In this document: one piece after another, positions 1 through 64,000 of the stretch
Layout: every line of letters begins with the position of its first letter
How positions within the stretch are numbered: position 1 is the stretch's first letter
Source of the DNA: Candidatus Angelobacter sp. Gp1-AA117
GTDB taxonomy: Bacteria > Acidobacteriota > Terriglobia > Terriglobales > Acidobacteriaceae
Direction of reading: 5' to 3'
Assembly: GCA_003223515.1 (NCBI GenBank)
Contig: QHVI01000019.1
Coordinates: forward strand, 1-64,000
DNA: 64,000 bases
Program-made: the position numbers and the translations under genes
Notes under the pieces: model-generated
What the model was told of the DNA's origin: nothing
What the model saw: only the letters and a program-made list of their open reading frames with translations
Databases searched by the model: none

Positions 1-391
1 AGGGCACGCCTACCTGGCGGGCCAGCAGCACGTGCTCGCGGGTCTGCGGCATGGGGCCGTCCGTGGCCGCCACCACCAGGATGGCGCCATCCATCTGCGC
101 CGCTCCGGTGATCATGTTCTTGATGTAGTCGGCGTGGCCGGGGCAATCTACGTGTGCGTAGTGCCGGTTAGGGGTCTCATATTCCACGTGCGCGGTGGCA
201 ATGGTAATGCCGCGCTCCCGCTCTTCCGGCGCGTTGTCAATCGAATCGAACGAGCGGAACTTGATCTTGGGGTTGTGCTTGCTCAACACCTTGGTGATGG
301 CCGCCGTAAGGGTGGTCTTGCCGTGGTCAATGTGACCAATCGTGCCCACGTTCACGTGCGGCTTGCTGCGATCAAATTTTTCCTTTGCCAT
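1..391 (-). CDS. tuf: Elongation factor Tu, N-terminal part (truncated by window edge)
   Basis: Reverse strand reads [43 protein letters not shown]..., the EF-Tu N-terminus with P-loop; next to a tRNA cluster as in classic tufB loci. Confidence 0.97.
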
Positions 392-433
392 TGCTTCTCC
401 TCAAGTACCCTGAAGGGCCAACTCCAGCGGTGC

Positions 434-787
434 TCAGTAATACCGATAAATCTTCTGATACTTTGCCCGGAGCGCCGGGCCGGCCTGCTCGATCCGCTCC
501 AGGTAAAACTCGCGAATCAGCGCCTGGTCAGATAAAGCGAGCGAATCATAAAGCTGCCGTCCTGACCTCCCTGCCATATCCAGCAGCGGGTCGGCTTGCT
601 CAAGAAGCCTCTCATCCAGCACCTTTTCAAACTGGCGGATGTGAACGTCTGCGCTCTGCAGCTTCTTGAAATACTTTTCTACCGCTCCCGGAGCAAAAAC
701 CCGCTCAATCGCCGCTCTCAAGTGCTCAAATTCTTCGGTCTTCTGTACCGGTATCTGGGCCTGTTGATACGCCATTTCTGAACTCAA
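434..787 (-). CDS. Hypothetical protein (117 aa)
   Basis: ORF lying between tRNA-Gly and tuf, same strand; no recognised motif. Confidence 0.6.
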   Translation of the reverse strand: MSSEMAYQQAQIPVQKTEEFEHLRAAIERVFAPGAVEKYFKKLQSADVHIRQFEKVLDERLLEQADPLLDMAGRSGRQLYDSLALSDQALIREFYLERIEQAGPALRAKYQKIYRYY

Positions 788-817
788 CCTCTGAATGCGA
801 TCTCTTTGACTGAACTC

Positions 818-892
818 TGGAGCGGGAGACGGGAATCGAACCCGCGACCAACAGCTTGGAAGGCTGTGACTCTACCACTGAGTTACTCCCGC
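818..892 (-). tRNA. tRNA-Gly(TCC)
   Basis: GCGGGAGTAACTCAGTGGTAGAGTCACAGCCTTCCAAGCTGTTGGTCGCGGGTTCGATTCCCGTCTCCCGCTCCA on minus strand; cloverleaf and encoded CCA. Confidence 0.97.
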
Positions 893-906
893 CCGCTTTC
901 AATCTG

Positions 907-957
907 AGGCTGTGACTCTAGTCAAGGCTAAAGCCCTGACCTGCCATTACTCCCGCC
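907..957 (-). pseudogene. tRNA-Gly 5'-half relic interrupted by a 20-nt palindrome
   Basis: aggctgtgactcta + gtcaaggctaaagccctgac + ctgccattactcccgcc resembles the adjacent tRNA-Gly 5' half with an inserted hairpin. Confidence 0.6.
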
Positions 958-965
958 AACCACAA

Positions 966-1062
966 TTGGTAATTGAGTAATTTGGTAAATGGGTAATTGA
1001 ACTGCGCGTTATTCCGCCCGCCGTTTTAATTTACCAATTACCAAATTACCCACTTACTCAAT
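966..1062. repeat. AT-rich inverted repeat (R3), locus A
   Basis: ttggtaattgagtaatttggtaaatgggtaattg ... ttttaatttaccaattaccaaattacccacttactcaatc. Confidence 0.8.
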
Positions 1063-1260
1063 CTTTTCCCTGATCTTCTCGGCTTTCCAGTGCAGCACTG
1101 TTCTGACTGCGAAAAACGCTACCACCGCCAGCGTCAAGGCCCTGATGCCGATCTTGCCGCCGGCAATGCTGATTGGAACATCGTCCATAGTGGTCCAGAT
1201 CAGCAGCCCTAAAAGGACATAAACCACGAGCGCAATCAACAGCTTCTTATGTTTTTCCAT
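1054..1260 (-). CDS. Small two-TM membrane protein (68 aa)
   Basis: MEKHKKLLIALVVYVLLGLLIWTT...; hydrophobic segments, located between tRNA genes. Confidence 0.6.
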   Translation of the reverse strand: MEKHKKLLIALVVYVLLGLLIWTTMDDVPISIAGGKIGIRALTLAVVAFFAVRTVLHWKAEKIREKIE

Positions 1261-1275
1261 CTGCGCTCAAAATCC

Positions 1276-1363
1276 TGGTGCACAGGGGAGGATTCGAACC
1301 TCCGTAGCTCCGAAGAGCGGCAGATTTACAGTCTGCTACCATTAACCACTCGGTCACCTGTGC
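1276..1363 (-). tRNA. tRNA-Tyr(GTA)
   Basis: GCACAGGTGACCGAGTGGTTAATGGTAGCAGACTGTAAATCTGCCGCTCTTCGGAGCTACGGAGGTTCGAATCCTCCCCTGTGCACCA; class II long variable arm. Confidence 0.97.
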
Positions 1364-1429
1364 ATTTTCATTTCAAGGGCCCGGCGCTTACTTCCGCCCT
1401 CAACCGAGCTACAGCAACCTGGCAAATTC

Positions 1430-1550
1430 TGGAGCTGATAACCGGGACGGGAAAAACATGAACCGGTGACCCCCTTTATTTTCACCGCGACGACGCTACG
1501 CTGTCGCGATACTTACCAAGGGAGTGCTCTACCAACTGAGCTACATCAGC
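1430..1550 (-). pseudogene. Interrupted tRNA-Thr(GGT)-like relic (two insertions)
   Basis: Matches the intact tRNA-Thr at 1568-1643 except for about 40 nt in the 3' anticodon stem/variable region and about 11 nt in the T-loop. Confidence 0.8.
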
Positions 1551-1567
1551 CCTGTGTATTTAAATTC

Positions 1568-1643
<76 letters not shown>

Positions 1644-1669
1644 TCAAAACTTTCAACTACGCTACGGCG

Positions 1670-1739
1670 CTCCCTTACCAAGGGAGTGCTCTTTATTTCG
1701 GGCTTCCGCTGCGCTCCGCCGCAACTGAGCTACATCAGC
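1670..1739 (-). pseudogene. Partial tRNA-Thr(GGT) relic with about 30-nt D-loop insertion, 3' half missing
   Basis: 5' acceptor/D-stem and anticodon arm identical to tRNA-Thr(GGT), split by ttatttcgggcttccgctgcgctccgccgc. Confidence 0.75.
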
Positions 1740-1937
1740 CCTTTAAATCAAAGCCGGCCGAAAAAGGAGAATTGCGCCGCTTATAAGCGGGCTGCAAACG
1801 CGCAAAACATACTTCCGCACAGACGCCAGTTACCTTACGGAGAAGTCTTCGTGGATTGCGTTCCGGTGGAAAGTCTTCGTGCGCAGTATCTGCCAATCCT
1901 GAGACGCGCCAGCTACACGTTCCAGGCTCCCCTTATC

Positions 1938-2013
1938 TGGAGCTGGCGAAGGGATTTGAACCCCCGACCCTCTGATTACAAATCAGATGCTCTACCAACT
2001 GAGCTACGCCAGC
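1938..2013 (-). tRNA. tRNA-Thr(TGT)
   Basis: GCTGGCGTAGCTCAGTTGGTAGAGCATCTGATTTGTAATCAGAGGGTCGGGGGTTCAAATCCCTTCGCCAGCTCCA. Confidence 0.97.
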
Positions 2014-2561
2014 AAACTACTTTTCCCGACACTACGGGGCAAAGATAATAAGTTAGCACAGCGGCATTCCACGTGCAACAGCAACACTGGTACAGGGCAA
2101 TCGCATTTGAAAACAGAGTTGACGGGGACAACCGCTCTTCGACCTAAATGCAATTGATTTTGATTACCAATCCTCCCGAAACGCCGTCAGGATGAACCAA
2201 TCGAGTAATCTCTATCGTGCCAAATGTCTTGTCGCACCGCTGATCCATGGCCGTTCCATGCCTATGGCGCAGGACGGATGGCTCCACTGGCTCTGAAATT
2301 CCAAATGCGATTGCCCTGAAACACTGGTAACTGTTTAGGGGGCGTACCGGCTGTCCTGCTTCCCTGACTATTGTATCAATTTCCGCCCTTTCAGGCAGGC
2401 GAAAGCCGGCATAACCGCATTGGATTAAAGGGTACCTCTGGGCTGAAGCACTGCTCAAAGCCTTTTGGCCGAGATTCAGATGAGTCCCAAATTGAAGGTG
2501 GAATAGTAAAAAGAAGCATCAGCGGGCCGCCGAACAGAAACCCGCAAGCCTCGATGCAGGA

Positions 2562-2825
2562 CTACGCTATGCCATCCAGCAATGCCGAGATGCTTATTTC
2601 CAGCTTGGTGGTGATCGTTAAGAGAGTGGCAAAGGTAACGTTGCACTCGCCGCGTTCCACTTCGCCCATGTGGCTGCGGTTAATCCCACAACTGTCCGCG
2701 AAGGCCTCCTGGGAATATCCTTTCTTCGAGCGCAAATCCCGTATCCGTGCCCCAATCGCAATAAGCTGTTTTTCCATGTGTCCGATTGTCATACCATGAC
2801 CGCCCATAACGCCACTGGTTATCAC
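2562..2825 (-). CDS. XRE-family HTH regulator (start may be internal, near 2777)
   Basis: IGARIRDLRSKKGYSQEAFADSCGINRSHMGEVERGECNVTFATLLTI; canonical XRE HTH. Confidence 0.85.
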   Translation of the reverse strand: MITSGVMGGHGMTIGHMEKQLIAIGARIRDLRSKKGYSQEAFADSCGINRSHMGEVERGECNVTFATLLTITTKLEISISALLDGIA

Positions 2826-2834
2826 CAGTCTTGC

Positions 2835-2848
2835 TATAACTTGTTATA
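2835..2848. promoter_or_regulatory. Candidate operator palindrome TATAAC-TT-GTTATA
   Basis: Perfect inverted repeat in the intergenic region between two divergent XRE genes. Confidence 0.45.
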
Positions 2849-2908
2849 ATAGGTGCGCCTTCCGAATTCCGGCGGATTCTTTCTTCGGAGGGCGGCACAG
2901 GAGCATCC

Positions 2909-3145
2909 ATGAGAAAGCTGGATCCAGGTGTGGAGTTGGCCCATAAAGCCCTTGGACAACGCATCAAGAGATTGCGTCAGAAAAAAGGCCTGTCTCAGGA
3001 GGCGTTTGCCGCGAAGTGTGGCATTGGCACACGCTACGTGGCCAAGATCGAGATGGGCGAAACTACACTTCCGTTTTCAGTACTCACCCAGATTGCTGAA
3101 GGACTCGACACAACCCTCTTCGCCCTGTTAAAGGGTATTGCCTGA
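2909..3145 (+). CDS. XRE-family HTH regulator
   Basis: LGQRIKRLRQKKGLSQEAFAAKCGIGTRYVAKIEMGETTLPFSVLTQIAEGL. Confidence 0.88.
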   Translation: MRKLDPGVELAHKALGQRIKRLRQKKGLSQEAFAAKCGIGTRYVAKIEMGETTLPFSVLTQIAEGLDTTLFALLKGIA

Positions 3146-3819
3146 AGACTAATCAAGGCCCGCTGGCATGGGATTCGGTGGGCCTTGATTACTTCGTTGA
3201 GACCGAGCACATTGCAATTTCCTTCTTTCCTCCCGGTATTCCTCCGACCCATTGTCCGATTTCGGATCACCCCGGCTGTTCTGTCAGGGATAGAGTAAAC
3301 AGGCCTGACAGGGATTTGGCGAAAAAGTCCAATAAACATGCGGGTTGTCAGGGCGTCAGGCTGTCAGGGCTAATTTTTCGTTCCGGCAGCAACGAGCAAC
3401 AAAAACATGCAGGCAGGCAGACGGATGTCCTGAGCCAAAGCGGATTCCGGTCATAAGCTTGAGTCATGGTGTCGTCGGTACGCATGGTGTTTTCGGCACG
3501 CACCCTGGCCATATAAATTAGTAATATAATAAAAATATTACAATGTCAAGGCCAATTAAGAATTCGGGGGTGGATTCGGATCTTTCACCGGCAGTGATTC
3601 GCGGCACGTGGACGAAGCGGACGGTGATTTGCTCATCAACATTCGGAAAGGTTGCGCGTGTTTGTCCCCTAGAGGCTGCATCGTCACGCCGCCTGCACTT
3701 CGGTCTACGACCAGCCAGTTGCCATTGGCGAAAGGGTGATCTGGGATCCCAGACTGCTGGTTCACCCGGGTGGTAAATCAATCATTGCAGTTTGTCCCGG
3801 CCCTGAGTAGCCTCAGTCC

Positions 3820-4572
3820 ATGATCTTTGGACGCATTTTATTTACACTGCTTCTCATCGTGGATGGTACAGCCTGGGCCGGAGACTGCAAGCAGCCATTG
3901 GATAAAAACACTCTCAACAGCATCGGGTTAGGACACACAACCGATGTGCAACTCAAGCCCGGTGACACATACCAGTTCACTCTGGCCATTTTGAGTACTT
4001 ACGCGCCTTCTCAGCCTGTAAATGCTTGTGCCACCTGGAAGGTAGAGCCGACAGGAAAGGGCGCTTCCATTTCAGACAATGGGCTGCTGAAAATCGATCC
4101 CGCGACAACGCCGGATTCCCGCTTCGTTGTGACCGCAGATATTGAGAAAGGCCGCACGCAGCGTACCATACCGGTAGTCGTCTATACCGATAAGACGCAC
4201 CCGCTGGTTGGGTTCTGGAGGCAAACAGGCTTTCAATGCAAGCCCGTTGGCGGCACGAATATGCCCGTAACGGGGACCATCGAGGAACTGGAATTTCGCG
4301 CCAGCGGCTGGTTCTCGGTAACCTGGACGCCATTCGAGGTATACAAAGATTATTGGGGAACGTATAAGATCGATCCGGCCAGCAACAGCTTTTCATTGAA
4401 GATTGAAAGAGGTAATTACGTGCCGCAAGTTTTCCATGGCGATGGCACGTACAAGCTGACCAATCCATCTACCCTGGAATTCCAGGATATTTTTCTGGGA
4501 GTGGAACATAAGGCAGATAACCAGCAAGTGCAGGTTCCAGCCGGATGCGTTTATACCTTTAAACGCATGTAG
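3820..4572 (+). CDS. Secreted hypothetical protein
   Basis: N-terminal signal peptide MIFGRILFTLLLIVDGTAWA; coherent 250-aa ORF. Confidence 0.75.
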   Translation: MIFGRILFTLLLIVDGTAWAGDCKQPLDKNTLNSIGLGHTTDVQLKPGDTYQFTLAILSTYAPSQPVNACATWKVEPTGKGASISDNGLLKIDPATTPDSRFVVTADIEKGRTQRTIPVVVYTDKTHPLVGFWRQTGFQCKPVGGTNMPVTGTIEELEFRASGWFSVTWTPFEVYKDYWGTYKIDPASNSFSLKIERGNYVPQVFHGDGTYKLTNPSTLEFQDIFLGVEHKADNQQVQVPAGCVYTFKRM

Positions 4573-4653
4573 CAGCTACAGACGAATTCCTGCAGCAGCA
4601 GTTCTGCCTGCGAATGCAGGCTGCATCTAAGACAACAGCACAGCAAATGGGGG

Positions 4654-5949
4654 TTGTTCCACACTGCTATGGAGTGTTCCACCGGCTTTGTTGTCTTTGC
4701 ATGGATGGTGATTGGCTGGGAGGCGTTCCTGCTGCTGATGGCCTTATTTGAGCCGGCACTCAGGTACAAAATTGCTCAGTTTGAATCCCCTGCACTCGAT
4801 TCAGAGGCGTTCCTGCGCACCATCGAGGCCCTTACTGACGCCCAGGTGAATCATGCCAGCCTGCTGACTGTCCATACCAATGGAGAGCACTTTTACGAAG
4901 CTGAACTCGAAGCCATTGGTAAAGCCCGCCGCAGCATTAATCTTGAAGCCTACATCTTTCAAAAGGGTGAGGTCACACGCAGGTTTGTCAGCGCGCTGGC
5001 AGAACGCGCGCGTGCCGGAGTGCGGGTGAACGTGGTGCTGGACGCCATCGGGAGCCTCTCCACGACGAAAAGCCACCTGAAAGAATTGCTCGAGGCTGGC
5101 GGCAGGGTTCAGTTCTATCATCCATTGAGCTGGCGCAGTGCTGCGCGCATCAACAACCGTTCCCACCGGGAGTTGCTGGTCATCGATGGTGAAACCGGAT
5201 TCATCGGGGGCGCCGGATTCGCCGACCACTGGCTGCATTCGAAGAAGAAGCGGAAACGGTGGCGTGACACCATGATCCAGGTAGAAGGCGAAGTGGTATG
5301 CAACCTCCAGGCTACTTTCGCCGAAAACTGGCTGGAATCGAGCGGAGAAGTGATCTTCGGTGAGGAGTATTTCCCGTTCTGCGAGAACAAAGGCCAAAGC
5401 AAAGCCATGGTGATCAACAGCGCGCCTTCAGTTGGGGGCTCAACCCGCGCGCGAATTCTGTTTCAGGCCATGGTTTCCGCCGCAGAAAAATGTATCTACA
5501 TCACCAGCCCTTATTTTTTGCCTGATTCGAGCCTTGTTAAGGAGTTGGTTCGGGCAGTGCAGCGCGGCGTAGAACTAAAAATCATTGTTCCGGGCAAGAA
5601 GAGCGATCACGCCTTGACTCGCAGTTCGAGCCGCAGGCTCTATGGAGAACTGCTCAAGGCCGGCGCTCAAATCCACGAATACCAGCCCAGCATGATTCAC
5701 GCGAAAATTCTCATCGTGGATGACTTGTGGAGCATAGCCGGCTCTACTAACTTCGATAACCGCTCCTTTGGCCTGAATGATGAAGTAAATGTTGCTGCGC
5801 GTGATCCTGAGCTTGCTGCGAGATTGACGCAGGATTTTGCTGCTGATCTGGCTGAGAGCAAACAAATGAGTCTTGAGTCATGGAGACATCGCTCTATTCT
5901 CGAACGATTGAATGAAGTTTTAGGCTGGGCCCTGGAGCGGCAGCAATGA
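4654..5949 (+). CDS. Phospholipase D / cardiolipin synthase-like protein
   Basis: Two HKD-type regions: SHRELLVIDGETGFIGGAGFADHW and IHAKILIVDDLWSIAGSTNFDNRSF. Confidence 0.88.
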   Translation: MFHTAMECSTGFVVFAWMVIGWEAFLLLMALFEPALRYKIAQFESPALDSEAFLRTIEALTDAQVNHASLLTVHTNGEHFYEAELEAIGKARRSINLEAYIFQKGEVTRRFVSALAERARAGVRVNVVLDAIGSLSTTKSHLKELLEAGGRVQFYHPLSWRSAARINNRSHRELLVIDGETGFIGGAGFADHWLHSKKKRKRWRDTMIQVEGEVVCNLQATFAENWLESSGEVIFGEEYFPFCENKGQSKAMVINSAPSVGGSTRARILFQAMVSAAEKCIYITSPYFLPDSSLVKELVRAVQRGVELKIIVPGKKSDHALTRSSSRRLYGELLKAGAQIHEYQPSMIHAKILIVDDLWSIAGSTNFDNRSFGLNDEVNVAARDPELAARLTQDFAADLAESKQMSLESWRHRSILERLNEVLGWALERQQ

Positions 5950-6339
5950 ATATTCAAAGGGCAGGGAGTCACGGCGTCATGTCGCTAAACCTAAAACGGA
6001 AATATCCAATAAATAGAATTTATCGCTCTAATCCTTCTAATGTTGGCTTGGAGATTTAATTTGTTAATCATTCAGGCGGTATTTCTTTATAAATAGACAT
6101 GGCGGAATGTCGCTACTCTGGAGAGGCGCAGCAGGATGCAATAGCTCTGCAAGCACCGCTATCCTTACATTCAGTGCTGGCTGGACTATAACAAAAATGT
6201 AAAAGTTTCTGTGAACTATATTTTCAGGTATAGTTTCATTCCCTACTATTCACTATAGTTGTTCATTTCAGGATAGTTACTAATCTAGATAATTGCAGAA
6301 TTATAAGAGAGCCTGTTAGGATGGCTGCGAAGGAGCCCT

Positions 6340-6576
6340 ATGGATACACATTCAATATTATCAGAACTCAGAGCGGAAAGGGACCGGTTAGACCAGGCCA
6401 TTACTGCTCTAGAGGGAGGAAACGGGAGAAGACGTGGCCGCAAGCCAGGTCCTGTGCCCGGGAACGGAAGGCGTGGAAGGCGTGGCCGTCGTCGTTTGAG
6501 CGCTGCCGCCAAGAAGCGCATTTCTGACATGATGAAGTTGAGGTGGGCGGAACGCAAGAAGGCCGCCAAGAAGTAA
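6340..6576 (+). CDS. Small highly basic protein with AT-hook-like RGRKPGP motif
   Basis: GRRRGRKPGPVPGNGRRGRRGRRRLSAAAKKRISDMMKLRWAERKKAAKK; aaggag RBS; strong terminator follows. Confidence 0.8.
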   Translation: MDTHSILSELRAERDRLDQAITALEGGNGRRRGRKPGPVPGNGRRGRRGRRRLSAAAKKRISDMMKLRWAERKKAAKK

Positions 6577-6599
6577 GGGTCGTTAGGCCAGGTATAAAC

Positions 6600-6634
6600 A
6601 AAAGCGCCGAACTCGGCCAGAGTTCGGCGCTTTT
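6600..6634. terminator. Intrinsic terminator, possibly bidirectional
   Basis: AAAGCGCCGAACTC-GGCCA-GAGTTCGGCGCTTTT. Confidence 0.9.
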
Positions 6635-6698
6635 GCTTTCTGTGATAAACGTGAGCACTCAATCAGAACTTCATTCCTCTCGTATATAGTGTAGGGCT

Positions 6699-7493
6699 AT
6701 GTTCCGGAACAGCTTTATCCTGCTCGCGCTGCTGGTGTTCGCCGTCTGTCTGCAGGCGCAGGACAATTATGAAATCCAGGTCTATGGCGCTGACACAGTC
6801 GAACCCCATGCGACCATGGTCGAGTTTCATACAAATTTCACTGTCGATGGAAGTAAGGCGCCTACTGACGACGTACGCCCAACCAACCATGCCATCCACG
6901 AAACCCTCGAGATTACCCACGGGTTCAATGACTGGTTTGAAACTGGCTTTTACGTGTTCACAAGCGCCCGCTCCGGCGATGGATGGGACTGGGTAGGAGA
7001 TCACATCCGCCCGCGCTTCCGGATTCCCGAGAAGTGGCACTGGCCAGTAGGAATCAGCATTTCCAATGAAATCGGCTACCAGAGAAGAAGCTACTCACCG
7101 GACACCTGGACCTGGGAAATCCGTCCCATTGTAGATAAGAAGATCGGCCCATGGTACCTATCTTTCAATCCGACGATTGGCAAGTCTCTACATGGCGAAA
7201 ATGTCAAAAATGGCTATGACTTTTCGCCTAACGTGAAAATATCTTACGACTTCACCAAAATTGTGAGCGGCGGCCTGGAATACTATGGCGTTCTGGGCCC
7301 CATCGGCAGCTTCGATCCTATTGCCGATCAGGAACAACAGATATTCCCTTCCATTGATCTCAATGTGTCACCGCAATGGGAATTTAACTTCGGAGTAGGA
7401 GTGGGGCTGACCCGTTCCACCGACCATCTGATCGTGAAAGCCATCATCGGCAGGAGATTCACCTGGGGACGCCAGGGAGAAAAAGTACCATAA
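6699..7493 (+). CDS. Secreted/outer-membrane hypothetical protein
   Basis: Signal peptide MFRNSFILLALLVFAVCLQAQ and alternating aromatic beta-strand-like segments. Confidence 0.7.
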   Translation: MFRNSFILLALLVFAVCLQAQDNYEIQVYGADTVEPHATMVEFHTNFTVDGSKAPTDDVRPTNHAIHETLEITHGFNDWFETGFYVFTSARSGDGWDWVGDHIRPRFRIPEKWHWPVGISISNEIGYQRRSYSPDTWTWEIRPIVDKKIGPWYLSFNPTIGKSLHGENVKNGYDFSPNVKISYDFTKIVSGGLEYYGVLGPIGSFDPIADQEQQIFPSIDLNVSPQWEFNFGVGVGLTRSTDHLIVKAIIGRRFTWGRQGEKVP

Positions 7494-7547
7494 TGAGATG
7501 ATGTCAATGTTTGCGTCGTCTCATGCTCGAATCGCACCTTCAGGAAT

Positions 7548-7630
7548 GGGCAAATGGGTAATTTGGTAAGTGGGTAAATGAAACCAGGATCTCAGGTCAA
7601 AATTACCCATTTATCAAATTATTCATTTGC
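7548..7630. repeat. AT-rich inverted repeat (R3), locus B
   Basis: gggcaaatgggtaatttggtaagtgggtaaatg ... aaattacccatttatcaaattattcatttgccc. Confidence 0.8.
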
Positions 7631-7717
7631 CCATTGCCGTACCATGCTCTGCGCTCAGATTTTATTTGCTACGGGCCAGAATGCACTATAATTCTGCGCT
7701 TCGGACCGGGGCACAGA

Positions 7718-9388
7718 ATGCTGCGCATAATCTTTTTTCTCACGGTGCTTCATCTCACAATGTCGACTTTTGTTTTTCCTCAAGACCGCGCCTATGGCCG
7801 CTCCATGGTCATTACCGACCGGGGGATCGTAGGAACCAGCCACTATCTGGCTTCTCAGGCGGGCGCCCAGGTGCTGGCCAAAGGCGGTTCAGCCATGGAC
7901 GCTGCCATTGCCGCCAACGCAGTCCTGGGCGTAACCGAGCCCATGATGAATGGCATGGGCGGCGACCTGTTCCTGATCTATTGGGACTCCAAGACCGGAA
8001 AACTCTACGGCTTGAATGCCAGCGGGTGGGCTCCACGTAAACTCACCATTGAATTCCTGGCGCAGCACGGGATCACTGCTATGCCTCATGATGGCATTCA
8101 CAGTGTGACGGTTCCGGGCGCTGTGGAGGGATGGAGCCAGGCGCACCAGAAGTTTGGCCGGTTGCCGTGGAAAGAGCTGTTCACACCTGCGATCTACTAT
8201 GCGGAACATGGCTATGCCGTCCCGGAGATTATCCGCGCTTATTGGGCGGATGAAGTGCCCAAGATGCAGAAGACCGCTGAAGCGCGCAGCGTCTTTCTGC
8301 CGAATGGCAAAGCTCCGGAGTTGGGAGCCAGGTTCAGCAATCCTGATGTCGCACATGCCCTGAAGTTGATCGCGGAGCAGGGCCGCGACGCTTTCTATAA
8401 AGGTGAAATTGCGCAAGCTATCGTCGAAACATCCAATGCCCTGGGTGGGGCCATGCAGCTCGAAGACCTCGCCGACTTCTCGGCGGAATGGGTGGAACCT
8501 GTTTCGATCGACTATCGGGGCTGGAAGATATATGAACTGCCTCCGAATGTGCAGGGCATGGCTGCTCTGGAGATGCTCAACATCATGAGCAACTTTCAGC
8601 CGGAGAAAGCCGGCCCCCACAGCACGCCTGAACTTCACAAGAAAATCGAAGCCATGAAGCTGGCCTATGCCGACCTTTACCGTTATAACGCTGATCCGCG
8701 TTTCGCCAAGGTTCCGGTAACAGGGCTGCTGTCAAAAGAATATGCTGCGCAGCGCGCGTCAATGATCAATCCTGACAAAGCCAATTGTGATCCCGGAGCC
8801 GGCAAACCTTCCGGCAGCGACACGACGTATCTGGCAGTGGTAGACAAAGAGGGCAATATCGCCTCGCTGATCCAGAGCAACTATTCCGGCTTTGGTTCAG
8901 GCATAGTGGTCAACAAAATGGGGTTTGCCCTGCAGAACCGTGGTGCGCTGTTTACCCTTGATGCCAGGCATCCGAATGCGCTGGCCCCGCGCAAGCGCCC
9001 GTTCCATACGATCATTCCTGCATTTATGGAGCGCGGCGATGTTCATATTGGATTCGGCATCATGGGGGGAGCGAACCAGCCTCTGGCCCATGCCCAGTTT
9101 GTCTCCAACCTGGTGGATTATGGCATGAACATCCAGGGAGCACTGGAAGCGCCGCGCTTCACTGTGGCCAGCGGAAGAGTGACTTGCGACATTGTGATCG
9201 AATCGCGCGTGCCACCTGACGTCTTGAAAGCTCTTACCCAGAAAGGCCACAATCTGATGGTTCGCCAGCAATACACGTCGCTCATGGGACGCGGTCAGGC
9301 CGTGGTGCACAACTCCAGTACCCGCATGAACTATGGAGCTTCTGATCCCCGGGCAGACGGTGTGGCAGAACCGGAACCATTGCCTTAA
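7718..9388 (+). CDS. ggt: Gamma-glutamyltransferase
   Basis: GGSAMDAAIAANAVLGVTEPMMNGMGGDLFLIYWD, SDTTYLAVVDKEGN, and GGANQPLAHAQFVSNLVDYGMNIQGALEAPRF; start chosen at MLRIIFFL signal peptide. Confidence 0.93.
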   Translation: MLRIIFFLTVLHLTMSTFVFPQDRAYGRSMVITDRGIVGTSHYLASQAGAQVLAKGGSAMDAAIAANAVLGVTEPMMNGMGGDLFLIYWDSKTGKLYGLNASGWAPRKLTIEFLAQHGITAMPHDGIHSVTVPGAVEGWSQAHQKFGRLPWKELFTPAIYYAEHGYAVPEIIRAYWADEVPKMQKTAEARSVFLPNGKAPELGARFSNPDVAHALKLIAEQGRDAFYKGEIAQAIVETSNALGGAMQLEDLADFSAEWVEPVSIDYRGWKIYELPPNVQGMAALEMLNIMSNFQPEKAGPHSTPELHKKIEAMKLAYADLYRYNADPRFAKVPVTGLLSKEYAAQRASMINPDKANCDPGAGKPSGSDTTYLAVVDKEGNIASLIQSNYSGFGSGIVVNKMGFALQNRGALFTLDARHPNALAPRKRPFHTIIPAFMERGDVHIGFGIMGGANQPLAHAQFVSNLVDYGMNIQGALEAPRFTVASGRVTCDIVIESRVPPDVLKALTQKGHNLMVRQQYTSLMGRGQAVVHNSSTRMNYGASDPRADGVAEPEPLP

Positions 9389-9445
9389 AATTACCGACCT
9401 GTGCGTGCTGCGCAGTAGTGAGCCGAGATTCTCCCCCGAGGGCGG

Positions 9446-9558
9446 CCAATGTCACTTACTTTGCACATTCGAGCATGAATTTAAAAGAATTTTCGCATGG
9501 GCGGGCAGCAGCGGGGCAGATTCCTCCGCCCTACTCACGCGCTGAAGAAAACGCGCGT
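9446..9558. repeat. Interspersed repeat R1, copy 1 (about 113 bp)
   Basis: ccaatgtcacttactttgcacattcgagcatgaatttaaaagaattttcgcatgggcggg...cacgcgctgaagaaaacgcgcgt; near-identical copy at 20278-20390. Confidence 0.85.
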
Positions 9559-9640
9559 GAGCTTAACGGGCGTTCGGAATGACATCTCTCATTGGGATAC
9601 AGCATGGTGTCCCTAAAGTAAGTGAGTTAGCCGAGGGCGG

Positions 9641-9701
9641 CTGCGCTCCATAAAGATTTTTGTTTTTATTGCCGGCTCGTCCTGCTGCGCTCCATAAAGA
9701 T
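9641..9701. repeat. 17-bp direct repeat ctgcgctccataaagat (two copies)
   Basis: Copies at 9641-9657 and 9685-9701 flank a T-rich/GC spacer just downstream of the DUF5916 stop. Confidence 0.85.
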
Positions 9702-9705
9702 CTTT

Positions 9706-12087
9706 TTAGTATCTGAACAGATATGAGAGTTTCACAAACACCTGCCGTCCATCGTTGAGGAAGGTGCGCCGGGTACGCAGCAGGCCGTCAGGCGTGGAAG
9801 CCAATGACGGATCAAGATTCTGAAGATCGCTGTTATATCCCACGTAAATGGCAGTCCCGGGATTCAGAAGATAGGTAAACAGCACGTCTCCATTGAACTG
9901 CTTGGTGTTCTGCAGGGTCGTGAGGGCCGGATTGGAGATGGTGGTCACATACTGCCCGATCAGGCGCAGGGAGAATTCCTTAGTGAACTGGTAGTTCCAC
10001 TTAGACCGCGCGATGTGATTGGTAAAGATATTCAGGCTGGTATCGCGATCGATGAACCGGGTAAGAAAATAGGCATTTTCAATCGTAAGGCTCTTCGTGG
10101 GACGCACGGTCGCCCGCAACTCAGCATTATTGTTATAAGCCAAGGTAGGCCCCCCGGCGCGCGGGACAAAGTTGGTTGCCGTCCCCCAGTCCATTTCGCC
10201 ATTCACATTGAGCCATTTCCAGAACTGTGTGCCTGCATCGATTCCGCCGTTGACATGGGCATAGTCCACATTCCGGGTAAGCGCCGAGAAATCGACGGGC
10301 CGCAGCCGTTCGTGCTCAAGGCCTGTGACAACCGTGAAAAAGCTGTTCCGGTGGAAGTTCCAGCGATAAGAAGGATTGAGGGTGTAGCCCAGGAAGTTGT
10401 GCTCGTGGTCCCAGAAGGTCTGTTCAAAAAAGGCCGGGCCATGGGAAAGCAGATGCTCGCCTTCCGGATGGAAGGTGTAATTCGCAAAATTGCTGAAGCG
10501 ACGATAGTCAACGCGGTTGACGAAACCGGTGTCGGCTTCGAACCCGGGAGAGACGTCGAGAAACAGCGAATTGAATTCCACGTTGCGGGAGCTGCGTTCA
10601 ACGTAAGCCTGGTAAGCCGGCCCCGCGCGGTGTGTGCCGTCATTGAATCTGGTCTCGCTGGTTACCGCCTGCGCATTCATTTGCCAGTTGCTTCCCATCT
10701 TCATCTGTATATCAAAGCCGCCCACGCGGTTGAACCCAACCGAACACTCATGCAATGTGCAGAAGCTGCCGGGATTGGTATGCAGTTCGCGGTCGGTATA
10801 GATGAAGCCGATGCTGTTGTTCTTTCCGATTTCGCGATTGAGCCGGAAGATGCTGAAGTACGCGTTGTTTCTAAACAAAGGGTCGCCTTCGAGCACGGTC
10901 TTGCCGGGCGCCTGATCGTTAGCCACTAAAGTGCCGATTGCCCATTTATCAAGCTTGCCGGTCAGCCGCACTCCATAAAGAGGATTCACGATGCGGCGGG
11001 TAAACACCAGATTCAGCGGCGTGGAAAAATAGCTGGCGTTCTCCTGGAAAAAAGGCCGCTTTTCGGGGAAGAAGACCTCGAAGCGCTGGTTTACTGTGAC
11101 CTGCGGGTCATCGGATTCGACCTGCCCGAAATCGGGATTGACGGTGGTGTCCAGCACCAGGCTATCTTTAATAACAATCTTGGAATCAAGACCGGCTTTC
11201 GGTTCCACATGTTTGCCGGTGAAGCGCTCCCCTGCGGGATTGCGGTCGTCAAGGCCGCGAAATGCCCGCACGGCTGTATACGGGATGAACTGCATGTTTC
11301 TGCCCGGCGAGATGCCTTCGAAGCCCTGAATCTTGGCAGCCTGACGCAACGTGCCCTGAATGCGGCTGGTATTTTGCGGGTAATAAGCGCGTTCGCCGTT
11401 GCGGGCAATCACGCGGGCCAGCATCACACCCCAGATCTGAGGCGATCTTTGAGAAAAGCGCAGGGACTTGAAAGGAATTTCAAACCACACCATGTAGCCG
11501 TGGCTGGTCACTTTGGCGTCAGTATGCCAGAGGGTGTCAAAGGATGTATCGAAACCCTGATTTTCGGTCAGCAGGAAGTCCTGCTGGATGCCATAAGCAT
11601 TGCTGTAGAAGCCGTAGGCATGGCGTTGATCGTTAAAGGTATCGAGCAACATGCCGACCTGGTCGTCATCATCGATCAATTCACGGCGCAGCATGCGGGC
11701 GCGTATCTTCTGCGGCTCGGTGTCGAAAGCCAGAAAGATGATGTAAATGTTCCTGTTGGTATAACCCAGGTAGGCTTCCGTTCGCTGCGAACACAGCGTG
11801 CCGTCACGCGGATCACGTTGCACAAACTTGTCGACTTTCAGCATCCTGCGGGCAAGCTGGGTGGCAGGCTCCATGCCTTCAAAGTCGGTCAGTCTTGGCG
11901 ATGTTTCCAGCTTAGGGATATCCGGGGAGCCGATCTCAGCCGCAAGCACCGGCCGTTCCTTGACTGCAACCGGCTGCTGGGCCGCCACGGCGGCGCACAA
12001 CAACAGGATCACCGAAACAAAACATCGCAGCGAAAGCAACTTGTTCTCCCGCAGGGCAAGAAATGGCAGGGCACACCAGAGGCTCAA
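9706..12087 (-). CDS. DUF5916-type outer-membrane protein with N-terminal CBM9-like domain
   Basis: TEAYLGYTNRNIYIIFLAFD..., VNPDFGQVESDDPQVTVNQRFEVFFPEKRPFFQENASYF. Confidence 0.85.
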   Translation of the reverse strand: MSLWCALPFLALRENKLLSLRCFVSVILLLCAAVAAQQPVAVKERPVLAAEIGSPDIPKLETSPRLTDFEGMEPATQLARRMLKVDKFVQRDPRDGTLCSQRTEAYLGYTNRNIYIIFLAFDTEPQKIRARMLRRELIDDDDQVGMLLDTFNDQRHAYGFYSNAYGIQQDFLLTENQGFDTSFDTLWHTDAKVTSHGYMVWFEIPFKSLRFSQRSPQIWGVMLARVIARNGERAYYPQNTSRIQGTLRQAAKIQGFEGISPGRNMQFIPYTAVRAFRGLDDRNPAGERFTGKHVEPKAGLDSKIVIKDSLVLDTTVNPDFGQVESDDPQVTVNQRFEVFFPEKRPFFQENASYFSTPLNLVFTRRIVNPLYGVRLTGKLDKWAIGTLVANDQAPGKTVLEGDPLFRNNAYFSIFRLNREIGKNNSIGFIYTDRELHTNPGSFCTLHECSVGFNRVGGFDIQMKMGSNWQMNAQAVTSETRFNDGTHRAGPAYQAYVERSSRNVEFNSLFLDVSPGFEADTGFVNRVDYRRFSNFANYTFHPEGEHLLSHGPAFFEQTFWDHEHNFLGYTLNPSYRWNFHRNSFFTVVTGLEHERLRPVDFSALTRNVDYAHVNGGIDAGTQFWKWLNVNGEMDWGTATNFVPRAGGPTLAYNNNAELRATVRPTKSLTIENAYFLTRFIDRDTSLNIFTNHIARSKWNYQFTKEFSLRLIGQYVTTISNPALTTLQNTKQFNGDVLFTYLLNPGTAIYVGYNSDLQNLDPSLASTPDGLLRTRRTFLNDGRQVFVKLSYLFRY

Positions 12088-12243
12088 ACTTAGACTCCGT
12101 CATCCTAAAAACGTTAGAGAGAGTTGTAGCCATGATAATCGGAATTCACGAACAATTCATTATGGAGATTACTGATGTACCCAGCGAACAAGTCTATGGA
12201 TCGCAGCGCCCGCGGCTGCGCGGGAAAATCTGTCTATTGAGGA

Positions 12244-13311
12244 TCAAAAAAGGTCCGGCTGGCGTCCGTAGCGGATATTGAAATGGTCATAAGCCAGCCT
12301 GGTCGCGACACGCCCCCGTGGCGTCCGGTCAAGGAACCCGATCTGGATGAGAAATGGTTCATAGATTTCTTCGAGCGCATCCGGTTCTTCAGCCAGTGCG
12401 GCAGCCAGGGTGCTGAGGCCGACAGGGCCGCCATTGTATTTCTGGATAATCGTCAGCAACAGCCGGCGATCGATCTCATCAAAGCCGTGCTTGTCTACCT
12501 CCAGCATCTCCAGTGCAGCCTGGGCGGTGGCCTTGTCAATGCGCCCGGCGCCGCGAACCTGGGCAAAATCACGCACGCGCCGCAGCAGGCGGTTGGCAAT
12601 GCGCGGAGTGCCACGCGCCCGGCCTGCCAACTCGCTGGCGCCTGCATCGTCAATCTCAACGCCCAAAATCTCCGCCGAGCGCTCGATGACGAACTTCAAT
12701 TCTTCCTCGCTGTAGAACTCAAGGCGCAGCAGAATGCCGAAACGGGAGCGCAGCGGCGCCGAGAGCAGCCCGGCACGAGTGGTGGCGGCGACGAACGTGA
12801 ATGGACGCACATCAATGGTATGGGTACGCGCCGATGGTCCCTGCCCGATGATGATATCGAGCTTGTAATCTTCGAGCGCTGAATAAAGGATTTCCTCCAG
12901 CGCCGCCTGGAGGCGGTGAACCTCGTCTACAAACAGTACCTGTTTGTCGCTCAGGTTGGTGAGAATGGCGGTGAGATCACCCTTGATCTGGATGGCTGGC
13001 CCGGCAGTCTGCTGGTAGGCCACGCCCATCTCGTTGGCGATGATGGTGGCCAGCGTTGTCTTCCCCAATCCGGGTGGGCCATATAGCAGCACATGGTCGA
13101 GGGCTTCGCCGCGTGATTTGGCCGCCTCAACCGCCACCTGCAGATTGTCTTTTACTTTTTTCTGCCCAATAAATTCCCGCAGGAACCGGGGACGAAGTTT
13201 CAACTCAAACGAAGCATCATCTTCCGCCTGCACAGCAGAGACAAGGCGGTCATCGGGAACGGGTTTTTGGTTGGGACCAGGCACTTGGGCGATGGTAAAG
13301 CGAAGGGGCAA
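12244..13311 (-). CDS. ruvB: Holliday junction branch migration ATPase RuvB
   Basis: [58 protein letters not shown]. Confidence 0.98.
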
Positions 13312-13335
13312 GGGGACGCAAGACGCCGGAATGGG

Positions 13336-14520
13336 CTACTGTTTCTTGGCCACGCTCAGATCCTCAAGATTCCTGGCTTTGGTCCTGACCTCTTCAGCAT
13401 TTGGCGCATTGGGCGAGATGGCAAGGAAGTCGCGCATTTCCTGGGCTGCGGCCGCATAGTCCTGTTTGCGGGTAAATATCTCTCCCAGCAACAGACAAAC
13501 TTCAGGATGGTGGTGGTTGGTGTCCAGAGTTTTGTATTTGCGCGCGCTCTCCTCCGCGAAATTAAATTTGCCCATGTTGTAATTGGAAACCGCGTTGTAG
13601 AAGTATGCCGCCGGGAAGGCGAGCGCGTTAAGCTTGCTGACGTGGCTGGTAAACTGTGCGGCGTCCTGCCATCTTTTTTCCTGCATGGCCACCAGTCCCA
13701 GTCCAAATGACGGGTTTACGAATTGCGGATCGGCAGCCAGGGAGTGGTTGTAATCCTTGATCGCTTCCTCAAGACGGTTCTGCTGCTGGTGGACGTCACC
13801 CAGCAACGACCACGCCGCAGCGAAGTTCGGGTAGATCTGGACGGCCTTGTTGAGTTCTTTTTCAGCATCGGCAAATTTGTCCCGGGCGAATGCCTTTTCA
13901 GCTTTTTCGTAGGCAGACCTGGCATCTTTCGGGGCATTCATAGTGGTCATGCTGATGGTGGCGCCCTGCACGTTGTCCATGCGCTTGAGAAAAATCGTGC
14001 CTACGTCGTAGTTCCAGGAATTACCCTGGAGCTTAAGCATGACGGTTGTAGATTGAAACCCGGGCAGCACCGCGCGAAATTCGCAGCTCTGCGAAAGCAT
14101 GCGGCGCCCATCCTGGCTCATCCTGGAATTGCTCTGCCGGTCACCCGGTAATGTGACCTCACTCTCACTCGCATCCTGAAAGCCGGGATTCTGGCCAAGC
14201 TGAAACTGGAATTGCCCCTTGGAATCGGTGTAGCCCTCGCGGTGGGCTGTGCCACTGCACACCCGCTCGATGACTACAGGCTCAGGGAGTGCGCCTCCCC
14301 CATCGAGCACTACTTTTCCAAAAATAAATGTCGGCTGCAGCGAAGAATCCGGATTCGGATTGCGCGGCTGAGGCGTGCTTGGCCCGGTGGTAGTCTTGTT
14401 GCCGCCCGTTCCCCCGCCGCCGGTCCGCTGCAGGGCGGAAGTGGTTTGCAGGAAAACAAAAACTGCGGTCACCGCGAGAAACCTAAAGCGAGAGGAGATA
14501 CGCATCACACTGCCCTCCAT
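13336..14520 (-). CDS. TPR-repeat protein with carboxypeptidase-regulatory-like N-terminal region
   Basis: Tandem TPR-like helices (AAWSLLGDVHQQQNRLEEAIKDYNHSLAADPQF) and N-terminal signal peptide. Confidence 0.82.
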   Translation of the reverse strand: MEGSVMRISSRFRFLAVTAVFVFLQTTSALQRTGGGGTGGNKTTTGPSTPQPRNPNPDSSLQPTFIFGKVVLDGGGALPEPVVIERVCSGTAHREGYTDSKGQFQFQLGQNPGFQDASESEVTLPGDRQSNSRMSQDGRRMLSQSCEFRAVLPGFQSTTVMLKLQGNSWNYDVGTIFLKRMDNVQGATISMTTMNAPKDARSAYEKAEKAFARDKFADAEKELNKAVQIYPNFAAAWSLLGDVHQQQNRLEEAIKDYNHSLAADPQFVNPSFGLGLVAMQEKRWQDAAQFTSHVSKLNALAFPAAYFYNAVSNYNMGKFNFAEESARKYKTLDTNHHHPEVCLLLGEIFTRKQDYAAAAQEMRDFLAISPNAPNAEEVRTKARNLEDLSVAKKQ

Positions 14521-14626
14521 GAAAAACGCTCGATATCAGGGCCAAGACCACCCAGAGCCTCTGGGCTGATTAGAGGAATGTTACGCCTGCCAGGTGGTTC
14601 GTGTCGCCGGTAATTTTGAATGGCAA

Positions 14627-14665
14627 AATCTTTTACCGCAGAGCGCGCAGAGAACGCAGAGGACA
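14627..14665. repeat. Partial copy of the CGCAGAG-type repeat family (R2)
   Basis: atcttttaccgcagagcgcgcagagaacgcagagg. Confidence 0.6.
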
Positions 14666-14711
14666 ACAAGAGAGAGGCTGCGGAGTCTCTGATCCGCAGC
14701 CCGCATTCATC

Positions 14712-15524
14712 TCACTGGTACGTGATATTCCATTTATCTACCCAGGTTGAGTAGGGTACACCGCTGAAGTTGCCGTCCAACTGCATGGACGCGTTGAATT
14801 CATGGGCCTTGGTGCTGCCCAGATTCTGTGCACCCAACGTCTGGTTCACCACTACATGGGTATTGTTGACGTAAAAATCCACGTAATGCACGTGGGAGAG
14901 GTCGGGCCGCGTGAAGTTGAACACAAAATGATTGAATGACGGCCCGTTCGGATTGGTATTGGAGAAGCGCACGCAGCCGGCCCCGGTTGAGACCCAGCTA
15001 TCAGTAGCGCCATCCCAGATTCTCCACAGCCTGGTATTGCCGAAGTCGCACTGGAAGCTGTAGATGAATTTTGTATAGGTTCCGCTGGGGCAGGCACCCG
15101 AGGTGCAGAATGTCTGGTTTACGGTGAATTCCAGCGCCTGGCTGTTGTTAATGCCGGCGCTGTCCATGCCTACATATAAATCGAGAGAAATATTGGTGGC
15201 GTTGTCTGTGCCGGAATTGGGCACTCCGTAGGAAGCGAGCTGGTTCCAGAACAACGCATTGCTGTAACAATTTGAAGAGCAGCCGTTCATGGCCAGATCA
15301 AAACGCAACGAGCTGCCGTCAATGGTGTAATTAAAAGGAGCGCTTTCAGTGATGTTGGCCACTCCTGCGGTGGAATTACCGTTTCCTCCGGAACAGCCGG
15401 GATCAGTGCAATGTTGCCAGTCTAACCTGCTGGTGTCATCGATATTTGGAAGGGTCGTTTGGGCGTGAACAGCTAGTGGCGCGAGCAGCAGCGCCACCGC
15501 GCACACAAGTAGGAATCGAGACAT
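14712..15524 (-). CDS. Secreted hypothetical protein
   Basis: Signal peptide MSRFLLVCAVALLLAPLAVHAQ. Confidence 0.7.
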   Translation of the reverse strand: MSRFLLVCAVALLLAPLAVHAQTTLPNIDDTSRLDWQHCTDPGCSGGNGNSTAGVANITESAPFNYTIDGSSLRFDLAMNGCSSNCYSNALFWNQLASYGVPNSGTDNATNISLDLYVGMDSAGINNSQALEFTVNQTFCTSGACPSGTYTKFIYSFQCDFGNTRLWRIWDGATDSWVSTGAGCVRFSNTNPNGPSFNHFVFNFTRPDLSHVHYVDFYVNNTHVVVNQTLGAQNLGSTKAHEFNASMQLDGNFSGVPYSTWVDKWNITYQ

Positions 15525-15694
15525 GGCTTACCTCATTTATTTGGAAGTTGGCGCCGATTTGGCCTAATTATCCAATTGAGAAGCAATTTGCAGGCCACAG
15601 CCATTCAGTCACAGACCGGAGCACACCGGAGAAGAACAGTTCCACAAAGAAGCAGCGTGTGAGTATTGGTGTGCATTTCGCGAACGACGATTCA

Positions 15695-15765
15695 AGCTTT
15701 AACCACAGCGTGGCGGAGCCGCACCCAAAACCCTTACCACAAAGGACATAGAGGTTTCACAAAGG
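15695..15765. repeat. Partial copy of repeat R2
   Basis: tttaaccacagcgtggcggagccgcacccaaaacccttaccacaaaggacatagagg resembles the start of the copy at 30174. Confidence 0.7.
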
Positions 15766-15870
15766 GCACGGAGGAAAGCTGTTGGAGATCTGGGAAGTAA
15801 GCCACAAATGACGCGAATCAGAAGATTGGCGAAGCGCAGAAAAAGACCCGGAAGTTCTTCGCGGCTCGAG

Positions 15871-15906
15871 ACGAATTTGATCGTTAATACGAATTTGATC
15901 GTTAAT
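15871..15906. repeat. 18-bp perfect tandem duplication acgaatttgatcgttaat x2
   Basis: Read directly from sequence. Confidence 0.9.
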
Positions 15907-15963
15907 AATGGAGAGGACGCAGAGGACGCAGAGAAAATAGAGCGGGTTTGGCGGTTAGAGCCG

Positions 15964-16926
15964 TTACGCTACCTCGCGGAAGGTCTTTTCCGTCAGTGAA
16001 GCCACGCGGATGGTTGGCTGATGCAGCTTATGGATGAGGTAGAGCGGACGGCGGCGGACTTCGTCGTAAATTCTGCCGATATATTCGCCCAGCAGTCCAA
16101 TACAGATCAGCTGGACACCGCCCAGGAATAGAATGCTCAGCACGGTTCCGGCATTGTTCACAATGCCATGGCCGGCAATGGCGGCAACCAGCAGTCCCAG
16201 CCCAACCAGCAGCGCGGCGGTCACAATCAATCCACCGAGTGCCAGCCCTACACGCAGCGGCTTGTAGCTGAAGCTGAAAATGGCATCCATCGCATACTTG
16301 AAGAGCTTGAGCAAAGTTTGCTTCGGCTCTCCGGCAGCCCGGTCGGCGCGGTCATAGTAGACAACCGCGGTGGGGAATCCTACCCAGGAGCGCAAACCGG
16401 GAAGATAGCGGTTTCCTTCCTGAAGATTGTTGATGGCATCTGCAGCCTGGCGATCAAGCAGGCCGAAGATTCCGGCATTCAGGGGAATGGGGAAATCAGA
16501 GATGAATCCCAGAATCTTGTAGAACAGCGGAAAGAGTCTGCCTCTCAGCCCTTTTTCTGCGCGGCTGGTGCGCTCGGCAATCACAACCTTAGCTCCGGTT
16601 TTCCACGCAGTAACCATGCGCGGCAAGACTTCAGGCGGGTCCTGGAAGTCGCCATCCATCAGGATGACCGCCTCACCCTTCGCCGTGGCAAGCCCGGCAG
16701 TCAGCGCGGGCTGGTGGCCAAAGTTGCGTGAAAATTCGACGACGGTGACATGCGGATCGCGCTGCTGGATGTCAAGCAGCAATGAGAGCGACGAATCACG
16801 GCTGCCGTCATTGACAAAAACAATTTCCCAGTCTTCCTGGATGCTTTCCATCACTGCTGAAACAGCAGCATGGAATGCGGAGATGTTTTCTTCCTCGTTG
16901 TAGATGGGTACGACTACGGAGATCAT
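15964..16926 (-). CDS. Family 2 glycosyltransferase (DPM1/ArnC-like, two C-terminal TM segments)
   Basis: ISVVVPIYNEEENISAF, VFVNDGSRDSS, ILMDGDFQDPPEVLPRM. Confidence 0.92.
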   Translation of the reverse strand: MISVVVPIYNEEENISAFHAAVSAVMESIQEDWEIVFVNDGSRDSSLSLLLDIQQRDPHVTVVEFSRNFGHQPALTAGLATAKGEAVILMDGDFQDPPEVLPRMVTAWKTGAKVVIAERTSRAEKGLRGRLFPLFYKILGFISDFPIPLNAGIFGLLDRQAADAINNLQEGNRYLPGLRSWVGFPTAVVYYDRADRAAGEPKQTLLKLFKYAMDAIFSFSYKPLRVGLALGGLIVTAALLVGLGLLVAAIAGHGIVNNAGTVLSILFLGGVQLICIGLLGEYIGRIYDEVRRRPLYLIHKLHQPTIRVASLTEKTFREVA

Positions 16927-16986
16927 CAGGGAACCCTTTTGAAAGAGTTAACGCGGGACCGGCCAATTGCGGCCGGTCCCGGATCG

Positions 16987-18423
16987 TTATGCGACCTTGT
17001 TGCCCGGCTCGCTCAATTCGGTCTTGAGTTCAGTCGTGCGGGGCACGGAGCGGCGCTCGCCCACTACGTCCGGACGGCCCACGCTGTAGTAATTCATGCC
17101 GGCGGCGGCCATGACTGAAGGTTTGAAGAGGTTGCGGCCGTCAATCACAATGGGATAACGCAATGCCTTCTTCATCTGGGCCACATCGAGGGCGGCAAAG
17201 TCTTCCCACTCGGTCAGAATGAGGCAGGCATCGGCGCCCTGAATGGCTTCATAAGGATCGTTAGCAAACTTGATGGCATCCGGAGGAAGCTCTTCGGCAG
17301 CGCGTTCCATGGCAGCCGGATCATACGCCGTGATCGAGCAGCCTTCCTTCAGCAGTGTCTTCATGATCGAGATGGCAGGCGATTCGCGGATATCATCCGT
17401 ACCGTTCTTGAACGCCAGGCCAAGCACACCCAGCTTCTTGCCTTTGAGCGTCCACAGGGCCTTGCGGATTTTCCGCAGGAAGCGGTTACGCTGCTCTTCA
17501 TTTACTTTCACGGTCTCATCGAGCAGTCCAAACTGGTAGCCATTTTCGCGGGCCACGGAGCGGAAGGCCAGCAGGTCTTTGGGAAAACACGATCCGCCGT
17601 AGCCCACGCCGGGATAGAGGAAGCGGCGTCCGATACGGGAATCGCTGCCAATGCCTTCACAGACCTGTTCAACATCTGCACCCACCGCTTCACACACACA
17701 GGCCACCGCATTGACAAACGAGATCTTCATCGCCAGGAAAGCGTTGGAAGCATGTTTGATCAGCTCGGCGCTCTTGGCGCTGGTGCGGATCAGGCGCGCC
17801 TTGAATGGTCCGGCCAGCGGACCGGGGATAATATCTCTCTTGTCGTAGTAGCTGCCATCCACCAGGGGCTTATAGGCCTGTTCCAGCACGGCGGCGCAAC
17901 GGTCAGCATCCGCGCCAATTACGATGCGGTCCGGATAAAGGAAATCGGCAACGGCAGTACCTTCGCGCAGGAACTCGGGGTTTGAAGCTACGTCAAACAG
18001 CTCTGCGGGAGCGCCATTGAGCAGCATGATCTTGCGGATCCAGCTATTGGTGTAAACCGGAACAGTGCTCTTCTCCACCACAACCTTATAGTCATCGATG
18101 GCAGTGGCAATGCCGCGGGCCACCGACTCGACATAGGAGAGATCAGCATCGCCATCTTCCTTGGGCGGCGTACCTACCGCGATAAAGATTGCCTGGCTGC
18201 GGCGCACAGCGTCATGCAGATCGTCAGTAAAGGCGAGACGCTTGCCCCGGTGCCGCTGGAGCAATTCGGGAAGAAATTTTTCATGGATTGGGCACTCACC
18301 CTTTTTGAGGGCGGCCAGTTTCCGTTCATCGTTGTCCACCAAAATTACGTTGTGGCCCAGCTCGGCGAAACATGCGCCCGCTACCAGACCCACATAACCT
18401 GATCCAACTACCGCAATATTCAT
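16987..18423 (-). CDS. UDP-glucose/GDP-mannose-type 6-dehydrogenase
   Basis: MNIAVVGSGYVGLVAGACFAELGHNV, GVGYGGSCFPKDLLAF. Confidence 0.94.
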   Translation of the reverse strand: MNIAVVGSGYVGLVAGACFAELGHNVILVDNDERKLAALKKGECPIHEKFLPELLQRHRGKRLAFTDDLHDAVRRSQAIFIAVGTPPKEDGDADLSYVESVARGIATAIDDYKVVVEKSTVPVYTNSWIRKIMLLNGAPAELFDVASNPEFLREGTAVADFLYPDRIVIGADADRCAAVLEQAYKPLVDGSYYDKRDIIPGPLAGPFKARLIRTSAKSAELIKHASNAFLAMKISFVNAVACVCEAVGADVEQVCEGIGSDSRIGRRFLYPGVGYGGSCFPKDLLAFRSVARENGYQFGLLDETVKVNEEQRNRFLRKIRKALWTLKGKKLGVLGLAFKNGTDDIRESPAISIMKTLLKEGCSITAYDPAAMERAAEELPPDAIKFANDPYEAIQGADACLILTEWEDFAALDVAQMKKALRYPIVIDGRNLFKPSVMAAAGMNYYSVGRPDVVGERRSVPRTTELKTELSEPGNKVA

Positions 18424-18690
18424 GCTTCGGTCCCCAGTTAAAAATTTGAAAGATTGCATTCCTGAGGGCAATCTCAGGAGAGAGCAGCTAACGAAGTGTA
18501 GATGTCAGAACTGCTGGTAAGGATGTCAGCAGAGTTCCATTTTATCCGCATAAATACTGGCGAATCATAGTCTTGCCTTACGAGAGAATACTCTTAGAGC
18601 GGCAACGCCCCGGCCCTCACATACATCTCAGAACCATAATAGCCGCAGCTCCGCTCGATACTCAGAAGCAGCGCGCGAGATATCCCAGGT

Positions 18691-20215
18691 GTGCGCGTCA
18701 GCATGAAAACCATGACTCTCAAACCGTACTTCTTCATTATTTCTCTGCTTGCGCTGTTGTCGCTGTGTGGATGTGGCGGAACGGCGAATCCTGCGCCCAC
18801 AACCGGCGGCAATGGGAACGGTGGAGGACAGAGCCCGAATCCACCCACCCTGCAAACGGCCGTGAACCACATCATTCATGATGCAGGAAAACCGTTCTTT
18901 CGATGCGTACTTCGGAAAGATCAATGATTTTCGCGCCAACCAGGGACTGGGCCGCGATCTGGATGCCCTGGATACGGCGTTCAGTAATCCCGCGGACGAT
19001 GGCGACAATATTTCCAATTACCACCTGGTGACCAGTTGCCTTTACAACACCAGCGCTGCATGGCTGGTGAGCCATGGTGACGCAAACCGCTTCAGCCCGT
19101 CTGACGGCAATCCCATCCTGATCAATGGATACATGCATACCGCATCCGGAATTGCGCAGCAGCCTGCGCCGGATGGAAATCCCGACACCAAGGGCGTGCG
19201 CTCCATGGGCTTCTATAGCGGCGCTGACCTGCCCGGACCCTATTTTTATGCCACGCAGTTTGCAACTTCAGACCGCTGGTACTCACCGGCCCCGGTGCAG
19301 ACGGAGGTTGTGCGGCTCTATTCCATGGCGGCAACCTCGCAGGGATTTGCCAAGCCACCTCAGGCCAGCAATGCCACGCTGAGTGCCACCACCATTTTCC
19401 AGCTTCTGGATAACGCGAATATTTCCTGGAAGATTTACTCCGTAGATAAAGACCCGAATACGGGAAGACTGATCACCTTCCTGAACTTCTTCCAGCCTTA
19501 TGGCTCAAGCAAGCAGGACCACGTCTTTCCTATCTCGCAATACTTCACTGACGTGGCCGCCGGAACATTGCCGCAGTTTGCCTACATCGAGCCCGGTTTC
19601 CTTTCCGGGCGCGACGAGCACCCTGGCGGTACCAATAACATTCAGACCGGCGCACAATTCATGCAGTCTATTCTGAATGCCTTCATCAACAGCCCTTCTT
19701 ACAATGATTCGATTTTTATTGAGACCTTTGATGAAGGCGGCGGCCTCTTTGATCACGTTGGCCCGATGATAGATGGCCAGCCCATTCAGGAACTGACAGC
19801 GGGAGCCAGCGGACAGACTGTAACCACGGGGAAATATTCAACCGATGTGACGGCGCAGCATGTGCCCAGCCCGGATGGCATTCCGCCGCGTGATCTCACG
19901 GCCAGCGATCCTCAGGGCAACTTCACCCGTACCGGCTTCCGGGTACCGCTGATGATTGTGTCGCCATTCGCCAAGCCGCACTTCGTTTCTCATACGCCCA
20001 TGGATTTCACCGCAGTGCTCAGGCTGGTGGAGAAACGTTTCAACCTGCCCAACCTGACACAGCGTGACGCAGCCCAACCGGACATGACGGAGTTCTTTGA
20101 TTTCACCGGCCCCAACAAGACAGTTCCAGCAGCGCCAACGCAAGGTGTAAACATGGTATGCGACCCGAGCAAAGCATCGGCGACCAAAGGTACGACGTTT
20201 ACGCCGCCGCAGTAA
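18691..20215 (+). pseudogene. Phospholipase C / acid phosphatase-family lipoprotein, frameshifted near 18876
   Basis: Lipoprotein N-terminus (LLALLSLCGCGG...AVNHII) in frame 1; FMMQENRSFDAYFG... continues in frame 2 to 20215. Active-site ENRSF motif sits at the junction. Confidence 0.7.
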
Positions 20216-20277
20216 AGAAGTCGAATGAGCGAGGAAGGCAACACTCATCAGAAGGACACAGCAGCAGGGGCTAAAGC

Positions 20278-20390
20278 CCAATGTCACTTACATTGCATAT
20301 TCGACATGAATTTAAGAGAATTTTCGCATGGGCGGGCGACAGCGGGGCAGATTCCTCCACCCTACTCACGCGCTGAAGAAAACGCGCGTT
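20278..20390. repeat. Interspersed repeat R1, copy 2
   Basis: Near-identical to 9446-9558. Confidence 0.85.
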
Positions 20391-20394
20391 TTCC

Positions 20395-20658
20395 TGCTCT
20401 TGCTGGAAATGGCGTGTCATTTTTTATGATTGATATGCAGCCGGGCGCGCTTAGAGTTCCCCACTGGCACCCGACTTCTTTGACGCAGTGCCTGTCGAAG
20501 GCGCGCATACCCATGATGTGTCATTCAGCTTTGACGTGACTGCCGCCCTGCCTCGGCCGAAACTCGCGAATGAACCAGTGGTAACCGTGGCACTAGTCAA
20601 CCAGTCGGACGCTGAGGCCAAACCGTTTGTGGGCAGTATTGCTCTGGTCAGAGAGTGA
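20395..20658 (+). pseudogene. Fused gene remnants: cupin fragment then tyrosinase-C-terminus-like fragment in another frame
   Basis: LAGNGVSFFMIDMQPGALRVPHWHP (cupin-like) followed by VPVEGAHTHDVSFSFDVTAALPRPKLANEPVVTVALVNQSDAEAKPFVGSIALVRE*. Confidence 0.45.
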
Positions 20659-21021
20659 ATCGCGCCCCGTAAGTGGAGTAACTTATCGAGTGTTTCCGCT
20701 TTCCTGCCCGGATTTGATAAACAAGTCCGGGCATTTTCACGATTGTGCCCGGTTACCGTTCTTTTGGCGCACAAGAATGATTTTGTTCAACATCATCTGT
20801 AGCAGTCATTCCAATTTCCATTGGAGATGTTCTTCCCAGAAATGATATCTGCCTGAAGTCACAACACCGAAATCCGATGAAGCGCTACCGGGCTGCGAGG
20901 GAAAATCTTTGCCACCGAATCTCGTAGCATCACTCACCTCTTAAGGATTCAACTTAAAAGCCGATAGTTGCAACAGTTCAGATTCAGCAAGTAGTTCAAA
21001 TTCAGGAAAGCGACAGTACTT

Positions 21022-22074
21022 ATGTATTCCTATGTAGCTATAAGGACTGCTGGTTGGCTGTGGGTTGCAACCGCGCTGCTATCGATTTTGTATTTGACGG
21101 AAATCAGGACACACGCCCAGGCTTTACAGGTACTCTCCCTGGCTCCCGATGCGAACGTGCCTCAGACGGCGCATCGGGACCTGAAGCTTTCAAAGCAGGA
21201 GCGCAAGCGTTTGAAGTATGACGTAAGCAGGATTGGCACACGCGACTTAGGCAAAGGCATGAACTTCTATAGCATCGAAAGCGAGCGCGCCATGGGCCGC
21301 GAACTGGCCGATGAAATTGAAGAACAGGCCAAGACCGTCGATGATCCTTTGCTTCAGAATTATGTCGACCAGCTATGCCGCCGACTGGTGAACCATTCGG
21401 ATGCAGTTTTTCCTTTCACGGTAAAAATCCTTCAAAACGACGAGATCAACGCCTTCGCACTTCCGGGCGGCTACCTATACGTGAATAGCGGGCTGATTCT
21501 CTCGGCAGACAATGAGGCCGAGCTGGCGGCAGTGATGGCGCATGAGGTTGCCCACGTAGCCGCGCGACATGCCAGCAGGAATGCGACCAAGTCGCAAATC
21601 TGGAACCTGGCTTCCATTCCGCTGGTTTTCGTAAACGGGCCGGCAGGCATGGCAATGCAGCAGCTCAAGGGAATCGCTGTGCCGCTCACCTTCCTGAAAT
21701 TCAGCCGGGACGCTGAGCGAGAGGCAGACCTGCTCGGTCTTCAGTATCAATATGCGGCCGGCTACGACCCTGAAGCATTTGTGAGCTTCTTCGAAAAGCT
21801 GAGCATGAAAGGCCGCACGCCGGGATTTGTGGCCAAGGCGTTCTCTACGCACCCAATGAATGAAGAACGCATGCGCAGCGCCCGGCATGAGATTGACACC
21901 ATGCTGCCGTCCCGCGACCAATACGTGGTTTCAAGCAACGAATTCGACGAGGCCAAGTCCCGCCTGGCAACAATCCTCTCCGGCAAACCCGCTGTCGATG
22001 ACCATGGCGACAAGCCCATTCTGGTGCGCGCCGCCAAAAGCCTCACCGCTGATGACCCTGATCAGCACAACTGA
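21022..22074 (+). CDS. M48-family metalloprotease
   Basis: AVMAHEVAHVAARHASR (HExxH), downstream EREADLLGLQY. Confidence 0.92.
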   Translation: MYSYVAIRTAGWLWVATALLSILYLTEIRTHAQALQVLSLAPDANVPQTAHRDLKLSKQERKRLKYDVSRIGTRDLGKGMNFYSIESERAMGRELADEIEEQAKTVDDPLLQNYVDQLCRRLVNHSDAVFPFTVKILQNDEINAFALPGGYLYVNSGLILSADNEAELAAVMAHEVAHVAARHASRNATKSQIWNLASIPLVFVNGPAGMAMQQLKGIAVPLTFLKFSRDAEREADLLGLQYQYAAGYDPEAFVSFFEKLSMKGRTPGFVAKAFSTHPMNEERMRSARHEIDTMLPSRDQYVVSSNEFDEAKSRLATILSGKPAVDDHGDKPILVRAAKSLTADDPDQHN

Positions 22075-22338
22075 AGTTGTGGCCTGATATAAACCGTTTG
22101 TGCATGGTTAGTCCAACCCGTCAGGATTGAGGCTGAACGGCTTCTGAAGCAATCCAGGTGCTACTAAAGTTTTGGCGAAGTTGTCCGAACATGTTTGCGT
22201 GGGAAGGAAAGAGAGGAGCTGTGAATGGCTGCTTGTAGTTCCTCCCACCTGAAAGCTTTCTCACAAAGGGGCCTTTTGTAATCCCGCGGAAGATGATTGG
22301 AGAAAGCACAGAAGCTTACGTTTCGGTGGAGAGGATTT

Positions 22339-23277
22339 ATGTCATCCAGAAGCAGCTTCCGTCAAAAAATGGTGCTTGCCGTTATGGTCGTCAGGCATGG
22401 GGGACACGAAAAGCAACTGGCACACACGATGGACCTGACTGAGGTCTCGGCAAGGCTTGGAGGGATCGTTTCACCACTTGAACCAGGTGAAATCATCGAA
22501 ATAGAACGGGGAGCAGTCAAGGCCGAGTTCAGGGTGGTGTGGATGGGAGATCCGCGAAGCGCTTTAGCACATCAAGCGGGTATCCACATTGTGCGTCCCC
22601 AAAAATTCACGTGGAATATTGAATTGAAAACGGACCAGGTCGAAGTTCCTGTAGACATTGACCATCTCAGGCACTTCGAGCGGCTTCCCCTGCAGGAGCA
22701 AGCACGGGAAGAAAGGCGGTGGCACCAAAGATATGTCTGCTCCGGGACCGCCGCTATCAAAACAGACGGCGCCTCTTTTGAGATCTTCGGAGAGGTAAAA
22801 GATATATCTGAAGGAGGCATTTACGTCGAGGTGGCTGCCCCCCTGCCTGTCAACTCCAAAGTGAACCTGAAGTTATGTATCGAAAATATCTCATTCACGG
22901 CAACCGGGGTGGTACGAACGAGCTATCCACTGTTGGGAATGGGCATCCACTTTCAAGATGTGACACGAGAAAGCCTGGAGAAACTAGCGGTTGTGGTGGA
23001 ACGGGCTAAACGAAGACGGCCGCAAGAACAATGCACAAACCCAGAATTGCTCCAGATGGAGCAAAGCTCTTCAGAAGAAGCTGATCAGGAGGCCGTCATA
23101 CATGAGTGGAGCCCGAATCCTGAAGGCGATTGCGCGCCCATATCTGTTTTGACCGCAGCTTCCCAGGAGATACTGAGCGATTTTGACCGGTGGCGGCGTG
23201 CCTCCTCACCAGCCGAAGTTGCCAAGCTCAGATTGGCTATCGATCAGCTACATGAGAAGCTCGACGCGGCTACCTGA
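22339..23277 (+). CDS. PilZ-domain protein
   Basis: ERRWHQRYVCSGTAAIK...GEVKDISEGGIYVEVAAPLPVNSKVNL. Confidence 0.75.
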   Translation: MSSRSSFRQKMVLAVMVVRHGGHEKQLAHTMDLTEVSARLGGIVSPLEPGEIIEIERGAVKAEFRVVWMGDPRSALAHQAGIHIVRPQKFTWNIELKTDQVEVPVDIDHLRHFERLPLQEQAREERRWHQRYVCSGTAAIKTDGASFEIFGEVKDISEGGIYVEVAAPLPVNSKVNLKLCIENISFTATGVVRTSYPLLGMGIHFQDVTRESLEKLAVVVERAKRRRPQEQCTNPELLQMEQSSSEEADQEAVIHEWSPNPEGDCAPISVLTAASQEILSDFDRWRRASSPAEVAKLRLAIDQLHEKLDAAT

Positions 23278-23335
23278 AATGCGCGTGCAGGCTCAGAGAT
23301 GATGCCTGCCCGAAGGAGCAAACGAAAGGGAATCT

Positions 23336-24310
23336 ATGGCTAAGAGAGTGCTGATTGTCGAGGATGACGCTGTTTCCCGGCGGCTATTGCACAAGCTGCT
23401 GGAACAGTGGAAATATGATGTTATCGAGCTCGAAGATGGCGCTGAAGCCCTGAAGATACTACGGAGTAAGGATGCGCCCAAATTGGCCATCGTGGATTGG
23501 ATGTTGCCAGGACTGAACGGTCCCGATGTGGTGCGCCAGCTTCGAAGTTTCCAGGCCGCTTCTTACACCTATGTATTGCTGCTAACCAGCAAGTCTGAAA
23601 AATCGGACATTCTCCAGGGTTTAGATTCTGGAGCTGATGATTATCTAACGAAGCCGTTCGACGCTCAGGAGCTGCGAGCGAGACTTCGGGTCGGAGAGCG
23701 AATTGTCGATCTCCACGAGCGGCTCACGGATGCTTTGTCGGCTTCAGAGTTCCGGGCCAGTCATGATGGCTTGACCGGTCTCTATAATCGCAGCATGATT
23801 TTGAATCTGCTGGATCGGGAGGCGGCAAGATGTGAACGAGCGGCAACTCCTTTAGGGGTCATACTCGCGGATATCGACCGGTTCAAAGCAATCAATGACA
23901 GCCATGGGCATGCGGCCGGCGATCAAGTGCTGCTGGAGGTTGCCGGCAGAATGCAGTCCAGCCTGCGCTCCTATGATTTTCTCGGCCGTTATGGCGGTGA
24001 AGAGTTCCTGATCGTCGCGCCCGATTGCAGCTCTGAAGCTATTCAAGAAGTGGCTGAACGCGTACGGCAATCTGTAGCGAAAAGCCCCATCTCGGTGGCA
24101 GGCGCCAACCTGACGGTCACTATCAGCCTGGGCGCGAGTCTTGCACCCGGATCAGAGAATCTGCGCGCCTTATTAAAACGGACTGACCTGGCGTTGTATG
24201 CTGCCAAACGACAAGGCCGGAACCGGTCAACTTTTATGCCCGTTCCGCATGATGCTCATCCCGCGGTTACGGAGCCGGCCCACGTTCCGTATCAGCCTTT
24301 CGCCATGTGA
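23336..24310 (+). CDS. Response regulator with GGEEF diguanylate cyclase domain
   Basis: Receiver KRVLIVEDDAVSRR...VDWMLPG plus RYGGEEFLIV. Confidence 0.95.
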   Translation: MAKRVLIVEDDAVSRRLLHKLLEQWKYDVIELEDGAEALKILRSKDAPKLAIVDWMLPGLNGPDVVRQLRSFQAASYTYVLLLTSKSEKSDILQGLDSGADDYLTKPFDAQELRARLRVGERIVDLHERLTDALSASEFRASHDGLTGLYNRSMILNLLDREAARCERAATPLGVILADIDRFKAINDSHGHAAGDQVLLEVAGRMQSSLRSYDFLGRYGGEEFLIVAPDCSSEAIQEVAERVRQSVAKSPISVAGANLTVTISLGASLAPGSENLRALLKRTDLALYAAKRQGRNRSTFMPVPHDAHPAVTEPAHVPYQPFAM

Positions 24311-24680
24311 ATCGAACAGTGAACGCAGGCCACCGCTTTCCTATCCAATCAATGCGCATGTTTTCGCGAGACGTGTAACAGGGTAACCCCCAGTTTGACA
24401 GTGCCGCGGCATACAGCAACTTTGGTTTTATTCTAAGTGAACAGTATTGGGGCGAGCACTGTTTCGCCCGCATTGCGGGCTGAATTATCGAGAATCCTCG
24501 CGTCCCATATTACATTCCGGCTTGCAGCCGGTCAGGGCACAAGCGCTGTTTGATTCAGGAAGGTCTTAAGTCCAGAAAATTTCTATCCAGATTCCAGAAT
24601 TTAGATGAGCCTGCACAAATTCACCGCTCCATTGCCTTTATCGAATCAACCACTTAACCACTCACGGCGATTGGCATGTT

Positions 24681-25079
24681 ATGTGCTTTTATGAGGGCGA
24701 GCAGAAGTCAGCTCGAAAGAAACGCATCATGCTGGTATCGCAACACAGCAATCTCGAAAGAATGGCTCGCAGGCGAGGTCTTATCCTCCTGAGTACTCTC
24801 TTTTGGATTTTCGCCACTGGCACCATCTCAGCTCAGAATCTCGCAAGCCGCGGTAATGATGCCTCCGCGACTTTGCGTATCAGGGTGAATATTGCTCCAT
24901 TTGTATATGCGAAAGCAGAGAAAGCTTCTGATTCCGCGCACACGGCAATGGTCGCGTATAACATACCAGTGAGAATGGAAAAGACCGAGTCATATTCAGC
25001 CACTCAAGCGATAGATATCACTACCAGGAATGGTGTGGTGAAAGCTCTTCTGATAACAACAACGACCATTCTTCAATAG
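24681..25079 (+). CDS. Secreted hypothetical protein (start uncertain)
   Basis: RRGLILLSTLFWIFATGTISAQ signal peptide. Confidence 0.5.
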   Translation: MCFYEGEQKSARKKRIMLVSQHSNLERMARRRGLILLSTLFWIFATGTISAQNLASRGNDASATLRIRVNIAPFVYAKAEKASDSAHTAMVAYNIPVRMEKTESYSATQAIDITTRNGVVKALLITTTTILQ

Positions 25080-25534
25080 ATAGGAACCGGATAAACGGAA
25101 GTGGACAATGCCAGACCTGCATCAGAATACAATCGATCTAATTACAAACGCACATAGTTGCTTGCCACGTGACGAATATGACTTCATCGGCAGGTACTTA
25201 CAGACTGTGGATAGTTATCTTGCCCGGTACCAGCAGGAAAAAGAGCCCGGTTCAAACAGCACCCCTGGCGCGAAGGAGAGAATCTCATATGAAGGCGCCC
25301 GGCGCTGTGATTCCAGCGATGAGGCAGGCTTGCAAATCCCACATTTGCGCCGGCTCATTTCTACCCTTCTTCTCTTATTAAAGCGTCTTCTTCGATGTGC
25401 GCCATCTTTATCCGGGCAAGATGCGCCTGATCGAATTGTACGAGTCCTGGATGGATCTCGCCGATGATGCACTGGTTTTCAAATAGACCTAAAGATCGCT
25501 ATATGCCCTGCCGAATATCAATAATGAGCATCCT

Positions 25535-26305
25535 ATGAATAAAATAGAACAATCCGTTACTTCTATACTCCTGCTATGTGCGGATGTGAAGTTGCGATCG
25601 TTCATAGGCCGCGTATTCACCAGCTTCGAAACCAAAGCTGAAATGTGCCTGAATGTTTCTGACGCTTTAAATGCCCTCAAACAACGGCAGTTTGATGTGC
25701 TGGTGCTTGATTTCGATGTGTCACAGGCGCCAGAGGTATTCAAGGAACGCGCCCGAGTTCCATGGCGTTATCCCGGCGTAGTGCTGGCGCTGGTTCGCAC
25801 AGAGCAGATAGCGCAAACAGCAGGACACCGGATTCACCTGGTCTTGCAAAAGCCTTTTGCCGAGGGATGCCTGAAGCGAACTCTCAAAATCGCTCACAGC
25901 TTCGTCGTCAAAGATAAGCGGGCTGCTTTCCGGCATCCAGTTCAAATCCCAGCATCAGCCAGTATGTTTGAACAGGGTAAATACCTGAAGCTGCAGGATG
26001 CCGTAATACAGGACATCAGTTACACAGGGTTGTGTTTGAACAGTGATCCAATCCCACCCCGGAACTCTATGGTGTCCGTCGCTTTTAATCTCCCCGATAC
26101 CAGGGAGCACGTTGACATCTCCGGAAAGATAATGTGGACGGATCCAAACGGACGATCAGGGGTACGCTTCGAGCAGGTCACTGCGGTTCAATTCCAGAAA
26201 CTCCGGAACTGGCTTGAAACCAAGTGTCCCTGGGATATCGAACTGCCCCTGGCAGCGGCCTCACTCAACGACCAGTTGCGTAGTCCAGTGAGCAGTATTC
26301 AATAA
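25535..26305 (+). CDS. Receiver-like plus PilZ-domain protein
   Basis: SILLLCADVKLRSFIGR... then KRAAFRHPVQIPAS...DISYTGLCLNSD...GRSGVRFEQV. Confidence 0.75.
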   Translation: MNKIEQSVTSILLLCADVKLRSFIGRVFTSFETKAEMCLNVSDALNALKQRQFDVLVLDFDVSQAPEVFKERARVPWRYPGVVLALVRTEQIAQTAGHRIHLVLQKPFAEGCLKRTLKIAHSFVVKDKRAAFRHPVQIPASASMFEQGKYLKLQDAVIQDISYTGLCLNSDPIPPRNSMVSVAFNLPDTREHVDISGKIMWTDPNGRSGVRFEQVTAVQFQKLRNWLETKCPWDIELPLAAASLNDQLRSPVSSIQ

Positions 26306-26427
26306 TCCATTGTCAGCAGACTATAGGTAATACTACTCTACTTCGCAGTTGCGATGGCTCCATTGCATTGCTCAGAGTATTTCTACCCCGGCAGGATCCA
26401 ATCATATATCTTGAAGTAAAGGTCATG

Positions 26428-26454
26428 GCCCTGCTGCAAACAGCAGGGCTTTTT
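26428..26454 (+). terminator. Intrinsic terminator
   Basis: GCCCTGCTG-CAAA-CAGCAGGGC-TTTTT. Confidence 0.85.
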
Positions 26455-26681
26455 GCGTGTTCTGCTAATGATCTGATCCTGCCCGTTGTTCCGCTGCACT
26501 CACCATGGTTGTCTTTACCCTTTTGACTGTGTTTCGAACTCTTGAATGATGAATTGCGGGAACTGTTTGCATAGCAATGAGTTATACTAAGCGCTATTAG
26601 CATAAAACCTGGTAGTGGATCAGTTTGGGCGATGGGTCCTTCCGACTAGGCAAGCCGACCTCAGGACAGGCTTAAAGGCCC

Positions 26682-26925
26682 GCGATTCGCAAGCGAATCG
26701 CTAGTGCTCTGCCGCATGGAAATAGGAATCGAGGCATTCCGATGGAATGAGGGTGCATTACAGCTATGGCGCTGGCTTCGCCAGCTCTGTTCCTTGTCTA
26801 TTTCTATACCCACAGCTTGCGCTGTGGGCTAGAAGAATGCCGCCAGCTTCGCTGGCTATCCAACAATCACACGGTCAGAGGACTAGACACTGATATCCAA
26901 TGGGTACTTTCTTTGAAAGTACCCA
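26682..26925. repeat. Array of six short perfect hairpins
   Basis: Palindromes at 26682-26701, 26735-26749, 26771-26785, 26809-26828, 26842-26856, 26901-26925. Confidence 0.8.
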
Positions 26926-26960
26926 CTAAACAAACTTGTGCAATCGTGGGAGAAGGGTTA

Positions 26961-28328
26961 TTGAAACAAGCCAGGCTACTGGTCATCGATGATGATGCCG
27001 CCATTCTTGCAGGCATAACCGAATACATGCGGGGTGAGGGCCATTTGGTGGTTCAAGCCTCGAACCTGGAGTCTGCATACAAGGCACTGGAAAACGCGAT
27101 GCCTGATTTGATCTTCGTGGATTACCAACTCCCCGATGGTGATGCCCTGACGTTTCTGGCCACGCTCAAGCACATGCATGCGTCTGTTCCATGCATTGTC
27201 CTCACCGGTCACGGCACTATCGATCTGGCGGTACGGGCCATAAAAGAAGGCGCAGAGCAATTCATTACCAAGCCGGTGCAGTTCGCGGTGCTCGGTTCCT
27301 ACGTACGCGCCGGCCTGGAAAACCAGAAGAACAAGCGCAAACAACTGGCGCGCAGCTTGCATACCGCGCGCTATGACAAGAACCCGTTTCAGGGAACCAG
27401 CGCAGCTATCCGGCAGTTGGAGCAGGAAATTCATCGCTTTCTCGAAACAGAGCGTCCTCTTCTGATTCAAGGCGAGACCGGCACCGGAAAAGGCGTGCTG
27501 GCGGAATGGGTTCACAAGAAAGGCCCACGCGCAGAAGAGGCCTTCGTAGATGTAAACTGTGCGGGTCTTTCCAAGGAGTTGTTGGAATCGGAGCTGTTTG
27601 GACACGAGAAAGGCGCATTCACCGGCGCGTCTGTCAGTAAGCAGGGACTGGTGGAGGCGGCGCATCGAGGCATTTTGTTCCTGGATGAAATCGGCGAAAT
27701 GGACCTTCTGGTCCAGCCCAAACTGCTCAAGGTGCTGGAAAACAACCGGTTTCGCAGGCTAGGCGAGGTGCGAGAGCGCAGCGCGGATATCCAGGTGATT
27801 GCTGCAACCAACCGCAACCTGATGCAGGCAGTACGCGAGATGAAATTTCGCGAAGACCTTTACTTCCGCATCAGCACCTTCCATATCCGCATCCCGCCCT
27901 TGCGCGAACGCACTGAAGACATACTGACTCTTGCCAATACGATCCTGCGCAATCTGGCTAGCGATCTTGCCCAGGATCAGAAGGAATTGACTGCGGGCGC
28001 GCAAACCGCTTTGAAGGCTTATTCCTGGCCGGGAAACATCCGTGAATTGCGCAACGTGCTGGAGCGTGTGGCGCTCACTGGTGATACTCACCTCATCCAG
28101 ACCGATGACCTTGCCTTGCCACAGCGATCAAGTGTAGCCTCCAACCCGGCCTTTCAGCCGGGACTGACGCTGGAAGACATGGAACGCCAATACATCCGCA
28201 GCGTATTAAGAGAAGAACACGGAAAAGTCACTCAGGCGGCTGCCAGGCTGGGAATTCCCCGCAGCACGCTCTACCAGAAGATTAAGACTTATGGAATCCC
28301 GATCGATGTTGAATCTAGTGAAGTATAG
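26961..28328 (+). CDS. NtrC-type sigma-54-dependent response regulator
   Basis: Receiver LLVIDDDAAILAGI; GETGTGKGVLAEWVH; ELFGHEKGAFTGA; C-terminal Fis-type HTH. TTG start at 26961 preferred over 26766. Confidence 0.93.
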   Translation: MKQARLLVIDDDAAILAGITEYMRGEGHLVVQASNLESAYKALENAMPDLIFVDYQLPDGDALTFLATLKHMHASVPCIVLTGHGTIDLAVRAIKEGAEQFITKPVQFAVLGSYVRAGLENQKNKRKQLARSLHTARYDKNPFQGTSAAIRQLEQEIHRFLETERPLLIQGETGTGKGVLAEWVHKKGPRAEEAFVDVNCAGLSKELLESELFGHEKGAFTGASVSKQGLVEAAHRGILFLDEIGEMDLLVQPKLLKVLENNRFRRLGEVRERSADIQVIAATNRNLMQAVREMKFREDLYFRISTFHIRIPPLRERTEDILTLANTILRNLASDLAQDQKELTAGAQTALKAYSWPGNIRELRNVLERVALTGDTHLIQTDDLALPQRSSVASNPAFQPGLTLEDMERQYIRSVLREEHGKVTQAAARLGIPRSTLYQKIKTYGIPIDVESSEV

Positions 28329-28350
28329 GGAAGTATAGGGAAGTATAGGG
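28321..28350. repeat. 10-bp tandem repeat aagtataggg x3
   Basis: Perfect tandem repeat overlapping the stop codon of the preceding CDS. Confidence 0.92.
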
Positions 28351-28449
28351 AAGGCATACCAACAAGCGCAGTCTTTGCGGGATAAGCCATCTATTCCGCG
28401 CAGATCAGGCAGGCAGGAATCTTTCAGTTCACCCGCACAGCCCGATGGC

Positions 28450-29079
28450 TCACATGGTTATCGTCTTTCTTCCGGCATCCTCAACTCCGTTGTTGAACTC
28501 CGGTTTCCAGTCGCTGGGGACATTGGTTTCGGTGGGAGCACCTGTCTTCAGGATCAGTAATGTCAGTTCGACTCGGCTCCATACGCCCATCTTCTTGAAT
28601 ATCCGCGAGAGTTCATTGCGCACACTTTGCTCCCTGATCCCGAGCCTGCGCGCGATCTCTCGATTGGGATATGCCTGGGCGACCAGCATAGCAATGCGTT
28701 TCTGGGCAGGACTCAGGCTAAACAAATCCAGGGACACGCCAGGCTTGGTTGCCCCTCCTGGATCATCGGGCCCATCCAGCGCCTCAACCACAGTCTTATG
28801 ATGAGTATGGGTATGGGCATGCATTTCGCGTGCCGGCTGCATCATGATAACTAATGTATTGGGGCAGAACTTCTGGACGAAACGCAAAAGCTTGAGCCGC
28901 TCCGGGTCATGTTCTGCGTTTAGATCAATCAATACTCCACCGACGTTTCCTCGTTGAAGAAACTGCTTGGCCGCCTGAATGTCTGCAGTAATCGTAACTA
29001 CCCAGCCAGCCGTCCTCAGGGATTGCAGCAAGTCCGGAGAAAACTCGTTATCTACAGCGACGACAAGCAAACGGTCCAT
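28450..29079 (-). CDS. LuxR-type HTH protein with degenerate receiver-like N-terminus
   Basis: LSPAQKRIAMLVAQAYPNREIARRLGIREQSVRNELSRIFKKMGVWSRVEL. Confidence 0.82.
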   Translation of the reverse strand: MDRLLVVAVDNEFSPDLLQSLRTAGWVVTITADIQAAKQFLQRGNVGGVLIDLNAEHDPERLKLLRFVQKFCPNTLVIMMQPAREMHAHTHTHHKTVVEALDGPDDPGGATKPGVSLDLFSLSPAQKRIAMLVAQAYPNREIARRLGIREQSVRNELSRIFKKMGVWSRVELTLLILKTGAPTETNVPSDWKPEFNNGVEDAGRKTITM

Positions 29080-29395
29080 TTGAAAACTCCCTTACTGGTC
29101 TGCTCTATCCAATCGGCGCATTTCAGAAAAGCTTGAGCGTTCAATTCCCAAGTACCAGCGTCAATTCCATACGAATGGTGTCAGCACCATTCTCGCGATA
29201 AAAGTACTTCCTGCCGTATAGGCCTCACCCAATCGCGTTCTTGTCTAGTCCCATTGTCTGAATTCTGGAATCTGAACAGCCTGATAAAGCTGCTTAGTAC
29301 TCTCGTCCTTGTTTTTTGAAGGGGTTAGCAGTACTTGCGTTTTGGCCCGACGCTTGCCTTAGTACCTACCAGTACTTCACTGAGGAGAAGAGAAC

Positions 29396-30145
29396 ATGTC
29401 GACGAATGTATTCAGCACAGTTGGGCCGGAAATAGTAGTCCAGAACTACTTCAGCCTGGTGCGGACGATTGCCAGACGAATCAAGAGACGTTTGCCTGCA
29501 CACGTGGATGTCGAGGACCTGGTTCAGACGGGTGTGATCGGGTTGATGGAAGCTTCGGGACGCTATGATGCTTCGCGCGCGGTAGATTTTTCGAGTTTCG
29601 CCAACTCGCGTATTACCGGCGCCATTCTGGATGAATTGCGCAAGTGGGACACCTGTTCACGCCATGATCGCCACAAGGCGCGTGAGGCCGAAGAAGCAAA
29701 GCTGCGCTTGCGAGCCACCGCCGGGGACGAGCCTTCGCGTGAGGAGATTGCCAAAGCCGTAGGCCTGGCTCTCGCTGAATATGAGCAGATTCTGCAGCGA
29801 TTGGAGTCGGGCAGGCAGAGCAATCCTCCTTGTGCTAATGGTGAGGAAAATATCGTAGATGAAGTCAATGAGCTTCCCTGCCCTGACGAAAGCCCGTTTG
29901 AGACGTGCAGCAGGCGCGAGGACATTACTATGCTGGAAACGTATATCAGGCAGCTCAAGCCCAGGCAGCAGAAAGTTTTGCGCCTGTATTACTTCAAAGA
30001 CCTGAGCTTGAAGGAAATTGGCCAGCAGCTCGGCGTTGGTGAAGCGCGAATTTGCCAGATACACAAGCAGGGACTCATGGACCTTCGGCGATTCATGAAC
30101 CGCAAACCGGTTTCCGCCCCTGCCATAAGCAACATGATCCAGTAG
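29396..30145 (+). CDS. FliA/WhiG-type (sigma-28 family) RNA polymerase sigma factor
   Basis: PAHVDVEDLVQTGVIGLMEASGRYD...FSSFANSRITGAILDELRKWD; region 4 LSLKEIGQQLGVGEARICQIHKQGLMDLR. Confidence 0.93.
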   Translation: MSTNVFSTVGPEIVVQNYFSLVRTIARRIKRRLPAHVDVEDLVQTGVIGLMEASGRYDASRAVDFSSFANSRITGAILDELRKWDTCSRHDRHKAREAEEAKLRLRATAGDEPSREEIAKAVGLALAEYEQILQRLESGRQSNPPCANGEENIVDEVNELPCPDESPFETCSRREDITMLETYIRQLKPRQQKVLRLYYFKDLSLKEIGQQLGVGEARICQIHKQGLMDLRRFMNRKPVSAPAISNMIQ

Positions 30146-30173
30146 CATTGCACGGAGCCACAGCCAAGAACTT

Positions 30174-30395
30174 TAACCGCAGCGTGGCGAGCCACAATCA
30201 AAACCTTTTACCGCAGAGGACGCAGAGGTAATAAGAATCAAAACCTTAACCACGCAGACACGGAGAACACTGAGACACGGAGAAAAGCGACAAGAATTTT
30301 GTGGAGGTGATCCGATATTTACCTCCCGCCGAAGACAAAGTCTCATCCGTAAATACCTGAGGAAAAGGGAGGTCACGGAGAAGCGCCAAATTCTT
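30174..30395. repeat. Interspersed repeat R2, long copy A
   Basis: aaccttaaccacgcagacacggagaacactgag...gtggaggtgatccgatatttacc...gaggtcacggagaagcgccaaattctt; matches 59272-59510. Confidence 0.9.
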
Positions 30396-30398
30396 GAA

Positions 30399-31037
30399 TC
30401 AAGCTTCCACTAATTTATTGCGGATGGCATGCCGTACAAGGTCACTGAATGAATTCAAATGAAGTTTTTGCATGATACGAGCACGGTGGTTTTCCACGGT
30501 GCGCACGCTCAGGTTGAGATGCACAGACACTTCCTTATTGCTTTTGCCTTCAGCCAGCAATTGAACAATCTGTGTTTCCCGCATTGTCAAATGGCCTTTT
30601 CTCCTGCGGCGGTCGTCGTGCTGTTGGGCGAGCAACGAGTGCGGAACGGCCGGCGAAAAGAATTTTTCGCCGCTCAGGACTTTCCTTATGGCGGTGATCA
30701 CCACGTCTTCCGCCTCTGACTTCAGCACATACCCGTGAGCTCCCGTGTTTGCGACTATGTCAATAAATTCTTCAGTGCAGTGCATGGTCAGCACGATCAC
30801 CCGTGAATTCGGGGAAGCTGCCAGTAGTAATGGCGCCGTATCCAGGCCATTCAACCCAGGCATGCTGATGTCCAGGACCACCACGTCAGGATGCAGTTCA
30901 CCGGCCTTCTGTACGGCTTCTCTGCCGTTTGCGGCTTCTCCCACAATTTTCCAGCCGGGCTGCTCCTGAAGCAGGCTACGCAAGCCGTGCCGGACCACGG
31001 CATGGTCATCCACAATCAGAATTGATATTTGTTCCAT
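30399..31037 (-). CDS. NarL/FixJ-family response regulator
   Basis: ILIVDDHAVVRHGLRSLL; VVVLDISMPG; LTMRETQIVQLLAEGKSNKEVSVHLNLSVRTVENHRARIMQKL. Confidence 0.95.
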   Translation of the reverse strand: MEQISILIVDDHAVVRHGLRSLLQEQPGWKIVGEAANGREAVQKAGELHPDVVVLDISMPGLNGLDTAPLLLAASPNSRVIVLTMHCTEEFIDIVANTGAHGYVLKSEAEDVVITAIRKVLSGEKFFSPAVPHSLLAQQHDDRRRRKGHLTMRETQIVQLLAEGKSNKEVSVHLNLSVRTVENHRARIMQKLHLNSFSDLVRHAIRNKLVEA

Positions 31038-31049
31038 GACTCTGAGGCC

Positions 31050-32168
31050 TCATGCATCCTTGTCTTTCAGAGACCGCGGCAATATTGCCTTCACAGTTGT
31101 GCCGCGCCGCCCAAACTTGACCCGCAGTTCACCTCCCAACTGTTGCAGCCTTTCCCGCATTCCAGGAATTCCTACGCCCAGAGAACCTAATGTTAGCGCT
31201 TTCTTTGCACGTTTGCGCACCTTGCCGCTATTTCCATAGTCTCGCACCGTCAGCACCGTGAAGTTAGGATAAGAACGGATGGTAATGTCCGCTCTTGCAG
31301 ATCCCGAATGCTGCAAGACATTGTTGAGGCTTTCCTGGACAACACGAAACAGGGCTGTCTCGGCCTCGGGAGCAAGACGTTCAGTTTTTCTGGAATGCAG
31401 CCGGACGGTAATTCCGCTGCGCTCACTGAACCCGCGTACATACCATTTCAGGGTTTCCACCAGGCCATGATCGTCGAGCATGGGTGGATGGAGAAGGTAG
31501 GAGATGGTCCGCACTTCATTTGCCGCCTGCCTGGCTAGCGCCAGGGCGGAAGCAATCTTCTTCTGCGAGGCTTTATCCAGGGCAGAAGAAGATTGCTTTA
31601 GAGCTCCGAGCAGCAGGATCAGCCCGGCAAGGTGTTGTCCGGTAGCGTCATGCAGGTCGCGGGCAATGCGGCGGCGCTCCCGGTCCTGCGATTGCAGGAG
31701 CTTATTGGAAAGTTCGTGGATGGCCTGTTCACTGCTTTTTCGTTCGGTGATGTCCTCAACAAGCGCAATAAAGTTCGCGGGTTTGCCGCCCGGTTTGGCA
31801 AAGGCTGACGTGCTGTTCCTCACCCATACAACATCGCCTGATTTTGTTATATATCTTTTCTCCAGGACAAAGCTGGAGACTTCGCCGTTACGCATTCCGA
31901 CAACCAGCCTGCGGTTTTTTTGAAGGTCCTTGGGATGAGTGATTTTCATCCACGTCAGGGCCTTCAACTGTTTCTCCGGATAGCCTGTAATCCGGCAGAA
32001 CGCCGGATTGACAACCACGAACTTGCCCTGCCGGTCTGTGATCGCAACTCCAATGGTTGCGCTAAACAGGGCACTTCTGAACAGGCCTTCTTCTCGCGTT
32101 AATGCTACCGGCCCGTCATTACGGCTCTTCTTTCTTACTACACGACTAGAACCAGATTGTGATCCCAC
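31050..32168 (-). CDS. PAS-domain HisKA_3-type sensor histidine kinase
   Basis: RDLHDATGQHLAGLILLLGAL; GSLGVGIPGMRERLQQLGGEL; next to NarL regulator. Confidence 0.93.
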   Translation of the reverse strand: MGSQSGSSRVVRKKSRNDGPVALTREEGLFRSALFSATIGVAITDRQGKFVVVNPAFCRITGYPEKQLKALTWMKITHPKDLQKNRRLVVGMRNGEVSSFVLEKRYITKSGDVVWVRNSTSAFAKPGGKPANFIALVEDITERKSSEQAIHELSNKLLQSQDRERRRIARDLHDATGQHLAGLILLLGALKQSSSALDKASQKKIASALALARQAANEVRTISYLLHPPMLDDHGLVETLKWYVRGFSERSGITVRLHSRKTERLAPEAETALFRVVQESLNNVLQHSGSARADITIRSYPNFTVLTVRDYGNSGKVRKRAKKALTLGSLGVGIPGMRERLQQLGGELRVKFGRRGTTVKAILPRSLKDKDA

Positions 32169-32546
32169 TTGCCTGCTCCTTCATCCTCCTGGGAGATGCG
32201 GGCCGGCCAATGCCCTTGGTTGTGCAAGTTCCATGAAGCTCTCCTGGGGCGGCCGGTCTGTATGCTGGCGGAGCGCCAGGGGCAGCGCGCAGACGGGCAC
32301 AAGAGTTTCATTTCTCTTTAATACTTAACACATAGCATCATGGTGTTGGACTGTGCAAGAGGCACCCATTGAATAAATCACAGCAACAGATCCACGAGTG
32401 CATAAGACTTAATAAGAGCTAATTATGAGGAGAAGTTTGAGTAATAATACTTATCTATTCCATTGTCAGATAAAAACTTTGTAACATCCTGGACAATCTG
32501 CACTAAAGTACTTATTAACTACTCGCAATTCCTATTGATTTGAAGT

Positions 32547-33785
32547 GTGCAGCGTCATACTACTATTCATTCAGACGCTCTCCTGTTGATTTTCTATGAG
32601 GTCGAAGGTTTGAACTTGAATTCCGGAGCCATTCATTCACACAAAGACTGCGTTGACTTTTCGCAATGGACCAGCGCCGACTACCGTGCCCTCTTCGATG
32701 CTGTTCCCGATGCTGTGGTGATCGCCAGCAGTTCCGGTGAGATCGTGATGACAAATGTGCAGGTCGAAACACTGTTCGGGTATGAGCGTCTCCAATTGGT
32801 TGGTAAAGGAATCAGCTTTCTCGTTCCAGAGAGATACCGGGAACAACATGCCATTCACACCGGGAATTTTTTGAATCACCCCTGCAAGCGTGAGATGGGG
32901 GTTGGACTGGAGCTTTGCGCGTTACGATCCAACGGCACAGAATTTCCCGCCGAGATTAGTCTAAGTCCGCTGGCCATCGGCACGGCCATGTTCGTAGTCA
33001 GCACGATCCGCGACAGCAGCGAACGCAGGCGCGCCAACGAAAAGATCAGACTCCAGCACCAGCAATTGAATCAGCTCACAAATGAACTTGCCGCCAGTCA
33101 TCATGAACTGGAGGCATTCAGCTACTCGATCGCTCACGACCTGCGCGCCCCCCTTCGCCAGATCGAAGGGTTCTCGAAGATCCTGCTGGAAGACAGCCCT
33201 CATTCTCTTCCCACCGACTTGCCTGAATGCGTGAAACACATCCGCCAGGGGGCGCTGCACATGAGCAGGCTCGTGGACGGCCTGCTGGAGCTTTCCTGCC
33301 TGGCGCGCCGCCCTGTCGAGCGGCAAGCAACGGATATGAACCGGCTGGTGCGGGAGGTGATTGACGAAATAAGGCCTGAACTTCGGACACGCGATGTGCG
33401 ATGGAAAGTGAGACCTCTCTCCAATGTGCAATGCGATCCGATTTTGACCAAACAGGTGTTCACAAACCTGCTTTCCAACGCTGTAAAGTTCACGCGGCCA
33501 CGCTCCCGGGCAATCATCGAGATTGAGGAAAGTTTCAAAGACGGACACCCTGTTTTCTGTATCCGGGATAACGGAGTGGGATTCAATATGCAATATGCGG
33601 ACAAACTGTTCGTGGTTTTCCAAAGACTGCATCTGCAAGAAGAGTTCGAAGGCCTCGGCATTGGACTGGCGACTGTCCAGCGTATTGTCCGGAAACATGG
33701 CGGGAACATCTGGGCTGAAGCGGAACCAGAGCACGGTGCTGCTTTCTTTTTTACATTGTCGCCTGGTACAGAGGGTGCTTTTTGA
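32547..33785 (+). CDS. PAS-domain sensor histidine kinase
   Basis: SIAHDLRAPLRQIEGFSKIL; NAVKFTRPR; GVGFNMQYADKLFVVFQRLH. Confidence 0.93.
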   Translation: MQRHTTIHSDALLLIFYEVEGLNLNSGAIHSHKDCVDFSQWTSADYRALFDAVPDAVVIASSSGEIVMTNVQVETLFGYERLQLVGKGISFLVPERYREQHAIHTGNFLNHPCKREMGVGLELCALRSNGTEFPAEISLSPLAIGTAMFVVSTIRDSSERRRANEKIRLQHQQLNQLTNELAASHHELEAFSYSIAHDLRAPLRQIEGFSKILLEDSPHSLPTDLPECVKHIRQGALHMSRLVDGLLELSCLARRPVERQATDMNRLVREVIDEIRPELRTRDVRWKVRPLSNVQCDPILTKQVFTNLLSNAVKFTRPRSRAIIEIEESFKDGHPVFCIRDNGVGFNMQYADKLFVVFQRLHLQEEFEGLGIGLATVQRIVRKHGGNIWAEAEPEHGAAFFFTLSPGTEGAF

Positions 33786-35746
33786 GCAGTGCGGGCAACC
33801 ATCACGTAAGCGGAACAGGGCTAGAGCGAAAACTGATCCGGATCTTACTGCTGGAAGACAGCGAAGCGGACGCGCAATTGAGCATCCGCAAACTTCAAAG
33901 CTCCGGACTGTCCGTGCAGGTCGACATGGCCACCAGTTCCGGGCAATTCAAACGGCATGTCGCAGACAAACTCTACGATATCGTACTGGCTGATTACCGC
34001 ATTCCCTCATGGACAGGACTGGAAGCTTTCCACTGGCTGCGCGCATCCGGTTATTCTTTGCCCTTCATCCTTGTGACTGGAACCCTGGGCGAAGACACTG
34101 CCGTGGAGTCTATCAAGCAGGGAGTCAGCGACTATGTTCTGAAGAAGAACCTGGAACGCCTGCCCATGGCGCTCATTCGGGCGCTGGAGGACCATGCTCT
34201 GCGGCTGGACAGGGACCGTGCAGAACGTGAGCTGCGCCAGTCCACTGAAGAATATCGCTCCATCATTGAAGGAGCGCCTTATGGCATCGTACGCAGCAAA
34301 GAGACGGGCGAGGTTGTCATGGCGAACCCTGCGATGCTGGAGATGCTCGGCTATAGCGCGGAAGAACTCAGCCAGTTGAATGCCGGTGAAGTCTATCTTG
34401 ATCCGGCTGATAGAAAAAGGATATTCGAGCAATTGAACCACGAGCCTTTCTCTATTTGCACGGAAGTCAAGGTGCACACAAAAGGCGGGAAACAGGTCCA
34501 TGTGCTGCTGGCAGGAAAACGCGTGCCTAAGCGCACGGAAGAAGAACAACTCTATGAATTTTTCGTGCAGGACGTCAGCCAGCAGCGCGCGCTGGAGCAG
34601 CAGTTCCTTCAGGCCCAGAAGATGGAGGCGGTCGGCCGCCTGGCGGGAGGTGTGGCCCATGACTTCAACAATCTGCTGATGATTATTGGCGGTTACACTG
34701 AATTGCTGCAGCAGCAGGTGCTTCCTGAGAAAGTTGCCGGATACATAAGCCAGATTCAGAACGCCTCGAAAATGGCGGCATCCGTAGTCCGCCAGCTTCT
34801 TGCCTTCAGCAGGAGACAAGTTCCTGAACGCCACATCCTCGATCTCAATACCATCGTTACTGATTTGAAGAAAATGCTCCCCAGGCTACTGGGCGAGGAT
34901 GTTGACCTGGTTATCGTGCCGGGAGAGGCGTTGAACTGTGTTTCCGCAGATCGCGGACACATGGAGCAGATCATCATGAACCTGGCTGTGAATGCGCGTG
35001 ATGCCATGCCGGAGGGCGGCAGAATGACTATTCAGACCGCCAACGCGCTGGTGGACAACGAATATCTACAGCAAAACACCCTCTCTATGCCGCCCGGAAG
35101 TTATGTCACATTATCCGTCACCGATACCGGGACGGGCATGGACGAAGAGACGCAGGCACACATATTTGAACCGTTTTTCACCACAAAGGAGCATGGCAAG
35201 GGGACAGGACTGGGCCTGGCGACCGTCTATGGCATCGCAAAGCAGAGTGAAGGCCATATCACCGTTCAGAGCGCCCCCGGTAATGGCACGTGTTTCACAC
35301 TTTATTTTCCCGCAGCCTTGATGGAAGGAACCAAACAGCGGCAGGCAAAGAGTGCCGGTCCTGTACTCACCGGACACGAAACGATCCTTCTGGTTGAAGA
35401 CGAGCCTGACCTGCGCGAGATAACGCGCGAATATCTGGAGCCAAAGGGGTACAAGGTGCTGAGCGCCGGATCAGGCGAGGCTGCCCTGCAGCTTGTGCGA
35501 GCCCATGAAGGCGCTATTCATGTTCTGCTGACTGACTTGATCATGCCGGGAATCCGGGGGCAGGAGCTTGCAAAGACCCTTCGCAAGTTGCATCCAGCGC
35601 TGAACATTATCTTTGTTTCAGGTTATAGCGACCAGCCTGTGGCGATTGAGGAGTATGGGCCAAACGCGGCTTATCTTCAAAAACCAGTAAGTCTGGGCGA
35701 CCTGGGAATTTCCGTTCGCACCTTGCTGGACCGCCGTCCAGAGTAG
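33782..35746 (+). CDS. Hybrid histidine kinase (REC-PAS-HisKA-HATPase-REC)
   Basis: ILLLEDSEADAQLS; GGVAHDFNNLLMIIGGYTELL; GKGTGLGLATVYGI; ILLVEDEPDLREI. Confidence 0.95.
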   Translation: MSSAGNHHVSGTGLERKLIRILLLEDSEADAQLSIRKLQSSGLSVQVDMATSSGQFKRHVADKLYDIVLADYRIPSWTGLEAFHWLRASGYSLPFILVTGTLGEDTAVESIKQGVSDYVLKKNLERLPMALIRALEDHALRLDRDRAERELRQSTEEYRSIIEGAPYGIVRSKETGEVVMANPAMLEMLGYSAEELSQLNAGEVYLDPADRKRIFEQLNHEPFSICTEVKVHTKGGKQVHVLLAGKRVPKRTEEEQLYEFFVQDVSQQRALEQQFLQAQKMEAVGRLAGGVAHDFNNLLMIIGGYTELLQQQVLPEKVAGYISQIQNASKMAASVVRQLLAFSRRQVPERHILDLNTIVTDLKKMLPRLLGEDVDLVIVPGEALNCVSADRGHMEQIIMNLAVNARDAMPEGGRMTIQTANALVDNEYLQQNTLSMPPGSYVTLSVTDTGTGMDEETQAHIFEPFFTTKEHGKGTGLGLATVYGIAKQSEGHITVQSAPGNGTCFTLYFPAALMEGTKQRQAKSAGPVLTGHETILLVEDEPDLREITREYLEPKGYKVLSAGSGEAALQLVRAHEGAIHVLLTDLIMPGIRGQELAKTLRKLHPALNIIFVSGYSDQPVAIEEYGPNAAYLQKPVSLGDLGISVRTLLDRRPE

Positions 35747-35754
35747 AACCCTGA

Positions 35755-37986
35755 GTGAAGTTGATGCGTAACGCCGCGAAAAATCCCACGACAAACAGAA
35801 ACTCACGGTATGGGCTGATTGCCGCTTCAGGTCGCGGCAGTGTCATGCTGAGGCGGCTGCTGCCGGTCGCCATCGCTCTCCCGGCATTGCTGGGATGGGC
35901 ATGGTTTGCGGACGAGCGGGCCAAGATACTGGGACCCAGGCTGGGCCTGGGGCTGTTTACTCTGACCAATATCGTGATGTTCGTTGTATTGCTGTACGCG
36001 ATGGGAATATGGCTCAACCGCGCAAATATGGCCCGTCGCAGAGCCGGAGATCGCGACCTGCAATTGACAGCCATTCAACGCGCCCAAGAGGCCCTTCTGC
36101 AAAGCCAGAACCAGCTCCAGGGCATCATTCACTCAGCCATGGACGCGGTGATCACCGTGGATTCAGAACAACGGGTGATGATGTTCAATACTGCTGCGGA
36201 AAGGATGTTTCTCTGCCTTTCCCGTGAAGCACTGGGACAGCCGCTGGGTCGCTTTATTCCGGAACGCTTTCGCGCCGCCCATGACCGGCATGTTGCACAC
36301 TTCGGCGAAACCGGCGTGACCAGCCGCGCCATGGGCGCGCTGGGAACTCTAAGCGGATTGCGGGCCAACGGTGAAGAATTCCCCATTGAGGTTTCCATCT
36401 CTCAAATTGAAAGTGGTGGGAACAAGCTCTACACCGCTATTGTTCGCGATGTTACCGACCGGCAGCGGAGCGAACAATCTTTGCGCGAACAAGCCAGTGT
36501 CCTGGACCTGGCCCAGGTCCTGGTGCGGGACACGGAAGACCGGATCGTGCTGTGGACCCGTGGCATTGCCAAACTCTACGGCTACTCGCGGGGAGAAGCC
36601 CTGGGCCGTTATTCGCATGAACTGCTGCGTACAGAATTTCCTGAGCCGCTTGCGGGAATCCACGAAAAACTGTTTAGAAATGGCTTTTGGGAAGGAGAAC
36701 TCTCGCATTATGCGCGCAATGGCCGGCGGATGATTGTGGCTAGTCTGTGGGTTTTGGAGCGTGACCATCATGGCCACCCGTTACGGGTGCTGGAGGCCGA
36801 CACTGATATTACAGAGCGCAAGCAAATGGAAGAGTCATTGCTGCAATCACAAAAGATGCAGGCACTGGGGACACTGGCCGGGGGCATCGCCCACGATTTC
36901 AACAATATCCTGCTGGCAATCACAGGAAACACCCGCCTTGCCATCGAGGATCTTTCCCCGGATCATCCTGTCCAGCAGAGCCTCAAAGAGATTGTCCAGG
37001 GTTGTACACGCGCCTCTGCGCTGGTGCGGCAGATTCTGACCTTCAGCAGACGCCAGGAAGCCAGCCGCAAAACCATCGATATTCGTCCGGTATTGGAAGA
37101 AGGATTGGCCCTGCTCCGCGCCACTCTTCCAGCAAGAGTCGAAATCCGCAAGGATTTTGCTGATGGCCTGCTTCCCATCTCTGCCAATTCAACCCAAATC
37201 CATCAGATCATCATGAACCTGGGCACGAATGCCGCCCGTGCTATCGGTGAAAAACCGGGAGTCGTCGAGTTCAGGGCCATGACTCAGAAAATCCATTCAG
37301 AGCATGCCGGAATGGTGGACAAACTTAAGCCTGGAGTTTATGTGCGGCTTTCTGCCAGGGATACCGGGTGTGGCATGGATTCGGCAACGCTGGAACGCAT
37401 CTTTGAACCGTTTTTCACCACGCAACCGGTTGGACAGGGCACAGGACTCGGCCTGGCTGTAGTCCATGGGATCATGAAAGACCATGGAGGATACGTCTCT
37501 GCCTATAGTGAACCGGGCAAAGGTACGGTATTGAACCTGTATTTCCCGGTCTCAACCGAGGTTCGGCAGGAGGCGATGAAAACGGCTGCTGTTGTACCCA
37601 GAGGAAGCGGCGAACGGCTGCTTTATGTCGATGATGAGGCGACTCTGGTGCTGCTAATGAAGAGGTCTTTGCAGCGGCTTGGCTATGAGGTAACGGGCTA
37701 CAGCAATCCACTTGAAGCGCTGAAAATTTTTCGGCAGCAGCCACAACAGTTTGATGCGGTGATTACCGATCTTTCCATGCCAGGAATGTCCGGCTCAGAT
37801 CTGGCAGCCCAGATCATCGCGATCCGGCCGGAGATCCCCGTGATAATGATTTCAGGCTACATACGTCCTGAAGACCAGGAGCGGGCCCAGCAATTGGGAG
37901 TGCGCGAGCTTGTCTTCAAGCCCGACAATGTAGACGAACTGGCAGCAGCGCTCCACCGTGTCTTCTCACAGTCGCGCGTCGGATAG
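35755..37986 (+). CDS. Membrane-anchored PAS-PAS hybrid histidine kinase with C-terminal receiver
   Basis: Two N-terminal TM segments; GGIAHDFNNILLAITGNTRLA; GQGTGLGLAVVHGI; LLYVDDEATLVLLM. Confidence 0.95.
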   Translation: MKLMRNAAKNPTTNRNSRYGLIAASGRGSVMLRRLLPVAIALPALLGWAWFADERAKILGPRLGLGLFTLTNIVMFVVLLYAMGIWLNRANMARRRAGDRDLQLTAIQRAQEALLQSQNQLQGIIHSAMDAVITVDSEQRVMMFNTAAERMFLCLSREALGQPLGRFIPERFRAAHDRHVAHFGETGVTSRAMGALGTLSGLRANGEEFPIEVSISQIESGGNKLYTAIVRDVTDRQRSEQSLREQASVLDLAQVLVRDTEDRIVLWTRGIAKLYGYSRGEALGRYSHELLRTEFPEPLAGIHEKLFRNGFWEGELSHYARNGRRMIVASLWVLERDHHGHPLRVLEADTDITERKQMEESLLQSQKMQALGTLAGGIAHDFNNILLAITGNTRLAIEDLSPDHPVQQSLKEIVQGCTRASALVRQILTFSRRQEASRKTIDIRPVLEEGLALLRATLPARVEIRKDFADGLLPISANSTQIHQIIMNLGTNAARAIGEKPGVVEFRAMTQKIHSEHAGMVDKLKPGVYVRLSARDTGCGMDSATLERIFEPFFTTQPVGQGTGLGLAVVHGIMKDHGGYVSAYSEPGKGTVLNLYFPVSTEVRQEAMKTAAVVPRGSGERLLYVDDEATLVLLMKRSLQRLGYEVTGYSNPLEALKIFRQQPQQFDAVITDLSMPGMSGSDLAAQIIAIRPEIPVIMISGYIRPEDQERAQQLGVRELVFKPDNVDELAAALHRVFSQSRVG

Positions 37987-38015
37987 TGTTCTTGCCATTC
38001 TGCGCTTGTTGACGT

Positions 38016-38732
38016 TCACAATTCACACGGGTTCCATGACAGGTTGGGGGCATTGCCATTGAATGTGAGCCGCCGGTAAAGGTCGTATTCGAGCCTCACA
38101 TCATTCAGGCAATACTCGCGGATGTCGTCAAACCGTCCTGCACGCCATAATTCATAGACTTGATTTCCCGCGCCGGTCTTGGCTCCCAACCCCATGATCT
38201 GCGTCAGGTTTCCAAGTTTCACGAATTGACGATTGCCGGGAGGGGACCAGTGGGCCCATACCTGCATGGTATCGAAGGTAAATCTGGTGGATTCGCGCTG
38301 GAGATGCAGCGGACGCGAGGGACACACATTACAAATAACGGAGCGGTTCCATAAGAAAGGCAGATCAAAACCTAAAATGTTGTGCCCTATGAAGTAGTCG
38401 TCCGGCGACAAGAATTGCCAGAACGATCTCAGTACTTCGGCTTCTTTGGCCAGACTCGTCTCCAGCGAATCTTCCGCACCGATCCAAGCCACGAACGACT
38501 TCTCTTCTCTCGGATGGCTCTCATTCTCTATCAGGAGGCAGATGCAGACGATGCGTCCCAGGGTCCAATTCAACGAGGTCTGCAGGTACGGTTCTTCGGT
38601 GGAAGCCTCGCGCTGGAAAAGCCGGCGCCAGAAGCTGACAGGAGCGGCAGGTCGCGGCGGGGGAATAAATAGGCGCTGGGCATCCGCACACGGGATGGTT
38701 TCAATGTCTACGACTACTTTACGGGAGGACAT
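38016..38732 (-). CDS. 3'-5' exonuclease-like protein (RNase H fold, PolB exonuclease-related)
   Basis: VVVDIETIPC; YFIGHNILGFDLPFLWNRS; EYCLNDVRLEYDLY. Confidence 0.75.
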   Translation of the reverse strand: MSSRKVVVDIETIPCADAQRLFIPPPRPAAPVSFWRRLFQREASTEEPYLQTSLNWTLGRIVCICLLIENESHPREEKSFVAWIGAEDSLETSLAKEAEVLRSFWQFLSPDDYFIGHNILGFDLPFLWNRSVICNVCPSRPLHLQRESTRFTFDTMQVWAHWSPPGNRQFVKLGNLTQIMGLGAKTGAGNQVYELWRAGRFDDIREYCLNDVRLEYDLYRRLTFNGNAPNLSWNPCEL

Positions 38733-38859
38733 GGGCCTGGCAGGATTATATAAGCCAGCTCATCCATGCTGCCGCGGCCTATTGAATGCTACATAAGTAA
38801 AGCCACCCGGCAGAGCAGGAGGAGCCACGAAGATCGAGCCAGCAAAGCATAATTGCAGT

Positions 38860-39696
38860 TCATTTTCGTCCGGTATACCGGTTCAATACTTCAAGGATCC
38901 CTGAGACCAGCATGGCGGGGGTTGGCGGACATCCGGGAATATAACCATGGACGGGAAGAAGCGAGTCAACGGGGCCGATGATCTCCTCGTTCAAGTTGAC
39001 AAGAGTTCCCACCGGGCAATTGCGCCGGTCAAAGATCCCACCGCTACAACCGCACGCTCCTACAGCTACCACTAATTTGGGTAATGGCACCGCCTCATAG
39101 GTTTTCTGCACTGCCGTGGCCATGTTGCGGGTCACGGGACCGGTAATGAGCAACATGTCAGCATGCTTTGGCGATGCTACAAAATGAATTCCAAAACGCT
39201 CCAGGTCGTAATATGGATTGGTGAGGGCCGTTATCTCCGCCTCGCATCCATTGCAAGAGCCGGGATCGAGTTGGCGGATATTCAAGGCCCTTCCCAGCAA
39301 AGCGTACACGCGGTCCCGAGCAGAGGTGTGCATTTCTCCGGCCTGTGCCTCAACTCCTGAACCAGTTTGCCAAGTCTGGACCAGTTCGCTTCGCGAAACA
39401 CCAGAATGTGAAAACCGTTTCGCTGGACGGATGGCCCCGTCTCCGACTTCGACACATCGTCCGCAGCCAATACACTTTCCGTAATCTAAACGCAAAGCAC
39501 AGCCGCCTTCAACAGGTGTGTCAGTGGTGATGGCACGCGTGGGACAGACTTCTGCGGCGGCGGCCGCGATCGGGGCAGTCAACAATTCCGGTATAATTTC
39601 CGGCATTCGGCTTCCGGCACAATCGCGAATCAGATCTTCGACGGGAATCAACTGAGAACGGCTCCGCAAACTATGAAACATCACATCAGTAATCAT
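38860..39696 (-). CDS. HyfI/NuoB-like subunit with N-terminal 4Fe-4S ferredoxin-like domain
   Basis: GKCIGCGRC; DPGSCNGCEAEI; GACGCSGGIF; IPGCPPTP. Confidence 0.88.
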   Translation of the reverse strand: MITDVMFHSLRSRSQLIPVEDLIRDCAGSRMPEIIPELLTAPIAAAAAEVCPTRAITTDTPVEGGCALRLDYGKCIGCGRCVEVGDGAIRPAKRFSHSGVSRSELVQTWQTGSGVEAQAGEMHTSARDRVYALLGRALNIRQLDPGSCNGCEAEITALTNPYYDLERFGIHFVASPKHADMLLITGPVTRNMATAVQKTYEAVPLPKLVVAVGACGCSGGIFDRRNCPVGTLVNLNEEIIGPVDSLLPVHGYIPGCPPTPAMLVSGILEVLNRYTGRK

Positions 39697-41159
39697 CGGT
39701 CACACCCGGAATAAGAAAGATTGAAACTCTTATTAATCAAAGGAAAATCGGCGATGATGTTTCCTGTGACCGCAAACGGAAGCGCCGGCCAGTTCTGAAA
39801 CGATGGCGACCGGACGTGACACCGGGCGATCTTGCCTTCTTCGACTCGCAGCCAATAGACCAACTCGCCGCGTGGCGCTTCAACTGCGGCAAAGGCCCTG
39901 CCGGTTGAGATTGCCGGCAGCGGAAGCCAGATGGGGCCTGCGGGCAGGGCTTCGAGATAATCCAGAAGCAGCCGGGCGGACGCATGGACTTCCATCATCC
40001 GGATGCGGGCACGCGCCATGACATCGCCATAATGCCAGGTTGGAACATCAAAGTTTAAATTCTTGTAAGCGCCGTAAGGGTGGTCCCGCCTGACGTCAAG
40101 AGCTATTCCACAAGCTCTCGCGACTGGACCGACCACGGCCAGATCGGCAGCTCGATTGGGGGCAAGAATGCCAGCTCCCTCGAAACGGTCTTCCAGCGAA
40201 GGCGTACGCAAGGCTTGCTCTGCGATGCCAACAAAGTCTTCTACAGCGATGCGAATCGATTCTTTGAGTTCCCGGCCATCGGCGCTGCCAATCTCGTGCC
40301 GCACGCCGCCAGGAACTGCTACACCGCGCCAGTACCTGGTACCCACAATCTTTGCTGAAGCCTGAAGCAGGTCTTCCTTGATCCGGGCACAATAGGCGGC
40401 GGGAACCGCGAAGCCGACGTCGCCGCAGAGCGCTCCGAGATCGCCAATGTGGGCCAGCAATCTTTCGAGCTCGAGTCCGATGAGCCGTATGGCATTGGCT
40501 TTGGGCGGAACGATTGCCTGATGCACTCCTTCGACGGCCTGGCAATAGGCAACCGCATGGGCAAAGCAGTTATCGCCAGAGACAGATTCAGCAATCGGAA
40601 CAGCATCCGTGGCGACTCTGCCCTCAAAGAGTTTCTCTGTGCCCTTATGCGTATAGAAAAGCCGAAGCTGAAGGTGCAGGACAGTATCGCCGACCACGCT
40701 AAAACGAAAATGACCTGGCTCGATGATCCCAGCATGCACCGGACCCACCGGGATTTCACAAACTCCCTCGCCTTGAACTCTCAGAAACTGGGATTCTTCC
40801 ATTTCCTGGGTACTTCCGTTTGAGGGTAGCCCTGAGTCAAACCTGCTATGGCGCATCAGTGGCCGGAGATGTGGATGGCCAATAAATTCAACTCCGTACT
40901 GCTCGTGGACTTCCCGCTCATGCCATGAGGCTGCCGGCGCTACTGGGGTCATAGAGCGAACCGGACCCGCCACAACGTATTCAAAATCCCCATAACCGGC
41001 CCCTGGCAAATCCACCAGATAATGCAAGATGGTTGTGCCGCCAGTGTTGTCACCAAAAATAGAGACCAGGCGGCCTGTGAACCGCCTATCGGCATCGAGA
41101 GGCAAAGCTTCGTTCCTGCCACTCTCCGGACCCCATTGATTTGCTGCGTTGCCTTTCAT
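39693..41159 (-). CDS. HyfG/HycE-like (NuoCD-like) subunit lacking NiFe ligand motifs
   Basis: GPVHAGIIEPGHFRFSVVGDTVLHLQLRLFYTHKGTEKLFEG; VSGDNCFAHAVAYCQAVE; terminal NKSFNLSYSGCDR. Confidence 0.88.
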   Translation of the reverse strand: MKGNAANQWGPESGRNEALPLDADRRFTGRLVSIFGDNTGGTTILHYLVDLPGAGYGDFEYVVAGPVRSMTPVAPAASWHEREVHEQYGVEFIGHPHLRPLMRHSRFDSGLPSNGSTQEMEESQFLRVQGEGVCEIPVGPVHAGIIEPGHFRFSVVGDTVLHLQLRLFYTHKGTEKLFEGRVATDAVPIAESVSGDNCFAHAVAYCQAVEGVHQAIVPPKANAIRLIGLELERLLAHIGDLGALCGDVGFAVPAAYCARIKEDLLQASAKIVGTRYWRGVAVPGGVRHEIGSADGRELKESIRIAVEDFVGIAEQALRTPSLEDRFEGAGILAPNRAADLAVVGPVARACGIALDVRRDHPYGAYKNLNFDVPTWHYGDVMARARIRMMEVHASARLLLDYLEALPAGPIWLPLPAISTGRAFAAVEAPRGELVYWLRVEEGKIARCHVRSPSFQNWPALPFAVTGNIIADFPLINKSFNLSYSGCDR

Positions 41160-42619
41160 TGCAGCACCGCCACAGCTGCCTTCAGCAGGTAATTCAAAGG
41201 CGCTGGAATGCTGAGGCCGAGCGTGATCAGCACAGCAACACAGATTCCCATGGCGACGAATTCCGGACCTTTTCTGTCACTCACAGCGGTCTTGCTTTCC
41301 GCCATCTGGGAAGATCCAGGGAGTACCTTCAGGAAGTGAAAGGTCATCGCCGCGAACACAATGGACAGAGTTGTTAAGAGCACAAGGGCTGCAAGCCAGT
41401 GTCTTTGGCTAAAGGCCTCTCGCAGGATTGAGAACTCGCTAACGAATAGTCCGAAGGGAGGCAGACCAACAATCGCGATCAGTCCCACCACCAGCGCAGC
41501 ACTGGTCCAGGGGAGCTGGCGTGCAAGCCCCTTGAGCATGGAGATTTTCGATGTGCCTACCATCTCCCGTACCTGGCCCGCGCCGAAGAACAGAAGTGAT
41601 TTCGCCATGGAATGAGTAAAAGTGTGAAGGAGAGCGCCATAAATTCCGAAAAAGCCGCCGAGCCCCAGGCCTGTAGCAATGATGCCCATGTGCTCGACGC
41701 TGCTATACGCAAGGAGCCGCTTCAAATCTTTTTGCACGATCATCAGAAGTCCGGCTACAAACACGGAAGCCGCGCCAAAGAAGATGAAAAGGCGGTGACT
41801 GAAAGTAGCGCCAATCGCGTTGGAGGTGATCGCGTCATACCGGATTAACGCGTAGACTGCACAATTCAGGAGCGCAGCGGAGAGCATAGCGCTAACAGGC
41901 GAGGGAGCCTCGGCATGGGCATCCGGCAACCAACTGTGCATGGGAACGAGTCCTATCTTAGTGCCATAGCCCACCAGCAGAAAAATAAATCCTAGTTTGA
42001 GAAGAGCGGGGGAGTTCGCAAGCATTTTCCCGGCGTGCGCCAGCGCGTACCACTGCAACGCCATTTCCGGCTGTAAGCCGGCATGGACAGCAGCAACATA
42101 GAAGACAATGGTTCCAAAGAGGGCAAATGCCAGGCCGACAGTGCACACGATCAGGTACTTCCAGCCGGCCTCAACCGCTCCTTCAGTGTTGTAGAACCCG
42201 ACTAAGAGAGCCGAGGCCAATGTAGTCGCTTCCATCATGATCCAAAGAAAGCCAAGATTGCCGGCAAGGTAAACGGCAATAATGCTGAATAAGAACAAAA
42301 ACAATAAGGAATAGAACCAGCGCGGCGAGGAAAATCTTCCCGCCGGAATGTGGCGAATGTAGCTGGTTGAGTAGAGCAAAACCAGGAAAAATACTGCGCC
42401 AAGATTGACAAGAAAAAATGCCGTTAAAGAGTCTGCGCGAAGATATTTGCCCAATTCCAGACTGCTTGTCCTGGAGATTCGCCAGACTGCAAGAGCCAGA
42501 GCAAGAACTTCCAGAATGCCAGCCCCAAGGGCAAATGAGGTAGCGGCTCGCCGCGATTTGAACATCAGGACAAGTCCTGCAGCAGCGGCCGGCATGAACA
42601 GGATCGACGCAAGTAACAT
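41156..42619 (-). CDS. HyfF/NuoN-like antiporter-type membrane subunit
   Basis: KIGLVPMHSWLPDAHAEAPSPVSAMLSA; LLAYSSVEHMG. Confidence 0.9.
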   Translation of the reverse strand: MLLASILFMPAAAAGLVLMFKSRRAATSFALGAGILEVLALALAVWRISRTSSLELGKYLRADSLTAFFLVNLGAVFFLVLLYSTSYIRHIPAGRFSSPRWFYSLLFLFLFSIIAVYLAGNLGFLWIMMEATTLASALLVGFYNTEGAVEAGWKYLIVCTVGLAFALFGTIVFYVAAVHAGLQPEMALQWYALAHAGKMLANSPALLKLGFIFLLVGYGTKIGLVPMHSWLPDAHAEAPSPVSAMLSAALLNCAVYALIRYDAITSNAIGATFSHRLFIFFGAASVFVAGLLMIVQKDLKRLLAYSSVEHMGIIATGLGLGGFFGIYGALLHTFTHSMAKSLLFFGAGQVREMVGTSKISMLKGLARQLPWTSAALVVGLIAIVGLPPFGLFVSEFSILREAFSQRHWLAALVLLTTLSIVFAAMTFHFLKVLPGSSQMAESKTAVSDRKGPEFVAMGICVAVLITLGLSIPAPLNYLLKAAVAVLQ

Positions 42620-42622
42620 GAC

Positions 42623-43285
42623 TCAGCCCCTTAGCCCCCGCAGCCTGGAAACATCCAAATGATCAAAGGTGTCGCGGATTCGAAATACAAAGATGCCCAT
42701 CAGGAACAAGCCGATCAGTAAATCAAAGACAATTCCGATTTCAATGATCAAAGGCATGCCAAAAGTGGTGACCAGGGCCGCCAGGAAAATCCCATTTTCA
42801 AGAACCAGAAGCCCCATCATCAGCATCAAAGCTTTCGACCGGGTCACCATCAGGAACGCACCGTTGAGGATGAGGGCAACCGCCGCTGCCAGGATGACTT
42901 CTGTAGCGTGCAGCTCGATGAGATAGAGGCGCACTGCGGCGAAGGAAAGAATAATCAAGCCTGACATTACAAATACCGAATAACCCGGGCTCAGTGATGC
43001 GCCAACATCATGCGCAGTGCGAAGTTTCTTCATCAGCCAGAGAAGCGCAAAAGGAATGGCAAAAACCTTGACCAACAACACCATTCCAGCAATGATGTAT
43101 GCCTCTCGCATGTGCTGCACGTAGCCAGCCGCAACCACCTCCGCAGTGAGAATCGCTGACTGGCAGGCGAACAGATAGACGCACGTAGAAATCCTCTTGG
43201 CTGTGGCCATGAGAAGGACCGTGCCGAACAACAACATCGCGGCTGAACTCAACATCTTGGCTGCAGCCAGTTCAAAAAGTCCCAT
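42623..43285 (-). CDS. HyfE-like (NuoK-type) membrane subunit
   Basis: Multi-TM protein in conserved operon position; LLVLENGIFLAALVTTFGMPLIIEIGIVFDLLIGLFLMG. Confidence 0.82.
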   Translation of the reverse strand: MGLFELAAAKMLSSAAMLLFGTVLLMATAKRISTCVYLFACQSAILTAEVVAAGYVQHMREAYIIAGMVLLVKVFAIPFALLWLMKKLRTAHDVGASLSPGYSVFVMSGLIILSFAAVRLYLIELHATEVILAAAVALILNGAFLMVTRSKALMLMMGLLVLENGIFLAALVTTFGMPLIIEIGIVFDLLIGLFLMGIFVFRIRDTFDHLDVSRLRGLRG

Positions 43286-43290
43286 GCTTT

Positions 43291-44235
43291 TTACCTCTTG
43301 GTTATCGCGGTAAAGATTACGGCCAAAATCGCCAACGCCGAGGCAACGCGAAGAAAATCAGGTACGGCATACATCCGTAATTTCGCGACGCTGCTCTCGA
43401 CGACGGCCAGGCCAATTACAAGACAGGCGAGCTTCAGAGCGTAAGTACCCAGGGCAGCGGCGAGGCCCAGCGGAGTGACCGTCAGAGACATCCCCCACGG
43501 GGCAAAAAGACCGATCATGAGCGTAGCCAGCAAATTCAGTTTGATGGCCTGAGACCACTCGATCAACGCGAGACTGGGTCCTGAGTACTCCAGCACCATC
43601 GCTTCATGAATCATGGTCAACTCCAGGTGCGTTGTTGGGTTGTCCACTGGGATGCGTCCGGTTTCCGCAACGGCAACGATTGCGAGAGCGGCCAATGCCA
43701 GAAGGTGCACTGTAGAGACGTCAAAGAAGTTTTGACGAATTGTCCAAGCGGCGATTTCACTCAGGCTTCCAGTCCTGGCAAGAATCGCGAGCGCAGTGAG
43801 CACCAGGAACAATGGCGCTTCTGCCAATGCCGCCACTAACGCTTCCCGGCTCGAACCCATCCCACCAAAGGAACTTCCGCCATCCAATGCCCCAAGGGAC
43901 ATCGCAAACCGGCCTATAGCCAGCAGATAGACAAACAGGAAAATATCGCCGTCAAGTGTGAGGAACGCGGCCGGGTGCAACACCGGCAAAAAGGCCGCAG
44001 CCACTACAGTCGCGGCGAACGCAACGACAGGCGCCGAGCGGAAGATCAAGGTAGCTGTGTTGGGAACCAGTTCTTCTTTGTGGAAAAGCTTCCACAGGTT
44101 CGCATAGGGTCGCCAGACACTTGCACCCTGGCGTTTCTGAATCCAGGCTTTCAGCTTGCTGATAATGCCACGCAATAGAGGCGCCGCAAGAACAAGGAGC
44201 AGCATCTGCACGATGTTGATGACGAAGCCCATCAT
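43291..44235 (-). CDS. HyfC/NuoH-like membrane subunit
   Basis: LRGIISKLKAWIQKRQGASVWRPYANLWKLFHKEELVP; AETGRIPVDNPTTHLELTMIHEAMVLEYSGP. Confidence 0.9.
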   Translation of the reverse strand: MMGFVINIVQMLLLVLAAPLLRGIISKLKAWIQKRQGASVWRPYANLWKLFHKEELVPNTATLIFRSAPVVAFAATVVAAAFLPVLHPAAFLTLDGDIFLFVYLLAIGRFAMSLGALDGGSSFGGMGSSREALVAALAEAPLFLVLTALAILARTGSLSEIAAWTIRQNFFDVSTVHLLALAALAIVAVAETGRIPVDNPTTHLELTMIHEAMVLEYSGPSLALIEWSQAIKLNLLATLMIGLFAPWGMSLTVTPLGLAAALGTYALKLACLVIGLAVVESSVAKLRMYAVPDFLRVASALAILAVIFTAITKR

Positions 44236-46244
44236 GCAAACCTCAGCACGACAAGCAGCGACAGAATCACCAGGAATATGTACAGCAAGTAAGTTTGAAT
44301 GTTGCCGGTGTGCAGTCGCCGAAGCTGACGAGCCACCGCCACGACACCATCCACTATTGGGCGGTAGAGCGTTTTTTCAAAAGAAGTAGTACGGACTGAG
44401 CGATAGCTGATATTCACGGGAAAATAAGGCTCGTCCGGTGGCTCGAGATCCATCTTTCGCTCCGGCCGGTAAACAGCCGCAAATACAGACCGCAGAGGTT
44501 TGGAGAAGGAGGTGGCGGTATACTGCATGCGCCCGGTCAGACCGGGCAGACCACACGCCCAGGTATTCACAGAGCGGCTTGCCGGTTTTCTCAAGAGCAG
44601 CACCACGATTACCAGCAACGCAATAGCCGCAGCTACCAAAGGCATCATGCGGGATATGGACGCGATTTCCGGAGGGGACGTCGGGTTTGGGATCATCGTT
44701 CCGGCCAAAACAGAAAGCGGATGAAGAGCGACTCCGGGATGCACCCCAAAAAGAATGCAAGCCGCGGCTATCATCACAAGCGCTAAATTCATGTTTTCAG
44801 GCGCGGCGACCACGTACTTCGCTGCATCGCTCCGGGGTCTGCCCAAAAATGTAATTCCATACAGCTTGACAAAGCAGGCGCAAGCCAGAGCGCTGGTCAG
44901 GGCCACCGCGCCAATGAGCAAGGGAACCGCTGGATCAGGTTCCAAAACAGAGCCGTGGAGCAAGGATTTGAAGATCAGCCACTCGCTGACAAAACCATTC
45001 AGCAAGGGCAACCCAGCGATAGCCGCACAGCCGATGAGAAAACTTATCCCTATGCCTGGAAGACGCGGCAACAGCCCCCCAAGTTCCTCTATGTCGAGCG
45101 TGCCCGTAGTATGCTTAACTGCTCCGGCCCCAAGAAACAGCAATCCTTTGAAAAGCGCATGATTGAGCGTGTGGAAGAGAGCGGCCGTAAGCGAGAGGGC
45201 AGCCAGGATGGGCAAGCCACGCGCTTCAAAGATCAGTGCCAGTCCCAGAGCTACAAAGATGAGTCCGATATTTTCAACGCTACTATAGGCGAGCAACCGT
45301 TTGAGGGTGTGTTCGGCCAGCGCATATAAAATGCCCAATACGGCAGTTACGATGCCCACAACAACGATCAGATATCCCCACCAGATTTGAGGTGTTCCCA
45401 GGATATCGAATGTCAGGCGGATGAACCCATAAATCGCTATTTTCAGCATCACGGCCGACATCAGTGCCGACACAGGGCTTGGAGCTATGCCATGGGCTTT
45501 AGGCAGCCAGAAATGCAGCGGGACAAGGCCCGCCTTCATGCCGAACCCGGCAAACGAGAGAAGGAAGATGACAACCCGCAAGTGTGCTGGAAGACTGCCA
45601 GCGGCCGCACGCATAGCGGCCAGAGTCAACGCAGGTGCATAGGGCACAAACAGCAGGAATGAAGCAAAAACAGCCGCAGCGCCAGCATGCATCATCACGA
45701 GGTAAAGGAACAGGCTGCGTCTCCGGTCTTCGCCATCGCCTTCGATCAGAATGAGACCTGCAGATAAAAGCGTCATCAATTCCCAGCCCACCATGAACGC
45801 AAAGATAGTAGAGGCTACAACCACCAGGACCATGGACAGGATGAAAAGCGCCACTAAGCTCCAGTACCATTTCCAATTCGCGCGGGTATAGTGTTCAGCG
45901 TAGCTCGCGGAAAACAACGCCACAGGTATTCCTAACCCGCAGATCAGCAAGAGGAAGAAGCCGCTCAGTCTGTCCATCGAAAGGCCTAGAGCGAAGGGGA
46001 GATGGCCGGAGTAATCGAGATTGATGGTCCTGCCGTTCAGAAAACAGCTTCCAGCAATACCCAGGCCCAACAACAACGAGCAAATCAGAAATCCCGGGAC
46101 AAATGCTCGAGTCCACCTTCCCTGGCCGGCTAAACCCGCGAAGACCGCTAAAAAAAGCAAACTCGACAGGAAGAGTATAAGTAGAAGCCCGATCAACGAG
46201 GACTCCCGGGAAGGTATTGCCCTGGCCACAAAATCGCAAGGCAA
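44232..46244 (-). CDS. HyfB/NuoL-like antiporter-type membrane subunit
   Basis: GFGMKAGLVPLHFWLPKAHGIAPSPVSALMSAVMLKIAIYG; LLAYSSVENIGLIF. Confidence 0.92.
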   Translation of the reverse strand: MPCDFVARAIPSRESSLIGLLLILFLSSLLFLAVFAGLAGQGRWTRAFVPGFLICSLLLGLGIAGSCFLNGRTINLDYSGHLPFALGLSMDRLSGFFLLLICGLGIPVALFSASYAEHYTRANWKWYWSLVALFILSMVLVVVASTIFAFMVGWELMTLLSAGLILIEGDGEDRRRSLFLYLVMMHAGAAAVFASFLLFVPYAPALTLAAMRAAAGSLPAHLRVVIFLLSFAGFGMKAGLVPLHFWLPKAHGIAPSPVSALMSAVMLKIAIYGFIRLTFDILGTPQIWWGYLIVVVGIVTAVLGILYALAEHTLKRLLAYSSVENIGLIFVALGLALIFEARGLPILAALSLTAALFHTLNHALFKGLLFLGAGAVKHTTGTLDIEELGGLLPRLPGIGISFLIGCAAIAGLPLLNGFVSEWLIFKSLLHGSVLEPDPAVPLLIGAVALTSALACACFVKLYGITFLGRPRSDAAKYVVAAPENMNLALVMIAAACILFGVHPGVALHPLSVLAGTMIPNPTSPPEIASISRMMPLVAAAIALLVIVVLLLRKPASRSVNTWACGLPGLTGRMQYTATSFSKPLRSVFAAVYRPERKMDLEPPDEPYFPVNISYRSVRTTSFEKTLYRPIVDGVVAVARQLRRLHTGNIQTYLLYIFLVILSLLVVLRFA

Positions 46245-46355
46245 GAAGAGGTGTTCAAACGAACTTTGGGCGGCAGCTTAGCTTTATCAGATGTCATGCT
46301 GTGCGATTTCCTTCTCTTTTTTATGCAGCAATCCAATAGCCTGGACAGAACATCC

Positions 46356-46694
46356 CTAGCTGCCTCCCCCTAAAGGACTTTCCATTTGCGACAGCAGGTC
46401 TTTGACATCAATCAGATGATTATTGAAGATCTCTTTTGCAACATCGAGCAGCCTGAAAACTGTTGCGTCACGGACAGAGTAGTACACGTTTAACCCTTCT
46501 TTACGTCCCGCCACGATATTGCGAGAGCGCAACACGGAAAGCTGCTGCGAAAGCGTGCTCTGCTCAACCTTGAGGTGATTACAAAGCTCATTCACTCCCA
46601 GTTCCCCTTTGCGAAGCGCGTCTAAGACGGCAATTCGCAAGGGATGAGCGAGAGCTTTGAAGAATTCCGCTTTGAACCTTCCAAGATCAGTCAT
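46356..46694 (-). CDS. ArsR-family winged-helix regulator
   Basis: FKALAHPLRIAVLDALRKGELGVNELCNHLKVEQSTLSQQLSVLRSRNIV. Confidence 0.9.
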   Translation of the reverse strand: MTDLGRFKAEFFKALAHPLRIAVLDALRKGELGVNELCNHLKVEQSTLSQQLSVLRSRNIVAGRKEGLNVYYSVRDATVFRLLDVAKEIFNNHLIDVKDLLSQMESPLGGGS

Positions 46695-46720
46695 GCGCCA
46701 AGTAAATCATTGATTTTGTA

Positions 46721-46735
46721 TATTATCAAATAATA
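46721..46735. promoter_or_regulatory. Candidate ArsR operator TATTAT-CAA-ATAATA
   Basis: Perfect 6-3-6 inverted repeat in the AT-rich region just upstream of the arsR-like gene. Confidence 0.4.
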
Positions 46736-46902
46736 GAATTTATATATAGTAAAATAGTATCATCTTGGCCGAATCGACCCACACCAGGCACCATTAAGAT
46801 TGGCCCCTGAGAAATTGCAGGGGAACTGTTATTCATGACAGTGCTCCCGCCCGCCGCCGGTCATAAGAGGACGCGGGCAGTTCATCTATACTTATCGCAT
46901 CG

Positions 46903-47850
46903 ATGAACCGTAAAGCTCTGATTGCCCTGTTGGTGCTGGTGGCTCTGGTTGCCGGCGCCTTTGTGTTGTACAGGCAGATGGGCGGCGGCAAGCCTGAGAC
47001 CGTCGCCCTACTTCCTGAAGGCGACCTGCTGGTTTACGCCAACATAAAACCGCTGCATTTCGTGAACCTGAACAAATCTGATCCGGACGATCCGGAATAC
47101 CAGGATTTTGTGCGGCAGACCGGAATCGAATGGGGGCGCGACCTGGATAATGTCGCCGTCTCCCAGCGCAATCCCGGCGCGAACAGCGAGTCATCGGCGA
47201 TTTTCACCGGACAGTTCGACAGCGCGCGTCTTACGAACTATCTGAAGAAGCTCTCGACCGGTACGGAGCGCTACGCGGACAAAGTCATCTATTCCATTCC
47301 GCACGAGGGGCGCACGGTTCGCGTGACGATTCTGAGCCCAACCACGGTCGCGGTAACGAATGTAGGGCCTGCCGATCAGATACACAGCATCATTGATAAG
47401 TTCCGCAATTCATCCCTGGCGGGGCGCGGCCCGTATTTATTCGAAACTCATTATCGTGATGTCCCCTTCGGGAGCCTGGCCTGGGCGATTTACCGCGTGC
47501 CTGCGCAGTCCAGCAACTCACAATTGCTCGGCGGCTGGGGCCTTGATTTTCTCGACAACGCCACCACCGTGGCATCCTTGCGCTACAGTGGATCGATTCA
47601 TTTCAAGGGACAGATCTTCACCGAATCTGAGGCCTCTGCACAGGATCTGGTGGAAAGAGCCAACGGCTTCCTGGCCCTCTACAAGAGTGTAGGAAAATCG
47701 TTTGGAACGAAAGGCACCGATCCCGACGTAAAAGCCATGATCAACAGCATCAAGGTAGAGGAAAGCGGAAAAAGCGCGCTCATCACCGCGACCATTCCCG
47801 AAGGATTCATTCAAAAGGTCTCGCAGGGAAATATTTCAGCCGGAAAATGA
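46903..47850 (+). CDS. Membrane-anchored hypothetical protein
   Basis: N-terminal TM MNRKALIALLVLVALVAGAFVLY; coherent 315-aa ORF. Confidence 0.75.
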   Translation: MNRKALIALLVLVALVAGAFVLYRQMGGGKPETVALLPEGDLLVYANIKPLHFVNLNKSDPDDPEYQDFVRQTGIEWGRDLDNVAVSQRNPGANSESSAIFTGQFDSARLTNYLKKLSTGTERYADKVIYSIPHEGRTVRVTILSPTTVAVTNVGPADQIHSIIDKFRNSSLAGRGPYLFETHYRDVPFGSLAWAIYRVPAQSSNSQLLGGWGLDFLDNATTVASLRYSGSIHFKGQIFTESEASAQDLVERANGFLALYKSVGKSFGTKGTDPDVKAMINSIKVEESGKSALITATIPEGFIQKVSQGNISAGK

Positions 47851-47888
47851 AAACCAGCCGCGAATAACGCGAATCGCAGCCAAGAAAT

Positions 47889-47912
47889 AAGCGCAGCCGG
47901 GAGGCTGCGCTT
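47889..47912. terminator. Hairpin/terminator between convergent genes
   Basis: AAGCGCAGCC-GGGA-GGCTGCGCTT. Confidence 0.65.
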
Positions 47913-47932
47913 CATACGATCCAACAAGAAAC

Positions 47933-48820
47933 TTACATCGCCCCGGTAGCCGAGCCGAACTGTTGAGCGAAGGTGGTGCGCAGGAACTTATTGGGGTTTA
48001 CCGGTGTATTCCTCACACGAACTTCATAGTGCAGATGTGGTCCGGTGCTGCGGCCACTCAGACCCACATAGCCCAGCGTGTCGCCACGGTGAACTCTCTG
48101 TCCTTCAGTTACGGTAAAACCAGAAAGGTGGCCGTAAAGAGTGGTCATATCGCCGCCGTGATCCACCACGATAGTCCGGCCATAGCCGTTCATAAAGTCG
48201 GCAATCATCACCGTGCCGTCAGCAGGAGCAATCACCCGGGTGCCGTACTCGGCGGAGATATCCACGCCGCGATGGAATGCGCCTTCACCGTTGAACGGGT
48301 CAATACGTTCGCCGAAGGAGCCGCTGATATGACCATCCACCGGCCACAATGTGGGCGCCGCCGCCATGCGCGTCCAGTCCAGAATGGTGGCATTGCGCAG
48401 CCCGCCGCCAATACCTATGGAGGCGGTTCCGTTCATGGCGGTGGTCTTCAATTCGGAAAACTGCCTGCTGGCCTGGGCGGGATCTTCTTTTTCAAACGCC
48501 GGATCAGGTTTCAGGCCGTAGAGGGTGGAAACCTCACTGGCCAGTGAACTCAGGGATTCCGCCTGCAACTGGTTGGCCTGCGCGATCTGCTCAAGCTGGG
48601 TGTAACGCTTGTTCAGGGCTTCTTTTTCGGTGCGCAGTTGGTTGAACCGCTGCGTTTTGAGCAGCATGCGTGTATAAGAACCGGCCATACCGGTAATCGT
48701 GAGCATGCCGATCAGCGCTCCGGCAATGAATACGTACAGATAATGCAGTGGAATCGGAATCTTGAGGAGCTCCCCTTCGGAGTTCCGGGCAACCAGCATG
48801 ATGTAATAACGTTTACGCAA
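47933..48820 (-). CDS. M23-family (LytM-type) peptidase, membrane anchored
   Basis: FHRGVDISAEYGTRVIAPADGTV; DHGGDMTTLYGHLS; GRSTGPHLHYEVRV. Confidence 0.94.
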   Translation of the reverse strand: MRKRYYIMLVARNSEGELLKIPIPLHYLYVFIAGALIGMLTITGMAGSYTRMLLKTQRFNQLRTEKEALNKRYTQLEQIAQANQLQAESLSSLASEVSTLYGLKPDPAFEKEDPAQASRQFSELKTTAMNGTASIGIGGGLRNATILDWTRMAAAPTLWPVDGHISGSFGERIDPFNGEGAFHRGVDISAEYGTRVIAPADGTVMIADFMNGYGRTIVVDHGGDMTTLYGHLSGFTVTEGQRVHRGDTLGYVGLSGRSTGPHLHYEVRVRNTPVNPNKFLRTTFAQQFGSATGAM

Positions 48821-49143
48821 TGAAATACTCTCCGCCTGGAAATTTTGGTCTCCGTCGTCTGCTCAACATTGGCGGTTCTTATTTCCGGGGCCGTTTGTCA
48901 TTTGGGCCCGGTTTACTGCAACTCAAGTTCCTCTGCCGGGTCAATGGGGGCTATGTACAAGTACGGTCAGAGGTTAAAGGAAATGGCGAAATAAAAGTTA
49001 ACAGGCGGCTTCTCTCCCTGTCAATGTTCAAGGGGTACATAGCCGATAACTAAGGTTTCGGTCTGGCGGCAACCGAGGCATGACCTTCCGGATCAGTATC
49101 CTTCACAATCTCTCCGTAAGTCATTTATTCGGTATAGTTTACG

Positions 49144-50103
49144 TTGATGGTGCTAGCGGAAAGAAAACTCATCGCGAGAATCCGGCACATGGCCGAAACG
49201 GGCAGAAGCACAGCCCTGCTGCGCGGCATTGGGAACGATTGCGCGATCATCAGTCCGCCGCGCGGCTCAGAATTACTGGTCACTACAGATTTATGTATTG
49301 AGGATGTACACTTTCGCCGCAGGTGGCACCCTGCCCGCAGCATCGGCCACCGCTGCCTTGTGCGCGGGCTGAGCGATATTGCCGCCATGGCAGGCGAACC
49401 TCTGGCCTGTTTTCTCTCTCTGGGTTTGCCTGCAAAACTGCCACAGGCCTGGGTGGATGAATTCATGCGAGGGCTGCTGCGGCTTGCCACGAAATTCAAG
49501 GTGCCTCTGGCCGGAGGAGATACCTCAACGGCAGACAAGATCGTCGCCGACATCCTGGTGTTGGGATATACGCCTGCCGGAGCGGCTGTCCTGCGAAGTG
49601 GAGCGCGTCCCGGAGACCGCATTTATGTCACGGGCGAACTGGGTGGCTCGGCCGCCGTCCTGAAACAACTTTATGCAGGCAAGAAGGTGACGGCCGCGAG
49701 GAGCAGCCGGCATTTTTATCCCTTACCCCGCTTGCAGGCTGCGCGCTGGCTGCGGGAAAAGAAAATCCCCAGCGCCATGATCGACCTGAGCGATGGCGTG
49801 TCAGTCGATCTGGGCCATATTTGCGAGGAAAGCAAGGTGTCGGCGGCCATCTATGAAGCGAATATTCCTATGTCCCGGGGAGCGGACCTGCAACTGGCGT
49901 TGCACGGAGGCGAGGATTACGAATTGCTGTTTACCGCTCCCGCATTGGCCAAACTGCCGCCTAAAATCGCGGGTGCGCCGATCACGCTGATTGGAGAAAT
50001 TCATTCTGCGCGATCAGGGGGTGGGCTCATCCACATTTTTGGCGAGTCCGGCCAGCGCCGGGTGCTGCGGCCTGCCGGGTGGCAGCATTTTCGCCAGATT
50101 TAG
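49144..50103 (+). CDS. thiL: Thiamine-monophosphate kinase
   Basis: GIGNDCAIISPP; VTTDLCIEDVHFRR; GLSDIAAMAGEP; AGGDTS; IDLSDGVSVDLGHI; GGEDYELLFTAP. Confidence 0.93.
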   Translation: MMVLAERKLIARIRHMAETGRSTALLRGIGNDCAIISPPRGSELLVTTDLCIEDVHFRRRWHPARSIGHRCLVRGLSDIAAMAGEPLACFLSLGLPAKLPQAWVDEFMRGLLRLATKFKVPLAGGDTSTADKIVADILVLGYTPAGAAVLRSGARPGDRIYVTGELGGSAAVLKQLYAGKKVTAARSSRHFYPLPRLQAARWLREKKIPSAMIDLSDGVSVDLGHICEESKVSAAIYEANIPMSRGADLQLALHGGEDYELLFTAPALAKLPPKIAGAPITLIGEIHSARSGGGLIHIFGESGQRRVLRPAGWQHFRQI

Positions 50104-50170
50104 CTGGCAGGTGCTCATCACTGCGGCTACAATCGCTCACACAGAATCCACATTTTTATCAAGGAATATT

Positions 50171-50929
50171 ATGAGCACTGCCATACCGCCGATGCCTGCT
50201 GAAACAGCACCGCGCTTATCTGAACCTGCCCGTGTTATCAACACCTTCATTGCTCCGTCGAAGACCTTCACCGATATATGCCGCAGGCCAAGCTGGGCGG
50301 GTTTCCTGCTGCCATTCGTGCTGGCTTGGATTTTCAGCTTTGGTTATTTCTATACCGTGGACAAGAAGGTCGGCATTGAATCCATCATGACCCAGAATAT
50401 GGAACACATGCCCCAGTTCATCCAGGACGCGATGCAACGTATCCCGCCGGAACAGCAGCAAAAGAGTCTTGAGCGGCAGCGCCGGTCGGTACTCTATTAT
50501 TCGTGGATCAACTACCTCATCATTGGCGCGATAGCGGCGGCCTTATTTATGGTGGCCTTCAACTTCGGTCTGGAAGCAGGCGTTCCTTACAAAAATGCGC
50601 TGACGATCTATTTTTACGCCATGCTGCCGAAGATCTTGTGGGCGCTGCTGGCCATCGTTGTCTTGTACAAAGGCGTGGATCCTGGCGGATTTAATATGGA
50701 AAATCCCGTCACCACCAATATTGGCGCATTCTTTGACCGCTGGACCACGAACAAGCTGTTGTATACATTCCTGTCATTCATTGACATATTCACTATCTGG
50801 TCCGTGATCTTGCTGGCGATTGGATTCATGCGCTCCTCGGCGAAAAAAATCAGTATGGGCGCGGCGTTGGCAGCGGTGATTTGCGTGTATGTTCTGGGAA
50901 TTCTGATCCGCTCGGCGGTGCCGTTCTAA
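50171..50929 (+). CDS. Yip1-family membrane protein
   Basis: Multi-TM; APSKTFTDICRRPSWAGFLLPFVLAW; start chosen at MSTAIPPMPAE. Confidence 0.7.
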   Translation: MSTAIPPMPAETAPRLSEPARVINTFIAPSKTFTDICRRPSWAGFLLPFVLAWIFSFGYFYTVDKKVGIESIMTQNMEHMPQFIQDAMQRIPPEQQQKSLERQRRSVLYYSWINYLIIGAIAAALFMVAFNFGLEAGVPYKNALTIYFYAMLPKILWALLAIVVLYKGVDPGGFNMENPVTTNIGAFFDRWTTNKLLYTFLSFIDIFTIWSVILLAIGFMRSSAKKISMGAALAAVICVYVLGILIRSAVPF

Positions 50930-51035
50930 TTGAAGGTTGAGGAGTCAAGATTTACCATTCGGCTGCTAAAAAGCCCTTCTTAATGAATAAGTTATGCGTT
51001 AAGCGGCTGTGTATGTTCTAATAACTAATTACTAC

Positions 51036-52130
51036 ATGGCATCGGTTCGAACCAGACTCAGACGGCAGCTCAAAGCTGCACATCGCAAATCCCGCGAACT
51101 GCTCATGGTAGCCAAAGGGCTGCTCTCTACGGATCATCCTGTTCAGGCGCAGCTCATTCCCATGCGCCGCTGCAACCTCTCCTGTACTTACTGCAGTGAG
51201 TTCGATGATTTCTCCGATCCCGTGCCTCTGGAAGAGCTATACCGCCGTATCGATAAGCTGGCGGAACTGGGCACCACGGTTGTCGTGATCAGTGGAGGCG
51301 AACCTCTGCTGCACCCGGAACTTGACGATGTGATCCGCCGCATCCGCTCCCATGGAATCATCTGCGGTCTAATTACCAATGGTTACCTGCTGGTTCCTGA
51401 GCGCATTCAGCGGCTGAACCGCACCGGCCTTGACCACCTGCAGATCTCTATCGACAATGTGCAGCCCGACGATGTCTCGGTGAAGTCACTCAAGGTGCTT
51501 GACAGAAAGCTGCAGTGGCTGAAGGAGCATGCCGATTTCCACGTAAATATCAACTCAGTGATCGGCGCCGGCGTAAAGAATCAATGGGATGCGCTTACCG
51601 TGGCCAAACGCGCCTTGGAGATGGGATTCAGCTCAACCGTAGGAATCATTCACGATAGCGCCGGCCAGTTGAAGCCTCTGGCAGAGGATGCCCAGGCAGT
51701 CTTCCAGCAGACCAGCAAGCTGGTTAAGCGCAGCTATGCCCGTCTGAATGGTTTCCAGAACAATATTGCCCAGGGCAAACCGAATCACTGGCGTTGCCGC
51801 GCGGGTGCGCGCTTCCTCTACATCTGCGAGCACGGGTTAGTACATTACTGTTCTCAGCAGCGCGGATTTCCCGGCATACCTCTCCTCGAATATACGAAAG
51901 CTGACATCCAGCGCGAATTCCTCACGCAAAAGGCCTGTGCGCCTGTGTGTACGGTCTCATGCGTTCACCAGACTTCGCTCATGGATTTCTGGCGCGCGCC
52001 GCAGACCGGAGAATCGCACGCTACAGTTGGCGGCGCCCAGTGCGAATGCACCTCCCGCAATCAGGACGACCTGGTACAGATCGGCCTTGGAACATCTATC
52101 GGAAGTTCCATAGAGACGGTCACAAAGTAA
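51036..52130 (+). CDS. Radical SAM protein
   Basis: MRRCNLSCTYCSEF (CxxxCxxC), VVISGGEPLLHPEL, C-terminal cysteine cluster. Confidence 0.92.
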   Translation: MASVRTRLRRQLKAAHRKSRELLMVAKGLLSTDHPVQAQLIPMRRCNLSCTYCSEFDDFSDPVPLEELYRRIDKLAELGTTVVVISGGEPLLHPELDDVIRRIRSHGIICGLITNGYLLVPERIQRLNRTGLDHLQISIDNVQPDDVSVKSLKVLDRKLQWLKEHADFHVNINSVIGAGVKNQWDALTVAKRALEMGFSSTVGIIHDSAGQLKPLAEDAQAVFQQTSKLVKRSYARLNGFQNNIAQGKPNHWRCRAGARFLYICEHGLVHYCSQQRGFPGIPLLEYTKADIQREFLTQKACAPVCTVSCVHQTSLMDFWRAPQTGESHATVGGAQCECTSRNQDDLVQIGLGTSIGSSIETVTK

Positions 52131-52168
52131 TTACCATCGCTGCAAATCAGCAATCAGTGAGTTAATTC

Positions 52169-52435
52169 TCACACCAGCTTGCGCTGAATGCCGGCCAGAA
52201 CGGATGCGAGTTCCTGCAGAGCTTCTTCATCCATGCCGATATTGGCTGCCCGCATTGCCGCTACGGGGTCTGCAGTGAAAAAGGCGGCATTCTCTTCTGA
52301 ACGGTCCAGCCAAGCATGCAACTGCTCTTCGCAGGCATAGAGCTGGGCGAGCAGCAGTTCAGTGCCAGGGCCGGTGTGGGAAGGAAATCCGCTGGTGGTG
52401 TCCTGAGATATTCGATGTATGCGATATGTGCCCAT
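52169..52435 (-). CDS. Hypothetical protein (88 aa)
   Basis: Coherent short ORF; no recognised motif. Confidence 0.5.
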   Translation of the reverse strand: MGTYRIHRISQDTTSGFPSHTGPGTELLLAQLYACEEQLHAWLDRSEENAAFFTADPVAAMRAANIGMDEEALQELASVLAGIQRKLV

Positions 52436-52999
52436 TGCCTGATCCCTTCTATGTACTTATCGGCACATTTAAAAATTCTTTAGCGGCAATGTGGCCAATC
52501 CATTTGGGCTTTCCGGGCAACTCTGACAGGAAGTTCTTACATACCATTGCCAGAATTTCCACCCCTGTACAGCCCGGGTACCGGCTTCCCTCTGGCGCTG
52601 CCACATTCAATTTGAGGGAAACTCGGCAGGGGCGGACATAAAAGCATCCATGATGGAGCGAGATTGCCTTTGGGGGGAGGCCGGATTGGCTCGAACGGAA
52701 CAGGCGCCCAACCTATTCCCTTCCCGACCGCCCCACACCCCTGGAAAGCAATTCTTCCGCCGTTTACAACCGCAAGTGTGTCACGCCATCATGTCACCGT
52801 CCATATGCCGGAAGTAACTGTCCTGATTCATCCTCTTGGAGGCGCTTTGAAATTCAAAAACTTTAATTATTCAGCGGTGTGGAACAAATAACGGGGCCTG
52901 CAACTGGTCGGGCAAGAGTTTACTCAGTGGTAACTGATCCGAAAGAACTAAGGCAAAATTTGGCGCGTTATACGCACCTGGGCTGAATATAATTCCTAT

Positions 53000-53305
53000 G
53001 TGCGTCGCCTCGCTCTTATCCTGCCAGTTCTGTGTCTCGCGTGCAGCCTGCACGTTTCGTCCTCTACCCTGCAAGCCCCTGCTTTAGTTCCTGAGAAAAA
53101 ACAGGCTGTTGCCGAAGACTACCAGCTTCGCAGCACGGCGCAGAGCCGGTATCAGAAGGCCACCAGGGATAAAGCTCCTCTGACCGCGTCTCCGGCAGAT
53201 GGCAAGTCTTTCGTGAATGAATTTGTCGGCTCGGTCAATGACGACAATGCAGCCTCAGATGAGACCCTGACCAGCAGCGAAAATCCTGCCCGGTTGCCGA
53301 AATAG
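53000..53305 (+). CDS. Small secreted hypothetical protein
   Basis: MRRLALILPVLCLACSL signal/lipoprotein-like N-terminus. Confidence 0.5.
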   Translation: MRRLALILPVLCLACSLHVSSSTLQAPALVPEKKQAVAEDYQLRSTAQSRYQKATRDKAPLTASPADGKSFVNEFVGSVNDDNAASDETLTSSENPARLPK

Positions 53306-53437
53306 ACTTGCGGCCTGGGCAGCAATCCCAATCTTAAGGTAATGATTACGCGCAACTAAGTACCGCCTTCTTGCGTTAAAATCTTAAGAAGCTCCCATAC
53401 CTGCAAATCATCAAATCAGGTATGCTTTGGATTGAAT

Positions 53438-54091
53438 ATGAAACTTTTGATTAGATCAGTTCTCGTTCTGCTGGCCGCGCTCTCTCTGGCCAGTCTCTGT
53501 TTTGGCGCAGATGCCTCGTTGCTGAAGCCTCCTCCAGGGGCCAAAGTCGCCGTCGTCATGTTTGAAGACCTGGAATGTCCGGATTGCGCCCGCAGCTATC
53601 CCATTGTCTGGGAAGCCGCCAAGGCCCACAAAGTCCCGGTGGTGCTGCATGATTTCCCGCTGCCGAAGCACAACTGGTCTTTTGACGCCGCAGTATATGC
53701 CCGCTACTTTGATACCAGGTCACAGCAAACCGGGAATGATTTCAGGGCCTTCATGTACCAGAACCAGCCCAACGTCACCCGCGATAACCTGCGGCAGTTC
53801 GTGCAGAAATTTGCCGACGATAACAAGGTGCCTCTGCCCTTCAATATCGACCCCGAAGGAAAGCTTAAAGCCAAAGTCCAGGCCGACTATGACCTGGGGC
53901 AGCGCATCAATCTGGAGCACACGCCTACGATCTTTGTCATCGGCGAAGGCGCCTCTTCCACTCCGTTTGTCGAAGTGGTGGACCGCGATAAGCTCTCTCA
54001 ATACATTGAAAACATGCAGAAGCAGGCTGGGGCGGCCACTCCGGCCACAGTCAAGCGGACCGCTGCGAAGGTACACAAAAAGCCGAGCTAA
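53438..54091 (+). CDS. DsbA-like thioredoxin-fold protein
   Basis: VAVVMFEDLECPDCARSYPIV (CPDC); cis-Pro region LEHTPTIFVIG; signal peptide. Confidence 0.85.
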   Translation: MKLLIRSVLVLLAALSLASLCFGADASLLKPPPGAKVAVVMFEDLECPDCARSYPIVWEAAKAHKVPVVLHDFPLPKHNWSFDAAVYARYFDTRSQQTGNDFRAFMYQNQPNVTRDNLRQFVQKFADDNKVPLPFNIDPEGKLKAKVQADYDLGQRINLEHTPTIFVIGEGASSTPFVEVVDRDKLSQYIENMQKQAGAATPATVKRTAAKVHKKPS

Positions 54092-54112
54092 ACACAGCTA
54101 TCTCGAAAGATT

Positions 54113-54142
54113 AAAGGGGAGCAGCAGAAGCTACTCCCCCTT
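54113..54142. terminator. Terminator between convergent genes
   Basis: GGGGAGCAGC-AGAA-GCTACTCCCC followed by T/A tracts on both sides. Confidence 0.65.
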
Positions 54143-54163
54143 AGAATTTGAAACCAGATGTGC

Positions 54164-54652
54164 TTACTCACGCATCTCTCTCAGGACTTTCAAGTATTCC
54201 TCGTTGTCCGGCTCCTGGCCCAATTCATAGACCTTGGAAAAGACGATCTTGCCGTTTTTATCCACCACAAAGACGGCCCGATCGTTGATTCCCGGCAGAG
54301 GCTCCCCCAGGCGGAGAATACCGTACTTCTCAGCAATGCCGCCATGAGGCCAATAATCGCTGGCCAGAGGGTATTCCTGCCAGCCGATCCCCTTCTCCTG
54401 CCATGCGATATGGCTGTAAATTGAATCTGTACTGATGCCCACGACCTGGGCATTCGTCTCGGCAAATTCAGGCAGGTCCCTGCCGTATGCCGACATCTCG
54501 TTGCTTCATGTTGGGCTCCAGTCCAGAGGATAAAACGCCAGAACCACGTTCTGTTTGCCCCGGTAGTCGCTGAGCTTGAATTTATGCCTCTGTTTGCCTG
54601 TACAGGCAGGCAGTTCAAAGTCCGGAGCGGTATCTCCCGCTTTCAATGCCAT
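54164..54652 (-). CDS. Peroxiredoxin (AhpC/TSA/BCP type) with in-frame TGA (54508..54506) at the peroxidatic Cys position; candidate selenoprotein
   Basis: [48 protein letters not shown][TGA][28 protein letters not shown]...; GGAGG RBS; same frame on both sides of the TGA (codon 49). Confidence 0.8.
54459..54493 (-). promoter_or_regulatory. Candidate bacterial SECIS-like stem-loop
   Basis: UCGGCA-UAC-GGCAG-GGAC-CUGCC-UGAAUU-UGCCGA, starting 13 nt after the UGA; G at the start of the apical loop, 27 nt after the UGA. Confidence 0.6.
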
Positions 54653-55175
54653 CCCAAACCTCCGCCTTATGCGCTATAAAGTAGTTACGAAAAGTGATGC
54701 ACTTACGTACAGGCAAAATTCTTGCTCATACGCAATCGATCATTGTAACTTCGTTCAAAATGTAGAACAAATGGCACAACGCAGCAGAGTCGCAACCAAA
54801 GCAGCCTCGCGGAATTGCCAAAATTGCCATAATTTGTAATTGCCATAATTGAAGCCCTGTTAAGGCAGTTGAGGATACAAAATTTGCGCGAAAAGCACGA
54901 TTTCAAAGTTCCTAGTGGAACAAAGGCCAGACTGTCATAGGACTATTGCCTGCAACACAGATCATGGCTATGGTGATTACGTCTGCTTATTCGCTTCACT
55001 CACCCAGGACTAAAGGCCTGGGCTGAGCCTGCGATTCGCAAGCGAATCGGTAGACACTGATACACCGTAGAGGTCACTTTTTAAAAGCACGCCCTCTACG
55101 GGAAAACGGAGACAGCATCGCAGGCATCGAACCGAAAGGGCTTAGAGTAGAGTAATCTCTTATAGAGGCATCCAC

Positions 55176-56096
55176 ATGCTGGGATTCGGCGACTACAACT
55201 ACGAACATTTCACCCGGGAGCATCTGCACGATACCGGACGCACGCCCTTCACGGGACCTGAGCCCGGCGAGCATGCCCCTGATTTTAAAGGCAAGACCCT
55301 GGAGGGCGATGCCCTGCGCCTGAGCGACTATCAGGGTAAGAAGAACGTCCTGCTGATTTTCGGCTCTGCCACCTGTCCTATGACTGCCGGTTCGATTGAG
55401 GGAATCAATGAACTCTATGACGAGTTCCGGGGCGACGACGTCGATTTCCTCTTTATTTATGTGCGCGAGGCCCATCCCGGCGAGAAGATTTCCGCGCACC
55501 GCTCCATGGACGATAAAGCCCGGGCTGCCCGCCTGTTGCGCGATCAGGAAGATATGGAGATGCCGGTGATCGTGGACGACCTGCGCGGCTCCATCCACCG
55601 CAAATACTCCAAGCTGCCCAATCCCGCGTTCCTCATTGATAAGTCAGGGCGCATTGCCTTCCGTTCCATGTGGACCAGGCCAGAGACGCTGGCGGACGCG
55701 ATCAAAGAACTGCTGAAATTACAGCAGGAGCGCGGCCTCGATCATGTAGTAGTCAATGGCGGCCAGGATCTTTCCATGCCGCTGAGCTATGGAGTGCTTT
55801 ATTCCTACCGGGCACTGGAACGCGGTGGCTCGGAGTCATTGAAGGATTTTCGTGAAGCGCTGGGCTTCTCCGGAACAGTCGCCGTGACGACCTCGCGGGT
55901 AGCGCGACCGATTCTTGAAAATCCGAAGCGTGTGCTGGCTATCGCTGCCCTGACCGCAGCCGTACTCACCGGAGGCCTATACGCCGGATTTGAACTGCGC
56001 AAACGCCGTCTGGGCCTCACTCGCAATCCCTACAAGGCATACGAGAAAGAAGACGACACAGATACCGGCACAGATTACGGAGCGGTGGGGATTTAG
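55176..56096 (+). CDS. Deiodinase-like / peroxiredoxin-like thioredoxin-fold protein with C-terminal TM
   Basis: GEHAPDFKGKTLEGDALRLSDYQGKKNVLLIFGSATCPMTAGSIEGINELYDEFRGDDVDFLFIYVREAHPGE resembles the deiodinase FGSxTC/UPPF...YIEEAHP pattern. Confidence 0.75.
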   Translation: MLGFGDYNYEHFTREHLHDTGRTPFTGPEPGEHAPDFKGKTLEGDALRLSDYQGKKNVLLIFGSATCPMTAGSIEGINELYDEFRGDDVDFLFIYVREAHPGEKISAHRSMDDKARAARLLRDQEDMEMPVIVDDLRGSIHRKYSKLPNPAFLIDKSGRIAFRSMWTRPETLADAIKELLKLQQERGLDHVVVNGGQDLSMPLSYGVLYSYRALERGGSESLKDFREALGFSGTVAVTTSRVARPILENPKRVLAIAALTAAVLTGGLYAGFELRKRRLGLTRNPYKAYEKEDDTDTGTDYGAVGI

Positions 56097-56327
56097 CAAT
56101 CAGCACTCAGCTCCTGAACATTGCCGCAGGGATGGGTGTGCCCCTGGAGTTTGTGCTCGTCCACTCCGTCCACAAGCTCTAAACACTCACTCTCACTTGC
56201 TTCCGAATGAACCAGTCCGGTTGAAACACAGAGATTCTTCTGCGTGGTATGCCAAAGCCATGGAGAAAGCATTATTTCCAAACGATTGAACTTTACCGAA
56301 AGAAATGCGAAGGCGTCCGAAAGAAGC

Positions 56328-56352
56328 AAGCCGCTCATGATGAGCGGCTTTT
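56328..56352. terminator. Bidirectional terminator between convergent genes
   Basis: AAGCCGCTCAT-G-ATGAGCGGCTTTT. Confidence 0.85.
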
Positions 56353-56387
56353 GCTAATTGCCAATTGCTGTTTGCCAGCTGCTGAAG

Positions 56388-58229
56388 TTAGTCCTGATCG
56401 TTCCCTGCGCGCTTCCAGTTGATGATGTCGCCCAGGGTGGTGGTGGCGCTGGATGCAGGATGCTTGTAAGCCTCAACATCAGCGCGGCTGGCTTCTTCGC
56501 CTACTGCACGCAGGCTCAACCCGACCTTCTTCTCATCCGCGTTCATCTTGATGATCTTGAAGTCGTGCTCCTGTCCGGCTTCCAGCTTGACCGGAGTTCC
56601 ATTGGAATCTGTGGCTTCAGAGTTGTGGCACAGGCCCTCAACTCCTTCCGCGATCTCCACGAAGGATCCAAACTGCGCCAGGCGCAGCACCTTGCCATGC
56701 ACTACATCGCCGACGCGGTGCGTGCTGAAGAAGGTCTCCCAGGCATCCGGCTGAAGCTGTTTTACGCCCAGTGACAGGCGGCGCTGCTCGGGCTCAATGC
56801 CCAGAACCACAGCGCGAACTTTCTCGCCCTTCTTCAGAACCTCTGAAGGATGCTTCACGCGCTTGGTCCAGCTCAGGTTGCTCACGTGCACCAGGCCGTC
56901 AATTCCATCTTCAATTTCAATGAAGGCGCCGAAGTCGGTCAGGTTGCGCACCCGGCCTTCCACGGTGGAGTTGATGGGATACTTCTCGTGCAGACGTTCC
57001 CAAGGATTTGATTCAAGCTGTTTCAGCCCAAGAGAGATGCGCCGCTCAGTGGGGTTCACATTGAGCACCACGCAATCGATCTCATCACTCACGTTGACCA
57101 GCTTCGAGGGATGCTTCATGCGCTTGGACCATGACATCTCGCTCACGTGCACCAGGCCTTCAATGCCCTGCTCCAGTTCCACGAACGCGCCGTAATCGGT
57201 CACGCTCAGCACGCGGCCCTTGACGCGCGCGCCGATTGGATAACGCTCGGCGGCATCGAGCCACGGATCAGGCGTGAGCTGCTTGAATCCCAGGGAAACG
57301 CGCAGCTTCTCACGATCAAACTTGAGGACTTTCACCTGAATCTGGTCGCCCACATGCACCAGATCACGCGGATGCGTGAGGCGTCCCCATGACATATCGG
57401 TGATGTGCAGCAGGCCGTCAATGCCGCCCAGATCGACGAACGCGCCGTAGTCGGTGAGGTTCTTGACTGTGCCGGTCAGCACGGCCTCTTCATGCAGGTG
57501 CTCCAGCGTCTTGTCGCGCTTGGAGGCAACCTCCTCTTCCAGGATGGCCTTGCGCGAAACCACGATGTTGCCGCGCTTCTTGTTGAGCTTGATGACCCGT
57601 ACTTCGACTTCCTGTCCCTTCAACGTGTCCAGGTTGCGCACCGGATGCACGTCGACCTGCGAACCTGGCATGAAGGCTTTCACGCCTATATCCACCGAGA
57701 CTCCGCCCTTCACCCGCTCCACGATCTTGCCTTTGATCGGCTCCTTCGAGTGATAGGCCTTATCGATCTCCTCCCAAACTCTTACGCGCTGGGCGCGTTC
57801 GTGGGAGAGAAGGACAGCGCCTTCCTCGTTTTCACCGCGCTGGACCATGACTTCAATCTCATCGCCCGGCTGGAACTTCACCTGGCCGTCAGCATCAGTC
57901 ACTTCGGCGATGGGAACCAGGCCTTCGGATTTAAAGCCAATGTCCACGACTACGTGGGTTAGGGTGATCTTCACGACGCTGCCTTTGAAGACATTGTCTT
58001 CACTGGGCGCCGGTTCGGTTTCAAGAGTGTACGACTCAAGAGCGGCTGCAAAATCTTCCATGTGGTTGTCTTCTTTTTGAGCTGTGCCCACGTTAGGCTG
58101 CTCAGTGGATTGGACGTCAAAATTATTCCCTGGCATAAAGGTCAAGTTGTCTGTATGAGGATGAGATGGAGCCTGGTGTTCAGCTTCAGACGCGGTTTCG
58201 AGAGTGCGGGCTGTATTATCTTTCGACAT
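56388..58229 (-). CDS. rpsA: 30S ribosomal protein S1 (start could extend to 58256)
   Basis: Repeated S1 domains, e.g. GTVKNLTDYGAFVDLGGIDGLLHITDMSWGRLTHPRDLVHVGDQIQVKVLKFD. Confidence 0.96.
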   Translation of the reverse strand: MSKDNTARTLETASEAEHQAPSHPHTDNLTFMPGNNFDVQSTEQPNVGTAQKEDNHMEDFAAALESYTLETEPAPSEDNVFKGSVVKITLTHVVVDIGFKSEGLVPIAEVTDADGQVKFQPGDEIEVMVQRGENEEGAVLLSHERAQRVRVWEEIDKAYHSKEPIKGKIVERVKGGVSVDIGVKAFMPGSQVDVHPVRNLDTLKGQEVEVRVIKLNKKRGNIVVSRKAILEEEVASKRDKTLEHLHEEAVLTGTVKNLTDYGAFVDLGGIDGLLHITDMSWGRLTHPRDLVHVGDQIQVKVLKFDREKLRVSLGFKQLTPDPWLDAAERYPIGARVKGRVLSVTDYGAFVELEQGIEGLVHVSEMSWSKRMKHPSKLVNVSDEIDCVVLNVNPTERRISLGLKQLESNPWERLHEKYPINSTVEGRVRNLTDFGAFIEIEDGIDGLVHVSNLSWTKRVKHPSEVLKKGEKVRAVVLGIEPEQRRLSLGVKQLQPDAWETFFSTHRVGDVVHGKVLRLAQFGSFVEIAEGVEGLCHNSEATDSNGTPVKLEAGQEHDFKIIKMNADEKKVGLSLRAVGEEASRADVEAYKHPASSATTTLGDIINWKRAGNDQD

Positions 58230-58729
58230 TCGTTGCTCAACGGAGCCTGCAAACACGCCATGACCTATGCAGGAGAAAACGCGTTTGAAAGGCGAACTCG
58301 TGATTCCGAGTCTGACTGGTGTGATTTGCCTCAGCTTGCGCAGGAGGCTGGAAACCCAGCGGCCGGATCCTACAGCGTCGAATTTCTGACCATAGGACTC
58401 CTTCGACTATAGCAATGCCTTTCGGCAGTGTCAAACGTTCAAAGCCAGCAATTCCAGCCTAATTTTGGCCAATACCCGGTGTTGTACCTGAGTACAATAA
58501 GCAGCAATTAACAAATACTTAACAATCCGTAAGTCACCCGGGGTCGGGGTTCCTGACCTGACACAGCAGCAAGTCACTCCGGAACACGCCAGCTTCAACC
58601 CTGTCCTGCTAAGTCCATATGCCTTTGAAACACGAACTCGGTTCAGGGGCGAAATACTACCCCATTCGACGGGAATTGTGCTCTCAAGATTTCAAATGTT
58701 CCGTGTCTGGAAATTACAATGTTTCTTCC

Positions 58730-59206
58730 ATGGACCACCTCTTTACACCCTGGCGCTACGCCTATGTCAGCACGGCGGAGAAAAGCGATGGATGCGTTTT
58801 CTGCCATGCTCTGCAACAGAATAATGACGAAAAATCCAGGATCGTCTATCGCGGGCGGCTCTGCTTCATCATCCTGAATACCTTTCCCTACACTTCAGGA
58901 CACGTGATGGTCGTTCCTTATGAGCACATCGACGAATTGCAGAAACTCCCGCCGGATGCAGCCCAGGAAATGATGGAGCTAACCCGGAAACTCGAAGGAG
59001 TTCTGCGCGGGCTTTACCACCCGGACGGCATCAACCTGGGAATGAACATCGGCAAAGCTGCCGGAGCAGGCGTTGCCGGCCATATTCACATGCATGTCCT
59101 TCCCCGCTGGGTAGCTGACGCCAATTTCATGAGCGTGATCGGCGAAACCCGCATTGTCCCGGAGGCGCTCGAGGATACCTACAAGAAGCTGAAGGCACGC
59201 TTCTGA
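58730..59206 (+). CDS. HIT-family protein (Ap4A phosphorylase-like)
   Basis: CVFCHAL; HVMVVPYEHIDEL; GVAGHIHMHVLPRW. Confidence 0.93.
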   Translation: MDHLFTPWRYAYVSTAEKSDGCVFCHALQQNNDEKSRIVYRGRLCFIILNTFPYTSGHVMVVPYEHIDELQKLPPDAAQEMMELTRKLEGVLRGLYHPDGINLGMNIGKAAGAGVAGHIHMHVLPRWVADANFMSVIGETRIVPEALEDTYKKLKARF

Positions 59207-59208
59207 AA

Positions 59209-59690
59209 TCGGTAAATGGGTGATGACAACGTGTAAATGAGTAATTTGGTAAATGGGGTTAATTGAAAACCCTCAACCATAGCGCGGCAGGCCGCAACCA
59301 ACGGCAAAACCTTTGCAACACAGAGGAACAGAGTAAGCAGAGGCAATAAGAATCAAAACCTTAACCACGGAGACACGGAGAACACTGAGACCCGGAGAAA
59401 AACGATAAGAACTTTGTGGAGGTGATCCGATATTTACCTTCCCGCCGAAGGCAAGTCTCATCCGCAAATACCTGAGGAAAAGGGAGGTCACGGAGAAGCG
59501 CCAAATTCTTTTCTGGCCGCGAAGAATTTGAAAGATACCAATGCAGAGGCCGCAGGGAGCGCAGAGTGGTTAGTGAATGTTATATCCGAAGCGGCTCTCT
59601 TGATGAAACCACTCATGCATCATTGTTCAAGAATCGGCCGCAGACCGACCCGATTGACCCATTTTCCAAATTACTCATTTACCTATTCCT
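59209..59690. repeat. R3 inverted-repeat arms (locus C) flanking R2 copy B
   Basis: aaatgagtaatttggtaaatgggg (near 59236) and ccattttccaaattactcattt (near 59659). Confidence 0.7.
59272..59510. repeat. Interspersed repeat R2, long copy B
   Basis: Near-identical over about 165 bp to 30230-30395. Confidence 0.9.
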
Positions 59691-59758
59691 GCCGGGCTGC
59701 ATCCTTCCGGTCAACCGCATCCTACTAATCATCCCGAGATAAGAGGAGAGATCCCCGC

Positions 59759-60637
59759 ATGCCTCATTACGGAATTCTTCGTGACCAGAAACTTGACGAT
59801 GTTGAAGACATTCGCGGCGCCGACGTCTATGGCGTAAACGATGAAAAACTTGGAACCATCGATGACGTAATCTTCAATCACTCCAGCGGCGACATTCGCT
59901 ATGTTGTGGTCAGCACCGGACTGCTTTCACGAAAGAAATTCATGGTGCCTGCCAACCGCGTTTCACCGTATGGGAACCATGACGATAAATTCTATGCAGA
60001 GCTCGATAAAGAGCGACTGGAGATGCTGCCGGAGTTCAACGACGAGACGCTTAAATCAGAGAGCGACTGGAATGATTACGAAAGACGGTACGAGGAACAC
60101 TGGAGAACGACCGGTGATGTTCTCCACCACGAACAGACGGGGCGCATCATCACTCCTCCGACCGAAGAGATCGTGGGCAGCGGAGGTGCGAATCTCTCAC
60201 AAAGGGATCGCGAGAGCCTGGCCCGCGACTTTACTCCGGAGAAGCGCGGCAAGCAGGATGAGTATCTGGGTGTGGCTCCCAGCGGCGATGACGTCACTTT
60301 GCGTCCGAAGAAACCATCGATCGGTGGCCGCAGAGATGTAGAGCTGATGCAGCAAGGCAGATCGAGGCAGGAACCTTCACCAACTTTTAAGCAGGGTACT
60401 GTCAGCGCAGATCAGTCGCTGGAAGAATCACACGTGGCTGACCAGCCCGGCCTGCAGGAACCCGGCATCTACAAAGTAGACGCCGTTCCCGAGGCGGAGA
60501 AGAGGTCAGACATGAACGAGCCTCTCAATGCCAACTACGGACGTCGCTGGATTGGCTTTCAGAACCGCCTGCGCGAAGGCCGCGACAAAGTCGTAGGCGG
60601 TTGCCCGCTCTGCGGCACACAGAAGAAAGTCGCGTAA
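59759..60637 (+). CDS. PRC-barrel domain protein with C-terminal CPLCG motif
   Basis: VEDIRGADVYGVNDEKLGTIDDVIFNHSSGDIRYVVVSTG; terminal GGCPLCGTQKKVA. Confidence 0.82.
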   Translation: MPHYGILRDQKLDDVEDIRGADVYGVNDEKLGTIDDVIFNHSSGDIRYVVVSTGLLSRKKFMVPANRVSPYGNHDDKFYAELDKERLEMLPEFNDETLKSESDWNDYERRYEEHWRTTGDVLHHEQTGRIITPPTEEIVGSGGANLSQRDRESLARDFTPEKRGKQDEYLGVAPSGDDVTLRPKKPSIGGRRDVELMQQGRSRQEPSPTFKQGTVSADQSLEESHVADQPGLQEPGIYKVDAVPEAEKRSDMNEPLNANYGRRWIGFQNRLREGRDKVVGGCPLCGTQKKVA

Positions 60638-60653
60638 GCATTAACATGTGCTT

Positions 60654-60683
60654 AAGGGACACTGTGATCGGTGTCCCTTTTTC
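60654..60683 (+). terminator. Intrinsic terminator
   Basis: AAGGGACAC-TGTGATCG-GTGTCCCTTTTTC. Confidence 0.88.
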
Positions 60684-60714
60684 TTTCTGCTGTTTTGCGT
60701 CCTTTGCGGTTAAG

Positions 60715-61407
60715 TTAATCCAATGCATGTCTCAGCGCCGCCCGCGCCAGAATGCGCGTGGAATCCAGCACTGGAAGAGGGGTTTCTTCATCGCCAACCA
60801 GCAGCGGCAACTCGGTGCAGCCCAGCACCACGGCATCACAACCGCCGCCTTTCATCCTTTCGATGACCTGCTGGAAATAGAAAAGAGATTCGAGCTTCTG
60901 CTCTCCCCTGACCAGTTCGTCGAAGATAATGTTGTTGATATTCTTCTGCTGGTCGCGGCTGGGAAGAACATATTCGATATCCATCTGCTTCAGCTTCTCC
61001 GGATAGACCGGCCCGTTCACCAGATACCTGGTTCCGGTGATCCCCAACCTTTCATATCCCTGCCGCTGGGCCTCGCGTCCGACTTCTTCCGCAATATGAA
61101 GCCAGGGCAAAGGTGAGCGTGGCAAAACGTGCGGCAGAGCCTCGTGGATCGTATTGTCAGGGGTGATCACGAAATCGGCCCCGGCTCTCTTCAGCGCATC
61201 GGCAGAGCGCAGCATCAGCTCAGCGACCTTCTTCCAGTCGGCTTTTGGCTCAATGTGCTTCATGTAATCAGCCAGGCAGATGTTGTGCAGCGTGACTTCC
61301 GGATGGGCGTGCCGCCCCATGAGCGGCTCGGCTTCAAGGCAGATAGTCCGGTAGCAGAGCGCCGCGCCCTCTGAACTGCATCCGAGAATCCCGATATGTT
61401 TGTTCAT
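60715..61407 (-). CDS. Aspartate/glutamate racemase family protein
   Basis: IGILGCSSEGAALCYRTI; DFVITPDNTIHEALP; GCDAVVLGCTELPLLV. Confidence 0.9.
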   Translation of the reverse strand: MNKHIGILGCSSEGAALCYRTICLEAEPLMGRHAHPEVTLHNICLADYMKHIEPKADWKKVAELMLRSADALKRAGADFVITPDNTIHEALPHVLPRSPLPWLHIAEEVGREAQRQGYERLGITGTRYLVNGPVYPEKLKQMDIEYVLPSRDQQKNINNIIFDELVRGEQKLESLFYFQQVIERMKGGGCDAVVLGCTELPLLVGDEETPLPVLDSTRILARAALRHALD

Positions 61408-62447
61408 AGGGCGAGAGAGTCAATCCTTTGCAGAAATTCCAGCTTCTTCTCCGGAGGCAGGAACGACGCTTCAAAGGAGTTGCGGGCCAACTCCCGCAGA
61501 TGCTCTTCAGAAAACCCGAACTCCTGCTGGACAATTTCATATTCGTGATTGAGGGTGGTCTGAAACATCTCAGGATCGTCAGTATTCAACGTAACCATGA
61601 TTCCATTTTCAAACATTACTTTTACTGGATGCTCATGAAGCGTTTTGCAGACGCCTGTGCGCAGGTTGCTGGAGACACAAACTTCCACCGGAACCTGCTT
61701 TTGTGCGAGCACCTCCAGCAGTTCAGGATCGTGGGGAATGGACAAGCCGTGTCCAATGCGCTCCGCGCCGATGTTGAGGGCTGCCCATACCGACTCCGGT
61801 CCTGTGGTTTCCCCTGCGTGCGCTGTGAGGCGCAGACCCCGATCAGCAGCTTTTTTATATAAATCTTTGAACTGCTCCGCAGGCCCTTTGCTCTCGATCC
61901 CCCCAATACCAATACCAACAACATTGCGGTCGCGTAGGATGGCGGCAAGGTCGAAGACCTTTTCCGCCGCCTCAACCCCGAAATGACGTACCGCATCGAA
62001 AATCCAGAGCAGCGAGACGCCAAAATCCCGCTCCCCTCGCTGGCGTCCTCTTTCCAGGCCTTCAAAGATCGGTTCGAACTGTTGCCCGCGCCAATGAACG
62101 ACTCCCACGCTTACGTAAACCTCGGCATGTAGAACACTCCGGCGGCTGAGTTTCTCCATGAGCCGCAAGGTAACCAGTTCGTAGTCTTCCGGCGTGCGCA
62201 GGCGCTCGGTCACCGCCTTGAAGGCCATCATGAAGCCCATAAAGTCGGTGAAGGAGTAGAGGCGCTGGACGTCTTTTTCGCTCAGCAGGCCTCCACTGCC
62301 TTCCGTGTTGTAGCGGTTATTTTCCGTAGGCAGCGGAGTATTATGCCGGCGGCTGAGTTCCGCCAGAGTTGCCGGTTCTACGCTGCCTTCCAGATGCAGA
62401 TGCAGCTCTGCCTTGGGAAGCCCCGCGACCAGACTGCCGGATTTCAT
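61404..62447 (-). CDS. add: Adenosine deaminase family protein
   Basis: LPKAELHLHLEGSVEPATL; LTAHAGETTGPESVWAAL; RIGHGLSIPHDPELL; TLNTDDPEMF. Confidence 0.93.
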   Translation of the reverse strand: MKSGSLVAGLPKAELHLHLEGSVEPATLAELSRRHNTPLPTENNRYNTEGSGGLLSEKDVQRLYSFTDFMGFMMAFKAVTERLRTPEDYELVTLRLMEKLSRRSVLHAEVYVSVGVVHWRGQQFEPIFEGLERGRQRGERDFGVSLLWIFDAVRHFGVEAAEKVFDLAAILRDRNVVGIGIGGIESKGPAEQFKDLYKKAADRGLRLTAHAGETTGPESVWAALNIGAERIGHGLSIPHDPELLEVLAQKQVPVEVCVSSNLRTGVCKTLHEHPVKVMFENGIMVTLNTDDPEMFQTTLNHEYEIVQQEFGFSEEHLRELARNSFEASFLPPEKKLEFLQRIDSLAL

Positions 62448-63991
62448 CCCTGGCTACTGGCGAGCGTTTGATTTGCAAACTCGCTGTGACGGCGGCTGTA
62501 TAAAAAGTAGATGATAAGTCCGATTGCTAACCAAAGGAAGAAACGTATCCATGTCACCACCAGCAGCCCGGCCATCAACGAAACGCAGAGCACAACAGAG
62601 ATGATGGGGAAGAGCGGCACAAACGGCACCCGGAAAGCGCGCGGACGATTGGGCTGGTTCTTTCGCAGAAAGATCACACCCAGCGAAACCAGCACAAAAG
62701 CAAATAGCGTCCCTATATTCGACAGGTCGGCGGCCTGGCCGATATCTACAAGTCCAGCGGGAATGCCGACGAGAAAACCAGCAATCCAGGTGGACCAGTG
62801 CGGAGTTTTGAAAATAGGATGCAGTGATGAGAAAAACCGGGGCAGCAGTCCATCGCGCGACATGGCAAACCAGATGCGCGTCTGGCCGTATTGAAAGACC
62901 AATAGCGATGAAATCATCCCCATCAGAGCGCCGATAATGATGACGGTCTGAAAGAAGTGATTGGCCCCGAGTTGCTTCAGCGCGTAAATGACAGGAGCAT
63001 CGCTGGCTTCTCCGGCCATGCCGAAGGTCTGGTAGGGCATCATGCCGAGCAACACGATAGCCACACCGATATAGAGAATTGTGCAAACGATGAGAGAGGC
63101 GATGATGCCGAATGGCAGATCGTGTTGCGGATTGCGCGCCTCTTCCGCCGCAGTCGATACCGAGTCGAAGCCAATGTAGGTAAAGAAAATGATCGCGCCG
63201 CCGGCCATGATGCCCGGAAAGCCGCTGGGCGCAAAGGGATGCCAGTTTGTCGGCCGCACCAGCATTCCTCCTACTACAAGAAACAGCAGGATCGCGCCGA
63301 TTTTGACCAGTACCATGATGTTATTCGCCCGGGCGGATTCGCGCACGCCGCGCACCAGCAAAACAGTCAGAACAAAAACGATCAGGAAGGCGGGGAAATT
63401 GAAATAGGAATGGCTCCATCCATCCGGGGTAAAGACAGGCGTGGACCATTTATCAGGAAGGTTGAGCCCGAAGGCCGCCAACTGTGCTTTGAAATAACCA
63501 CCAAAGCTTACGGCTACGGCTACATTGCTTACCGCATATTCAAGAATCAGGTCCCAGCCGATGATCCATGCAATCAATTCTCCCAAAGTGGCATAACTGT
63601 AGGTGTAGGCGCTGCCCGCAATGGGGATCATCGAGGCGAGCTCCGCGTAACAAAGTCCGGCAAAAGCGCATGCCGCGGCCACCAGCAAAAATGAAATAGC
63701 AATAGCCGGACCCGCCGGTGGACGCCCATACATCGCGAGGTCATGGAGATTTCCATGACGAACCAGGTGCATAAAAAGATCCAGCACCTGGGCTTTATAG
63801 AAAGATGGATCGCCGCTCTCTCCGGCTGCTGCTGTGCCCGTCAGGGCAAAGATGCCTGAGCCGATGATCGCGCCGATTCCCAACGCAGTCAGCGACCACG
63901 GTCCCAGAGATTTTTTCAACCGGTGCTCCGGTTGTTGGGAATCGGCAATAAGTTTGTCGATGGACTTCTTGGCAAAAAATTGATTGGCCAA
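62444..63991 (-). CDS. APC-superfamily amino acid permease
   Basis: SLGPWSLTALGIGAIIGSGIFALTGTAAA; 12-TM pattern; FFTYIGFDSVSTAAEEARNPQHDLPFGI. Confidence 0.94.
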   Translation of the reverse strand: MANQFFAKKSIDKLIADSQQPEHRLKKSLGPWSLTALGIGAIIGSGIFALTGTAAAGESGDPSFYKAQVLDLFMHLVRHGNLHDLAMYGRPPAGPAIAISFLLVAAACAFAGLCYAELASMIPIAGSAYTYSYATLGELIAWIIGWDLILEYAVSNVAVAVSFGGYFKAQLAAFGLNLPDKWSTPVFTPDGWSHSYFNFPAFLIVFVLTVLLVRGVRESARANNIMVLVKIGAILLFLVVGGMLVRPTNWHPFAPSGFPGIMAGGAIIFFTYIGFDSVSTAAEEARNPQHDLPFGIIASLIVCTILYIGVAIVLLGMMPYQTFGMAGEASDAPVIYALKQLGANHFFQTVIIIGALMGMISSLLVFQYGQTRIWFAMSRDGLLPRFFSSLHPIFKTPHWSTWIAGFLVGIPAGLVDIGQAADLSNIGTLFAFVLVSLGVIFLRKNQPNRPRAFRVPFVPLFPIISVVLCVSLMAGLLVVTWIRFFLWLAIGLIIYFLYSRRHSEFANQTLASSQG

Positions 63992-64000
63992 GTCGCGGCT

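Follow-up and report, generated by a model that had tools for sequence, protein, structure and literature searches.

The minus-strand gene at 54164-54652 of the window (the whole stretch of 64,000 nt that was analysed) appears to encode a selenoprotein, an AhpE-like 1-Sec peroxiredoxin whose in-frame UGA is most likely recoded through a two-part 'bridged' SECIS, in which a distant hairpin (P2) is combined with an intervening helix (P1); we give this reading a probability of roughly four in five. The features concerned are as follows, with offsets counted from the UGA.

54164..54652, minus strand: predicted Sec peroxiredoxin gene (AhpE-like 1-Sec, 162 residues, Sec at 49), from the frame, profile matches and the TGA column
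54659..54663, minus strand: probable ribosome binding site GGAGG, from sequence, 6 nt 5' of the ATG
54506..54508, minus strand: predicted UGA codon for Sec at the peroxidatic residue (offset 0 in the SECIS numbering), from the frame and the orthologue alignment
54485..54493, minus strand: 5' strand of the putative bridge helix P1 (+15..+23; UCGGCA then U-AC), from redraws, covariation and folds
54471..54484, minus strand: inner hairpin GGCAG-GGAC-CUGCC (+24..+37), within P1; fits the canonical model at 26 nt, -6.8 kcal/mol
54459..54467, minus strand: 3' strand of P1 (+41..+49, ends UGCCGA), from redraws, covariation and folds
54435..54453, minus strand: hairpin P2, the proposed SelB-binding SECIS hairpin, AUGCCCA-GGUCG-UGGGCAU (+55..+73), from conservation, redraws and covariation

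The frame is as the earlier note had described it: from ATG 54652 to TAA 54164 it is open apart from the TGA at 54508-54506, the GGAGG stands at 54663-54659, and the ORF caller begins at the internal ATG 54496, so that the full frame was missed. The TGA does fall, as claimed, on the peroxidatic cysteine, since residue 49 closes the sequence P42-LDW-S46-PT-U49 (PLDWSPTU, residues 42-49), which has the P-x3-(T/S)-x2-C/U form of AhpC-TSA peroxiredoxins. When translated with read-through, the protein matches the AhpC-TSA Pfam domain at 112.5 bits, against a cut-off of 26, and Redoxin at 70.6 bits. Its only other cysteine, C17, is not conserved, and no conserved resolving Cys was found among the aligned homologues; the nearest solved relatives include AhpE, a 1-Cys enzyme of Mycobacterium tuberculosis, as well as 2-Cys peroxiredoxins. 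The match to AhpE (PDB 4x0x, 1xxu, Rv2238c) extends over residues 3-152 and includes a common sd-wphg segment, but the mycobacterial protein has Cys where the window protein would have Sec, and a score of about 82 bits makes it a distant relative. Judged by its sequence, the product is a 1-Cys-type, AhpE-like peroxiredoxin with Sec at the peroxidatic position.

That Sec peroxiredoxins exist in bacteria, which the earlier note took as established, agrees with the literature: Prx, with its TxxU motif (PF00578), is listed as a bacterial selenoprotein family (PMC13188914), many examples come from marine data (PMC1088965, PMC2398784), and PrxU of Eubacterium acidaminophilum enters here as reference 83 of PMC13188914. 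Selenoproteins have also been reported from Acidobacteriota (PMC12013277). The window protein shares with the known family a thioredoxin-type peroxiredoxin fold and a UGA codon for the peroxidatic residue, but differs from it in being of the AhpE-like 1-Cys type, in which no resolving Cys is conserved, and it scores 75.5 bits against the NCBIfam PrxU model, whose cut-off is 270. The gene sits in a redox neighbourhood, between a convergent, DsbA-like Thioredoxin_4 gene (53432-54091, plus strand) and an adjacent divergent gene (55176-56096, plus strand) with a T4_deiodinase (iodothyronine deiodinase) match of 60.1 bits; the deiodinase-like gene has Cys, in FGSATCPMT, at the site where deiodinases have Sec.

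Taken alone, an interrupted frame could mean that a nonsense mutation has made the gene a pseudogene or that the sequence is in error, an explanation that we consider extremely improbable in view of the Sec machinery described below and the distribution of the TGA. Among the congeners sampled, each of the four that have a close orthologue (75-77% identity) shows TGA at the aligned column, dozens more orthologues from other genera and phyla retain it at about 50-64% identity, and its position is identical in all aligned TGA orthologues, the frames being otherwise intact. Base-call error is excluded because the TGA recurs in independent genomes, and the same recurrence bears out the contention that a random nonsense mutation was unlikely. 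The closest non-TGA homologues have Cys at this column, giving the Sec/Cys alignment that the earlier note had looked for, except in one small paralogue group whose peroxidatic residue is Ser (PLNWEPVS type; L129, L130, L132, L133 and L134, with TCA in L134). The genomes of these Ser paralogues also have TGA family members, and the paralogues are possibly non-catalytic or repurposed.

Relatives belong to the Terriglobia/Acidobacteriaceae. A TGA orthologue is present in 35 of 200 genomes of the order, and SelA exceeds its cut-off in 34 of these 35, compared with 54 of the 165 genomes without a TGA orthologue (p=2e-13). The sole UGA-peroxiredoxin genome in which there was no SelA match (G144, locus L038) has a fragmented assembly, and the lack is probably an assembly gap.

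The source assembly (6.48 Mb, listed as 100% complete) contains all four of the genes for which the earlier note had advised a search, namely selA, selB, selD and tRNA-Sec (selC). In profile searches SelA (547 bits), SelB (399.7 bits) and SelD (372 bits) lie above their curated cut-offs, SelD carrying its own TGA at the active-site position, and a tRNA-Sec with anticodon UCA scores 71.9 bits against a gathering score of 47. Bacterial selenoproteins are recognised by an in-frame UGA aligned with the Cys of homologues and by SelA, SelB, SelD and tRNA-Sec in the genome; both are found here, which supports the view that UGA 54508-54506 is read as Sec and sustains the original inference of a selenoprotein. 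Of the 15 AhpC-TSA loci in the source genome, 6 have a single in-frame TGA, which on inspection lies in each case within a redox motif, and the genome has at least seven selenoproteins. Further selenogenes are L001, L002, L003, L135, L136 and L018; their types are PrxQ-type, FTGGU-type, UPFC and UIFC Prx-like, UGC thioredoxin-like and SelD.

There is also a second, divergent tRNA-Sec(UCA) gene (L023, G000:C190:14815-14909; 57.9 bits) with a weakened T-stem, which was not seen in any other genome sampled from the genus. The presence of two tRNA-Sec-like UCA genes, one of them divergent, might indicate that a suppressor tRNA or an altered code makes UGA stand for Cys or some other residue, and selC-like tRNA-Cys with opal anticodons are known elsewhere (PMC7609411). 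We hold this to be highly improbable, however, given the full set of SelA, SelB, SelD and tRNA-Sec, the SECIS-like hairpins specific to UGA genes, and the persistence of UGA genes in sampled genomes of the genus where the divergent copy was not found.

The new observation lies downstream of the UGA: hairpin P2, whose loop (GGUC/GGUU) starts about 59 nt after it, is conserved in Sec genes but not in Cys homologues. The synonymous sites of the codons GAT/AAT-GCC-CAG-GTC (+54..+65) are nearly invariant in TGA orthologues, unlike Cys homologues. RNAalifold returned almost nothing on +0..+60, the signal emerging once the region was extended downstream. As a control, synonymous codons were redrawn from the usage of each gene itself, so that the protein is unchanged but selection on the RNA is lost. 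The 82 Sec genes form 6.57 of the 7 P2 pairs as against 5.03 when redrawn (0/400 redraws as high), while the 22 Cys genes form 4.50 against 4.63, and the folding-energy excess in sliding 21-nt windows tops at +54 (-5.7 kcal/mol) in Sec genes only. The loop begins GGU in 75 of the 82. In a non-redundant set of 55 sequences the pairing of P2 reaches 97%, with changes on both sides of four pairs, and the covariation of P1 and P2 jointly is 0.251, compared with 0.112 for shuffled and at most 0.090 for slid structures; relatedness of the genes inflates z-scores, and the main safeguards are the slid structures and the Cys genes, only 22 in number.

P2 is retained in records from Bacillota, Chloroflexota and Eremiobacterota, its stem varying on both sides across lineages and its loop remaining mostly constant. 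The stem is AUACCCA/UGGGUAU in Anaerobacillus, AGACCCA/UGGGUCU in an Anaerolineales record, AUAGCCA/UGGCUAU (loop AGUUC) in a Chloroflexi record and AUGCCGA/UCGGCAU in L145. When a covariance model was searched against the source genome, only the window gene (68.9 bits) and the other P2-type Sec peroxiredoxin (C24; 56.8 bits) rose above noise; weaker matches, of which the next scored 20.4 bits, were rejected, and the tier at 20 bits and below was taken as chance. These computations show P2 to be under RNA selection in Sec genes and not in Cys genes.

The difficulty is one of distance. The published account places bacterial SECIS 16-37 nt from the UGA, while noting that some genes do not conform (PMC13188914). 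P2 has an apical loop within the canonical 3-9 nt with an early G[G/U] (GGUCG) and an upper stem within 4-16 bp (7 bp, -10.2 kcal/mol), but its loop lies 59 nt from the UGA along the chain, and the spacing comes to about 20 nt (12-30) only with P1 folded out. In the gap separating the UGA from P2 lies P1, which runs from about +15 to about +49. Its register shifts among subgroups, fixed columns pairing in only 64% of cells, and because of this P1 was tested as the expected number of gap-spanning pairs: 7.86 in the 76 P2-type genes against 3.51 when redrawn, with 73 of the 76 above, and 2.29 against 2.12 in the Cys genes. In minimum-energy folds all 76 P2-type genes are bridged, leaving a residual path of 12-30 nt (median 20) from UGA to P2 loop. 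The apical loops of P1 are variable and often large. P1, like P2, is thus under selection in Sec genes and not in Cys genes, as far as computation can show.

The inner hairpin enclosed by P1 offers a more conventional solution, in which the SECIS is this ordinary hairpin (+24..+37, 26 nt) and P2 is accessory, for example a recoding enhancer or a ribosome-slowing hairpin. In the window gene the inner hairpin (loop GGAC, -6.8 kcal/mol) does fit the published model, and Sec genes show a folding excess over +18..+44 too, though a weaker one. Yet the fit breaks down across orthologues, a G[G/U] hairpin being found at canonical distance in only 16 of the 76 P2-type genes but at the far position in 62; moreover, the inner loop varies (GGAC, GUAU and AUAU within the genus; also open loops of 13-15 nt) whereas that of P2 hardly changes. 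Certain Sec relatives that lack P2, six genes of FTGGU type (L169, L170, L171, L173, L178 and L179, with FTPGU in L179), have a hairpin with loop GGC at +26, which also counts against this solution and suggests that far and canonical hairpin positions are alternatives, the signal having moved within the family. We consider an inner-hairpin SECIS unlikely. By sequence alone the inner hairpin could serve, but P2 is most likely the SECIS of the window gene, and is preferred because so few P2-type genes have an inner-type hairpin and because the loop of the inner hairpin changes within the genus.

Among the other selenogenes of the source genome, loops containing GU occur some 16-25 nt from the UGA: canonical hairpins in genes of other types have the loops AGUUA at 16 nt, GUU at 21 and AGUU at 25, and that of SelD has GGU at about 20 nt. 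With such loops at ordinary distance elsewhere in the genome, P2 has a locally usual loop at an unusual distance. In the PrxQ family the folding-energy scan peaks at +12, and the hairpin CGG-GUU-CCG places its GUU loop at about 18 nt; a GGUC at +59 in the PrxQ gene L001 was entertained as a second displaced SECIS and dropped, 30 homologues showing the canonical hairpin. The SECIS of E. coli fdhF, unlike P1 and P2 together, is a single hairpin immediately after the UGA; its apical loop contains AGGUC, a string also present in P2.

We infer binding of SelB to P2, a bridging role for P1 and peroxidase activity of the product, as follows. UGA 54508-54506 would be read as Sec by SelB and tRNA-Sec, with SelB bound to P2 at the GGUC loop starting 59 nt past the UGA. 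P1 (+15..+49), which would start at about the ribosomal mRNA entry, would fold out the gap and leave a path from UGA to loop of about 20 nt, as in an ordinary bacterial SECIS. The Sec of the AhpE-like 1-Sec peroxiredoxin would then attack peroxide.

P2 has features in common with the bSECISearch consensus (Zhang and Gladyshev 2005, as conveyed by PMC13188914), namely a small apical loop with G followed by G/U close to its beginning, located within the coding sequence 3' of the UGA; it departs from the consensus, in the form given there, in that the loop lies 59 nt rather than 16-37 nt from the UGA, with a conserved helix in the gap. Within the open-access literature searched, no account of a bridged SECIS turned up. 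We propose the bridged SECIS as a novel form of an established element, and the gene as an addition to a selenoprotein family already known. It is probable that these genes represent a separate class of bacterial SECIS, with the SelB hairpin about 60 nt beyond the UGA and the effective spacing recovered through a hairpin in between. A bridged SECIS in Sec peroxiredoxins of several phyla would imply that what SelB requires is a certain distance in space, not a set count of nucleotides.

Tools that seek a hairpin 16-37 nt past the UGA would judge such genes on the wrong hairpin or miss them. If our reading is true, the SelB spacing rule becomes directly testable, and these genes show a coding sequence shifting its recoding signal away from the protein-constrained region of the active site. 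They also add a clade of Sec peroxiredoxins that is common among Terriglobia soil bacteria.
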